64,000 nt of DNA from Paramarasmius palmivorus (lineage: Eukaryota; Basidiomycota; Agaricomycetes; Agaricales; Marasmiaceae): contig JAYKXP010000031.1 in the NCBI GenBank assembly GCA_037176845.1, positions 124,001 through 188,000 on the forward strand. The letters run 5' to 3'. Position numbers and translations under genes: made by a program. The notes under the pieces are model-generated. The model was not told the origin of the DNA. It saw only the letters and a program-made list of their open reading frames with translations, and made no database searches. Positions 1-64,000 of this stretch are shown here, in pieces. Position 1 is the stretch's first letter. The number at the start of each line of letters is the position of its first letter.

Positions 1-640
1 TATGAGAATAAAAGTGTCGATACACACGTTTGTTCCAGATCATCCACCACGTTGTAGTTATGGGCCGATAGTGAGAGTAACCGATTGCGAGCAAACAGAT
101 TTCCGATGAAATGAAGCGATATGAGAGATCGAGGGGCGTTTGAATCGAAAAACAGCACGGGCAGCGGTACTGGAGATCGACACAAGATCGACACGGACAT
201 GATCAAACGACGACTTGGGACAGACGCCCGAAAACGTGAGGAATGACGTGGCATGTTTACATAAGCATTTTTGTACATGTTAGGATTTTGGCCAGATATC
301 GAGTTACACAAAAGAGCCAAACCTAAAGGCCTAAAGGTTCAACGTTCAGCAATCAGCGTCTTTGCTCTTTGACTCTCAACACGAAAACTTCTTCCTAGCA
401 ATTTGTGCCTCACTATGCCTGCGAGATGTCCGCCGATCAGTCAGGCAACAACGAAGATACACTTCCCAATCAGCAGCCGACCTTTACACCCCAGCATCCA
501 CATCAACCAGACCATCTGCACCCCATCCCGATCTTCATGCAATTCCCAGGAACCAGTGCAGCCGAACCTTAACCCTAGTCTGTTGGCATGGAGCCTTGTA
601 ACGGAAGCTGTGACTGACGTGACCACTGTTACACGTTCTC
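1..640. other. Gene-less leader of the window
   Basis: I see no gene here. Open frames at 362-663 overlap in several frames and have no paralog or domain, so they look like chance frames. Confidence 0.5.
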
Positions 641-1126
641 TTTTCAACCAATGTCCGAATTGACAACTGCGCTTTGCCGTTCCCCACAACCATCGTTCCA
701 CTCTTTCAACGCCAAATACGACAACTCTCGCCCAAGATGCCTCGACTCAAAACCGAAACGATGCTTCATGAGACGAAACTCGGAAGAGAAGAACCACGGC
801 ACGCAACGAAACATGAAAAGGCAACCGGTCGATGTGTAGGAGAGAAGGAGAAGGTCTAGGTCGTTGGCGTTTGGAGATGAAACTAGGAGACGAGGAGAAC
901 TTTAGACGAAACGATCGATAAAGCAGGCCTAGTCGTACGCTGGGGAATAACTCAACACGCACAACGAAACGATGAAACCATCGACACCCTAAATGAAACG
1001 CCACTCAAATCCAATCATACACGCTCTCAGTCTGGTCCTCTTGACCGTGGGGGTATATAAACCTCCCTCCGTCTATCTTCTACCTCACCAATTCGCTTTT
1101 CTCTCGAGTCTTCTCCACCTATTAAC
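641..1126 (+). repeat. Duplicated promoter-proximal block of the CDQYGGC genes (copy 1)
   Basis: This stretch resembles 4853-5292 and 9823-10223, each of which lies directly upstream of a plus-strand CDQYGGC gene. Shared words include GCCGTTCCCCACAAC near the left edge and CTTGACCGTG near the gene. It is the 5' part of unit I. A frame on the minus strand (747-1004) lies inside it but is not conserved between copies. Confidence 0.7.
1054..1060 (+). promoter_or_regulatory. TATA box of the first CDQYGGC gene
   Basis: TATATAA lies 67 bases before the start codon. The same box is at the same place in copy 2 (5236-5242) and is deleted in copy 3. Confidence 0.7.
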
Positions 1127-1724
1127 ATGAAGGTGCTCCCTTACCCCTCCCTTCCCCACACACGCTAACAGCACCCCGCGTAGCTCATCACTCTCATAAG
1201 CCTCACCTTTTACGCACTCTCCGTATCAGGAGCTGCACTCAACACGAAGAGGTCGGATTCGGATGTCTACGGTGGAGATGACTCTACCTCGGTGCGTTAT
1301 CATTCATCTATTTCTTCCTTGAACGCCAGCTAATCGATCTGTTTACTGTTAGTGTGACCAATACGGTGAATGCGAAACCTACACCCCTCCTCCTACAAAC
1401 GACTGTGATCAATACGGCGGCTGTGACGCACCTTCCCCTGCCGACGACTGTGACCAGTACGGTGGATGCGACGCCCCTGCTCCTCCTCCTACAGAAAACT
1501 GCGACGAATACGGTTTCTGCACGCCTCCGGAGAAACGTTGTGAAGAATACGGCGGATGCGATAACGACACTCCTCCTCCGCCTACCTGCGAACAATACGG
1601 CGGCTGCGACACTCCTCCCCCTGCCGATGGCTGCGACCAATACGGCGGCTGCGACATCAACACCCCGCCCCCACCTCCTCCTTCCGAGTGCGATCAATAC
1701 GGCGGGTGTGAGGAGAGCTATTAG
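1127..1724 (+). CDS. Secreted CDQYGGC-repeat protein, intact (copy A1)
   Basis: Three exons at 1127-1132, 1184-1291 and 1353-1724 give 161 residues. The first exon is only ATG AAG, followed by a GT-AG intron; all six family members have or had this layout. Residues 1-20 form a signal peptide (ALSVSGAA before the mature part) and a KR pair follows at about 25-26, a possible Kex2-type site. The mature part has eight units of the form C-D/E-x-Y-G-x-C separated by Pro/Thr-rich linkers, so 16 paired cysteines, with many Asp, Gln, Tyr and Gly. Even cysteine number and secretion suggest disulphide-linked loops at the cell surface; that is inference. I recognise no known domain. A tRNA-Asp-like element starts 121 bases after the stop and a membrane protein gene follows. 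The antisense frames across this gene are shadows of the repeat. Confidence 0.85.
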
Positions 1725-1845
1725 TCTCCTTCTCGGGTTTTGTGGTTCCGTGCTCAATGGGCTTCCCAATCCTGTTCATGTTGTATTCTAATCTTAATTT
1801 CAATACCCTGATCGATGAATCCGCTGCGTGAACACTAAGACAGCA

Positions 1846-1941
1846 TCCCTGGTAGTATATCGGTTAGTACACGCGCCTGTCATAGGAGGTTTAAAAGTAA
1901 TAATTGCGCGCGAAAGCTGGGTTCGACTCCCAGCCAGGGAG
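1846..1941 (+). tRNA. tRNA-Asp(GTC)-like gene with intron, canonical
   Basis: The acceptor stem TCCCTGG pairs fully with CCAGGGA, the T arm is CTGGG-TTCGACT-CCCAG, and a perfect B box (GGTTCGACTCC) is present. The anticodon stem is CGCGC/GCGCG and the anticodon GTC is at 1879-1881. A 24-base intron starts after A37, the standard place for nuclear tRNA introns. TTTT and then TTTTTT follow about 25-35 bases downstream. It lies 121 bases after the first CDQYGGC gene on the same strand. Confidence 0.75.
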
Positions 1942-2604
1942 CCTTGGTGCTACGGAATGTTGAACTTTTACTTTTTTGGGGTCTCTGTGTGATCGCAATA
2001 GATCAGGACGGACGTTGGAAACACGAGGGTTATGTTACTTAATTGATCGTTTATGCTATTACATTCTTGGACGACTGTCATTTCTTGAGCGTTTTGGGAA
2101 CTCCGAGTCCGACCCATAAGTTCTATATGTCATGTCATCGTGATAGTCACACGGTTGCGTTTCTTGTCGACAACTATCATCACGACTCCCTTGGCTACTA
2201 TCTCATTGATATCAGGCGACCGTATACTGATAAAAGAACGGAGGTGCAAACCTTTCAGACCTTCCTCCCCGCAATCAAAGCACAAAGCATAGATTTGTGA
2301 CCCATCTTTTTGCCCTTTCATTGATTCGCATTGACAGTAAAAACTGTACATGACAATTTTTCTTCTCGCTGCATCCTGGTTCCGTAGATCAAGACCTCCG
2401 TTGATGGTCTAAACACAGATCACTATTCGATTCCATCCAACTTGATGATCATCTCCAATATGTCACGATCCGTGACCAGAAGAATGAATCACCTCAGTCG
2501 ACAGGTAACGATCAGATGGGGTATCTGAATAAAATCGCCAGCGAAGGGGCTACCTCAGTACTGTTCGGTCCCTTCCCATATCGCGACCCTAGTCAGCCGC
2601 AAAA

Positions 2605-3797
2605 ATGCGATGGTTGTCTGTAATATGGTGAGTGTCGTTCCACGTATGCGTTGAGACGTCGGCGTTCAACTGTTTTTTCAGTATAGCTGTGGTATCGTCA
2701 TGGGGTCTTAACGTAACTATCGATAGTGTCGATCCTACTACGGCTGAGCTGGAGGATGGAACTATTCGTCTTCATATTACATGGCGTGCAGATGGAGATG
2801 GCTCTTTTCAATTTGCATTGAAGAAACCTGGTGTCGATGATTTCCCAATCGCGTCCGCGTCGGCTATTGATTCAAAAAGTCCCGCGTCGGACTTCAAATT
2901 CGAGTCTGTATCCCCGGGGTATGTGTCCATTACAGGGAACGATCCGTTGCTCATAATACTTGTTTAGGAATTACTCTTTGGTTGCGTGGAATGTTGATGC
3001 GTGCGTTCTTTGGGCAGTTTATCGTTATTAGATCGTCATTACATCACTTGGGTAGCTCAAACAATGGCGTAACTTTCGCGACATTCTCTGCCGTAATTGA
3101 GGCGAGGAACCCCACTACCTCGCTGTCAGTGTCTACGACGTAAGTCAATCCCATTTCTGTAATCACAGCCACTAAATGCACGTGCAGACTCGTACATATA
3201 GTCAATGATTCACATCTGATAACAGATCTGACAACTATTTCCCCAAGCGCAATGTAACTGAATCCCATTCCCTTAGTTGAGATTACAAACGCTCAAAGCA
3301 CACGCAGATCCGATTCCACAACACCACAACCAACGTAAATGAATCACATTCCCTAAATTGCAACCGCTAAAAACACACACAGAGCCACGTCAGCTGCTCC
3401 CCAAATTCCAGCCGCTGAAGGCACACCCAGATCCAAACCCACACGTTCACTCATCATCGGCGTCATTACTGGCCCCATCTGCTTCACTGCATTAGTCCTC
3501 ATCATCGGCATATACCTTTTTCGAAAGCGACGTAAATCAAAGAACCGGACCGTTTCCCGTCCATTCAATGCACAATGTGTTCCTAAACATCCCCGTAAAC
3601 TCGAATCCACTGAGCCCGCAGAAAACACAGATGATGACAATCCCACTGTTACTGTCGCCGAAGCAATTAGGTCCCCACCTCGAATACGAAGACACAATGA
3701 CAGTGGGTGGAGACCAGGGCCGCCTCCCTCGGAGGTAGATAGCGGTAGCGGGAGTAATGTGTTGGATCTTCCACCGGAATACGAGTATGCATTGTGA
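2605..3797 (+). CDS. Single-pass membrane protein with mini-exon stalk (copy B1)
   Basis: Seven exons (2605-2627, 2682-2918, 2968-3000, 3056-3139, 3188-3253, 3308-3334, 3383-3797) give 294 residues with no frame break. A short signal peptide (MRWLSVI...) leads to an ectodomain of about 120 residues (VTIDSVDPTTAEL ... SNNGVTF). A Ser/Thr/Pro-rich stalk, a membrane helix (SLIIGVITGPICFTALVLII), a basic stop (FRKRRKSKNR) and a cytoplasmic tail ending DLPPEYEYAL follow. The tail has a PPxY motif (PPEY). I recognise no Pfam family for the ectodomain. If exon 1 is not spliced, TGA follows at codon 9, so the first intron is needed here. The stalk is coded by mini-exons, but this copy has only two separate ones, and the last exon has absorbed the 3' end of an intron whose donor was lost. 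Confidence 0.75.
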
Positions 3798-4720
3798 TGG
3801 AATCAGGAGAGGATTTTGACTGGAAGTAAGCCGGGTAGCTAGATCGGGTAAACACGATACCGAGCCCTAGTATCACTCGCTAGCATATTACCAATCCATT
3901 GGGCGGTAGATGTTACACGTCAACAATGTACTTATAGTCAAATTGGGGGTTCACCAGCGTCACAATCTCAAAATCAATACCGTAGAAATCCATCTCTAGC
4001 TAAGAGTCGAGCCCAGGCTTCACATGATAGATATGTTCATGGCAGTCGCGTGTATGAATCCGTACACCACGAGGAAGTGCTCATCTGATGTAAATAAGAC
4101 CTCTGATCGGCTTGCAAACATTCATGTCGAACTCTTCATGGCAGGCGTACGTAGTAAATACTACCAGGGAATGCGTTGATAAGCGTTTGAGGTATTGATA
4201 TTGACGTCAAGACGGATACAAGAACAACAACTGACCCAATATCCCAATCACACGAGGTAAGGAGAGATGGGACGAGGAACTAGAAGGTGAAGGATCCGTG
4301 TCGTGTTATGATGCTCGAGATTTCTTGATTTCAACTCTTCAGAATGAAGAATCCTCCACTATGTAATGTTAGAGGACAGGAAAGCGTGTGTACATTTCTG
4401 AGGACAACTCTGAAAAAGAGCGCACACATCGACTCGGACTATAATCCTGCGGAAGAAAATGAAAGACATTGAGATTCTCGCTATTCTTCCTTGGGTTTAC
4501 GCGCGGTTGCCGTACGAAATGCGGTTGTACCCACACCAACTCAGACTTTGATAGCCGGATTGAATAGACCGAACTAGTGACTTGAAAAAAATCGATTCGG
4601 TTGTAGGAGTTCTTTTGATTTCAACAAGTGTGTCCACTAAGAAGTGTGTTTGGGGTTACTGTAATATTCCGGTGTTTTAATAATACAATAGAATAAAGAT
4701 TAAAGAGAGATCACGGGTAT
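3798..4720. other. Gene-less spacer with a tRNA-like 5' half
   Basis: About 3930-4260 is duplicated at 9416-9760 (shared GACCTCTGATCGGCTT). At 4137-4170, minus strand, it contains only the 5' half of a tRNA-like element (TCCCTGGTAGTATTTACTAC...). I see no gene. Confidence 0.5.
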
Positions 4721-4812
4721 CTCCCTGGCTGGGAGTCGAACCAAGCTTCGTGCGTCATCTCCACCATTGTATGACAGGCGCGTGTACTAACGGATATACA
4801 TACTAGCAGGGA
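4721..4812 (-). pseudogene. tRNA-Asp(GTC)-like, decayed
   Basis: The GTC anticodon and intron position are kept. The 5' acceptor strand is TCCCTGC, the D loop has extra bases, and the T stem has a mismatch (CTTGG against CCCAG). No T-run is close downstream. Confidence 0.6.
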
Positions 4813-4852
4813 GCCAGCCTCGGCAATGTGACATGTTGTTTGAGGCGTGGGA

Positions 4853-5292
4853 GACGTTGACGACTGCGCTTTGCCGTTCCCCACAACATCGATTCACTCT
4901 TTTTTCAATGTCACTCAACGCTGGCCTTGGCTCGAAAACCGAAACAACGCTCTCATGGGAAAAGACTAGGAGGAGAAGAACCACCAATTGTAACAAGACC
5001 CCTTCTTGAAACGCAACAGGTCGATATGCAGGAGAGAAGGTCTACGCGTTGGTGGTTGGAGATGAAACCAGGGGACGAGGTCATCAGATGAAACGATGAA
5101 ATGGCGACTGGATCGATATGGAAGGTCTCGTCGTGGGTGGATTGAACACCCATGAGAAGTTCAGCACCCCGAAACGGACCATCCACTCAAAACCAACCTT
5201 CCACCCTTTCAATGTCTCGTTCTCGACCGTGAGGGTATATAAACCTCCATCCATCCATCTTTGACCTCATCACCACCACCTCTCTTTCCAAT
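4853..5292 (+). repeat. Duplicated promoter-proximal block of the CDQYGGC genes (copy 2)
   Basis: This is the counterpart of 641-1126, with TATATAA at 5236-5242. Confidence 0.65.
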
Positions 5293-5908
5293 ATGAAGGT
5301 ACGTCCTACTCCGCCTCCCTTCCGCACAAACGCTAACAATGCCCCACGTAGCTCCTCACCCTCATCACTGTGACCGCTTACGCTCTCTCCGTATCGGGTG
5401 CTGTTCTCAAAATTAGAAGTTCGGAGTCAGATGTATACGATGGAGATGACTCTACCTCGGTGCGTTTCATTCAGCTATCTCCCTTGAGCATCGGCTAATC
5501 GAGCTGTTTACTGTTAGTGTGACCGATACGGTGGATGCGATACCTACAGCCCTCCTGCTACAAACTCCTATGATCAATACGGCGGCTGTAGCACACCTCC
5601 CCTGCCGATAGCTGCAACCAGTACTGCGGCTGTGACACTTATACTCCCCACCTACCGACAACTGCGATGAATATGGTTCATGCCCGCCTCTGGAGAAACG
5701 TTGTGATGACTCCCCACCACCGCCTCCCGCTTGCGACCAGTACGGCGGCTGTGACACCTCTTCTACTCCTACTCGTGATCAGTATGGTGGATGTGCGACC
5801 TCCAGCCCTCATCCTGCAAACGACTGCCATCAGTATGGAGGCTGCAACATCAATACCCCATCTCCTTCTGAGCGCGATCAATACGGGGGATCCGAGGAGA
5901 GTTATTAG
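5293..5908 (+). pseudogene. CDQYGGC-repeat gene, frameshifted (copy A2)
   Basis: Exon layout matches A1: 5293-5298, 5352-5459, then 5518 onward. The signal peptide and KIRSSESDVY region are intact. The third exon has two frame changes near 5600-5660, so the repeat units are spread over different frames. Several unit cysteines have changed (to Tyr, Arg or Ser). Promoter and first exons look sound, so a short secreted peptide could still be made; that is inference. Confidence 0.75.
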
Positions 5909-6014
5909 TCTCCGTCTCGGGGTTTTCAATGGGCTTCCTGCTGTATACTGTATCCCTAATCTTAATCTAAATACCCTAATTCATAGATCTTGTTGCGTGA
6001 ACAAAAAGGCAGCA

Positions 6015-6110
6015 TCCCTGGTAGTATATCGGTTAGTACACGCGCCTGTCATAGGAGGTTTCGAAGTGAGAATTGCGCGCGAAAGCTGCGTTTGACTCCC
6101 AGCCAGGGAG
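6015..6110 (+). pseudogene. tRNA-Asp(GTC)-like with damaged T arm
   Basis: It has the same 96-base length, intron position and GTC anticodon (6048-6050) as the element at 1846. The T stem is CTGCG against CCCAG and the B box has TTTGACT, which should weaken it. It lies 106 bases after pseudogene A2. Confidence 0.65.
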
Positions 6111-6775
6111 ATGAATAAGTACAATGTAACTTTTTGCACGGCCTTCGGAAACACAGCAATCCAAGTTCGTTAATCTTGGACTTGTGAGATAGGGTATGTA
6201 CTGACAGCGACTTTAGGCAGTCAGGGTGGCATGCTCAGGGATGAGGATATAGTATTCGGATCGTAATTGACCGTTTACGCTACCACATTCTTAGACAACT
6301 GTTGTTTCTTGAACGTTTTGGTAACTCTAACCCATAAATTCTATATGGCACCTCACCTTGATAGCGACACGGTCGTGTTTCTTCACGATACCCATCATCA
6401 CGAGTCCCTTGGCTACTACCACACAGGTATCAGGCAACTGTATACTGATGCAACCCTTTTTTTAGGCCTTTCTCCCCGCAATCAAAGCACAGAATTGTGT
6501 CCCATCTTTTTTTGCATTTTCATTGACTCGCATTGACAGTAAAAACTCTACATGGCAACTTTTTTGGTTCTCGCTGCATCCTGGTACCGTAGATCAAAAC
6601 CTATGCTGATGGTCGCAGATCACTACTCGATTCCATCCAGCTCAATGATCATCTTCCAATATGTCACGATCTGTAGCCAGACGAACGAATCACCTCAGTC
6701 GACAGGTGGAGTATCTGAATAAAGTCGCCAGCGAAGGGGCGACTAACCCATATCACAACCCTCGCCAGCTGCAAA

Positions 6776-8000
6776 ATGCGATGGTTTTCTTTATTATGGT
6801 GCGTGCCCATTTTTCACGTATGCGTTGAAACGTCGGCGTTCAACGGTTCCTTCAGTATAGCTGTGCTGTCGTCATGGGGTCTCAAGGTAACTATCGATAA
6901 TGTCGATCCTACTTCGGCTGAGCTGGAGAATGGAAGCATTTGGCTCCGTATTACATGGCGTGCAGACAGCCGTGACACCTCGTTTAGATTCGCATTGAAG
7001 AAACCTGGTGTTGATGATTTCCCAATCGCATTCATGAAGCCTATTGATTCCACAAGTTCCGCGTTGGGCTTCGAATTCGAGTCTGTATCCCCGGGGTATG
7101 TGTCCATTACAGGGAACTGTCCATTGCTCATAATACTTGTTTAGGAACTACTCTTTGGTTGCGTGGAGTAATGATGTGTGCGTTCTTTAGGCAGACTATC
7201 ACTACTAGACCGTCATTATATCACTTGGATAGCTCAAACAATGGCGTGACTCTCGGTACATTCTCTGCTATGATTGAGGCGAGGAATCCCTCTATCTCGC
7301 TGACTACCTCAGAACCAACGTAAGTCAATCCCATTTCTGTAATCACAGCCGCTAAATGCATGTGCAGATCTGTATTCGATGATCCGATAACTAGCTCCCC
7401 AAACCCAACGTAAATGAATTTCATTCGCTCATTTAAGATTACAAACGCAGAAAGTCTACGCAGATCTAACTCCAATATTCCGATACCAGAACCAACGTAA
7501 ACAAATCACATTCCTTGAATTACAACCACTGAAGACTACACAGATCCACATCCAATAATCCAATATCTAACCCCCAAGAATCAACGTGAGTCAATCCCAT
7601 TTCTTGAATCACGACCGCTAAACCCACACCCAGATCCAAACCCAACCATTCACTCATCATCGGCGCCATTGTTGGACCCGTCTTCTTCATTGCATCAATC
7701 GTCGTCGTGGGCGTATACTCCCTTAGAAAACGACGTGAATCAATGGACCGAACCGTTTTGCGTCCATTCGATGCGCCATGTGTTGCTAAAACTCATCGTA
7801 AAATCCAATTAAATGAGCTCCCACAAAACACAAATGATGACAGTACCGCCGTTGCTGTCACCGAAGCAATTAGGTCTCCACCTCGCACACGAAGACACAA
7901 TGACAGTGGGTGGAGACCAGGACCGCCTCCCTCGGAGGTTGATAGTGGTAACGGGCGTAATGTATTGGATCTTCCACCGGAATACGAGCATGCATTGTGA
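6776..8000 (+). CDS. Single-pass membrane protein with mini-exon stalk (copy B2)
   Basis: Eight exons (6776-6798, 6856-7095, 7145-7177, 7233-7319, 7368-7409, 7464-7496, 7544-7585, 7634-8000) give 288 residues in one frame. The order is signal peptide, ectodomain like B1 (VTIDNVDPTSAEL ... GNYSLVAW ... SNNGVTL), stalk, membrane helix (SLIIGAIVGPVFFIA) and tail ending LPPEYEHAL with PPEY. Three mini-exons of 42, 33 and 42 bases code stalk pieces such as SNSNIPIPEP. All stalk introns are in phase 2, so mini-exons can be added or dropped without changing the frame. Exon 1 could also be read without splicing, because the frame stays open in this copy. Confidence 0.78.
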
Positions 8001-8325
8001 TGGGATCAGGGAATATAAAGCAGATGTCTTGAATCATCATACAATCCCAGATATCAATACACCTTTGACCAACTCGGAAGATAGTGACTAATCACAACAA
8101 CCTGAGTTACTGTTACACACTTTCATCCCGAAGGAGATAAAGTACATCGCGAGTTACAGCAAGGAGTTGTAGCGCGACAGAAAAAGCCCTTGCGAGTCGA
8201 TGAAAGTCAGATGAAGTGTACTATATACAACAACGTAGGCCAGACCCCCTGAGGATACAAAAACATTTCCTAAGCTTCCTGGCTGCGAATCGAACACAAA
8301 AACTATGGTTATCAAACGAGTATAT

Positions 8326-8410
8326 CTCCCTGGCTGGGAGTCGAACCCAGATTTTGCGTCTGCGAGGTTGTACTCATAACCTATGATAAGTGTCGCTATT
8401 CTTCCAGGGA
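8326..8410 (-). pseudogene. tRNA-like relic, D arm lost
   Basis: Acceptor and T arm are intact (CTGGGTTCGACTCCCAG). The D arm and anticodon stem are rebuilt beyond recognition and no GTC is in a loop. Confidence 0.55.
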
Positions 8411-8600
8411 TTCCTGGTTGACCGACTACTGAAGCCGTTGTCTCAATCGATGTCCATCGTATCCGATAACCTGTGGCGATAGAAGGCCATGTGCATCAGA
8501 GAACCCAGGACATTAAGGAACACCCCGAAAAAGGGAGTAGCGGCTGTTATATTCGACCGATTCTTCGTCATTTGGATATAGGAATCCATATTTGTACACA

Positions 8601-8700
8601 CTCCTGATGGGACAGAAATCGAACCCAGCTGTCGCGCCTATGACTCTATCACCTATCAACGCATGATGGACGCATGTATTGACCCATATACTACCAGGGA
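8601..8700 (-). pseudogene. tRNA-like relic, anticodon changed to ATC
   Basis: The 5' half TCCCTGGTAGTATATGGGTC is clear and the loop reads CCATCA in place of CTGTCA. The T arm and 3' acceptor have several changes. Confidence 0.5.
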
Positions 8701-9043
8701 TTGATTGTTGGAGCATCTTTCATTCTGACCTCGAATTCGTCTCCTCCGTCGTACTGCAATTGCGCTACCTGGCATTGGATTCTTGAAATATCAAGGGCCA
8801 CTTGAAACGAGAGTGACTATCGATTATCAGTTTAAGCCGAACACATTGGGAGTGGAGTTGAAAAGAACTATTTCCTCAGCAGGAATAAAGCTCAGGTTTC
8901 GCGAGCCAATTCATGCTGACCAAGGAAATCTAGAGAATCGAGAAATAACTAACTCATTGAAGGATGATCAAGCTGCGTGTTTTAGGGGACAGTATACTGA
9001 GGACTCGGAAAAAAAAATGTTCAATCACTATACAATTTCTCAG

Positions 9044-9141
9044 CTCCCTGGCTGGGAATCGAACCCAGATTTCGCGCGTGCAAGCTTGTCGTTTTCCCAC
9101 CTCACAATATGCGCGTGTACTGACCAGTATACTATCGGGGA
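9044..9141 (-). pseudogene. tRNA-like relic, anticodon lost
   Basis: The 3' half and D arm are good, but the 5' acceptor is TCCCCGA and the anticodon loop reads ATATTG instead of CTGTCA. Confidence 0.5.
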
Positions 9142-9732
9142 TTGATGTTTTTCTGACTTGTAGAGCCGATATCTTGACTACTTCGTCCTCTCAAAGCCCA
9201 TCTGATAATCCGCGGCGATAGAAGGACATGACAATCAAAGAACCTCGGATATTAAGGAACATTTTCTAAAAGAACCACTAGTGACTCGTAGGAGAACCCG
9301 TGAGGGAACGGGAATGGTTAATCCTACGTGCCCAATGGGTGACAAAAAACAGACAGTCAAGTGAATGAATTATCCCATAAGTTAGACCCCTGCGCAGTTG
9401 GAGTAAAAATATACTAGTTTTATATCTTTATGTATGAAACCGTACGCCATAAGGGAGTACTCATTTGTTGTGAATGAGACCTCTGATCGGCTTCTTATGC
9501 CCCGCTCATCTGTCCCGAACACGATAATAACCTCACTGTCGCACAGCCCGAAATGAAAAGGACGCCTGGCTCTGAGAGTTCAGCGTTATATATATAGCTC
9601 GAAATATTCACGTCGAACGCAGTAAACGGTATATTACCAGGGAATGCCTTGATAAGAGTGTGAGGTGTTAATATTGACGTCAAGGCGGATACAGGAACAA
9701 CAGCTGAATTAATATCCCAATCACACGATGGG

Positions 9733-9755
9733 ACTAACAGATATACTACCAGGGA
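9733..9755 (-). pseudogene. tRNA-like 5' half
   Basis: Only the acceptor strand and D arm (TCCCTGGTAGTATATCTGTT) remain, at the edge of a duplicated block. Confidence 0.55.
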
Positions 9756-9822
9756 GCCAGCTTTGGCAATGGTGACCCGTTGTTTGAGGCGTGGGAGAAA
9801 CCATTCCGTTGGGGTTTGGGTT

Positions 9823-10223
9823 ACGTTGACGACTTTTGCCGTTCCCCACAACATCGATCCACTCTTTCAATGCCACTCAACGCTGGCCTTGGCTCAAAAA
9901 CCTAAACAACGCTTTCATGGGACAAGACTAGGAGGAAAAGAACCACCAATTGCCACGACACCCCTTCATGGAACGCAACTGGTCGATGTGTAGGAGAGAA
10001 GGTCTATGAGATGAAACCAGGGGACGAGGACATCAGATGCAACGATGAAATGGCTACTTGATCGATATGGAAGGTCTTGTCGTCGGAAGGATTGAACACA
10101 CATGATGCCTTCGACACCCCAAAACGAAACACCCACTCAAAACCAACCTTCCACGCCTTCAATGTCTCCTTGACCGTGGGGGCTCCATCTATCTTTTACC
10201 TCATCACCACCTCTCTTTCCAAT
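9823..10223 (+). repeat. Duplicated promoter-proximal block (copy 3), TATA deleted
   Basis: This is the counterpart of 641-1126. Where copies 1 and 2 have TATATAAACC after GACCGTG(G/A)GGG, this copy runs directly into CTCCATCTATC, so the TATA box is missing (near 10180). Confidence 0.65.
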
Positions 10224-10785
10224 ATGAAGGTACGACCTACTCCGTCTGCCTTCCCCACAAACGCTAACAATGCCCCACGTAGCTCCTCACCCTCATGACT
10301 CTGACCGCTTACGCTCTCTCCATATCGGGTGCTGTTCTCAAGATGAAGAGGTCGGATTCGGATGTGTATGGTCTGATTCGGTGCGTTATCATCCATATAT
10401 CCTCAAACCGTCAGCTCATCGACATGTTTACTTGCAGTGTGATCAATACGACGTTTGCGATACCTACATCCCTCCTCCTACAAACGACTGTGACCAGTAC
10501 GGCGGCTGTGAGACACCTCCCCCTCCCAACGACTGCGACCAGTATGGTGGATGTGACGCCCCTGCTCTTCCTACCAACAGCTGCGACGAATACGGTTCTT
10601 GCCCGCCTCGAGAGAAACGTTGTGAAGAGTACGGGGGCTGCGATGAAGACACCCCACCCCCTTCTCCTCCACCTACCTGCGACCAATACGGCGGCTGCGA
10701 CACACCTCCTCCACCTCCTACCTGTGACCAGTACGGCAGCTGCGACACCGTCACTCCGCCCCCACCTACTCAGTGCCGGTCTTAG
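10224..10785 (+). CDS. CDQYGGC-repeat protein, possibly silenced (copy A3)
   Basis: Exons at 10224-10229, 10283 onward and 10438-10785 correspond to A1. The third exon is fully open and has seven C-x-x-Y-x-x-C units with Pro-rich linkers, ending in CRS. The end of exon 2 lacks 10 bases compared with A1, so the old donor (before GTGCG at 10381) would join the repeats out of frame. A donor GTGTAT a few codons earlier would restore the frame (ending SDSD then CDQYDVC). Together with the deleted TATA box this suggests a copy losing function, or one rescued by a shifted splice site. Confidence 0.6.
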
Positions 10786-10891
10786 GTTTCGTTGTTCCGT
10801 ATTTTATGGGCTTCCCGTTGTATATTGTATCCCCTAATCTTAATCTAAATACCCTGATCGATAAACCCACTGCGTGAACGATGAGACTGCA

Positions 10892-10986
10892 TCCCTGGTA
10901 GTATATCGGTCAGTACACGCGCCTGTCATTAGAGGTTTAGAGTGGGAATTGCGCGCCAAAGCTGGGTTCGACTCCCAGCCAGGGAG
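10892..10986 (+). tRNA. tRNA-Asp(GTC)-like gene with intron
   Basis: Acceptor and T arm are perfect, the anticodon GTC is at 10925-10927, the intron follows A37, and the 3' anticodon strand is GCGCGC. TTTT begins about 21 bases after the end. It lies 106 bases after CDQYGGC copy A3. Confidence 0.7.
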
Positions 10987-11293
10987 ATGGTATATCTTCG
11001 TGGCTTCTTTTGTTGTGGTCTTTTCTTTGAGTATAGACTTTGTAAACACGTGGGGTGGGTGTATTTCAACACTTAGACTGAGAACTTATCACATTAGTCC
11101 TCGGTCGAGTGATTCAAAGTGAAAGAAGAACGTAAGTTTAGTACACGAACATGTCCTGGAATTAAAAATGTTTGGAAATTTGAGGTATGAGCTTGACTTG
11201 ACGCGAAAGTACCCGTTTCCTTTCCTGTGGTTATTGTAGTCTCTTAATCTATGCGACGTGTGATAACTTATCCAAGTGGACTGACGGTAAGCA

Positions 11294-11385
11294 TCCCTGG
11301 TAGTATATCAGTTAAACACGCGCCTATCACGGGAAAACAATAACTGAACGCGCGCGAAAACTGGGTTCGACTCCCAGCCAGGGGG
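11294..11385 (+). pseudogene. tRNA-like copy with ATC anticodon
   Basis: The loop reads CTATCA, placing ATC at 11326-11328 (GTC with the first base changed). The T arm and B box are perfect, the 3' acceptor is CCAGGGG, the D arm is disturbed. TTTT follows about 19 bases downstream. Confidence 0.55.
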
Positions 11386-11815
11386 ATCTATGGAAGATGT
11401 GAAAATTTTGTCATAATCTTTTGTCTTCTTTTTGTGACGGACTTTGGAAACACAAGGGAGTATTTGCATAGACTGAGGGTGGGTCACTTTTGACACCTAT
11501 ACACTCAACGTAAATTAGACGATAAGTGTTACTTGACATCTCTACTTATCGCGGCGTCAAATTGAGGTCGCAGTTCAAAGTGGCAGTGAGAGCAGCTCAT
11601 TTCATGGATTTACGGGTACAGGCTTACTTGTAAATCCAGGTAGTGGTTGAGGTTGACCCATAATGGCAAGATCGACATTTACTCGTTGAGGTCTCTGGAA
11701 TAGCCACTCTGTGCTATTGGGCGTATGACGAGGAACGGAGATGTAGAGTATGCCCTGTTACCATACACTTTGAGATAAATTTGAGCATAAAATCTCACAG
11801 ATAACCACGCGTTAT

Positions 11816-11900
11816 CTCCCTGGCTGGGAATCGAACCCAGTGTTCACGCGAACACCTTTATGACAGGCTTGTGTGCTACTAGCCGATATGCTACCAGGTA
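11816..11900 (-). pseudogene. tRNA-Asp(GTC)-like, D arm enlarged
   Basis: The T arm and GTC anticodon are kept. The 5' acceptor is TACCTGG, the D arm has extra bases and the anticodon stem is altered. TTTT lies about 23 bases downstream. Confidence 0.55.
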
Positions 11901-12260
11901 GTTAGCCGTCCTGTCTCGTAGATGTTTTTGCCACTACTTAGACATCGCTGTTTGATGGACTCAGATCTATCCACAGACTTGTCCGATCAGCAGAATAAGT
12001 AGTTGGGATTTGGTCTGAGATCCACGAGACAGCGGCGTGTGGATTCCCGCAGATGAACCGGACTTGTGCTGAGGATCATCTTTCTACAGTCTACTAGATT
12101 TATAACTGTTTAACATCGCCAACCTTGGGGTTCGAGATAAGATGGTACACGAGGTATGAGATTGACTTGGCGCGAAAGGTTTCGATTATTTTTGTTATCG
12201 TTACGCGTATCCTTTCGTAACCTCGATACCCTGATTGACCTATGCTTCGCAATAGTGGGC

Positions 12261-12300
12261 TCCCCTGATACATAGTATATACCCCTGCCTAGCCAGGGAG
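12261..12300 (+). pseudogene. tRNA-like 40-base relic
   Basis: CCCTG, TAGTATATAC and AGCCAGGGAG follow one another with the middle missing. Confidence 0.4.
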
Positions 12301-13344
12301 TCTCGGATCGTGGGTGGCTGCGTGTCTTTATTTAGATTCTTCTGATTTTGTTTGGGATTGGCCGATATAAGGACGGTCTTTGGAAAGATATTACTCGGAA
12401 CTTGTGTCCCTCATGCGTGGAGGAGATTAGGTATTGAGTGTCACGCTAGACGGTTACGGTGGCATGTTCAAGGATGAAGATATTCTGATCGTTTTCTGCC
12501 ACCCAACTCTTCGCTGGCTGACGTTTTGGTAAGTCTAATCCATAGGTTCTATATCGCTCGTCATTGTGATAGTCACGCGGTCCCATTTTCTCTCGACGAC
12601 CATCATCACAAGTGAATGATACAACTGACACCGAACTGTTATACCTATCTCCCCACAGCAGAGAAATAGCTTGCTATTTATGGAAATATTAGCGCCCTTT
12701 AGACGCTCCTATCATCGGATAAGCTGGACTGTGAACATGTTAGCGACAGGTTAAGACAAGGTTAAGATTCCGAGTCCTCGCCGCCTGTCGCTTCTTGAGG
12801 GTTTTGGTGACGCTGGTCCATAAGTTCTATATGGCTCTTCGCTGTGATATCCACATGGTCGCATTTCTTCTCGACAACCATCATCACAAGTCACTAGGTT
12901 GCCATCCTACAGATCTCAGGCAGCCGTATACTGGAGAAAGAGAAGGGCGACCTTTAACCTTGAGGGCATTTTTTCCCTGCAATCAACGTCCAGGCTGGTG
13001 CCCAATCCTTCAGCATGGTCAATGTTTTCACCTATCTGAAGCCTGACTCGGATTCACAATAAGAGCCTCTCAGCTTCTACGTGACAGCTTCTTTGGTTCT
13101 CACTGCACATTGTCGCCGCAAATCATGATCAAGAGACTATGTCGATGGAGAAACCTCATCACGATTCAATTCTATCCTCCTTGATGATCATCTTCAGTGT
13201 ATCACTATTCGTAACAAAAAGAACGGACCACCTCAGTTGATAGGTGATGATCAGATGGAGTAGCAAATAAAATCATCAGCGGGATGGGGCTAGTTCAGTA
13301 CTGTTTAATCCCTTCCCATATCACGACTCCAGCTACCTGCAATA

Positions 13345-14978
13345 ATGCGATGGTTGGCTATATTATGGTGCGGGTTTCTGCTTCGTATATGCGTCGATAC
13401 GATGGCCTTTAACAGTTCTTTCAGTATAGCTCCAGTATCGTCATGGGGTTTCAACGTAACTATCGATAATGTCGATCCTATTTCGGCTGAGCTGAAGGAT
13501 TCAACGATTCGGCTCCATATTACATGGCATGCAGAAGCAGACGGCTCTTTTCAATTTGCATTGATGACATTTGGCGTTGACAATATCCCAGTCGCGTTCA
13601 GTCAGGCTGTCGATTCCAGAAGTTCTCCGTTGGACTTGAACTTCGAACCTGTACCCCTGGGGTATTTTTTCTTTGTAAAAAATGATTTATTGCGGATAAC
13701 ACTGGCTTAGGAGCTACAATCTGGTTGTTTGGAATGATGAAAGGTACGTCGTTTGAGCTGTTTCTTTTTTTATTACAGGACCTTCATAATATCCCTTGGG
13801 CAGTGTGAACAATGGAGTAGATCTCGATAGGTTCAATGTTCCAATCCGGGTAAAGGATCCCGATCATACGACGCCTAGTTCTACTTCACCAACGTGAGTT
13901 AATTCAATTCTGCAATCACAGTCGCTAAAGCCACATCCAGATCCAGATCCACTGTCCCGACAACTAGTTCCCAAACCCCAACGTAAATCAATCCCACTCT
14001 TGTAATTATGAACGCTAACAGCACGCGCAGGTCCAAACCGAATAGTCCGATACCAGAATCAACGTAAATGAATCACGTTCCCTGGATTGCAACCACTAAA
14101 GGGGCACACAGATCCACGATATCTGATTCCCCAGAACCAACGTGAGTCAACTCCAATCCTGTAATCACAGCCGCCAAAGGCACGCGCAGTTCCAAGTCCA
14201 ATGACTCAATACCTAATTCCCCAAACTCAACGTAAATCTATTCCATTCCCTTAGTTATAGTTTCAAAAGCTGAACGCACACGCAGAACCAAATCCAACAA
14301 TTCGACACCAGGACTATCGTCAGTGAATCCTATTCCTTGAATTGCAACCGCTAAAGACACACAGATCCACATCCAATAATCCGATATCTAATTCGCAAGA
14401 ACCAACGTGAATGAATCCTATTTTCTTGATCGCAACCGCTAAAGACACGCGCAGATCCCATTCCAATAATCCGATACCAGAGCCAACGTAAACGATTCAC
14501 GTTCCTTGAATTACAACTACTAAAAGCATACATAGATCCACGATATTTGATTCCCCGGAGCCAACGTGAGTCAATCCCAGTTCTTCAATCACAACCGCTA
14601 ACGGCTCACAGATCTAAATCCAATCGTGCACTCATCATCGGTGCCATTATTGGACCAATTTGCTTCATCGCACTAATCCTCGTCGTGGGCGTATACTTCC
14701 TTCGAAAACGACGTGAATCAAAAAACCGGACCATTCCTCTTCCACTCGATGCGCTATTCACCCTTACACCCCATCCTAATGTCGAATCCACCAAGCCCCC
14801 AGTAAACAGGAATGATAACAATCCCACTGATACTGTCACCGGGGCAATTAGATCCCCACCTCGGATACGAAGACACAATGACAGCGGGTGGAGACCAGGG
14901 CCTCCGCCCTCAGAGATTGATAGTGGTAGCGGGAGTAATGTGTTAGATCTTCCACCGGAATACGAGCATGCATTGTGA
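13345..14978 (+). CDS. Single-pass membrane protein with expanded mini-exon array (copy B3)
   Basis: Thirteen exons: 13345-13367, 13425-13661, 13711-13743, 13804-13893, 13941-13982, 14031-14063, 14112-14141, 14190-14231, 14286-14318, 14365-14406, 14455-14487, 14536-14565, 14612-14978. They sum to 1035 bases, 344 residues plus stop, in one frame. The ectodomain matches B1 and B2; the membrane helix is ALIIGAIIGPICFIALILVV, followed by RKRRESKNR and a tail ending LPPEYEHAL. Eight consecutive mini-exons of 42, 33, 30, 42, 33, 42, 33 and 30 bases code Ser/Thr/Pro stalk pieces such as STSNNPISNSQEP and SHSNNPIPEP. The size order shows repeats of a 42-33-30 block. Each intron is about 46-57 bases, starts GTGAGTC, GTAAATG or close to it, and ends with a CACACAG- or CACGCGCAG-like acceptor. 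Confidence 0.8.
13894..14611 (+). repeat. Tandem intron plus mini-exon array
   Basis: Nine introns and eight mini-exons of copy B3 form a degenerate tandem repeat with a unit near 80 bases. Both the coding and intron parts repeat. Every donor follows a CAAC-like exon end (one ends in CTATC) and every mini-exon starts near ATCCA, so the frame stays 2+3n+1 throughout. Confidence 0.8.
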
Positions 14979-16029
14979 TTGTCAGCGCCATCCTCATGAA
15001 AGAAAGCTTGCTGTTTATAGAGTTTTAGCGCCCTGTAGACGCTCCAACTGCCGAAGCTGACGTTGTCTCAAAGTGGAAGTTGGACACATGATAAAAAATT
15101 GGGGGCGTATCATTATAGTCCGGCTCGTAGACGTTTTCGGTACCTTGTCATTCACCTCAACGTAATGTCCCCATGAATTCACTAAGTTGTCGGCACGCTG
15201 GGTTGCCCTGCTGAAAATCGGTATCAAGCCATAAAGGTGCCACGACCAGCGGATGCTTTGGAAGACTGCCATTACACCATTACACCCTTTTCGATACTTT
15301 AGGCATCGATGTCTACGGTCTGCTAGGTGTCTAGAGACATCTTATCAGTACAAAATCTGACTTAACTCTTCGTGTAATGTGACTTTGAAGTGCTCAATGT
15401 GAACTATAGGTTGAGCACATAGTATAAGGTAGATTAGCGAGCGGCTGAGATTCTGCCTAGGGGAGATGATGTCACCGTACCGGGGTTTTCGGTGACTGGA
15501 AATGCTGTGCGAGGAATTTGAAATCGAGGCGGAAGTTGGTTCAAGAAAGGGTGTGCTTGAGTTATTTGCGTGTCGAGCGGGATAGAGTCGTGAGCAGCTG
15601 AGGCTACCATCAAGAAAAAGACAGGCGATGCTGCTGCGGTTGTCGTCGGGTAGACTATGCTTCTGAGCGTCATGATAGGTGTAGAGTCCAGACATTTTCT
15701 AGACGTTAAGAGGTACTTACGATGCGAGTAAAAAATGACTCATGAGGCTTTAAACCGCAAGGGCGGAGTAGATATGGTCTCTTACTCAAGGAAGATTCCC
15801 AATGCATTACCCTATGAACCTCTACGATCTCAGGTGAGTGTTTAGAAGTCAGAAGGAAGGAGGGTATAAACATGAGCCAGAGTAGATGTATATCACATTG
15901 ATGGTGTCGTGATTTTATCAAAGCGGGGCGCGCACATGAGCGTACAGCCTTACACAGCAATACATTTGCAACAGCAGTTAGTGCATATAAAAAGGCTATA
16001 GCTCTCATTCAACATCGCAAAAAACAATC
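14979..16029. other. Spacer, with one weak small secreted frame
   Basis: A minus-strand frame at 15434-15673 (79 residues, hydrophobic stretch SPVFFLMVASA near residue 20) could be a small secreted protein but has no paralog here and no clear splice structure. A short repeat near 15004-15040 is also found at 12668 and 16906. A TATA box for the next gene is at 15986-15992. Confidence 0.35.
15986..15992 (+). promoter_or_regulatory. TATA box of DUF6593-like gene F1
   Basis: TATAAAA lies 38 bases before the start codon. Confidence 0.55.
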
Positions 16030-16647
16030 ATGGATTTCATCTTCTCCAAAGACGATGTGCGAAACTGCACTCTCTCCCTCATGACCCGGCCCGACGAGCC
16101 CATCTACGAAGTCTCTACCACCAAGAAATCATTGTTGGCGGAAACAACCGTCATCAAAAAATATCATAAGGATGGAGAACCAGAATATATGGGCCTCGTC
16201 GAGCTTTATGCGAGAACAGATGTATGTAAAGTCTGGGGAAAGGATATGCCACCGAAATCGGATGGGTTCTTCAAGAAGTACGGCGATATCTACATATCAG
16301 TCTGTGATTTCACTGATGGAGCTATAGTGGACGATCGTTTGTCGCTTCGGATGGACAAAAATATACTTGGAAGCAAAAGTCGAACGGAAACCAAGAGGTA
16401 TCGTCTCAACTTTTAACGTCCCATGTCGAAAGGGGCTAACCAGTTTTCCCAGCTAACTGATCAATCCAAGAACGTAATCGCAACATGGGAAAGAGCACAC
16501 ACTGGGTTTTTCAGCGGCAGACCAAGTGCTGCAAGGTTATCAATTGCAGAAGCCGGAGTTTCCATCGCTGACGATATTGTGGTCACGTTCGTGGACGTTG
16601 AACAGTGGACAAGGATCAACCAAGCAGCCGCAGCCGCTGCGGCCTAG
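16030..16647 (+). CDS. DUF6593-like protein (F1)
   Basis: Exons 16030-16277, 16328-16397 and 16453-16647 give 170 residues. The protein resembles the DUF6593 family common in mushrooms: an N-terminal strand-rich part (YEVSTTKKSLLAETTVIKKY), then WGKDMPPKSDGFF, then SFVASDGQKYTWK, and a C-terminal IADDIVVTFVDVEQWTRI that all three copies in this window share. No signal peptide or membrane helix is seen; function is unknown. It ends in a run of seven Ala that the other copies lack. Exon borders and phases match F2 and F3 exactly. Confidence 0.75.
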
Positions 16648-17375
16648 GGAGTGTGTAGAGTATAGCTGAAAGCATGGAGCTGTGTACATATTTATCTATT
16701 TGTTGAGAATGGCGTGAATATGTCGATGAAATTTGACCATTCCGACTTCTCGAATCATACCGGATTAGGTTTCATGAACCATTCATTAGCAGGACTTCAA
16801 GCACGCACCTGACTGACCAAAACACCAGCACCCAACTATTATCTGTGACTATTGAACAATGCTACCCCCACTGATGATTACTTACAGACAAGGCTGGAGG
16901 CAGAACAGCTGCTATTTATGAAAATTTTAGCGCTCTTTAGACCTCCTGATGGCTGGATATGTTTCACCCGGTGGTGAACAGAGATTGAATGGTCACTATC
17001 AGTTCTATTACTCCCTGACTGCGAGTTGAGCCAGAACCCAGTGTTTGCACGCACCATATTGACCCTTCGTATATCCATGACAGACGCGTGACACTACTAG
17101 TTCATATACTATCAAGGATATTGCCCGAGCGTCCGAATCCAGGACAGGATAGCGTTTTGGGGAGATACCAGGCATCATGCCATCCCTTCGAGATCGCAAC
17201 CCGCTTTGTATGTGTTATCCTTAGAGCTCAAAGTTAAACACAATGACATTGGGTAGCAAGATCTAGAGCTACTTCGTCAAGTACGCTGCTCTCGTATTAT
17301 GGCGAACCATAAAGTTAGCAGACGCGATACAGTCACGGTAAATGCTCCGTCCATAGTAGCATAGTCGAGCCCTCT
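16648..17375. other. Spacer
   Basis: It holds the short repeat GCTATTTATGAAAATTTTAG near 16910 and a tRNA-like relic. I see no gene. Confidence 0.45.
17011..17118 (-). pseudogene. tRNA-Asp(GTC)-like, decayed
   Basis: The GTC anticodon with flanking CTGTCAT is kept. The 5' acceptor is TCCTTGA, the D arm is enlarged and the T loop is interrupted (GGTTCTGGCTC). Confidence 0.5.
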
Positions 17376-18088
17376 TTAAGAGTTCGAGGTACGCAAGAAA
17401 TTCACCATATCGCTATACCCCAACAAATCATCCGACCTTCCTGCGAAATCTTGCAAGGCTTTCCACCAGATATCGATCACCTCAGATTGTGCACTGTTTG
17501 ACCCCATATAATCAGCCCATGTAAACCTGATAAACGAGAGAGCAAGAAACTTACTCTGGCCAAACGCTCGAATTGAGCTCATCCAAAGTCCGATAAATGA
17601 AATCGATATACTGTTGACGCGTAGCCGTACACCTCGGAGGGGCGGTGTTGCATGTAGTTTCGATGTGGCCACTCCATACCGCGATATCAGGAGCAGCCAA
17701 ATTCTCCGGACTCGTATTTGCCACATGATCATTTACACAAGACGTTACACCGATAGTTGTGGTGGTGCCTTGGCATGTAGCAGCTGCTACACAGATGTAC
17801 GAGAGCCATGGTTCGTCCGGGACCGAGTCGGATGCGAGTTGGTTGACACACGCGTTGGACTATACAGGGAGTCGTGAGCATACGGAGAATGAAATAAGAC
17901 AGAAGAAGCAGAAATAGACGTACGAGAACAACACATGCCGGGCTATAATTCCCATGGTACAAACCCACTTGCGATTGTGATTGAGAGCATTGCTCGGGTG
18001 TGGGAGTGGCACGCTTTACCATCGGGGTGCTCGAGGATGAGAGAGCGAATGAGAGTGCAACGACAGTGGCTGGGATTGAGAACTTCAT
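17376..18088 (-). CDS. Secreted cysteine-bearing protein, unknown family (D1)
   Basis: Exons 18088-17924, 17859-17555 and 17526-17376 give 206 residues. The start MKFSIPATVVALSFALSSSS is a signal peptide and a KR pair follows near residues 25-26. Conserved with paralog D2 (23882-24720) are FSPAC, ACVNQ/ACIQ, CVAAATCQGT, SRQ/TRQ-x-x-IDFIYRTLDE, VWPE/VWPD and AQSEVI-x-x-WW. Several cysteines are shared (C in FSPAC, CVAAATC, the C before TAP and the C in RC). I do not recognise the family. D1 and D2 differ in intron content: D1 has an intron after SPACVVL that D2 lacks, and D2 has one in the middle that D1 lacks. Confidence 0.72.
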
Positions 18089-19111
18089 TCTAGCAAGGAT
18101 TGGGCACTAGAGAATGAGAACGAGTTTGAGTGCATGTTATTCGCTTATATACCTTTTGAAGTCAGGAACGCGCTCGAAAGTTTACTCCACCTCGGGTACC
18201 TGTTTGTTCATGGATGATTAGATGGTTAAATCATTGGAAAGATCATAATCAATATCGGACCTAACACTTTGTAGGATGTTTCCCAACGGCGGTGTGTTGA
18301 GACCGAGATTAAGTGCTGGATTTGTACATGCTAGCTGTTGAGCTATTCGGATCTTGACCGTGAAGAGACATGTGGTGCGGTCGAGTTCTTTCATACATCA
18401 AATCCAGACAGAGCGTTATAAGGGCACAGTCACGCAGGCGGGCGCTTCGATTGCCGCGAGCGTCTAGGTTGTGCCGTTGGTACAAATCAAACGGCTAGAA
18501 AAGCCATTCATCGGCTAATGTGCCGATAATATCCCGGATCAGAAAAGGTGCTCAGGAACTGCAGTCGGTGATTTTGGCCATTTCACCCTGGAGACGATCA
18601 GTAAAGCCCATCGTGGAACATTTTCTTCGTGTGTTGTGTAGGAGGTCAGATACTCATCCAAGTTGCAATGTGATATCGACCAAAGATATACGCGGAAAGG
18701 GTTTGATATATGAGCTGCGAATAGCAAAATTGGAATGGGGAATATGACTCCCTGGCTGGGAGTTGAACCCAGGATTCGCGCGAAGATCTTTCAGTCATCG
18801 TCTGACAGGCGCGTGTCCTGACCATTATACTACCAGGGATGTCAGAGTCAGCGTGCGTATTCTTGGTTGGGGAAGCGAAGTAAAACCTGCTTCTCGTTGT
18901 ATATCGGTAAATGATCATTGACTTGACCCCAAAGTTACTCGTACCATATCTAGGCTAATACATAACTCGTAAACGGCCGGTTCCATACAAGAGACCTATA
19001 TCCTACCGGGTCAAGGTCTCCCGAAACAGGGAATGACGAACTTGGCGATTGGAGTACTCAATCCAAGCCTTTCCCTACGGAGCCGGGGATGCATTCAATG
19101 ATCATTCCTTT
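18089..19111. other. Spacer
   Basis: I see no protein gene; one good tRNA-like gene lies at 18748-18839. Confidence 0.5.
18748..18839 (-). tRNA. tRNA-Asp(GTC)-like gene with intron
   Basis: The acceptor is perfect, the anticodon stem is CGCGC/GCGCG and GTC is complementary to 18804-18806. The T stem is CTGGG/CCCAG, but the B box reads GGTTCAACTCC, one base off consensus. The intron (about 20 bases) has no resemblance to those of other copies. TTTT follows about 16 bases downstream. Confidence 0.7.
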
Positions 19112-20383
19112 TTACACTTGGCGAGCCAAAGCCTTTCTTAGAACCTCCACGAAACGCTGTGAAGATTCCTGATGAGCCTAGACCTGACCGTGAGCTTCAA
19201 CCACCAAACAAATTCCTAATATCACTCACACAATGCCCAACGTCCTCGATCCCCACAAACTCCATATCTAGACTCGCGTTTTCTCCTCGCAGGTACTCCT
19301 CATACAACCTCTTCACCTCCAAATACGCATACACCGTCATCCAGGGTCCTCGTGTGGTGTATAAATACGTGAATCGGAGGTTTGGTAGGAAGCGACTGTC
19401 GCTGAAGAGTGCCTTGGAGGTACACTGTCGAAGAAGGGCCGCGAATTCGGGTCCAAATCTTTTCAGCGCGTTATGAGACTGGTACCCGATCAAAGCAACA
19501 GACAGGAACGCACGTAATGACATCAGAAGGTACACCACTCGCTTCCCAATACTTCTTTTTATCTTCTTCTGACCAGCTATCGACTAAACATTTCCCTGGA
19601 TTAGCACGTTGTCGGAAGTCATACCCATCCGGGGAGGTAGTAGACAGCGTTGCGATGGGATTATGCTCGAAAGACGAGGAAGCCCAATAAAAGAACTTGG
19701 AGATTTTATCGTCAAGAGTGGGCATCGAGGTGTCTGTCCATGGTGAGTAGACGCGTGAAGTGTGGAACGAGGGGTGTAAGTCGAGTCCAAGGGCTTGATA
19801 CGGTGGGTCTGGGTATTTAGGTGAAACTCATGGGTCAAGGTAGCGTGCTACGGTGAGTAACGTACCATATAAGATGATATGCTTGAGATGTACCTCTAAA
19901 AACGATTTCGTGTCCGGATCTAGCCCGTCTGGGTTGGAAAACAACGACATCGTTGTAAGATTCCCGATTGACCACCCCATGATAGCTATACCCCCGCTAC
20001 TAGGTATCTTTTCCTTCTCGACAAATGCTTTCATGAATGCGACCAAAACCACCGCTAAGCCTTCCAAAGCTTCTCTCGTTCCTTCTTGAAAACCCTGCAT
20101 CTCGGAATCGGTGTAAGGAGTAGAGCCGGTGTATCCACGACGTGTAAGGGCGACAATTCGGAGGTTGGCTTCTGGGGCAAGGGATTGGATGGGTTGAAAA
20201 CTAGCTGTAAGAGAGAGGGAGTAAGTGTTCTGGGCCGAGCACGATGCAAGCTGACGTACCGGCGCCAAATCCACCTCCGTGTAAGATGATGAGTGTAGGG
20301 TAGTCATCCGCGTTGGGTGGTGCACCGCTGTCGGTGAAGGATATCTTGATGTCGTTGAGGAGAGTAAAATTCCCGTTGAGCAT
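19112..20383 (-). CDS. Alpha/beta hydrolase (E1)
   Basis: Exons 20383-20260, 20204-19866, 19808-19514, 19458-19230 and 19177-19112 give 350 residues. HGGGFG near residue 36 fits the oxyanion-hole loop, GWSIG near residue 109 is the nucleophile elbow with the catalytic Ser, and GHC just before the last exon supplies the likely catalytic His. RRGYTGSTPYT is a typical strand-4 region of this fold. No signal peptide is evident, so a cytoplasmic esterase-like enzyme is likely; the substrate is unknown. The last exon (HQESSQRFVEVLRKAL) lies beyond the apparent stop at 19197 and is supported by the same donor (CATTGT|GTGAGTGAT) and a matching last exon in paralog E2. Confidence 0.85.
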
Positions 20384-21054
20384 GGTTCAAAGCGATGGAA
20401 TTGAGCTTTACACACCTTGATATATATACGTATCCCACAGGTAGCGTCACACGGCCATTCGAACGGTGTTTTTCATCGTCCTTTTGGTTAGACTAAGGTT
20501 TCTCGTGTGCGAGGAAGTCACATAAGAGGCAAAAGGCGAGAGCCGTCCAACCGTCGTCGTGGTCATCAGAAGAGCTGTAAGCTTACGGCAAGGGAAGCAA
20601 TGCCGAGAGCCACACGTGGAGCGTTTAGTACACAGTTGAGAGCGCAGCGGTGTATCTGAGGATACAACGTGCAGGGAATATTGTCTTGCGTTGTGAATAT
20701 TTATTGAATTTGAAGGCGCAGCTGCAGGTCGAAGACACCAAGGAGTGTAACATGTGTGCGCGTTATGGTAGCAAGGCACGCTGGTTGCCACGTGACGACT
20801 CGGATACACGTGTTTCGACGTGAAAAAAAATTCCTCGGCAAATTCCCATACTCTCACCGTGACCTCAACCACTCCCCAGGCTTCGGTTATGCAGTGCATC
20901 ACTCATAGAGGTCCTTCCTTTCTAGCTCTCGCTAAAGCCCACCCGAACAGTCTCGCTGGATAGCGAGCGTACATCGAATCGGGCACGATATCGGCAAACA
21001 CTCAACGAAACTTTCATAGCTTTCCTCATCCTGAGGATTTACCCAGAAGTCGAA

Positions 21055-21488
21055 ATGGACGCATCTCATGACACTGCAAAAAAGGAGAATACCGAGTACT
21101 GGCTATGCATAAATACGGCGAGGTGAGTCCTCTTCCACTCCCAAAGATATCTTCTGATGCCTCTAGTATCAAAGGCGATACGTTCTTAGAGAAGAGACGC
21201 CGTGCCAGAAAACATCATAATCATTTCCGTCATTACTTTAGTACGTCGTCATATCATTCTCAATCGAGCCCTCGCTAATTTCCTAGCATGCAGTCTCATG
21301 CTAGAGCATCGACGACGCGATTGAATATACGGCGTCGTCTTGGTAAAGAAAACAGAGCTTACAGGATTTTGATAAGCCGGCATCGGGTTCTATTCTGCCA
21401 CAACGGTACGCCTCAGTCCTTTCCCTCTCCACAACCTAATCAACTTTCAGGTATTCTACCATGTGTAGACACGCTGCAACTGCTCTAA
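21055..21488 (+). CDS. Candidate spliced gene, unknown
   Basis: A start at 21055 (MDASHDTAKKENTEYWLCIN) can be joined through three plausible GT-AG introns to SIKGDTFLEKRRRARKHHNH, then RASTTRLNIRRRLGKENRAY, ending at 21488. An alternative frame continues to 21667 (VNFYSAPSFVTATCLDLGFQ). The product would be basic and rich in Arg and His. There is no paralog or domain to support it, so it may be a relic. Confidence 0.25.
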
Positions 21489-22760
21489 CGCTGTCACGTC
21501 CGCGTCATCGTACCGATAACCACAACTACAATTCAGATCCTACCATCCCTGTCAACTTCTACTCAGCACCGAGCTTCGTAACCGCTACATGCCTCGATCT
21601 CGGTTTCCAAAGAACTTTGAAAGAAATCCCTTGGCCACGTCTAGACCCCACAGATACTTCCCTGTAGCCGTAGCCTACGAAGGTGCATTTTACACTCTCC
21701 TGTCTGCTCCATCCTGGGTCTACTATGGTTCGAGTTCACTATTCATGCAATGTTAATGGCGCGAAGAGAGTTCAATCCCACGTCCACGTGTAATATCAAC
21801 ACCCAGAGCCAAGGCCGAGAACTTTCCAGACCACCATGGTTGAGAACGTTCTCGTAGTTCCTTATCCAGATTGGAAACCGCAAGACACTACATTACCACG
21901 CTTTCCTGGATCTCCCAAGTAAGATTTGGTGACGGTTCTTTGGGGTGCTATGGTTTTGGACTGCGAGGCTGTTCTTACCCTCGATGCTGAATCTAGTGGT
22001 CTGCGCCTCGTTAACGCCTCGCATATACTTATATTCAAATGATCTCCTGACGTATCGTTTTGTATATTTGAAGGTCCGCCGATGATTCGAATTCACGCAG
22101 TTATCAAACGGTGACTCATGTTACATTCAATTAGCTCACTATGTTGTAGAATTTGAAATAGGACGGTGCAAACTCTTCTCTGGGGTCAGTGGAGGTGGTG
22201 AGAGCTGGTATTCGCCGCGGAAGACGCCAGGAATAACAGGGTAACAAGGATAAAGGTACAATACATACACTAGACGATGTAGGTTTAAGCCACTGACGCA
22301 GGTTGTCATCGGGGAATTCGTGAACGCGATACAGACATCAATGTATATGACGTCCAACGATCTTCCATGCGGTTCTTTTCTGATGTTCCAGTACCAAAGG
22401 CACATCGTATTAATCGTTTTATGGCATCAATCATCTGGGTAAGAACATCGTTGTCCATTGTCTCAATTGGACGACGTCGCTAAAGACTATTCCAGGGACA
22501 TTGTTTATTGAATCTGAGTGCATTACCGACTCGTCGTGTGAAGAATCCTCGCCACATCACCGCACGAGATGTTTTTCCTCGTTCCAACATCATTCATCAA
22601 CTTTACACGTCTATTCATCTTTGGGGATTCCATTGTTTCTTTGCTGTTAATCAAATAGTTGCTCCACTTTGACATACTCCACAGCATGCTTTACAGCTCA
22701 TGCACAGACCCGTATACCTCACGTTCAGGCTAGGCTACATTACACGTTGGAACGAAAACG

Positions 22761-22766
22761 TATAAA
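22761..22766 (+). promoter_or_regulatory. TATA box of hydrophobin 1
   Basis: TATAAA lies 65 bases before the start; the counterpart at 29012-29018 sits at the same distance from hydrophobin 3. Confidence 0.6.
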
Positions 22767-22830
22767 GGCCTCACTGGTTCGACCAAGGTTCTTCACTTCA
22801 CACAGCGATAGTCTCCTCATCTTCTCAAAC

Positions 22831-23273
22831 ATGCAATACACACTCTTCTCTCTTGCTACTCTCGCCACCCTTGCGGCTGCCACAGGTCTTCCGGCCAGCC
22901 AATGCACCACCGGGCCCGTTCAGTGCTGCAACACTGTAGGCAATGCCGGTGACCGCGACATCGCCAAGGAGCTCGGAATTTTGGGCGTGATCGTCCAGGG
23001 TATCAACGTCCTCGTTGGTCTTACTTGCACCCCCGTCACTGTCATCGGTGCTGGTGGCTCTGGCTGGTGAGTGCCCTACCGTCTTCCTCTTGGCCCAGAT
23101 GGTCCGGAACTAAAGTAAATTACAGCTCTGCAAACCCGGTCTGCTGCTCAGACAACTCTCACGGTAAACCACTTTGAATCTCCTAACCTGATATTTTGAC
23201 AGAATGCTGATTTTCCGCTTTTTCAGATGGCCTCGTCTCCATTGGCTGTGTGCCCGTCGACCTCAGCCTTTAA
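22831..23273 (+). CDS. Class I hydrophobin (hydrophobin 1)
   Basis: Exons 22831-23066, 23126-23163 and 23227-23273 give 106 residues. A signal peptide ([19 protein letters not shown]) is followed by the eight-cysteine hydrophobin pattern: C-x6-CC-x32-C-x12-C-x5-CC-x12-C. Spacing fits class I proteins, which self-assemble into amphipathic rodlet layers at air-water interfaces on hyphae and fruiting bodies. The hydrophobic stretch [16 protein letters not shown] and the Gly-rich GAGGSGC loop are typical. Hydrophobin 3 has the same exon lengths (236, 38, 47). Confidence 0.93.
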
Positions 23274-23881
23274 ATGGATCCGGATTCTGGCCCGTCTTCA
23301 AATTTCAGTTTTTACAGCGACTTAACAGAGGTTGTAAAGAGCTTGTAGATATGGGTGCTCGTATCTTTATGTATCACGCTCGAGTCGGACTGTAATTCAA
23401 GTTGATTTTGTCCTTGTGATCCACATGCTTCTTTTCACTGTGATCGTTGTTATGTGTTCTTTTTGAAGCGACGTCTTTGTACCCGTATACGGGTATGATG
23501 CAGAGGCTTATTCATGAGCCCCGAGTTCCTCTTATACAGCGGTGACACCTGGAGGTTGAATCACGGGTAATGAGTCTACGAAGGCGTGAAAGAACTGTTA
23601 TAAGGGTTAGGAGTGGGCACAAGGTCTGTTCGAAGGCATGTAAGTCGAACACGTTGAGTGCCTGGTTCTTATTTCTTGACAGGGTCACGTGTCTATAGGT
23701 ACTACATATTGTGTATTTTCATCCGAGCAAACTCTTGAGTCCTGATCGGAGCTATTATTCTCGGGTGAAGACCGTATGATGATCCAACTCGGGCTAACAT
23801 ATAGGGGCGTTCAATTGGAGGTTTAACTAGGCAATGATATTGGAATCAGTAGAGTACTCGGCATCCGCGACGTCTCTACAC
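23274..23881. other. Spacer
   Basis: Stretches near 23510-23600 resemble the region after hydrophobin 3 (29730-29830), part of the hydrophobin duplication. I see no gene. Confidence 0.45.
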
Positions 23882-24720
23882 TCAGGAAAACGAGTTAAAC
23901 AGCCAATCATTAAACACCCCATAATCTACCCTATCTGTGTTCGGGTTTCCTGACCAAGCGGCGATGGGAGCCCACCAGAGAGATATAACTTCACTCTGGG
24001 CGCTGCAGGTTGAAGGTCAGCGTTGTTGTTACGTGGAATACCAATAATAACGCGAGAACTGCATGAGCGAGCAAAAAGAATGCTCACTCTGGCCAAACGC
24101 CACTTCCTAGTGTCTCGTCTAACGTCCGGTATATGAAATCGATGAAGTTCTGCCTCGAAACAGGGCAACGGCCTGGTGCAGTCGAACAATATGTCGCAAT
24201 GTGTTGGTTCCATACCTATGCGAGAGTTTAGCAAGGCTTCAGGGTGATATAGGTGAAAATCAGTAGCCAAAGGGGTAGAGATGGAACACCAAGATGTAGT
24301 TAGTATGCATAAATAACACGAGATCACGGAAGAAACATAGGAAAGAGCAGCGAAAAAGGTGAGAAAACAGACACGCACATCGATCGAAATGCTGAACATT
24401 CCCCCATGCCCCAACGCAGCAATGTCTCCGCTCAAACAACTCCCAATACCAATAGTTTTCGTGGTTCCTTGACACGTAGCCGCAGCAACACATACATGAT
24501 CACCCCAAAGCTGCGTTAGCCTCTCGTTTTCGGGAACACAAGTAGCGGTAGTCGAGGAGATGCGTTGAATACAAGCAGATGTTAGGACCTTGCATGCGGG
24601 ACTAAAGTGGTTCTGGTAGTTGGCTTCATTGGCTATCCATTGGGAGCATTGTTGGGATGAAGGTGTTTGGGCGAAGACGGTAGTTGAGATGAAGGCTAGT
24701 ACAAAGACGAGAAGGAACAT
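23882..24720 (-). CDS. Secreted cysteine-bearing protein, unknown family (D2)
   Basis: Exons 24720-24379, 24215-24088 and 24002-23882 give 196 residues. The signal peptide is MFLLVFVLAFISTTVFAQ; the upstream TTG at 24726 is not a credible start. Conserved blocks with D1 are FSPAC, CVAAATCQGT, RQNFIDFIYRTLDE, VWP and AQSEVI-x-x-WW. The last intron (85 bases) skips an earlier AG so that the D1-like C terminus stays in frame. It lies between hydrophobin copies 1 and 2. Role unknown. Confidence 0.7.
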
Positions 24721-25867
24721 CGTCAACTTCAGCTGGAGACGTGGAACAAGGCATGCTCTTATGGCTAGGTTGAACCGGACCTTGAATGCCTTTGTGAGAT
24801 ACGTGTGCCTGGGATTGAATGCTACAGGGTCGAGGAGACGTTGACGTGACAGTCGCGCTCTGGGGTAGACGTCCAGGGAGTGCTTGGCGAGCAGATGACT
24901 CGTGAAGGGCTGGGCTTTTGCGTTAGTTCGAGGTCGATCCTTGAGGTCGAATGAAAATGGCGTTTCGGAGTCCTGAATGGATAAACGATGCGAAACGAAA
25001 AGGGTAGGACATACAAAGTGATCGCCAGGTCAACCACCGCCCTATCCTGTTCTTCGTGCGCTCACTAGCCCCAATAGCCCTCCCATCCACAAAGTCCTAA
25101 TCCTGTCTCTTGCCTGTCGAGTGAAGTGGTGAAGAATGCGATGTCGTGGAGAGGAACAAGAGAATTCTCCGAATTGATCAATGACGAGAGTGTCCGACTG
25201 TGTCGGAGTGATCACAAAGCAAGCTTGCGTGACCCGAAAAAGCTGTGAACATCTTTTTCCTTTTCGCTTCAGTTATCGTCCTAGCAACAACTCAACGAAA
25301 TGGGCGAGTCCGAGTCGTACCTCCAACACTCCTAAGCATTTAATTAGCCATCCTAGAAAGCTTGACGGCAAAACACTTTCGCAGCCGCCAAGTCATACAT
25401 CCAGCTCTGGGCTAGCCCGCCGCGGTATCAGCGCAAAGTTGACGAGGACCATGGATTTGGGAATGAATCAGACGTCCAACATCCATCTGTGTCGTCCTTT
25501 TCTGATATCCCAGATCAAAGGTATGTCTGTCACTCCTATCGCTTTACAGTATTAATTATTTAGGTCAACTCCTCTTCGCGCGTCGTTTGAGTTCCTGCTG
25601 GACAGTTGACGGCGTCCCAAAGAGCTGATTTAGGAACATGAAATGAGAACTCTCTTGTTCACATCACGCCAAGGAGCTTTTGTTCCGTCACCACCATTCA
25701 TTCGTTAGAATTCTTTTACAACGCCGCTCTTCAATCTGATGTATTCCGCAACATATTCTACAACTCATCCAGAGGCATGTACGTATCAAGTTCAAGGTAC
25801 GCAACACGTTAAAAGATTTATAAAACCCTCCTTTTTTGACCCGAATCTTTCATTCCTCGTCTCAACC
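24721..25867. other. Spacer
   Basis: About 25470-25840 repeats the hydrophobin upstream block (TTTTCTGATATCCCAGATC against TTTTCTGATGTTCCAGTACC near 22376). I see no other gene. Confidence 0.45.
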
Positions 25868-26307
25868 AGACAATACAAATATCTCTCCCTCGCTGCTCTC
25901 GCCACTCTTGCGGTTGCCACAGACTCGAGCATGGCGGCTAGCCAATGCAACACAGGACCCATCCAATGCTGCAGAGCTCTACGCAGGGCTGGTGACCCCG
26001 AGATTGCCCAGTTGCTCGCTCTTTTGGGTATCATCGTCCTGGATCCCAATGTCCTCGTCGGTGTTACTTGTACCCCCATCGCTGTCGTTGGTGCTGGTGG
26101 CTCTGGCTGGTGAGTACTTTGCTGCGTTAAACTTCGATTAGATGGTCTGGGGCTAATTATAACTCGAAGCTCTGCGATCCCAGCTTGCTGCGAGAATAAC
26201 TTCTTTAGTAAGACCTTCACATCTCGAATGGCTCGAATGGCTGATTCTACCTCTTGGCAGATGGGATTGTTGCCATTAGCTGTTTTTCCGTAAATCCCAA
26301 CCTCTAG
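25868..26307 (+). pseudogene. Hydrophobin copy without its normal start (hydrophobin 2)
   Basis: Exons 25868-26109, 26170-26207 and 26261-26307 keep all eight cysteines in class I spacing and sound splice sites. At the place of the ATG seen in copies 1 and 3 the sequence is AGA. An in-frame ATG lies 129 bases upstream at 25739 and would add a polar stretch before the signal sequence; another is after it (SMAASQC). The conserved GVNVLVG region reads DPNVLVG. Either this is a young pseudogene or it uses the far start, which would hide the signal peptide. The TATA equivalent is TTTATAAAA near 25815. Confidence 0.75.
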
Positions 26308-27433
26308 ACGGTTCTTTGCACATCCTCAACCTTTACACTGACTTGATAGAGAGGTTGGGAAGGTCGTTCGGATATGGATGCTGTTATTTGTATGGAAAAT
26401 ATTCGACGGGTCAGGACTGGGATTCTTTCGGACAGTATCTTGTACTGATAAGTGAATGTATCATGATTGTTTGACGGGGATTCACATTCTGAACCCGAGG
26501 TTGTTGTAACATGATCAATGTAGCACGTCGCGTAGATACAATAGTGGGAGTAAATGGTGCCTGAGTACTGAGTTCAAACCTTTACTATGTGCATAATACA
26601 GTCCGAGGGAAAACAGGCAAGTACAGCCAACGGACTGCCTCTGTGCACGAGGAGAGCAGTGGATGAACGAGGATGATACCCCCTTGTTTGGTGTGATTGG
26701 TACAGAATCATGTGCTACAGTATGATTCGAGAAGTACTCGGGTCCACCGAAAGTCCTGATACCCTTGGACATCCGGCACCACCACGAGACTTCTTTTCGG
26801 GTACTATTTTCTAACTCTTCTAGTGAGTTCCTTGAACTCATGTATTGGTTATAGATTCACCTACAGCATTGGAATAAATATCTACCACTATGATTGCTAT
26901 CCGTAAACTACGTGGTCCAGAGGACAACAGAATCTTTGATGCTCAATTTTCCGGGTGACGTCACGAGGGGTATCAGGACTTTCGGTGGACCCGAGTAATT
27001 CTCAGGCTGTACCAACAGTTGACCTGTTGTTATCCACGCGTGTTTCGATTCTCGTTATGTATGCTTTTTTCACCTCGTCGTTTGCAGCAGGCACAGCATT
27101 TATTCAGAAACCTCCTGTAGTCGCTCTTGAACCCTTCGTCAATAAACTCTATTTTGAACAAAGAGTTCCTTCTGACCGAACCAATTCCTCAGCTACTGTA
27201 GTTATAGGCACGAATCCAAGAGCTCTGAACGTTAGAAAGGTTGTCACGGGAACAACACGGGAATGTATTACGATCTTCCTTTGTATAAGTACTGCACCAT
27301 AGTCGGTAAAATTCCTCAGTTTGACCTCACTCGGCTCAATCGCCTTTCGCTCTCAAACTCTTGTCACCAACGTTGCGTGATTAGAGCCTCAGCCACCGAT
27401 CCAAGAACAACGAACATAATTTGACATAACGTG
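26308..27433. other. Spacer
   Basis: An open frame at 26955-27302 has a hydrophobic segment but no paralog or splice support. I see no convincing gene. Confidence 0.4.
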
Positions 27434-27812
27434 ATGGCAACAGCCGTAGCAATTATTCCCACAAACCCAGATATTCAACCCAAGACCACAGATCCTATTT
27501 ATATGCCAATGACAACTCCAACTGGATTATCATCCGCCCAGAACACCTTGGATGACCTCCCGACAGAGCTCCAAATTCACAAGCCACCAGATTTTGCTTC
27601 GCCAAGGTCATCTTTGTCCTATCCTGCTGTACCACTGGACTGGCAACAGAATGGGCACTAGTCAAGCACCCCAGACACGGAAGCTGGCACCAATATCCAC
27701 TCCAAAGACGCCGGAAGAAGCAATACTTGCCATCAGAGCCATTGTGGAAGGGTTGAAGGACGAAAGTGATAGAGACACTGTGGTTAGGATATTGACAGAG
27801 CAGGGTTTTTAA
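27434..27812 (+). CDS. Small conserved-looking protein, unknown
   Basis: Two exons, about 27434-27603 and 27649-27812, joined by a GT-AG intron (GTCATC ... CAACAG, 45 bases). The product is about 110 residues, rich in Pro and Thr at the N terminus (IPTNPDIQPKTTDPIYMPM). It ends in a likely helix (TPEEAILAIRAIVEGLKDES followed by DRDTVVRILTEQGF). The ATG is at 27434. No signal peptide is seen and I do not recognise the family. Confidence 0.45.
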
Positions 27813-27919
27813 AGAGGCGAATGCTAAATTGACGGTTAGCTCCACCTCCCTGTATCTCGACATCTCATGTATTGCATCGCTGGAACGAAACTATGCATAA
27901 TTTAAATGTATAAAGATCA

Positions 27920-28005
27920 TCGCTGGTAGTTTATTGGCTAGCTTACGCGTCATATAGACTTTCGAGAATTGGGCGTGCGAAATGGTTCGACTCCCAGCCC
28001 GGGAA
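27920..28005 (+). pseudogene. tRNA-like relic
   Basis: The T arm has a good B box (GGTTCGACTCC) and the acceptor TCGCTGG faces CCCGGGA. The anticodon region has lost CCTG, so GTC is gone. Confidence 0.5.
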
Positions 28006-29011
28006 TACCAGATTTCGACACGTTTATTTGTTTTGACGAAAATGTACAGTCTGAAACTATTGCGATGCTATCTTTACAATCGAAATGAGAACAAGGTTGG
28101 TGACTTCTTTGATAGGATCAAGAACCAGCGACTCGGATTAATTTGTCAAACGGCCGAAAACGGCGAAAACAGCTGTTTCTAGACCTATCTCACAGGACCC
28201 TTAAGTTCCTATACGCCAGCTTCCACTCAGCCTCTAACCTGGGAATTTTATTCTGTTGAACTTCTCTCGGAAGCTGCTTCACCAGCTTGGTAGATAATCC
28301 TGGGCCCTCTGAGGGAGATTGCAGTCTCCTTGGAGTGCTATAGTTTTGAGTCGCATCGAGGTTCTACCCTCGCAGGGCAGAGCACCTGGTGTAGTCCTGG
28401 TGAGTGCCCGAAAAGGCCTATTTCAAGGACCGCCGATGATTCCAACACACGCAGCTCAAACAGTGACTCATACATAACTCACAATAGCATCTAGAATTTG
28501 GAAATGGGAATAGTGTACTGATCCACCGCGAGAGAAGACTGGAAAAACAGGGTAACAGACAGGCAGTCTTATTCCACTCCATAGCCGACGTTCTCGTTTG
28601 AGAAAGGTCTAAGTCGCTAATAATCGAGAATTTGAGAATAATATTCAACTGACATCCTCCGACCCTTCATGTCGTCTATTTCTGATGTTCCAGACCAAAG
28701 GCATGTTCTTCACATTCATCGCTTTATGGCATCAATCATAGAAGGTAATACATCTTTGCGCGTCATTCTAATTCATCCTGGACAGTTGACGCCGTAGGAA
28801 TGATCTATTTTGGGAACATTGAATGCTAAAACTCGCCCTCTGTGAGAGTGCATGTTTACCTCATGTCAAAAGCCTTTGTTGCATCACGCCACGAAACCGT
28901 TTTTCCTGCGACGCCATTCATTCATGATTATTATTTACATCATAACAGTAGCTCCACTTCGACGTGTTCAACAGCATATCTACAGGCGCCTACGCATCAC
29001 GTTGAAAAACA

Positions 29012-29018
29012 TATAAAA
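29012..29018 (+). promoter_or_regulatory. TATA box of hydrophobin 3
   Basis: TATAAAA precedes the start by about 65 bases, as in hydrophobin 1. Confidence 0.6.
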
Positions 29019-29080
29019 GCCTCCCTGTTCGACCAGAATTCTTCACTTCACTCGACAGTAGTCTTCTTACCTTCCCAAAC

Positions 29081-29525
29081 ATGCAATACAAACTCATCTC
29101 TCTTGCTGCTTTCGCCACCCTTGCGGCTGCCACAGGTATTCCGCCCAGCCAATGCAGCACCGGGCCTATTCAGTGCTGCAACACTGTAGGCGATGCCAGT
29201 GATCCCGCCATCGCCAAGGACCTCGGTCTTTTGGGCGTCGTCGTCCAGGGTGTCAACGTTCTCGTCGGTCTTACCTGCACCCCAGTCACCGTCATCGGTG
29301 CTGGTGGCTCTGGCTGGTGAGTGCTCTGCTAGCTATTTCTTTGTTTTTTGTGGTCTGGCACTAAACCAAACTGTAGCTCTGCCCACCCAGTCTGCTGCAC
29401 AGACAAATCTCATGGTAAACCACTTTGAATATCTCCGACTTGGTATGCCGAACGAACGCTGATTTTACGTCTTTGCAGGTACCGCTGTCTCTGTTGGCTG
29501 TGTGCCCGTCAACCTCAGCCTCTAA
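29081..29525 (+). CDS. Class I hydrophobin (hydrophobin 3)
   Basis: Exons 29081-29316, 29377-29414 and 29479-29525 give 106 residues with signal peptide ([19 protein letters not shown]) and all eight cysteines: C-x6-CC-x32-C-x12-C-x5-CC-x12-C. It is the closest relative of hydrophobin 1, and the two share exon lengths and promoter. A frame starting at 28842 overlaps it in another phase and is a shadow. Confidence 0.93.
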
Positions 29526-30743
29526 TTGGATTCGGATTCTTGCCCGTCGCCTACTTATTACATCGACTTGACAGAAGTTGTAAAGAGCTTGTAGATATGG
29601 GTGCTCGTACCTATGTGGATTGTCTTCGAGTCGGACTGTAATTGGTCTCGGACATGTTATGCGAATGGATAAGTATATTGTAATCTGTTATGGTGCCGCT
29701 AGGAGCTCTCCTCAAAGTGGAAGTCTCGATGATTTCGGGGGATTCGCAGAACCCGAGTCTGAACTTGTAAGTTGAATCATGAGTGACGCATCTATGTACG
29801 AGTAGGTACGAATGATTAGCCGTGAATGGTTGAGTACTGGGTTCCTGGTGCCTGGTGGTCCAGAAGGGCCCAGTGTTCATATGTTCACGCGTCTATATAA
29901 CTTGAATGTATGCGGCTTTAGATCCCCAGGTATCGTATCTAGCTTGTCGTATCTCCCTCAGGATCAAGCTTGAATCCTAATCTCGCTTTGGGAGCGTGAC
30001 TCGGAAACCTCTGACCACATAAATAGGGTGTTAGTATTACGGTAAAAGCTTCGTGAGCGCTTTTTCGGCGCTAAGCCTCCTATATGTGGCAATACGCCGT
30101 TCAAAACCCTTGTCAGCATAATTGGACTTGTCGAAATACACTACGTATGGTCATTGTAGCTATCATAATTATGCTCCAAGCTATGGAGACGCTTTATTGT
30201 TCACTGATTTCCCAGAGCCCAGGCTCGGGATGTTTAGGCTTCGAACCCAAGGACTCTCTAAATCGACAGTGATTAATTCAAAGGCTTTGAAGCTCGTTAT
30301 CGTGCAGAATAATATTTAATCACGTCCCAACAACAATCAAAAGTATTATTCGACTGCATTAGCGCTAAACCTCTTATATGTGGCCAGACCGTTCAATACC
30401 CAACCCAATTCGCTTCAAAGCCAACTTGGACTTGTCTGACTCGCGATATACAATTTACCTGTGAACACTGTTACTGTTCTAACCCTCGCACTCTCAGTTA
30501 ATATTATCCCCTATATACAAGTAGAGAGAAGCTTCGAGCTGGCTAAAGTGCTTCCAGCCTAGGCAGTTGTCCTATCTAGCCTAAAACGTGGAATTTTGCC
30601 GTGATAGCAAACGTCAAGCGATGTTCTCTTCTAATGCTGGAACAGCTCGTTCCTCAGGTGCTGTAAACGCGTGCGGCAGGCTATTCGTTCGTGATTTAAA
30701 TGAGGTTCGTCATCTGAATTGAAGATCTAGTGCCTCACTTATA
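29526..30743. other. Spacer with short GCGC hairpin repeats
   Basis: Related blocks near 30057-30110 and 30358-30400 share CCTCYTATATGTGGC and CCGTTCAA; a third is near 31351-31400. I see no gene. Confidence 0.45.
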
Positions 30744-30829
30744 GCCCTCCGCAGTGTATCGGTTTACACGCTTGTAGGATAAATCTCCATAATACGCGTA
30801 AACGGTGGGTTCGAGTCCCAGGTAGGGCA
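30744..30829 (+). pseudogene. Divergent tRNA-like element, GTA anticodon possible
   Basis: The acceptor GCCCTCC faces GTAGGGC with one mismatch. The D stem GTGT/ACAC is perfect, the B box is GGTTCGAGTCC, and an intron-like insert follows the anticodon loop. The loop reads TTGTAG, so GTA (Tyr) would be at 30774-30776. The anticodon stem is imperfect, so function is doubtful. Confidence 0.45.
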
Positions 30830-31008
30830 ATAAACAGTGTGTATGTGATGTTTTTTATTGAGGTCGGTGAGAAGGAAAATCTCGGGACTCTCCGTTTACT
30901 TCTGTTTTCTACCCATATAAAAGGCTAGGATGTAAGGTACTGCGGGCCGAAGCCCAAAATAGATCCCAGAGTTCCCTCACAAAAACCCTCCATTTGTACC
31001 TGGGTATG

Positions 31009-31099
31009 CTCCCTGGCTGGGAGTCGAACCCAGATTCGCGCGGAAGATTTCTTTACGTGCTATGACAGGCGCGTGTACTAACCGATATACTACCAGGGA
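31009..31099 (-). tRNA. tRNA-Asp(GTC)-like gene with intron, canonical
   Basis: The sequence outside the intron is almost identical to 1846-1941. Acceptor, D arm, anticodon stem and T arm all pair, and GTC is complementary to 31064-31066. The variable loop is 3 bases. TTTTT lies about 24 bases downstream. Confidence 0.75.
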
Positions 31100-31741
31100 C
31101 TTGTTACATGGTGCTTGGTTTATTAGTATACCAAATATAGATCAACACGAACAACAGCTGTATTGGTCGATTACTGTGTTCCTGGTTCTTAGAATAGTGA
31201 ATTGTTCACTTGTCCGAGTCTACTATTTGCGTATTCCCGGATATGTGAGACAACCATACAGATGTGGTGGACGACCTATGTATCGAGTCCGAACATCTGA
31301 ATCGGTAGCGGCATTCAATTCAAAGTCGTTAATCGTCTATGTTTATGAGCGCCTTTTCAGCGCTTAACTTCCTATATGCGGCAATACGCCGTTCAAACCC
31401 CAATTGCCTGTCAACGACGAGTTCCCTGCGGATCTCGGCGAATGTTGCCGCTATATACGAGAAGAGCGAAGCTTCTAATCGAGAATTTGATTTCCGCGCG
31501 CTAACGGTACAGGTGGTTGGTCATAGTATCTGGCCCGATTTCATTCGAACAATTAGAGTGAAAATCTCCAAAGGCACGGGATCATTCTCTCATGATTCAT
31601 CATGGATTCTCCTACATTCGAGGAGAAACGATAAATCGATTTACTGGCGATCGAGATCCGAATGAGCATGAATGAGATGAGAGTGTCCCACCCCAGTCGA
31701 TGATCTACGTCTCGTATCCTGATTTAATGGTCCAGGTACCT

Positions 31742-31838
31742 TCCCTGGTCGTATACCGGTTAATACACGCGCCTTCTATTGAGGCTCACGCAAATATCTA
31801 GCACGCGCGTAAGCTGGGTTCGAGTCCCAGTCAGGGAT
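31742..31838 (+). tRNA. tRNA-like gene with TCT anticodon and intron
   Basis: The fold is complete: acceptor TCCCTGG/TCAGGGA with one G-T pair, D arm, anticodon stem CGCGC/GCGCG, and T arm with B box GGTTCGAGTCC. The loop is CTTCTA, so the anticodon is TCT at 31775-31777 (reads AGA, Arg). The body is the Asp-type family, so charging is uncertain. Confidence 0.55.
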
Positions 31839-32018
31839 TCTAAGGGTGGACAGACATTTTTGGATCTGTGTTGCTACTATCATTTAAATGGATTAGTCTG
31901 TCTTCACAATGGAAGCTATCCAACCAAAGAGAAACTGCTCGGGAAAGTATAAAGCCAAGATTGATCAATTACGCTCGTAAGATCAATATCTCCTTCTCGA
32001 TGAATCCAAGTACCAGAG

Positions 32019-32088
32019 TCCCTGGTGGTAGATCGGCTAGTACCCCATCGTGGCGCGCAACAGCTGGGTTCGAATCCCAACCAGGAGG
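32019..32088 (+). pseudogene. tRNA-like relic without intron or anticodon arm
   Basis: The 70-base copy has a good T arm (CTGGGTTCGAATCCCAA) and 5' acceptor, but the anticodon arm is collapsed to CCCCATCGTGGCGCGC. Confidence 0.5.
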
Positions 32089-32361
32089 TTCGTTCGATGG
32101 AACAAATCCCTTTTTCTCTTGGTTTACATGTATCTCGAAAAATGCTTGATCCAGAGAAACATACAGGGCTTCAGATAATTCAAAGGCTCGACTTTTAATG
32201 TATGACGTTGAAAGCAGAATCGGAAACCGAAAAGTCGGGCTCATCCGCACGCACCGAAAACCAAACCCGTGCCGATTGGGAGGAGAATACGGCTCGGTGT
32301 TAGGTTACAGGACATTCGTACACAGAGAACAAGTCACGTCCATCAAATCACGAGAGCATGT

Positions 32362-32440
32362 TCCCTGGTAGTACATCGGATAGTACATACTACATGTGCT
32401 TATACGCACGAAGGCTGGGTTCGAGTCCCCTGCTAGGGAG
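32362..32440 (+). pseudogene. tRNA-like relic, anticodon arm lost
   Basis: 5' TCCCTGGTAGTACATCGGAT and 3' GGTTCGAGTCC remain; the middle does not fold. Confidence 0.5.
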
Positions 32441-32775
32441 TAATAGATCGGCGAGCCGAGATTTTTCGTATCTAGAGTTTAGAGCGGTATTACTGGTCTT
32501 AATTCAGGGGAGATGATGGTACATGAACTCCGAGTCGAAAGCTAAAGGAGAATTAACAGAACACCCATACTCATAGAATAACAAGTAGCAGTAAGATCTT
32601 TCTACCCCGAGAGCCAAAAACGTGCATCTCGCAGGGAATTCCCACTATGAACTACTCTTACGTATGGTAGTCAATTGGATCCAACATTTGAGTTCCGAAC
32701 GAAGAGGAATGAAAATGAATCGAACATCTAATAGGAATGTGTAACCACACTCGAAGACAAACCGTACTCCATAAG

Positions 32776-32864
32776 ACCCTGGTAGTATACCGGTTAATAC
32801 CCGCGCCTTCATTGCATGAGCTCCAGAAGCACGCGAAATCTGGGTTCGAGTCCCACCCAGGGAA
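32776..32864 (+). pseudogene. tRNA-like copy with TCA anticodon
   Basis: The loop reads CTTCAT, one base shorter than CTGTCAT, placing TCA at 32809-32811. Such an anticodon would read UGA. The first acceptor pair, one T-stem pair and the anticodon stem are imperfect, so this is probably a decayed Asp copy. Confidence 0.5.
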
Positions 32865-33057
32865 TGAAAGCTACTCTTGAATCTTTTCTTGCTTTCGTGT
32901 TTCTCGGCTAGATATCCCAGGGATGTAACTGATTGTTTGTGCATCGTCTTGCTTCACAGCGAGGAAAATTACTGGTGATCGCAAATTCACGGCGAAGATC
33001 AGCACTCAAAAATCCGTATTCGTATCATTTACGTGCACACATAAATAAAAAAAGCAA

Positions 33058-33151
33058 TCCCTGGTAGTATATCGGTTAGTACACGCGCCTGTCATACGGC
33101 AACCGCGATTCCCTCGCGCGCGAAAGCTGGGTTCGACTCCCAGCCAGGGAG
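33058..33151 (+). tRNA. tRNA-Asp(GTC)-like gene with intron, canonical
   Basis: All stems pair; GTC is at 33091-33093; the B box is perfect. A T7 run lies about 17 bases after the end. It faces the element at 33247-33341 tail to tail, 95 bases apart. Confidence 0.75.
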
Positions 33152-33246
33152 TGTATAGTCTGTTTGCATTTTTTTATGATGGTGTAAATTTTATTTTCAA
33201 AAACACTTAGAAGGAAAAAGCAAAAGTTATCCAAATGGGGCAACAT

Positions 33247-33341
33247 CTCCCTGGCTGGGAGTCGAACCCAGCTTTCGCGCGGTGAGATGGCTACGTGGGA
33301 CGTATGACAGGCGCGTGTACTAACCGATATACTACCAGGGA
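33247..33341 (-). tRNA. tRNA-Asp(GTC)-like gene with intron, canonical
   Basis: Same mature sequence as 33058-33151 but a different intron. GTC is complementary to 33306-33308. TTTT and TTTTT lie about 21-30 bases downstream. It sits 244 bases past the stop of CDQYGGC copy A4 on the same strand. Confidence 0.75.
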
Positions 33342-33585
33342 GTTATGTAGTTACATGTTGTACCCTTACTCATGTAGATCATATGAAAGCAACACCTCGA
33401 AAAAGCAACACCTCGAATACATTCTCGGATACAAGATACATGAACATACGACCGGGGAGGAGGAATACAAGACGTGGGATGATACACACAACACGCTACA
33501 CCCGGGGAGACCTAACCACTATACCCAAAACTCAACTAAACACCCAAACCCAGAACCCAGACCCAAAACCCAAAACCGAAACAAC

Positions 33586-34226
33586 CTAATAGCTCTGATC
33601 ATCGCAACCGCCGTACTGGTCACAGGTAGGAGGAGCGGGAGGAGTCCAGTCGTCGCAGCCGCCGTATTGGTCGCAGTTGTTGGTAGGAGGAGGAGTCCAA
33701 TCGTCACATCCGCCGTAAGTGTCGCAAGTAGGGGGTGTGGAAGGAGGAGGCGTCCAATCGCAACCGCCGTATTGATCACAGTCCTTGGCAGGAGGTGTGT
33801 AGGTGTCGCAACCGCCGTAAGTGTCGCAAGTAGGGGGTGTAGAAGGTGGGGTCCAATCGCAGCCGCCATACTGGTCACAGTCCTTGGCAGGAGGAGTGTA
33901 GGTGTCACAACCGCCGTATGTGTCACAGGTAGGAGGGGGAGTGTCGCAGCCTCCATACTGGTCGCAGGTAGGTGGTGGGGTGTAGGTGTCGCAGCCGCCG
34001 TATTGGTCGCAGGAGCCGTACTAAGAAGGTCTTATCAGTACCTGGATGACGGTGAGAGAAGGCAGGGAACGCACCGAGTCATCTCCACCGTAGACATCTG
34101 ACCTCTTCTTGATAGCAGCACCCGAGACGGAGAGTGCGAATGCGAGAGTGATCAGGGTGATGAACTGTCATGGGCGTTGTTAGCCTTCTTTGTCACTCGA
34201 AATGAGACGGAGGAGCGTACCTTCAT
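33586..34226 (-). CDS. Secreted CDQYGGC-repeat protein, intact (copy A4)
   Basis: Exons 34226-34221, 34164-34075 and 34020-33586 give 176 residues. MK, then a signal peptide (FITLITLAFALSVSGAAI) and KKR before SDVYGGDDS. Ten YG-type units follow; most read CDQYGGC or CDTYGGC, joined by TPPPT, TYTPPAKD and DWTPP linkers; the ending is CDDQSY. This is the longest copy, and Trp-containing linkers set the minus-strand lineage apart from A1-A3. TATATAACC on the coding strand (34335-34342) is a plausible TATA box. The plus-strand frame 33295-34101 across the gene is an antisense shadow that also crosses a tRNA-like element. Confidence 0.85.
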
Positions 34227-37200
34227 GTTGTCGTTGGAGTGAAAGTAGATCTAGATGCGATGAGAGGACGGAGAGAGCTTGAACAGGACGATGGAGGTCG
34301 AACTGGTGAGGAATTGAGAGCTTGGAGGGGCAGGTTATATACCCATCGAAGGAGGCTGGAGGATGTTTCGTAGGATTTGAAATTGAGAGCTTCTAGTGGG
34401 GAAGTCGTCGGGTGTCGGGTACTGGGGTAGGGTGTTTCATATAGAGGTCGGGTGGACGTTTCAAGGATGTCGGGTGAGAGTCGTTGAGTGTCCTCGTGCG
34501 TCGGTAGAGTCAGGCGATCGTCTTGGTTCTTCTCCCGAGTTTCATTTGGCGTCTGGGATCCTTTCATATCCATGAATACTCTAGACCCCAACTCAAACCC
34601 TGGCCTCAAACACCCTCTCATTCCTTGAGTTGATACACCCTAGCCCAAACTTCAAGCGTTCGACGTTCCATGAGCCAGCAACCACTGTGTTTCAAATGCT
34701 CCGAACTTCGAGTTACACTTGAGCGGTATGTACTTGCATGTCAGATGAGTGGTGGAATTCAGGGTGGGCCAGGTTGAACAGGGAAGGGAGAAAGGACAAT
34801 GTAGTCGTTGTCGTCGTCAAGGGCAGAGAAGAGTTTCGGCCCCGCGCCGGAAGCAGTCACATTCCGGCCGGCATGTGATATCGATTTACCTATTTTGGAA
34901 GAGCTGTTTCGGACAAAGAATGAACTCGTTTTTCTCTTCTGAGGTTGTTTTTGCAGTTTGTTTGCAGTCGCATGATAGTCGTATAGTAACGACTTGAAAA
35001 GATACAGGCGGGCGTTCAAGTGAGCATTTGCCCGTGGTTCTAGGTTCACCTCAAATCAAGCGCACAGACCATCGTGACGTTGTGACGGATCTGTGACTCG
35101 GCGAAATGTCACATAGTCAACACGTTTTTTTCCCTTTCCCATCATCTCGTCGTGGAAGCCCGAAATGAAACTCTCGTGTTCAGAAGCAAGAATAGAGCTG
35201 TCTTTCAAAGGGATCGGAGTCAGAAGACTAACTGGTTCTTTTCCCAATCAAATATCATATCCGATTTCCTCAATCAATGCAGCCACGATTAGAGCCTTAT
35301 TCAGATCCTGGAATACGATCGTCGTAGAGACTCGCCCAAGTGCCAGGCTGATGGTTGCCAAACAAAGATCTGCGCCGCTCAAAGACTGACAATCTCAGGT
35401 TGACGCTTTTGCTTTTCAGGTACGTACCGCACATGAATTCTCCTTCGTATCCGTGCTGATTCTCATATATAAACACGATTCTATTCCACCAGCCCAAGCC
35501 GTTCATTGCCCTCGACCGAAGAAGAAAAGAAGCCTTTCTGTGCATGTCATTGACTGCTGGATCTGATGCCCAGAGATTGATCCTATTGCCGACCCATCTT
35601 CCAAGTGCTTTCTGTACTCAAGGAGTACGGTCCGGCCATATCCCTTCAACTTTTTCACGAAGGAGATTATCCCTCTCACCTCAGGCCCACAACCCAGTTG
35701 CTCTCAGGCATCCATTCTGGCCGATTCTCGACAAGTTGTGATACAGTCAGTGGTAACAATCAATGCGTCATGCCGTGTTGATCCGTTTACTCGCCCCGAC
35801 GCTTCTCAGCACAGTTTTTTACTGACAGTTCAGGGTATTCTCAGCTTGTATCTCATGCTTGTTAGTACTCTGAAAAAGGTTTATATATATGCATCTTTGA
35901 CTCAAAGATACAAGGATTTGGGGCGGATTTCGAGCGATACAAGAAGAGGGTAACCAGGTCGGCATTCAAACGGCATGACGCAATGAATTTTACTAGGCAC
36001 TGTACATGGTATGAATGAAGGACTTTATGAACGTGAGTATTCATGTTTACCCTAAAGCTCATAGTCCAATATCATCCACGTGCTTAGTTGCGCATTGTTT
36101 TCCTCACCTGAAGTCACGACGCTGTCACTCATATCACATATCACCAGTATGAAGCACACTGACCTTCTGTGACTCGCTCCCTTTCCTTATCATCGCCCAC
36201 GATCAACATAAGGTTGAATCCCAAGTCGGATGACCAACGATCTCGGCAGTAGTTGAACTCCGAGTTCTACACTGTTCAATCCTACGAAAGATGCTCAACC
36301 CGTATGAACCGACTCGAACTACATCTTGCATTATCGTTCGTCTTACACTGGTTTCGGAAACACTAATACCGTTGTCAGTTGACAAGTAGCCCTAGGAATT
36401 CACGCACGGTCTCTCTGGTCTGCACCACATGGTAAGGTAACATACTTCTCGTCGGCCGAGTACACGGCGACGAATCGACTTTGACTTGTATGCCAAGAAA
36501 GTCGCCTTCGGAATTTCTTCGTCTAACCATATCAAGTGTACCGTGCCGCGTTAGTCCATGCTGCCAATCTGAGCGTAAATTTTGGGTTGCGCACTCATCT
36601 AAACTTGGTGTGTTTGCTCGAACTCAAATCCGCACTGTTATAGCTTAAAGGCCTTGATATCATGGATCCGAGTGTGTTTTTCTTTCGTGTCCGGTGTCAT
36701 AGTAGTTACCATTATTGCTTGCTGACAAGTGAAGGATAATCTAATCTCTCTTCGTCTGTTGACAGACGCTTTAGCACTCCTGCGAAGCAAGAGACGGATA
36801 TGACGACAGTTCTGGCGTTCTTTACCTTGTTCCTTCTTCTCAGATCGCATCCATCTGTTCGACATTTCCCGGGCCATTGCAAGGGTATTCAACATCGTCA
36901 GTAGGCATCTGTTACTCCCGAGAAACGATGGAGTGCTTATATATACTCCAAATACAATCATATACTCATATCTTGCCCGGCCACTGAAGATGTGTTCAAG
37001 ATGCACTCGAGCCTATTTGAGTCGAATGCTCACCTTTCAACCGAGGATAAGTTAACCTGTGTGACATCTGACAGTTGACTTCTGATGCGACCAGCCAATT
37101 GTATTCTGGTTGATACTAATATCATGACCAAGCGTCCTAGCCTTGCATTTCCCGTTCATGTAGAAAGCCATGATCGACTTGGGATCCATTCCGTTCTGAC

Positions 37201-37987
37201 TCGGACAAATGCTGTACTCTCACATGTCCTACTTGCCCCCATCCACCTATCGTTGGTGAATACCGGATCCCGACTACGCGAACATCAATGATATGCTCCC
37301 GTGATTGAAATTAGTAACGCTTCTACGTCAACTTCACCATGTGCACGGCTGCATACGACCTGTTTACTTTCGAGAGCGGAGCCAACGCTAGCGACACAGT
37401 GGTCAAGAAATAGCAAGCGCATAACGTACGGTAGCTCTAATATCTGTTACGTAGTTGAGCTAAAAGATATGGTATGAGCGCTAATACGGGCGCCCCAAAT
37501 TGGAGCGTCTGAGCTCTCCTGTACATTGGAACTGTCTAATCCCGCGAGGACTGCAGTTCTACAGAGCAACAGTCTCTAAATCTTAGATGCAGCATGATAG
37601 TCTTCGAGCCTCCGTGTTAGCTTACAATCAATCAAACCTCTGCCTCTAACCACATTGTAATACACATGTACTCGGTCTGATTGTCCCAGCCGCCCTTTGA
37701 CATAGGCAAATACCTGGGTGTCCATCTATTCCTGTGATGTTTAAAATTGGTCTGTATCAAGAGGATACTACAAAGCACGATCAACGAAGTAGAAGAGGTT
37801 CTTCACAAGCTACCAAAGAATAAATTGAGTTCGTTGGTTTGAACAGCAAAGGTGATCGGCTTCGGCCCGGGTCAACTAAACACCTCTGACCGAGACACTA
37901 GCGCACGATATCACCCACGATAACACTGAGTCATATCTGGATTCCGGGAGCAGTAGGGAATATCATGTAAAGTTCCTCTAACTTTCT
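34227..37987. other. Long gene-less part of unit II (copy 1)
   Basis: 35040-35400 matches 44145-44500 and about 55690-56000 (shared ACGGATCTGTGACTCG, CCCTTTCCCATCATCT). About 36040-36130 matches 45530, 46550 and 56370 (CTCATAGTCCAATATCA). 37010-37987 matches about 47325-48500. The many short frames here are not conserved between copies. I see no gene. Confidence 0.55.
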
Positions 37988-38848
37988 ATGCCTCCGTCCT
38001 CATCCTTCAAGCTACACGGCGGCACCAAACTTTATTGAGACAACCCAGATAGTTTGATGGCTATCCATCCAACTGATGCTTCTTCATGTAGACGTTATGT
38101 ATGCCCTTTCTCTTCTTACTTGTCAGCAGGGCCACTCCACAGATAATTATACCATCATCATGGACTGTGAGTGTAAGAGTTTTAATCACTTAACCAAGAT
38201 CTCAGCTTGCATTCGTAGAACACGACGGTCAACATCTCGAAGGAGGACCGTATTCAGATCGCAAGTGCCGCTCTGGATATGGTCCTGTCCTCTGGAGTTC
38301 CTCAGAGTATATGCGCATAACCTACTTTCACCTGGGCGCGAATGAATACTGACATTCCATACATAGATGATGAAACACTCGCAAACTTTTTCTCGCAGCT
38401 GGCGGAATTCGATATAGCGACTGATCAGACCAGATATCAGGATGTGGTTAGTGACTATTTCTTGAGCGGACGATATGCCAAGAAAATAAAACTGTATGTG
38501 ACTGTTCCTATCTGCTCGTTCTTAGATCTCACTCTGTAACAGGGTTGCGTTAATTTTCTCGTTTCTCGATGTCTCCTCCAAAACTGATGCTCTGTCACAG
38601 CCGGGACAGTTTGAGGATATACGCTATTACAAGTACGTTCTACATGTACTCACTCAACCTATGGTTCATTGATTGTCTTTTAGTTTGAATGGTTACATGG
38701 CTCTGAAAGCCTACATCGCTTATCAGGATCCGAGATATTTAGAGTTTGCTGTGCGAGCTTGGGAGTTCGAAAGAAATTTCGTAGATAGCACGTTTCTTAG
38801 CCCTAGCAGACTTGTGTTTCCGGTCCTCAAGCTTAGCATGGACTTAAA
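37988..38848 (+). pseudogene. GH76-like gene, N-terminal part only (C1)
   Basis: The first exon (MPPSSSFKLHGG) resembles copy C3, but its donor GTGAGA has become TTGAGA, giving TGA. The signal-peptide exon (FLFLLVSRAT), the FSQLAEFDIATDQTRYQDVV exon and the LNGYMALKAYIAYQDPRYLE exon are recognisable. After AWEFERNFV the similarity stops and TGA follows at 38846-38848. The catalytic C-terminal half and membrane anchor are absent. Confidence 0.7.
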
Positions 38849-39749
38849 CTGACTACTGTCCATTTCACATTTTCATTCGTCTGATGGGAGATGGAAGGCT
38901 TCAAAAACTCTAACGCCACTCTTTTATTAGTTATCTGCTTGTCCTGATTTACCTACAGCCTCGTATCTATAACGCCGGTTCTTCCTCTTTACGTACATAA
39001 CTCGTTGGCGTCGCCGTACCGCTTGGTACCGCCCGCTCGTGTATTGAAACGCTAATAGCATCTTCCCGAACTTCCTTTCCGGCGCTGATACCTTTGATGG
39101 GATGACAAATCATAGCCCCCTCGGCCCTCTCCACGCCTGCATGGCAGTTCATCCGTGGCGTATTGCATATATAGAAGTTCTTGGCTGGCTGAAAGGAGAG
39201 CATAAGTATTCAAAACGCCACTACCTACAGTCACCGCCTCGCCTTACGTCGAATGCGCAAGAGCCCTATAGGGTTAGCAACAGGTCTACAGCATACCACT
39301 ATTTGCCGTGTCGCCATTCTCACAGACTAGCAGAACATTTACCTGGGAAATCGGCATTGCTTTTGGGTTGCAGTTTCGACTCTGCATGGAGAATGCTGTT
39401 CACAGTTGATCTAAATCAGGATGGGATCCATGGCAGGAGACCAGGTGTGCATGGCACACACACTTCGCGAGGGTGAATTGTGTTTATATGGAGGGATTGT
39501 GTCAAAGCTTGTTCACGACCCAAGCGCTCTTAGAAGTCATTTAATAGAGGTAAATGGCTGGATCTAAGACATGAGGTTGCACAAAGAGGCAAAATGTCGT
39601 ATCTCAGTTCAGCCACTAATTTCGTCCCTATCAAAAAAACGGGATTGGCATTAATCCCAAGGCGCTGATGCTTGCATATTATTTCTCGACACTGCGGATA
39701 TAAAACCAGCAGTGAAGAGCTATTATGTAGTAACATTCCTCCAGGTCTT
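38849..39749. other. Spacer
   Basis: The right end (39690-39749) already resembles GH76 upstream sequence. An open frame at 39102-39476 has no support. I see no gene. Confidence 0.4.
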
Positions 39750-42108
39750 ATGGCGTCTTCTCCGTGCTTCAAACTACATGAAACCATCGAAAAAATAGTG
39801 AGACAGCCCGGATGATGTGACAGTCTACCTAACTGATGTTTTTCCTGTAGATACTATACGCGCTCCCCCTTCTCTTATTTGTTGGCAGGGCCGCAACACA
39901 GATAACTATACCATCAGCATGGACTGCAAGTCTAGCATGATTTTCAACCACACAATCAAGGACTCAGTTTGCATTTGCAGAACACCACGATCAAAATCAC
40001 GAAAGAGGAACGTATTCACATCGCAAGTGCTTCGCTGGATATGGTTTTGACCTCTGGCGTTCCTCAAAGTATATGCGCATAACCTACCTTCGTATGGGCG
40101 TGATTGAATACTAACACCCCATATATAGAGTTCGACTCACTCGCAAATTTTTTCTCTCAGCTGGCGGAATTCGATACATTGACCAATCAGACTAGATATC
40201 AGCATGTAGTCAACGACTACTTTGCGAAGGGACCGTATACCAAAGATATTAAACTGTGCGTCCTTAGTTCTATCGATAAATGGTAAAAACTCACTGGTGG
40301 AATAGGGTTACGTTATCCGTCTCTTTCTTCCGTTGTTTTTGCTTACACTTTGGCATAGGAGGCAAATTTTAAAGGGATACCATATTACAAGTATGCTTAC
40401 TCTGCAAAATTTACGCACGCTTCTGACCATTGATGTAGTTTGAATGGATATGCAGCGGTAAAAGCCTTCATTGCCTATCGAGATCCGAAATATCTGGAGT
40501 TTGCTGTGCGGACTTGGGAATTTGAAAAGAATTTTGTATTCTCCGAAAGTGGCTTCCCCCCCTTATACCAAAACCTTTCCGATCACGCTCGTGCTGCCAT
40601 AGACTCACACAATAGTTGTGATAATTGTGGGTTGTCAAATACGAGTTCAAGGGGTTTCATTGACGATTCTATTCCTTGTGCTAGCGGTTGATATGGGTGG
40701 CGGGCTGATGGCAAGTGGTTCACTAGCTTGAGCTGGTTGTATGGCTCATTTTTCGTTGGGAAGTAGTCGTCTGAGTCCTATGTGGGGATATCTGAGACCG
40801 CGTAAGACAACTCAGATGTCTTTTCAATCAAAACTTAATCCTCCACTCTGTTTTAGAAGATATTTCAGGTGCGTGCAACTTCCTTCTCTTGGCTCTGATT
40901 AATCTTTTTAATTTGTACTGTGTTTAGGATATCTGCATTACTTGCTGAAATTACTCAGAATAGCACATATATCAAGGCAGCACAACAATCTGCAGACTTT
41001 TTGTTGTTTAGAGTCTACACAAACGATTCTTTAGTTCCAGGGATGGTCAGATTGAACAATGAAACATGCCAGATTCATCAAGACGAGAAAAGAAACTCGT
41101 GGAGCATTGGCTATACCATCGAGGGACTGTCTACTTTTTTGTCCGTGCGAGCAAACGGAACAGCGATGGAGAGGCATGTCGCTTTGTTGTCCCATGCTAC
41201 GCTTACCAGTGCCCATACGACGTGTTCCAGGTTGACAAACAGTGTAGTGGCTTCGACAACCTATCCGGAATGGCACGAGGGCCGAGGTATTCAGGCTGTA
41301 AAGAGTATGTACTTGCCGTATGTTTTTCGATCATATTCAAATTGACATCTCACATAGCAAATACGTTTGGCGACCCTAACCTGGTTCGTGGTCTATCAGT
41401 TGCTGGTGCCTTACAATCAGACAACGCAAACATGTCCACATACATATCAAGCTATCTATCAGTTCAGGTATGACTTCTTCGACGTACTACGACCTGCTGA
41501 CTAGACAAATTTCTTAGTACAATGCAGTAATTGGCCTGGCAACTGTTCCTGGAACAAATACTTACGGAGGCTCGTGGAATGGTCCTCCAGCTACAAACTA
41601 CTCAGCTGTTGACCAAGTGAGGGCAGCTCAAGTGCTTCTTACCGGGATTAGCCTCGCACAGGACCAGGAGGGGAAATCGCCATCGCCATCGCCATCGCCA
41701 CCACTACCACTATTGGAGAAGAGAACTTTACCTATTACAGGGATCGTAGGCGGTGTGATTGGCGGTCTGTTCGTTGTGACAGCAATAATCGTTTGCTTGC
41801 TGCATATGAATCGACTCCGCCGCTACCGCATATCTTCCTCTTCCACTGATGACATCCAGCCCTATCCCAGTGGACTCGTGGGTGAGAAGACGGGTTCCAA
41901 AAAATTCACGCCTTATGCAAGTCAAAATCCTCATAGTGGTGATGATCAGACTCAGGCGACAACTGATTCGTCTTCAAACCTTGCTAGGAGGGAGATAACA
42001 ACCGCTGAACTAGTTCGCATGTTGAACCAGAGGTTGCAGCCTGAGCACTGGCGCGAAGATGAACAGCTGCCTGGATATGGTACTTCGACAATTTCCCTTT
42101 CAAGATGA
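39750..42108 (+). CDS. Membrane-anchored GH76-family protein (C2)
   Basis: Supported exons: 39750-39797, 39851-39925, 39981-40068, 40129-40259, 40359-40390, 40439-40626, 40685-40801, a 12-base exon near 40858-40869, 40928-41304, 41358-41467 and 41518-42108. Blocks fit mushroom GH76 proteins (Dcw1/Dfg5 relatives, acting on cell-wall mannan or GPI glycan): FFSQLAEFDTLTNQTRYQHV, LNGYAAVKAFIAYRDPKYLE, LLAEITQNSTYIKAAQQSAD, the IEGLSTF block, LVRGLSVAGAL, and QYNAV followed by GGSWNGPPA. I cannot see the adjacent Asp pair of classical GH76 catalysis. A Pro-rich spacer, a membrane helix (ITGIVGGVIGGLFVVTAIIV) and a tail with REITTAELVRMLNQRLQ follow. Oddities: a GC donor after exon 2, and the exon at 40685 is 53 bases longer than in C3 with in-frame stops, so this copy may be defective. 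Confidence 0.7.
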
Positions 42109-42506
42109 TGTACTCGAGTATGTCAATGAATCACTAGTGATTTGGACGTGTATCGACATATCCTCTTTAGATACCAATATCTAACTTCCTTGTGCTTTTG
42201 GGCTTGCTAATGGTGAGGGCGCCTAAGAGGCGCTAATATTGCAAACCTCACTGACAATTCCTTCGCATGCGGTTCCAGAACGGGCTCGAATCTGACCAAA
42301 TGTGAACAGCTCAGATAGATGTTTTAAATACACCGACTGGTACGCCACCCTTTATTGTCCTCAGACGGGGAAACCATATTAAATTGGGAGTACTACTTCC
42401 GCTTCTTATTTCGAGGAAGCAAGTGATATAATAGCAGCATTTAATCCCTCTGTATCCGTCTTTGTTTTTGCTTTTGTTCCCAATACTAGAACGCATAGTG
42501 AACAAT

Positions 42507-42586
42507 CTCCCTGACTGGAATTGAATACAGTTTTCTTGCACAGGGCACCAGACCATGATGACAATTATCTTATATACCACCCTGGT
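42507..42586 (-). pseudogene. tRNA-like relic
   Basis: The 3' acceptor GTCAGGGAG and a worn T arm (TTCAATTCC) remain, with a GGTATAT-like D arm. No anticodon. Confidence 0.4.
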
Positions 42587-42874
42587 TTGATATCCCTGTT
42601 TCATGTTGCTCAGAAGTGAGAGCAGAGTTGCACGTAGGGTGGAAGATGCGAAACTGAGAACACCCAACTCAAAACCCAAAACAAACAGCCAAAACCACTC
42701 TGATTATCCTCACAACGGCCGTAATCTTTGGAATTAAATGACTGGAGTTTTTATTACTTGGTCTAAAGCGAGCTTGATCCGAGAGAATACAGTACTTCTA
42801 ACATTATGTAGTGACCGCAGAAGAACGTCAGGATCACCTGGATGTTAGACTCAAACCACAATGTCCATCCTAAC

Positions 42875-42954
42875 TCCCTGATAGTCTATCGGCCATACAT
42901 GTGCCTAGTTCCCAGTCAGCTCGTGAAAGCAGGGTTCGACTCCCAGCCAGGGAG
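42875..42954 (+). pseudogene. tRNA-like element, subfamily 2
   Basis: It starts TCCCTGATAGTCTATCGG, a variant shared with 51689, 53832 and 54098. The B box GGTTCGACTCC and 3' acceptor are intact. The anticodon loop reads CTAGTT rather than CTGTCA and the total is 80 bases. Confidence 0.55.
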
Positions 42955-43086
42955 ATTTCGTGGTAGTCGTCAACTCTTGGTTGTCACGACAGCGGGAATG
43001 GTCGAGATTTTTTTCGTTTTGTTTATCTATGTCGAACAAAACAGTCTTTTGGGAGTTGCTAAAATTAAGCCATGAATGAGGGAAAT

Positions 43087-43177
43087 CTCTCTGGGTGGGA
43101 GTTGCACCCAGCTTTCGCGCGCAGTTCCAGAATCTTGGCCTGGTGATGACAGGCGCGTGTACTAACCGATCCAGGGA
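43087..43177 (-). pseudogene. tRNA-Asp(GTC)-like with deleted D stem
   Basis: GTC, the anticodon stem and the intron are kept. After TCCCTGG the bases TAGTAT are missing, removing the A box, and the T arm reads GGTGCAACTCC. It lies 165 bases past the end of pseudogene A5 on the same strand. Confidence 0.6.
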
Positions 43178-43341
43178 CTTGTGGTGATGCTTTCTCAGCC
43201 TGATGAGCAACACATCGAATGCATTCTCGGACAGAAGACACATGAACACACGACAGAGATGGAGGGATACAAAGACACAGTGACCTAAACACTACCCTAC
43301 CCAACACATAGCATCGAAACCCGAAGCCCAAGACCCAAATC

Positions 43342-43772
43342 CTAATAAGCCTGATCATCGCAACCGCCGCATTGAGCACAGCGCTTGGTAGAACCCCTCC
43401 GTATTTGTCGCATTCTTTAGTGAGTGGAGGGGTCCAGTCACAACCGCCGTATTGTTCGCAGTCCTTGATAGGCGGTGGAACCCAGATGTCGCATCCACCA
43501 TATTGATCACAGGTAGGAGGTGGGGTGTAGGTATCACATCCGCCGTATTGATCGCAGGACCCGTATTATTAGTCACATAGGAGTGAGAGAGAAGGCAGGG
43601 AACGCACCGAGTCATGTCCACCGTAAACATCTGACTTCTTACTCTTAATAGCAGCACCCGAGACGCGCGAGACGGAGAGTGCGAATGCGAGAGTGATAAG
43701 GGCGATAAGCTGTTCAATGATGGACTAGCGTCGTAGTGAGGGGAGAGGGGAGGAGGGGTAGCGTACCTTCAT
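43342..43772 (-). pseudogene. CDQYGGC-repeat gene, disrupted (copy A5)
   Basis: ATG AAG at 43772-43767 and the signal-peptide exon are intact, with a 9-base insert giving VSRVSGAA. The acceptor before exon 3 has changed from CTTAG to AATAA, so normal splicing is lost. Near the end, after CDKYGG, a frame change puts the last unit (CAQCGGCDDQAY in the other frame) out of phase, and reading continues into the tRNA-like element. A TATA-like TATATAG lies on the coding strand near 43851-43858. Confidence 0.75.
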
Positions 43773-46700
43773 CTTGACTTTGTAGTGCAGGGATGAGAAG
43801 GCGGAGTGCTTGAACAGGACGAGAGGGGCCAAACTGGTGCGTAGAGGAGGCTATATAGCAAGAGCAAGGGAGTTTGAATGGAGAAGGGAGAAGGGACAGT
43901 GTAGTTGTCGTTGTCGTCAAGGGCAGAGAAGAGTTCGCTTGCCTTTTGGTTCCCCGCCGGAAGCTGTCACATTTCGGCCGGCATGTGTTATCGATTTTGC
44001 CTTTTTTGGAAGAACCTGCCGAATACTCAATTCGTCTTGATCCTCAGTGTCTTCGCAGTTTATTCGCGTCGTATGGGAGCCTGCTGTGAAAGAGATACAG
44101 GGAACATCCTACTTGGGTTGTTCAAGAGGACCTTTGGGTCGACCTATGTAAAACGCACGGACCATCGTGATGTCGTGACGGATCTGTGACTCGCCAAAAT
44201 GTCACATAGTCAACACGTTTCTTTCCCTTTCCCATCATCTTGCCGTGGAAGCCTGAAATGAACTTCTCATGCTCAGAAGCAAGAATAGAGCTTTCCTTCA
44301 ATGCGATCAGAGTGAGAATACGACCAGCTGGCTATTCTCCTATTTTCTCAATCAATGCAGTGCGCACGAATTAGAGCCTTATTCAGATCCTGGAAGATGA
44401 TCGTAGAGACTCGAGGAAGTGCCAGGTTGACGGGTGCAAATCAAGATACATGCCCCCCCAAAGCCCCAATGGCGTGCCGACGATATGATGCTTTTGTTCC
44501 CAGGTACGTACCGCACATCCCACATCTGTCCGTCTTCATTTGTGCCTGTGCTGATTCTCATATATACTCACAGACGCATTCATACACTACAACTCTATTT
44601 CACTAGTCCAGACCCAAACGAAGAAGAAAAAGGCGTTTCTGTAAGTACATGTCATGCGATCTGCTAGAACTTTATCATCTCTGTTCTCGCTGACACCGTA
44701 CAAATTACAATGCCCTAACTGAACGCACTCAAGGAGCAGGTTTCCGCCATGTCCTTCCAAATTTTGCATGAACTTGAAGGCTATTACCTCTTTCTTACTT
44801 CAGGCTACAACCAACTCTCGCTCTCAGCCATCCATTCTGGCCGATTCTCGACAAGTTTTGACAGATTATCGGTCTCGGCAATCTTGGAGTCAACAGTATC
44901 TCAGTATTCAAACTCTCGCTTTGCTGCTGCTGTTATACGTTTCGACCTAGAGTCTACTATTCCTTGCCTCGATCTCAGGAATGACACGTACCCGAAGGAG
45001 ACATGACCGAGTGCATCGAACGACCGTAATGACGACAACTCAAGAATCATGGAACCTTGTCGTCTGCTTCATTGATCTCTCTTCCGCTGGTGTCGTTTCT
45101 TCACCATGTCAAGCGCACGCAAACGTCACATTACTTTGTCCTCATCTCGTGACTCGTGGCCCGAAACTCTGCTCAGAAGCAAGAAAAGGACACTTCTCCA
45201 ACGGGCTCGGAGTGAGGATACCACTACTACTGGCTTCTCTCTCAATCACACGCCATATTAATCCCAGGGTGATAAACCTTGTGAGTCGGTGCATTTATCG
45301 CGCTACTACTGACTATGGAACGTCTCATATCCATATTCTCCTTGGCACGCTCACCGGGTGATTGACCCTATGATTATGGATCTTCGTCTTGCTATTGATC
45401 AATGCCTCTGGCTAGATTACACCCGCGGTATTCTTCTATTAGGTGTAAAATCTCTATTCAATTGTGTTCCCTCGTTCGCCTTGAAGGTGGCGTACATGCT
45501 ACGGAATGTGAATCTCTGTGAGTATCCCTCTTACACTAAAGCTCATAGTCCAATATCACTCACGAGTTTGGTTTTCCTCGCCTGAAGTCACGATCATATG
45601 CCTATTCAACACGACCACTGGGTTGTTCTATCACATCACATATCACACATCAAGTATCATGCACACCAACCCAACCTTCCATGACTCGCTCCCTTTCCTT
45701 ATCATGTCTCCCATGACCACGATCGACTCCGAACGAGCAACAAGATGTTGAATCCCCAGTCGGATTAATGATCCGACCTCTTTGGTAAGTATCTGCCTCG
45801 GCTTTTCGATCAACAATCAAAGGGCCATATCTTGACAGTGGTTGAACTCCCGGACTATATTTTCCATTATCGTTCGTCTTACACTGGCTTTGGAAAAATT
45901 AATACCATTGTCAGTTGACAATAGCGCGTTTCTCAGTCTGCTATGTCGTTGGTCCGAATACTGCAACATTGGGAACACGGCACATTGGGTATTTCCAACA
46001 CATGTCGATATCACTCGTGACCGTATGAATCATTCGTCTTTGTTTGTATCGAAGGGTTTTCGAACTGATTGAGCTCCCCAGAGGTCCATGAATCATTACG
46101 GATTGACATCTGCTATTGATAACCTAGAGGATGACTGGCTAGATGGTAACCTCGCATTCGAGTGCTCTAGCCTTCGTCGCATTGAACTTGGGGTACATAC
46201 TATGGCATGAGGGACCTTGTGCATGAATATCGGTGTCAATCAACGCGGTCGTGCACAATGCACGGATTACAGCCTTACCCAGATCCTGGAAGACTATCGC
46301 TGCCAAGACTCGACCAAATTCCAGTTTGACGATTGAAAATAAAGATCCGTGCCGCCAAACATGCTGACGATCTTAGGTTGACGCTTTTGTTCGCAGGTAC
46401 TTACCAGACATGAATTCCTCTCTCAAATCCATTCGTCTTCAATTATACAACTTCCGTTAGGTGCGAAATATCCATCCAACTGTGGAGACTTGCCTGTGTC
46501 GGCCTGGGCTTTGGATATACGGTATGATTGAGGGACGCTGTGAACGTGAGTATCCGTGTTTGCTCTAAATCCCTCATGATGCATCATCGCCTACGTTCTC
46601 ACGATTATGATATGCCTATTCAACACGACCACTGGGCTGTTCTATCACCAAGCACACAGGCCTCCCGTGACTTGCTCCATTCCCTCTTCAGGTCGCACAA

Positions 46701-48501
46701 GATCAACTTCGAAAGAGCAAAAGCATTCCTCCAACCTCTTTGGTAAGTATCTATTTCTCTCAACGGGCCCTTCGAGTATCGACTAAATTCCAAAGGGACA
46801 GATCTTGGCAATAGTTGAGCTCCTTCAATGTTCAGTGCCACAAAGTGAACACTTACTGCCCTAACAGACTGTCTCGTCTCGGGTCTGGTCCGAATACTAG
46901 AGTATCTTTGTACGCTAATCTAATGTCACCCACGTTTTTAGCTTGCGTTGTCTTCCTATGTCTATTTGATACGATCACCGGGTTGTCATATAGCATATCA
47001 AATATACCAATCACTCCGTTCCCGTTATAAGGATAAGAGTGTATCTGTATTTCTCAACGGGCCCTTTGGGCCTCGACTGAATCATAAGGGACATCCCGGG
47101 AGTGGTAGTACATTTCTAGTCCTCAATCGACTAGGACTACATGGTTCGTCTTGTAAGGCTTCGGAAATACTAATGTTGATAATGACGTACTTTTGGTAAT
47201 TATGATGGTGCCTCTCGTATTCGTCTGTACCAGTGGAGTATTCTCAAGTGTATTTACCACCTTTCTTTTGAGTATCTGTGTCGTTCCAGAGCCTTATGCT
47301 TTCCTCCTCGTGATGGTTCAAATATCCATCTGCCTATTTGAGTCGAATGCTCACCTTTCAACCGAGGATGAGTTAAGCTGTGTAACCTCTGACGGGTGAC
47401 TTCTGATACGACCAGCCGATTGTATTCTGGTTGATACCAATATCATGATTAAGCATGCTGCTGCGTACTAGCCTTGCATTTCCCGTTCATGTGGAAACCC
47501 ATGATCGACTTGGGAACGAGAAGCCATTCCGTTCTGACTCAGTGAATGCTGTACCCGCATATGTACTATCCGAGTACTTGCCCTCATGCACCATCTATTT
47601 TCCTTATCGTTGGTGAATGCCGGACTTCTACCTAATATCCGTTACGCAACGTAGTTGAGCGAAAAGATATGCCTGGTATGAGCGCTAATACGGGCGCCCA
47701 CAATCCGAATTGGAGCGTCTGAGGCTCCTGTACATTGAACAAGAACATTATTTACTGCTGCTAGTGGGAATATGAACAGGATAGTTAGGGTGGTTGCTAT
47801 GTTAATGAATGTCGGCACATAACTCTGTCTAATCCCGCGAAGACTGCGGTTCTACAGAGCCACGGTCTCCAAATCTCAAATGCAGCATGATAGCCTTCGA
47901 GTCTCTGTCTTAGCTTACAATCAATCAAATGTCTGCCTCTAATCACATTGGAAGGATCGGAAAGATGATACGCATTCACTCGGTCTAATTGTGCTAGCCA
48001 CCCTGTTGAGCTATGCAAATAGCTCGCGAATACCTGGGGGACCATCGATTCCTGCAACGCCTCGTAACGTATCGTACAGCATATTAATACGGGAGGCTTT
48101 ATATGATTGTGGTGGTTTCCCTGGAGAATGATGTTTAAAATTGGGCTGTATCAAGAGGATACTACAAAGCATAATCAACGAAGTAGAAGAGGTTGCTCAC
48201 ACGCTACGAAAGAATAAATTGTGTTCGTTGGTGTGAACAGTGAAGGTGTTCAGCTTTGGCCTGGGTCAACCAAACACCTCTGAACAAAGGCTCTGATCGA
48301 GACATTAGCGCACAATATCACCCACGACAACACGGAGTCATATTTGGATTCCGGGAGCAGTAAGGACTATCATACATACATCAGAGCAACGGCGTAGCAT
48401 CGAGATCTCAGCGCTGATGTTGTCAAATTAATCACATCGACTCTACCGATATATTACCGGGGCTGAAGAGTTACCATCGAATAAAGTTCCTCTAACTTTC
48501 T
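43773..48501. other. Long gene-less part of unit II (copy 2)
   Basis: It matches 34227-37987 in order (see that entry). It has internal repeats: the CTCATAGTCC-type block occurs near 45540 and a related block near 46550. A tRNA-like 5' scrap (CCGATATATTACCGGGG) is near 48443-48466. No frame is conserved between copies. Confidence 0.55.
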
Positions 48502-50815
48502 ATGCCTCCGTCCTCATGCTTCAAGCTACACGGTGGCACCGAAACCTTAGTGAGACAGCCCAGATAGCTTGATGGCTATCCACCTAACTGATGTTTCTCC
48601 ATGTAGACGCTATATATACTCCTTCTCTTCTTCCTTGTCAGCAGAGCCGCTGCACAGATGGTTATACCATCATCATGGACTGTGAGTGAATGATTTTCAA
48701 TCACTTAATCAAGATCTCAGCTTGCATTTGTAGAACACGACGGTTAATATCACAAAGGAGGAACGTATTCAGATTGCAAGTGCCGCTCTGGACATGGTTT
48801 TGTCCTCTGGCATTCCTCAAAGTATATGCGCGGCATTATAACCTTCCTTCACCTGTGCGCTCACACACTCCACGTACTTAGGCGATGTACTTGCAGATTT
48901 CTTCACCCAATTGGCGGAATTCGATATAGCGACTAATCAGACCAGATATCAGGATGTGGTCAGTGACTACTTCTTGAGTGGACCATATGCCAAGGACATA
49001 AAACTGTGTGTGACTGTTCCTACCTGCTCGTTCTTAGATCTTACTCTGTAACAGGGTTGGGCTATTTACCTCTTTTCCCAATGTCGTTTCTGTAACTGAT
49101 GCTCTGTCGCAGCTGGCACGGTCTGAGGATATACGCTATTACAAGTACGCTCTACATCTACTCAGTCAGACTATGGCTCATTGATTGTATTTCAGTCTTA
49201 ATGGTTACATGGCTCTGAAAGCCTACATCGCCTATCAGGATCCGAAATATCTAGAGTTTGCTGTGCGAGCTTGGGAGTTCGAAAGGAATTTTGTGGTCTC
49301 GGATACTGGCGTACCTCCGTTATATCAAATCTTTTCGGATAACGCTCGTGCTACTATGGACTCATACAGCAAATGTGGCACGTGTGAGTTCCTGAATCCT
49401 TGCTTGGACATTGTATTCCATTAAAGACTTTCATCCTACTCATACTAGCGGCCGACATACGTGGCGGATTGATGGCATTCCCCAATGCCGATATTATAAC
49501 GTCAGATACTGCGTGAGCCTACACCTGTCCTTTCTTTCAAATGGAACTCAAACCTTTCATCTCTTTTCATATTACAGACGATATCTCAGGTACGTGCAGA
49601 ATTGTTTTCAATACCTTCTATTAATGTATCAAACTCATGCTCAGAATATGTGCCCTACTCGCCGAAATTACTCAGAACAGTACTTATACCCAAGCGGCAC
49701 AACAATCCGCGAATTTTATCTTATCTAGGGTCTACACTGACGATTCTTTGTTTCTGTGGAAAGTCGCAATGAACGCTCAAACGTGTCAGATTGTGACAGA
49801 TGAGACGAAGGACCCGTGGAATGCTGGTTATGCTGTTGAGGGACTCGCTGTTTTGTCGTCTATCTGGGCAAATAAAACCATTCAAGAGAGGCATGCTAAA
49901 GGTTTCTTATTCATGTTACTATCCCCAATGCTCACCCAATGTGAACCAGATTGATGAACAGTGTTCTGGCTTCGACGAAGTACCCACCATGGCATGATGG
50001 ACGAGGTATTGTGTCTCTAAACAGTACGTATTTATCATGCTGGTCTCTATCACATCCAAGTCAACATTTCATACAGTAAGTAGAACTGGTGACCTTAATC
50101 TCGTTCGTGGGCTCTCGATTGCTCGTGCTTTCGAATCTGAGAGCACGGATATCACGGCGTACCTAGATAGCTATCTAGCAGTTCAGGTATTCATGTTATA
50201 TATCATACATTGTCATCCGTTGACAAGAAACTATTGCAGTACAACGCGGTGACCAACCTGGCAACTGTTCCCGGAACGGATATATACGGAAGCTCGTGGA
50301 CAGGACTCCCAGCCACTCAGTACTCAGCCGATGATCAAGTAAGGGCAGCGCAAGTGCTAGTCACGGGCATCAACCTCGCATACGAAGAAAAACCTCCATC
50401 GATAACGCAAAAGAGGACCTTGCCTATAGCAGGGATAGTAGGCAGTGTGATGGGCGGCCTGTTCGTTATGACGGCAATGATCGTCGGTTCGCTGTATATG
50501 GTTCGACGTCGACGCCAACGCATGCCTTCCGATGACATCCAGCCATATCCCAGAGGGTTCGTTGGTGAGAAGACGGGTTCCAAAAAATTCATGCCTTCTG
50601 CAAGTCATAATTCTCATAGCGATGATCAAACTCAGACGACAGTAGGTTCGTCATTGAGGCCGACAACAGATTCATCTTCGAGCGTTGCTAGGAGGGATAT
50701 AACAACTGCCGAATTGGTTCACATGTTGAACCAGAGGTTGCAACCTGAGCGCTGGCGTGAAGATGAACAGCCTCCTGGATATTGTACTTCGACAATTTCA
50801 TCAATGAATAACTAG
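48502..50815 (+). CDS. Membrane-anchored GH76-family protein (C3)
   Basis: Exons: 48502-48549, 48607-48681, 48734-48821, 48882-49009, 49113-49144, 49196-49383, 49449-49512, 49578-49589, 49645-49901, 49950-50023, 50077-50186 and 50240-50815. The signal region is TLYILLLFFLVSRAAAQ. GH76 landmarks are DFFTQLAEFDIATNQTRYQD, LNGYMALKAYIAYQDPKYLE, GGLMAFPNADIITSD, LLAEITQNSTYTQAAQQSAN, GYAVEGLAVL, LVRGLSIARAF and QYNAVTNLATVPG. A membrane helix (IAGIVGSVMGGLFVMTAMIV) and a tail (DITTAELVHMLNQRLQ ... EQPPGY) follow; PPGY is a PPxY motif. All exons join in frame except the junction at 49901/49950, where one base is missing relative to C2 and TGA follows, so this copy may be a recent pseudogene or use another splice site. 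The adjacent Asp pair of GH76 is not visible. Confidence 0.68.
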
Positions 50816-51433
50816 CGATTTGGGACTTGTATGGACATCTCGGGAACATTGGTAATACTGTATAATCAAAACCTGTCTTCCCCCATGTATAGCTTTAGGA
50901 TGGTATTCCAGAGTCTAGATACCAAATACTTAACTTCCTTGTGCTTTTGGGCTTGATATGAGTAATGAGTCAACTACTATTCACAAGGCGCCTGATGGGC
51001 GTTAATATTTCCAAAAGTAGCGGGTCTTCAGCCGAATGAATGTTTGTATCGTATTTCCGCCTAACCTACGCAAGCTCCGTGATTGTTTATCTTGAGATTG
51101 TTACATCGCACATTCAAGAACGGTTCCGAATCCAACCGAATACGAACACATCTCGATGGTAGATGATTTGTAAATACGATGGCTGGTAGGCCACCCTTTA
51201 TCACTACCCCAAGTGATGAAACCATATTAAACCGGTCAGGTCTCCCCTGATCTGACTGCAGCCCTTTTTGCGTGGCAGGTGCTGTAGAGTAAATGCCCAG
51301 GCTACCCATGTTTATCCCCGTATAGGTAAGTACATCGTCTGTTATACTACTACTTGAGGACTGGAAGGACTAGCAGTCGACTATCAGCGCGGAATTTACA
51401 CCTGAGACTCAGTGCGACAAGACGTACCCTAAG

Positions 51434-51522
51434 TCCCTGGTAGATTATCGGTCATACACATGCCTGTCATTCCCAGCTACTCCCAGGTCCGCGCGAAAGC
51501 TGAGTTCGGCTCAGTCGAGGAT
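51434..51522 (+). pseudogene. tRNA-Asp(GTC)-like, worn 3' half
   Basis: TCCCTGGTAGATTATCGGTC and CCTGTCAT are kept. The T arm is CTGAGTTCGGCTCAG and the 3' acceptor TCGAGGA does not pair. Confidence 0.5.
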
Positions 51523-51688
51523 GCAGGTAGGAAATTCTTGGTACACGGGCTCGAAACGAACGAACTTCCAAAGCAAGCTTGATCTGATTGATCCAAAAAG
51601 ATTATGGTGCTTCTGTAATGCATGGTGATCACGGAAGAACGTCGAATTCACCTGGATCTCACACTCAAATCACAAGAACCACCCTAAC

Positions 51689-51769
51689 TCCCTGATAGTC
51701 TATCAGCTATACACGCGCCTAGAGTTCCCAGTCAGCGCGTGAAGCTGGGTTCGGCTCCCAGCCAGGGAG
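51689..51769 (+). pseudogene. tRNA-like element, subfamily 2
   Basis: TCCCTGATAGTCTATCAGCT, stem CGCGC/GCGCG and an intact 3' half. The loop is CTAGAG, so GTC is absent. The B box is GGTTCGGCTCC. Confidence 0.5.
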
Positions 51770-53831
51770 ATATGAAAGTGGGCAGGAAAATTTTGATTTT
51801 CAAGACGAGATGGTTGAGATGTTTCGACTGCAGCCATTGCGTGATAGCTGCTCACTTCTTTTAATTAGTCTGAGGTGATCCTGTAGGTGATGGCAAAGAC
51901 CTCATACTGCGCCGCTGGAAGTCTTGGATTGCTTTATTTCGGTGATGGATACAGTAAGGTCTCGACAACTTGGAGCCAGCTTTACTAGATAAGTACACGT
52001 AAACGAGGTCCCGTCTGGAGAGATCGTTTCGAGGATGAAAGGGAACTGCTTCTACGAACAGTGAGACGTATTTGGCTTTGGCAGTGACAAACTATGATTG
52101 GAACACTCTAAAAGACATTGCGAGGTAAAGATTAAGACGTACTCATTTGAAATCACATACTTTGGCATCTTCTAGATCGCTCGCATCCTGTCGTTTACTC
52201 ACTCTTACCCAGTTCTCGCAACGCGGGCATTATACCTCGTAGCTTAATTCCCATCTGAAAGTTTCCTGATCTATAAAGCCGAGTCTAGCGCTGGAACTTC
52301 GAGAGATGCGCCCGAGGAATGTGTTGCATACACCGGCATTTGAGGCCCAGCTGAGTTTCACGTGGGAACAGTTTGATGGACGCCTGCGACAATCACTCGG
52401 CCACGACATTGTCCCCCGCTGGCTACCATGTAATTCGGCAAGTGGCCCCATCATGGAGCCATGTCTGCCTGGCTACCATGTGGTCAGACAGAGGGAAGCT
52501 AGGTGATGTCTCATCCGCAATGATTCTGTATTCCTCATAGAACAGTTACACATTTTTGTTCATGGAATTCTGCTCAAAACCCAGGGTAGCAATACGCCGT
52601 AGACGGCTGTCTAAACTCTTGGAAATGAATAGAAACAATCTGAATATATTGGCATTGTTTATCTATATGACACAGTATGCATGATATTACTGAGGAGTAC
52701 AGTATATGTATGATTGTCGGGGTCATCATGTATGGGCATGCGGCACTAGCTTCGTCGTACTTACAGAAAAGGTATTTTGGCCTATATGTAACATTAGAAA
52801 CAATTCCCACAAGCTCAAAGGTTAAGACACACCTTCTCGAGACAACCAAAGTGTATTCTCAGTGTATTCTCCACCACCTACGAAACTCTTGTATAGCACA
52901 AATGTTCAAGTCATAGTCGATGTTGAGGCCGAATACAGAGACCACATGCTAGTCAGTTACGCGTTGCAATGGTAGGATAGCAAGACATACCTGTGGTTTA
53001 TGCTATTGCCACACTTTAAGACGCGTATCGAGGCTAGATTCCTGTTGAGACTGAGGATTAGAACTGGAGGACATAAGAGAAATTGAGCACTCAACGATTA
53101 CAGCCTCAAAATAGCGATCTGAACCCCATGAAGGGGAAAGTCCATACAGCCGATGGGAGAGAAAGAGATTTTGAACCACAAAGATGGGAGTTCGAGCGAG
53201 AGAGGTTTGTGGTCGGAGCCCGAATATAAATACCAAACTGTCATGTGACTTTCAACCACAACCACCGCGGCCGCGCGAAAGGGACCCGAATTTGCACTAC
53301 AGACTGCAGTGCTGCTTGCATAGTATGGGAGGCAGTATTTCAACATTCCATATTAGTGAGTGAATATTTATGGTGCGCAAAAGTATAATATAGATATTAT
53401 TGCCTTGAAAAACAGCCAGATGGTATACCAGGTGGTTACCACATAGACTTCATCAACAGGTAATGTGGACGGCTCACACGGTCTTCAGGCGCCTCCAGGC
53501 TCCGAGAACCACAATGGATCCAGCGCCATGTAGAGATTGCGTGACGGCCACATCAAAAAACCATTGTTGATCGTGTGAAAGGGCGCTGGATGATCTGTAT
53601 TGTGAATGACAAAGATTTGGCGGTGTACGAAGTGTGTGGTGCATATCTGCTCTATGTACAACATTGGCATCGACATGTCGGGTTTGATTGAACAGATTTT
53701 GGTGGGGTAGTGATTAGTTGGAGAGTTTGCTCGAAGGCAGAGAAGTCGTTCTCTTTATAGCTGAGGCGAGTGGGAAAAGTGCTTTTTGAGATACCTAGAT
53801 GTTACATTTAAATCACGAGAACCATCCTAAC

Positions 53832-53912
53832 TCCCTGATAGTCTATCGGTCATACGCGCGCCGTTGGCTTCCCGTGTTGAGCGAAAGCTGGGTTCGACTC
53901 CCAGCCAGGGAG
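53832..53912 (+). pseudogene. tRNA-like element, subfamily 2
   Basis: TCCCTGATAGTCTATCGGTC with a perfect T arm and 3' acceptor. The anticodon arm reads GCGCCGTTGGCTTCCC with no GTC. Confidence 0.55.
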
Positions 53913-54007
53913 ATTGGTGATATCCGTCACGATTGAGATATTTTTCGTCCTGTCTATCTATGTCGAACAAAACAGTCTTTTGGGAGTTGCTGAAATTGAG
54001 GGGAAAT

Positions 54008-54082
54008 CTCCATAGCTGGGGAGTCGAACCCAGCTTTCGCGCAGAGCCGTTTGATGGTAATGACAGGCGCGTGTCCTAACCG
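54008..54082 (-). pseudogene. tRNA-Asp(GTC)-like, 5' end replaced
   Basis: Anticodon GTC, intron and T arm are intact, but the 5' acceptor and half the D arm are missing; similarity stops 15 bases before the next, oppositely oriented fragment. Confidence 0.55.
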
Positions 54083-54097
54083 CACAAGATTCGCTCT

Positions 54098-54168
54098 AAC
54101 TGTCTATTGGTCATACACGCGCCGTTGTCTTCCCGTGTTGTGCGAAAGCTGGGTTCGACTCCCAGCTC
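54098..54168 (+). pseudogene. tRNA-like fragment, subfamily 2
   Basis: It begins inside the D arm (TGTCTATTGGTC) and ends in the T arm (CTGGGTTCGACTCCCAG), lacking both acceptor strands. Confidence 0.5.
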
Positions 54169-54291
54169 GTGGTAGTCGTCAAGTTTTGGTTTTCACGACA
54201 GCGGGGATGGCCGAGCATCTTTTGCCTATCTATGTCGAACAAAAAAGGCTTTTGAGACTTGGCAAAAAAGTTACACCTACAGAGTGGACAC

Positions 54292-54384
54292 CTCCCTGGC
54301 TGGGAGTCGAACCCAGCTTTCGCGCGCAGAATTCATATCCCATATTATGACAGGCGCGTGTACTAACCGATATACTACCAGGGA
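54292..54384 (-). tRNA. tRNA-Asp(GTC)-like gene with intron, canonical
   Basis: All stems pair; GTC is complementary to 54349-54351; B box perfect. T6 lies about 22 bases downstream. It is 189 bases past the end of CDQYGGC pseudogene A6 on the same strand. Confidence 0.75.
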
Positions 54385-54572
54385 ATTAACGGTAATGTCT
54401 TTAAACAGTACCGGAGACGAATTTGAACCACAACCTTGAATACAATTCATCGGATAAGGAATACATCAACACACGACAGGGATGGAGGGATACAATGATG
54501 CGGAGGGGCCTAAACAGTACCCTACCTACCACATAGCATCCAAACCCGAACCCAAGACCCAAGACCCAAAAC

Positions 54573-54983
54573 CTAGTAAGTCTGATCATCGCAGCCGCTG
54601 TATTGGTCGCAGCCCTCAGTCGGAGGTGGTACCGAGGTATCGCAGCCTCCGTAGTTGTCGCAATCTTAGGTGGGAGGTGAGGTCCAGTCACGACCGCCGT
54701 ATTGATCACAGGTAGGTGGTGGGGTGTAGGTATTGCATCCGCCATATTGATTGCATGAGCCGTACTAAGACGCTTTTATTAGCGTCAGGATAAAGGTGAG
54801 AGAACCCAGGAGAACGTACCGAGTCATGGACTCCGTAAACACCCGACTTCTTACTCTTGATAACAGCACCCGAGACAGAGAGTGCGAATTCGAGAATGAC
54901 GAGGACGATGAGCTGTTCAATGCCGGATCAGCGTCGGAGTAAGGGGAGAGGAGAGGAGGGGAGGAGGGGGAGCGTACCTTTAT
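54573..54983 (-). pseudogene. CDQYGGC-repeat gene, start lost and stop inside (copy A6)
   Basis: The first exon reads ATA AAG where the others have ATG AAG (54983-54978). The signal-peptide exon and the CTTAG acceptor before TACGGCTC are intact. In the repeat exon the first two units read CNQYGGC and CDQYGGR, and a TAA stop follows PPT before the third unit. It is shorter than A4. Confidence 0.75.
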
Positions 54984-57369
54984 CTTGACTTTGGAGTGCA
55001 GGGATGAGAAGACGGAGAGCTTGAACAGGACGAGAGGGGTTGACCTGATGAGGAAAGGAGGGCTTTGAGGAGGTTCTATACCGAGAGAAAGGGTATGAAA
55101 TTGAGGGCTTCTAGCTGGGAAGTGGTCGGTTGGGTGTTTGATGAAGAGCTAGGGTGGGTTGTTTCATACAAGGAGGTCGGGCCAGCGTTTCATTCAGAGT
55201 CAAGAACGTCGGGTGAGCGCCGTGTCGTTGAGAGTCCTTGTGCGTCTGTGGAGTCGGCTGTTGTCGCCTTAGTTCTCCTCCAGAGTTTTCCCATCTTTAC
55301 GGATGCTCTAAATCCCAACTCAATCCTCTTCTTCCTTGCGTTGATACACCTCACCCTAACACCTTTCCCTTGCAATCCATGGGCTAGTCCTTACGCTATG
55401 TTTCGGGTATCGAGTTGCGTTTGGATGGGGACAGTTCGAAGGGAGAACGGAGAAGGGACTGTGTAGTCGTCGTCAAGGGCAGAGAAGAGTTTGCTTGCCT
55501 TTCGGTTCGCCGCCGGAAGCTGTCACATTCCGGCCAGCATGTGATCTTGTGATATCGATTTGCCTGATTTGGAAGAACCATTCCTGCCGAATAGTGTCTT
55601 CAATCGTCTTCGCAGTCTCTTTGTAGTCCGCCTAATAGTCGTTAGGCGTACCTAGACAAGAGATATAGTAGGGCACTGAAGTGGGCGTTTGCTCCAATAT
55701 CAAGCCCACGGACCATCGTGACGGTGTGACACATCTGTGATTTGGTAAAATGTCACATGGTCGTCACTGTTTTCTCCCTTTCCCATCATCTCGTTGTGGA
55801 TGCCCGACAGCCACACCAAGCTCTCGCGGTCGGAAGGTTTGAGAAACAGGAACTAGACATCTCAGCGGGACTGCAGCGGGTACATCACTGTTTCTTCTCC
55901 CAATCACATGCCATATCACACGCGACGTTCTCTCAACTGACGCGTCGTCTATGCCTGTGCACAGTGCACGAATTAGAGCCCTATTCAATCCTTGGAAGAT
56001 GATCTCCGCAGAGCATCATGTTGAAACCTGCGAAAATCAATCCCAGGTTACTTTACTGCGCTGATGAGTTCCTCTCAAATCCGTTCATGTTCGTTTGTAC
56101 CGCTGAACGACACTATGCGATCCTGACATACACCTAGGCTCATCCATACTCGACAATTCTATCACATCAGGCTCGCTCGGGATCTTGTTTATGGATTGAT
56201 ACTTGCTATCGATAATCCAGAAGCTTGACGACTAGCTAGACGGTAACCGGTAACGTGTAGCCTTTCATTATCGTGCGCATTCTCCAACTAGTTATGGTCG
56301 CTCCTTTTGTCGCTTCAACCCTGGCGTATATGCTACGGAACGAAGGGCCTTTTGAATGTGAGTATTCGTGTTACTCTAAATCTTCATAGTCTAACATCAC
56401 CCACGTTCTTGGGTTTGCGTCGTTTTCCTCGCCTAAAGTCACGATATCAAGTATCAAGCACACTAGAATGTTTCCAGTCCTCAACGACTCGGGCTATATG
56501 GTTTGTTTTAAACTAGCTTTGAAGACACTAATACGGCAATGACGCACTATCTATGATGTCCTAGGGATTCACAAACCGACTCTCTGTTTACGGTCTTTGG
56601 TCCGAGTCTACACTATAGCTGGCACATGTCAATATCCGAAGAACATCACTCCAGGTAGATAAAGGACTTTTCATCGCCCGAGTATACGGTGATAAAACAC
56701 CTTTCCGTGTCGAGAAAGTCGCCTTTGGAATAATTTCTCAAGACTATGCTACCAAGTCGACGCGGATTAGGGTGACATTCCGGCTACGCATTCATCTGAA
56801 CTTTGTCCCAAATCTGCCCTCGGGGGAACTTGCTTGATATGAGTGTCAGTGGTACGCTAGAAGCCTTTGCAATCCAACCATGCAACCTCTATTGGGTCGT
56901 CTGGATCAAAAGCCGCTGAAAACGAGTGCGACGATAAGAACAAGTAACTGCCTGCTTTGGACTTGGATTCAATGCGAAGAACCACGAAGATGACGAGACT
57001 GTGCTGACGACAGCTTTCTATCGTTGTTAAAGACTGCGTCATTTACCCTCGGAAAGCCATGATATAGTCCTTGCCAAGGCGAGCGAACAGCCGCTGTCCC
57101 AAGTCAAGCAATTGCTGGATTCCAGAGGGATGGATTGCGCCACACAACATTTGGAATGAAGCATTGGTAAGTGAAGCGACTGGATTCCACCATCAAAGTT
57201 TTCTTTCGATCCTCATATGTTCTCTTAGGCGTTTAAATAATATCGCGGTTCGCCGACGAACGGTATGGCCGTTTATCGCTGTCGGCCAACCTTGGCGCAA
57301 GGAATATGCGATCTGAGATATGGTGTTACTCCACGTCTAGCTTCTTCCCTACAAGCGCCAGAGCCGGAA
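54984..57369. other. Gene-less part of unit II (copy 3)
   Basis: It matches 34227-37987 and 43773-48501 but is shorter. A frame at 55065-55466 is not conserved in the other copies. I see no gene. Confidence 0.5.
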
Positions 57370-57702
57370 GATGATTGGCGAAATTACACCCGCCGTAACC
57401 GTCGTCGCCAACACATGGCTTCCGCTTCCACTGATGATATCCAACATTATCCCAGTAGCTTCGTGGGTGAAAAGACGCGTTCCAAGAAAGCCTTCTGGAA
57501 GTCAGAACTCTCGTAATGGTGGTGATACTCAAACTCGGGTGACAATAAATTCAGCACGAGCGTTCTTAGGAGGGAGATAACAACTACCGAATTGGCTCAT
57601 ATGTTAAACCAAAGTTTGCAACCTGAACACTGGCGTGAATATGGAAAAACCGTCTGGATATGGTGCAGCGACTATTACACTTTTACTCGGGTACGTAAAT
57701 GA
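57370..57702 (+). pseudogene. GH76-like C-terminal tail remnant (C4)
   Basis: Only the cytoplasmic tail is left, spread over three frames: RRNRRRQHMASASTDDIQHY, then SQNSRNGGDTQTRVTINS, then REITTTELAHMLNQSLQPEH. It matches the tail of C2 and C3, with at least two frame changes. The enzyme part is missing. Confidence 0.7.
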
Positions 57703-59120
57703 ATAGTTAGCGATTTGGGACTTGTAAGTGCGTCTTGGGTCCAGGCTATGCAGGTAGTACAATTAAAGCGTGTCTTCACCCATGTATAGCGTTAGGTGTG
57801 GAAACCTCCATGGTGGTTATTAGTACACGCATAGGAACAGACAGGATCACGACGTTATTTCTGATGTTTATTTTGTTGGTATTGGTTCACCGTGTAGAGT
57901 TTAATAGCACTACAGGTACTACTCGCTCTCTGTATTGAAAACCTAACGACGAACATCACAGCCCACACAAGCCTCTCGATTAGACTCCCTCTCACGTTTT
58001 CCATTCCCTTAGTCCCCTTTGCGTTCCGTTATCATACACAGATTTGGCGCCCTTATCATCAACAAAGCTAGTCACTGCGACTTTCTCTTCCATTGTTCAA
58101 CGACTACAAATGTAGTCACGATATCATCTGCTATCGCAACTCCAGCATGAGATATTGATAACCTTGCGGGTCTTGCCTTCTGGCTGAAGATACCTGCATG
58201 GGATCTTTCCCATGTGGCGATTAATTTGTTGGATTGATCGTGGAGCTGAAAAATACTCGATTAGGGATGCTTCAATGATAAGTCCACGTTTGAACATACT
58301 TCTTGGTTCCCATTTAACCTCGTCTTCCAAGTGTATTTTTGTCCATCTGAAGCCACGAAGGATCGTGCGCTACAACACTACATTATATTCACGTAGTGGA
58401 CCCCTCGAATGCTCTCGTACTGTTTACATAGTTAGAGCGACGATCTTTTTATGTTGACTAATGCTGTTGTGAAGGCCAATTGCTGTGTAAGGCTGTACAT
58501 TTATGTGCGCCTTGCTTTGATGAAATCACGTCATTCTTCTCAGGGCGATACTTGGGCGATACACATCTACTCTAGCCATACACACCGTAAATGGAAAATA
58601 TTCCGCTCGGGGGAATTGGGTGCGGATATGGCGTATATCAGTCAATAGCTGAAAAGAGGTGCGATACACCAAGAATCTTCTCAGTGAAACTGCCTAATAC
58701 GGAAATTCTCTCAGTTGAAAAACAGAATGTCACCAGCAAACTGAGTTATTGGTTGAAATATCTTGTTTCTCTCCGTCATTCTTCCGAGCGGTATATTTTC
58801 CATTTACGGAGTGATATGTACCCTCTTTTCTTTGGACCTCTTAAACATTCTCTTTACCTCGTAGGGCAACGCATTGACAACTTTTCTTTCGTCAGAGACC
58901 CCACCCTCACGGTTTGCAACCTCATCGATGTTTTAGGCCTCGTGCGTCGTAAGTGCTTCTCAACGTCAAGAAAACGTCTGAACTCTACACCTATCATGAC
59001 CCGCCAACAACCGCAGCATCATCGCCTATTCAATTTCAAATCATGATAATGGTGACCTCGACTACTCTAGCACCTACGCCTTTATCCTAGTCGTCGCGCG
59101 GTCTTCATTCAAAGTTCAAG
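57703..59120. other. Spacer
   Basis: I see no supported gene. A frame at 58591-59046 has no paralog, domain or splice support. Confidence 0.4.
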
Positions 59121-59144
59121 TCAAAATAACTCAACTACGCCTCT

Positions 59145-59952
59145 TCTTGAACTAACAACACTGACCACCTTACCCCCAAAATCCAACAGTGTACCCCCCT
59201 TTGTGGCAACCAAATCCCCATCCTCATCCTGTTCCACATTGAACAACGCGTCAACATTCACACTTCCCAATTCCAGCGTCTCCGCTCTGGACACCCCCGC
59301 CTCAATGCCAGCCCATCCAATATCAAACCTCAAATTCCTGGCCCAGCATCCTCTTCCGTCGCTGAGAACCCCAACACCGACTGTCACGTTGGCGTCGAGT
59401 AGAGTCTTGATGGCCGATTTGGGTCCCTTTGTGTGAGTTGGTATCGCTGCTTCCGCTGAGGATCGGCGCAGAATTCACGCCAATGTGAGAATGGAGGTCA
59501 ACAAGGCCAGGCGTAACCCATGCGCCGTTGACGTTTATTTCTTCAACGTCTTCCGATATTGCATATCCCGTAGAGCCAACAGAGCGAATGACACCTTTAT
59601 CGAGCAAAATGTCCCCAAAGACAATCTCGAGTCCTTCAGCAACTTCGCCAGTCCAAATCGTCGCATTCCGGATCAAAATGGGCTTTGTTGGTGCCAAGGC
59701 TGGATCATGGCGGTCGGAAACGTTTCGTTCATGGAAGTCAACCGGCGGAGCAGGTAGAACATTGAGTGAGATGCATTTATCGATGAGCTGGGCTGCATTT
59801 CTCGGTACACGAACGACACGTTGAGAAGGCTGAGTTGTCGAAAAGTCGAGACTGAGATAAGAAAGACAAGCTAGCGGGATGAGGAGAGCAATGAAAGGTA
59901 GATATCGAGGTTTTCGACGCTGTAATGGTACTTGGAAAGTGAGTTTATCCAT
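59145..59952 (-). pseudogene. Amidohydrolase-family gene with internal deletion
   Basis: From 59952 the frame codes an N-terminal membrane anchor (FIALLIPLACLSYLSLDF), the entry strands ILIRNATIWTGE and GDILLDKGVIRSVG, and GLVDLHSHIGVNSAP with the HxH metal-binding motif of amidohydrolases. After SDTNSHKG the frame changes, and the next readable part is the end of the same family: SAIKTLLDANVTVGVGVLSD, RNLRFDIGWAG and a final DFGGKVVSVVSS. Full-length relatives of this 'composite metal-dependent hydrolase' type are far longer, so the catalytic middle is deleted. Confidence 0.7.
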
Positions 59953-60741
59953 GCGGGTTCGTGGCCATGGTGGTGGTTCATATAGAAGATGACTGGTCCG
60001 TACGTAGTCAACGTCACCACTTTTTTGATCGCGTAATTTTCCGATCAGGGTCTCTTCTCTACCCTCACCTTGAAACCTTCCCTACACAAAACGTAAGTTA
60101 TTCCCTGTCATTTCAACAGAAAACTCACATATTGTTCCTATAGAACTCCTAAACTCTTGTTCGGTTTTGGCAGAACTGTCATCGAGGCTTCGAAAACGAG
60201 ACGCATGTGCTCATTTCAGGTAACCCTTCTCGCTCGATGCTCAAGCATTTGACACAACCTAAGTACGTACATTCTTGGTCCTGCTGATTTCTATCGCTAG
60301 GGTAGTCACCGTTCACCACGCAGGTTTATTAATACAATCCCCAGAAGCAAGGCCAGAAGCCCTGGATTACCTTCACCTACATTATAAAACACGATCTTCC
60401 TTCATCTTCAAAGTCGCGCACATTAAGTAACCGATAATTCACGATTAATCTTGATCGTGCTAACCTGCGGCTATCTATCAGTGGATAGAGCTTTGTCTAC
60501 ACGGTGATGAATTTGGTGGTGGCAAATTTCATAGTTACCATTACACAACTCAGTTGCACATGACTCGACATGAGCATTGAGCCGAATAGACGGCGGATAC
60601 CATATGTCATTCCCAGAGACGCCATTGCTTTTGATGAGAAAGCAGTGTCCGCTGTCAAGCATTGTGGAGTCGAATACATCACTTCCCGCTGCCCAACATA
60701 TAAGAGCTCTCTCAAACGACAACTTCAAGGACATTATCAGC
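59953..60741. other. Spacer and promoter region of F2
   Basis: An in-frame extension upstream of the F2 start (from 60577) is not matched in F1 or F3, so the shorter start is preferred. I see no other gene. Confidence 0.4.
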
Positions 60742-61391
60742 ATGGAACTACTCCTCTCAGCTCACGATACCCGCGCAACAAGATTCACACTCTCCACAGG
60801 TCAAGCTCTCTACGAAACCAAGACACCCGAACCAGATGTGAAGCACCCCAAAACCATCTCGATCAAGAAACTCGAAAAAAAAGGCGTCGAACGCGATATG
60901 GCGTTTATAGAGTTCCACAAACTTCATGACGACGTTTGTAGAGTTTGGGGTACAGACGTTCAGCCGAAGAAAGAAGGGTTGTTTACCTCGTCAAGGTGCG
61001 TCATTCTTGCCGTTTGAGCCGAGCTCTGTTCGTGTCGATAACATGGCTCTGGGCGGGGACTACACAGTGAAAAGTCCTTCACTGCCTCTGACGGAAACAA
61101 GTACATATGGAATATAGAATCACCCGGATGCGCTGAGGTACGTTCGACTTTGAACGTGGTGTATAGTAACTCATCCACACGTAGCTGCAAAACGCTTCCG
61201 GGACCCCCATAGCTGTTTCTTCGAAGGCTCCACTATCACTTCAAATCAAACTGTCGATTGAAGATCCAGGGCTGGTAATATTGGATGAGATTGTGGCTAC
61301 TTTTGTGGTTGCGGACCAGTGGGCGAGAATGACGGATGCAGGGTTTGATGACCCAGTATTGTTCAAGTCTATCAAATATTGTTTACTGTAG
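60742..61391 (+). CDS. DUF6593-like protein (F2)
   Basis: Exons 60742-60995, 61068-61137 and 61185-61391 give 176 residues. Motifs shared with F1 and F3: TLSTGQALYETKT, HKLHDDVCRVWGTDV, SFTASDGNKYIW, and the C-terminal LDEIVATFVVADQWARMTDA. The start is chosen because MELLLSAHD aligns with MDLIFPNQN of F3. No signal peptide is seen; function unknown. The C terminus (FKSIKYCLL) differs from its neighbours. Confidence 0.75.
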
Positions 61392-61761
61392 TGGAAATGC
61401 ATTGCGAGGACACAGCTGCAACCCAGACCGTGCCCGTATGGAATGTTGGCGTTTGGAGTTCGTTATGCAAAGAATTGTAATGCCAAGCCACAGAAATGAT
61501 GCCGACTTGGAGTGGACGGTATGGCCGCCACCACAAGAATGACGCTGCCGATAGCGGCTCATCAAGTGTATTCTGTGTTACGCTGTTATGAATGGGTACA
61601 TACCACCGATGACGCAAGTATATTACTCCAATAAAAGATGGATAGTTATAACCAGAGGGCAGTGCTCAATGATGCTGCGCCGTGGAGCCGAATATTATAC
61701 GTACCTTCACGCGGGAAAGTTTATATAAACGGAATCACTCAACTCCTTCATTCTCACAAGA
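61392..61761. other. Spacer between F2 and F3
   Basis: It contains a likely TATA element TTTATATAAA near 61720-61730, about 35 bases before F3. I see no gene. Confidence 0.5.
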
Positions 61762-62440
61762 ATGGACCTCATTTTCCCGAATCAAAACACTAGCACCACA
61801 ACTTTCACGCTTTCTTCAGGTCAAGCACTCTATAAAACCTCGACGGACTTGGGAGCGAAACACTCCAAGACCATCTTGATCAAGAAGCTTGACCCGGACT
61901 TGAAGGAAAATGGCTCGGGAGAACGGGATATGGCATTCTTAGAGATCCATAAGTTTCACGATGATGTTTGTCGAGTCTGGGGCAGGGATGTCGCGCTGAA
62001 GACAGATGGGTTATTCACGTCGTATGTGTTTCTTGTCCCAGCTGAGTTACGGTGTTCCTGCAATGCTGATTGTGACTCAGTGCAAGGTCTTTCGACGCAT
62101 CTGACGGAAAGAGATATACCTGGAAGTTCGAGTCGTCTATTGGACGTGGAGAGGTACGCTATCATCTGAAATTGTTCATTCATCGTCTCTTCTCACGACT
62201 CGATCAACACCGTAGTTAAAGAATGCCTCGGGAGAAATCATCGCTCTGTCAGAAAAGTATCCGGCGCAGATGAAACTCACGATAGAAGGAGATGGTTTAA
62301 AGATAGCTGACGATATTGTGGCCACATTCGTTATCGCAGACCAGTGGGCCAGGATCACGAATGCAGGATATGGTGCGCCTGTTGGGAAAAGTGATATTGG
62401 TTCTGGTATCCTTGGGAGTGCCATAGCGTCTGGTGTATGA
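61762..62440 (+). CDS. DUF6593-like protein (F3)
   Basis: Exons 61762-62021, 62081-62153 and 62216-62440 give 185 residues. It is most like F2: TFTLSSGQALYKT, KTILIKKLDPDLKENG, HKFHDDVCRVWGRDV, SFDASDGKRYTWKF, and IADDIVATFVIADQWARITN. A Gly-rich end (KSDIGSGILGSAIASGV) follows. It converges on the alpha/beta hydrolase E2 with 139 bases between the stops. Function unknown. Confidence 0.8.
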
Positions 62441-62579
62441 TGTGCGGTGAAGTGTTAAGTATGTGGTTTCATGTTCCTTTGAGCCATGCTAATCATGATA
62501 TCGGTGTTTCCAACAAACGAGAGTGTTTCCTACTATTACATTCGGAATACCCAATGCTCTTTCCCCAAACAAAAAACCT

Positions 62580-63915
62580 TCAATTTCTCGTCAGTGCTGC
62601 AATTACAAATCTCATGAAATGCTCTGGGTCTTGTTGATGAATCTGAAAAGCAGAGCATGACAACGAGGCTCGTCACGGTGAAAGTCGGCCTCTAGAATCA
62701 CTCACACAATGATTTGCCCCGTCCATTTCCACGAATTCGACATGCCTTATAGGTATGCCAACCTCATCTTTCTTTGCTCGCTTGTCCTCGTATAGCCGTC
62801 TCGCCTCCAGATGAGTCCATACAGTAACCCAAAACGCACGGGGAGCGTATAAGTAGGTAAACCTTAGCTCCGGAAGAAATGTGTTTTCGTTTTCCTTTTG
62901 AGTCCCATACAGCGCCTTTTTAGTGCAGTTGAGGAGATGGGATGATAGGGTGTAGAACCTGTATATCCCGGATAAGTACAAGCTCCAGATTAGCCTCGTG
63001 TGGAAGAATACGCACATGCCAACATCGGCTGCTAGTCCGCTGGTATCGGGTTCATAGAATCTCTTCGTATCCGCACCGTCCCAGGAGTCGACGAAACATT
63101 CATCTGTCTCTTTGCGGAAATCAAACCCATCAATTGATGTTGGGGATATTGTCTGAGTCTCGTGACTGTAAGAAGACGTTGCCCAGCGTAAAAATTGGTT
63201 TGCTTGAGATTCCGGAGTTGTGAGCTTCGGATCTGTCCATGGGATGTAGGCAAGTGGTGAAGTGAAAGCTTGATGAAGAGGGTATCCGAAGGACATGTAC
63301 GGTGGGTCTATGCGTACATGTCTATGTTATGCGCTATAATGATGCGGAGAAAAAACTTACCATAAATAATAAAGTCTCTTAGGTACTCCCCAAGGAACGC
63401 ATATATCTCCCTATCGTTGTCCGGGTTCAAGGTGAATATCGACATGGTGGTCAAAACACCGATAGACCATCCCATGAGCGCTATACCCCCTCGTAATCCA
63501 TTGCCTTCCCGAGATATCCTTGGTATCGCTTCGTTCTGAACCAAAGTCTTGACGAAATCTATTAGATATAACATAATCCCTCTGAGAGACGACTCTGTGC
63601 CACTATGGAAGCCATTCAGCTCCTCTTCGGTGTATGGTGTAGATCCTTGATATCCGCGACGGTTTAGCGCGACAATTCGGATGTTGTTACTCGACGCTAA
63701 GGATTGGAGTTGTTCAAAGCCAGCTATATGCACGGTAAGCTGGCATCACAAACGATGGCTGAATAAAACCAAGAACTATACTCACTTGCTACAAATCCAA
63801 CACCATGCACTATGACGACCGTCACGTAGTCGCCATTTGAGTTGAGCGGTGCACCACTGTCGGTAAAAGTGATCTTGATGTCGCCGCAGAGGGTGTACGT
63901 TGATTGTGAGGGCAT
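62580..63915 (-). CDS. Alpha/beta hydrolase (E2)
   Basis: Exons 63915-63786, 63723-63361, 63307-63016, 62958-62706 and 62642-62580 give 366 residues. It is a paralog of E1 with the same five-exon structure and phases. Landmarks: KITFTDSGAPLNSNGDY, an HGVGF oxyanion loop (E1 has HGGGF), RRGYQGSTPYT, GWSIG with the nucleophile Ser, LRFTYLYAPRAFW, and ANHC with the likely catalytic His, then HQQDPEHFMRFVIAAL. No signal peptide; the substrate is unknown. The last exon lies past the apparent stop at 62673 and is supported by E1. Confidence 0.85.
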
Positions 63916-64000
63916 ATCGTGATGAGATGCGTTGAATCTCAGTTTGAAAGGAGTGCCTTTGAATCCATATCGCTATACCATGGTTAAATATGAACATGAA
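63916..64000. other. Right edge of the window
   Basis: Upstream flank of E2; nothing else is visible. Confidence 0.4.

Follow-up and report, generated by a model that had tools for sequence, protein, structure and literature searches.

The locus examined here raises the question of how the 718 nt that separate the extracellular domain of a gene called B3 from its membrane helix are read, and how such a stretch came into being. B3 lies within a 64,000-nt stretch of DNA, hereafter the window, that covers contig positions 124001-188000 of Paramarasmius palmivorus, whose assembly amounts to 68.3 Mb in 393 contigs. P. palmivorus is a fungus of oil palm and cacao and belongs to the family Marasmiaceae. 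Under the name M. palmivorus it figures among the agents of cacao thread blight (PMC8581569). The explanation that we favor, and consider quite probable, is that B3 is the gene of a single-pass surface protein with a stalk built from tandemly copied units, each comprising an intron together with a symmetric mini-exon.

The B3 gene is found on the plus strand. Its predicted first exon, which would encode the start of a signal peptide, occupies 13345-13367 with a donor at 13368, and was placed by analogy with the public models of its paralogs, of which P0002-P0004 begin with MRW(L/F)..CIA. The main ectodomain exon (13425-13661) is likewise based on the public paralog models and is 56-59% identical to the ectodomain exons of four paralogs in the same cluster. 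A second ectodomain exon of 33 nt (13711-13743) is delimited by GT-AG borders, and the corresponding segment, YSLVA, is present in P0001-P0005. The third (13804-13893), defined from the sequence and a scripted splice border, ends in phase 2 and adjoins the array. On the far side of the array, the membrane helix and the cytoplasmic tail are assigned to one exon (14612-14978), which is identified by at least 117 tail matches in the P. palmivorus genome (150 of 203 candidates scored) and by the motif PPEY at 14952-14963. The introns of B3 that lie outside the array are, as read, 49-60 nt in length.

The array itself (13894-14611) would consist of eight mini-exons and nine introns between the ectodomain and the membrane helix. 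The first-pass annotation had proposed mini-exon lengths of 42, 33, 30, 42, 33, 42, 33, and 30 nt, and borders placed by script agree with them exactly. Intron 1 (13894-13940, 47 nt) has a scripted border and the donor GTGAGT. It is followed on the plus strand by mini-exons that were delimited by scripted borders and assigned to types A, B, and C by a tree of units: mini-exon 1 (13941-13982, 42 nt, type A), mini-exon 2 (14031-14063, 33 nt, type B), mini-exon 3 (14112-14141, 30 nt, type C), mini-exon 4 (14190-14231, 42 nt, type A), mini-exon 5 (14286-14318, 33 nt, type B), mini-exon 6 (14365-14406, 42 nt, type C), mini-exon 7 (14455-14487, 33 nt, type B), and mini-exon 8 (14536-14565, 30 nt, type C). 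The last array intron (14566-14611) stands at the same position as the single intron that precedes the membrane exon in a relative, the C93 relative (L010). The nine introns measure 47, 48, 48, 48, 54, 46, 48, 48, and 46 nt, and all are in phase 2.

All of these introns are GT-AG by construction, as the borders were placed there. Beyond this, base 4 of the donor is A in 9/9 introns, the acceptor is CAG in eight and TAG in one, and a CT[AG]A branch-like motif is found in eight of the nine. Every mini-exon length is a multiple of three, which is not true of all the intron lengths. The borders and lengths thus bear out the earlier proposal that phase 2 introns and mini-exons in multiples of three make a change in copy number safe for the reading frame. 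Put end to end, the mini-exons form a stop-free run of 95 codons that enters the membrane helix in frame, but this test is a weak one since a second frame is open too and 2.0% of shuffles are without a stop.

Comparing the first 16 kb of the window with itself yields E-values of 3e-50 (offset 425) and 1e-43 (offset 248), and the array repeat shows 76% identity, ungapped, over 249 nt. Together, these E-values and the ungapped identity exclude a chance origin of the repeats. On gapped pairwise alignment the array introns are 64-89% alike, a measure that was dropped as a test, with shuffles of one B3 pair (n=300) having a mean of 0.70 against 0.74 for the real pairs. The case for the predicted array rests on the splice signals, the symmetric lengths, and the paralog models, and each mini-exon is presumably spliced in vivo.

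The protein product of B3 would have a signal peptide followed by a small ectodomain, a stalk rich in Ser, Thr, Pro, and Asn, a membrane helix, and a tail with PPxY. A beginning that resembles a signal peptide, together with the membrane helix, suggests that it is exported. A Ser/Thr/Pro-rich surface stalk had been proposed at the outset, and the composition is in keeping with this: Ser and Thr make up 43 of the 96 residues, and Ser, Thr, Pro, and Asn together 71 of the 96. Such a stalk would be suited to O-glycosylation. The PPxY motif is a ligand of WW domains, for example those of Rsp5/Nedd4 ligases. It is found at the end of the tail in 71 of 76 examined members, a share that is biased upwards because the tails were found through their likeness to that of B3, and the tails also have a DSGWRP-like stretch. 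The tail family is a very large P. palmivorus set of single-pass proteins, which differ in their extracellular parts and have the tail in common.

Searches with Pfam gave nothing above the cut-offs for the ectodomain of B3 and its paralogs, and a PDB sequence search with P0004 gave a best E of 0.42. With PF10342 (Kre9/KNH) there was no match for B3, P0002, P0004, or P0005 at E <= 1, and the joined fragment of family member L014 scored 17.0 against a cut-off of 24.6. With PF04478 (Mid2-like wall sensors) there was no match for B3, P0002, or P0004, and P0005 scored 12.3 bits against a cut-off of 23.2. The distant family members P0006 and P0007 carry the UniRef label 'Mid2 domain-containing'. A low-confidence structure model of P0004, the public model of paralog B2 (five sequences; mean pLDDT 44.6, pTM 0.27), places strands in the ectodomain and a helix at 173-204, and leaves residues 115-172, which correspond to the stalk, devoid of secondary structure. 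At this level of confidence the model supports the layout of the protein, and no fold.

B3 is one of five clustered paralogs that have 1-8 usable units, with U1 and U2 located directly upstream (L009) of B1-B3. Paralog B1 (2605-3797, plus strand) has predicted mini-exons at 3188-3253 (66 nt) and 3308-3334 (27 nt); its former last unit has merged into the coding sequence, and the old intron end reads as coding. Paralog B2 (6776-8000, plus strand) has predicted mini-exons at 7368-7409, 7464-7496, and 7544-7585 (42, 33, and 42 nt). From its splice signals U1 is read as having four mini-exons, of 42, 33, 66, and 30 nt. U2 retains one intact 42-nt unit along with two decayed ones, of which one is without an acceptor and the other has an in-frame stop. 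All of the tabulated mini-exons of the five genes are multiples of three and measure 27-66 nt, and the units, taken as mini-exon plus intron, measure 75-120 nt. The public models P0002 (U1) and P0004 (B2) contain the mini-exons as read here; P0001 (U2) omits the two decayed units, and P0003 (B1) omits both B1 mini-exons. The counts of two, three, and eight mini-exons that had been given for B1, B2, and B3 follow from the sequence, with the public model in agreement for B2.

Protein searches turned up no public model of B3; the candidates ran from about 200 to 637 aa with B3 as the query and from 79 to 250 aa with its tail. The B3 search returned five proteins at E <= 10, all of them from P. 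palmivorus, and the tail search, with candidates restricted by length, returned nothing at E <= 0.1. Both searches require shared 5-residue words, so that absence from other species is weak evidence. A protein search with L017, a distant family member, matched three proteins, again all from P. palmivorus. Of the proteins related to B3, P0005 has a B-type ectodomain (57% identity at the matching locus, across query residues 2-82) and a different membrane and tail part. A B-type ectodomain on another membrane/tail region is found at L029 (C195:20501-23500) and L030 (C93:35001-38000), which represents a domain swap within the genome.

Further observations concern the surroundings of these genes. 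In B1 (window 2605-2700) and U2 (L009 5824-5920) the unspliced reading of the signal peptide hits a TGA, and these two genes therefore need a signal-peptide intron; the same reading is open in B2, B3, and U1. Secreted-looking genes with CDQYGGCD-like repeats alternate with B1-B3, at approximately 1130-1720, 5290-5910, and 10220-10790, and one is also found at 33598-34013 on the minus strand. Elements resembling tRNAs occur at 1846-1943, 10892-10986, 51417-51757, and elsewhere, several of them with odd anticodon calls. Some of these elements come after CDQYGG genes and some are repeated fragments, perhaps SINE-like.

The history of the array can be approached through a tree of 21 units, each consisting of a mini-exon and the intron that follows it. 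Three types, A, B, and C, are found, sorted mostly by position. The split of A+C from B has a support of 93, the C group 84, and the A group 71, and many inner nodes are weak. The order of units in B3 is ABC-ABC-BC, a three-unit higher-order repeat. In B2 and U2 the order is ABC, in U1 it is ABBC (the second B with a support of 24), and in B1 it is AB plus a fused remnant whose type is not assignable. The first-pass annotation had described the repeat as a unit of one intron plus one exon, which holds for the tandem units, but the tree indicates that the block is really the three-exon A-B-C. Since the units sort by type across the paralogs, the array most likely predates their split, and B3 most likely grew by duplication of blocks.

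The likely seed of the array is a single ancestral intron before the membrane exon. In the C93 relative, the single pre-membrane intron is similar to the introns of the cluster, with 0/1000 shuffles reaching its best score when GT/AG are excluded, and 7/1000 shuffles reach the score of the corresponding comparison for the C104 relative. In an alignment of 26 introns (24 from the cluster and two from the outgroup), the A of the branch region never varies, nor do two T columns, whereas the mean column majority is 0.79; the GT and AG are invariant in this alignment by construction.

In the mechanism that we propose, an old phase-2 intron and a short piece of exon would have been duplicated in tandem to give the A-B-C array before the paralogs split. 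Blocks of this array would then have been duplicated again in B3, in this order, to give ABC-ABC-BC; the probable route would be unequal crossing over or else slippage during replication. Each short intron would be removed singly, so that the stalk would have 96 residues in B3 and fewer in the paralogs. As the units are in phase 2 and are multiples of three, the gain, loss, or skipping of one would shift the B3 stalk by 10-14 residues and leave the frame intact. Because the units are neutral to the frame they can also decay, and splicing can pass over a broken one. Stalk length therein would probably evolve by duplication and decay of units.

Within the mini-exons, pooled pS is 0.26 and pN 0.20 (22 within-type pairs, which are non-independent), and pN/pS per type ranges from near 1 for A down to about 0.2 for the 42-nt C. 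An earlier grouping, made before the tree (16 pairs), gave a pS of 0.26 and a pN of 0.21. The amino-acid constraint on the mini-exons is thus weak, which fits a disordered stalk, and the reading frame is nonetheless preserved. This weak constraint, the second open frame, the omission by P0003, the failure to find a public model of B3 itself, and the weak inner nodes of the tree were counted against the proposed explanation.

Arrays of this kind are found at other loci of the tail family. A 470-base query from the array gave seven DNA matches, all within the five cluster genes. When up to three mismatches were allowed, a 23-base pattern matched at 26 sites, 21 of them in the cluster and five scattered, each of the five with three mismatches; the reversed control gave four. 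Recurrence was assessed in the 76 of 117 tails that have at least 900 nt upstream, which amount to fewer than 76 independent genes because eight near-identical pairs are among them, by a self-comparison that would miss diverged arrays. Tandem intron+exon units were found in 9/76 tails at five loci, these being the five cluster genes, L011, L014, L018, and L074. A tenth gene, at a sixth locus, is L044, the tail of which falls outside the 76 with too little sequence upstream.

The repeated exon is 21 nt in L011 (minus strand), 162 nt in L074 (1085-1362), and 48 nt in L044 (minus strand), and in each case the open frame was followed into the membrane exon. In L014 (4878-5157) there are repeated exons of 60 and 60 nt, with the open frame followed into the ectodomain, and in L018 (3102-3389) of 18, 21, and 30 nt, with the open frame followed for 121 nt. 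At all of the verified loci each repeated exon has a length divisible by three and contains no stop in the frame that is open downstream. The arrays of L014 and L018 precede the ectodomain, away from the membrane, and the phenomenon would therefore concern extracellular linkers generally. Compared with the cluster introns, those of the five other loci score 15-18, and among themselves they score 10-18. These values are close to the mean of the shuffles, about 16, a yardstick taken from the outgroup intron test, and so fit independent origins.

Two of the 76, L026 and L064, have coding repeats that are read as intronless, and the self-match of L028 is a low-complexity repeat. Other self-matches, in L012 (offset 516), L013/L014 (offset 170), L015, L033, L059, L009, and at C93:68683, lie outside the counts. 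Positions 15001-64000 of the window served as a small control, in which no further intron+exon array was recognized and three short repeats fell outside the classes. Self-matches at 12523, 30068, 46747, and 53841 of the window have no assigned class.

This recurrence bears on a serious alternative, which we regard as possible though not as our first choice: that tandem duplication is random in an intron-dense, disordered stalk, where symmetric units are harmless and stalk length goes unselected. It shares a single gene model with the best explanation, and the two differ solely on selection. The weak amino-acid constraint, the persistence of decayed units, and the two family members with apparently intronless coding repeats are all in line with it, but the splice sites are intact in all eight B3 units, and the arrays recur at six loci of one family, for which the control is the rest of the window only. 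Under the explanation that we prefer, selection would see the length of the stalk or its glycosylation. A much wider proposal, that more than 100 receptor-like surface proteins with the PPxY tail use the units as a fast-evolving dial for the length of their extracellular linkers, with copy number varying by strain and by isoform as in the schistosome mucins, is doubtful.

Fungal splicing mostly recognizes its sites across the short intron, and this disfavors the skipping of intact mini-exons. Regulated skipping that generates many stalk lengths from one gene is unlikely, even though symmetric units in a single phase would leave any subset in frame and some units are skipped in deposited paralog models; those models may be the choices of a predictor, and the skipped units of U2 look broken. 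Also unlikely is that 13894-14611 is spliced out whole as one phase-2 intron with a decaying satellite inside. In its favor, the phases of the intron 1 donor and the intron 9 acceptor match, which would leave the frame intact after such a skip, the public models of U2 and B1 omit units, and the mini-exons have low amino-acid constraint. Against it, every B3 unit retains its splice signals and 8/9 introns have a branch-like motif, the exon lengths and not the intron lengths are all multiples of three, units are present in the public models of both B2 and U1, and 718 nt would be unusual beside the 49-60 nt of the other B3 introns as read.

Tandem copying of intron and mini-exon together, the reading that we favor for B3, has counterparts elsewhere. 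In spider flagelliform silk, a large structural secreted protein, exon plus intron is repeated as a module, and B3 is similar in that the intron repeats along with the exon. Modular spider silk genes have been compared with SmPoMuc of Schistosoma mansoni, in which a 27-bp exon and its flanking introns are tandemly repeated at most about 20 times per gene (PMC2576457). As in B3, exon and introns of SmPoMuc are copied together, the length of a mucin-like region is set in this way, and genes differ in copy number. However, as described there, SmPoMuc units measure about 1 kb and have long introns, are highly similar, and give polymorphic transcripts, whereas the P. palmivorus units are 75-120 nt. 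The same text describes the Coccidioides surface protein SOWgp as having repeated exons with associated introns; its repeats are nearly identical and undergo concerted evolution, in contrast to the diverged units of P. palmivorus (PMC2576457).

A counterpart in another basidiomycete is CNN00420 of Cryptococcus neoformans, for which intron gain by expansion of intron-containing coding repeats of about 107 nt is reported, with EST support and repeat numbers that differ among strains (PMC2395259). As in B3, the coding repeat comprises exon ends and a whole intron, and copy number changes by duplication; the B3 unit, too, is a whole intron with exon sequence, as in repeat expansion of the CNN00420 type. 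The CNN00420 introns are, in that account, identical or near-identical, whereas those of B3 are 64-89% alike on gapped alignment, and the P. palmivorus cluster differs further in its exons of 27-66 nt, its three-unit order, and its series of five paralogs. The micro-exon genes of schistosomes encode secreted proteins in numerous short exons, most of which have lengths divisible by three (PMC10526429). B3 likewise has a run of short symmetric exons, 27-66 nt in the cluster, in a predicted exported protein, but the introns of micro-exon genes are given as 0.1 to 5 kb and those of B3 are about 50 nt and repeat copies of one another. A search that requires shared 5-residue words, carried to E <= 10, showed no homology of B3 to schistosome MEG proteins. 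B3 thus appears to work like the micro-exon genes, with no sign of membership among them.

The mechanism of the array is itself already known from CNN00420 and SmPoMuc. Among the papers listed by the literature searches, none was concerned, judging by its title or the opening of its abstract, with this gene family or an array of this sort in P. palmivorus. In comparison with these readings, and as far as they go, what is new here is the three-unit order, the very short exons with introns of about 50 nt, the paralog series with decay, and the recurrence at six loci.

The locus also exposes a weak point of gene prediction, in that a gene with eight mini-exons such as B3 is without a public model in the database searched. 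For the family, the multi-paralog series would show introns multiplying together with tiny exons, in units that are born, diverge, and die in frame. The array would thereby tie intron gain to variation in surface proteins, and its recurrence within one family makes selection on linker length testable.
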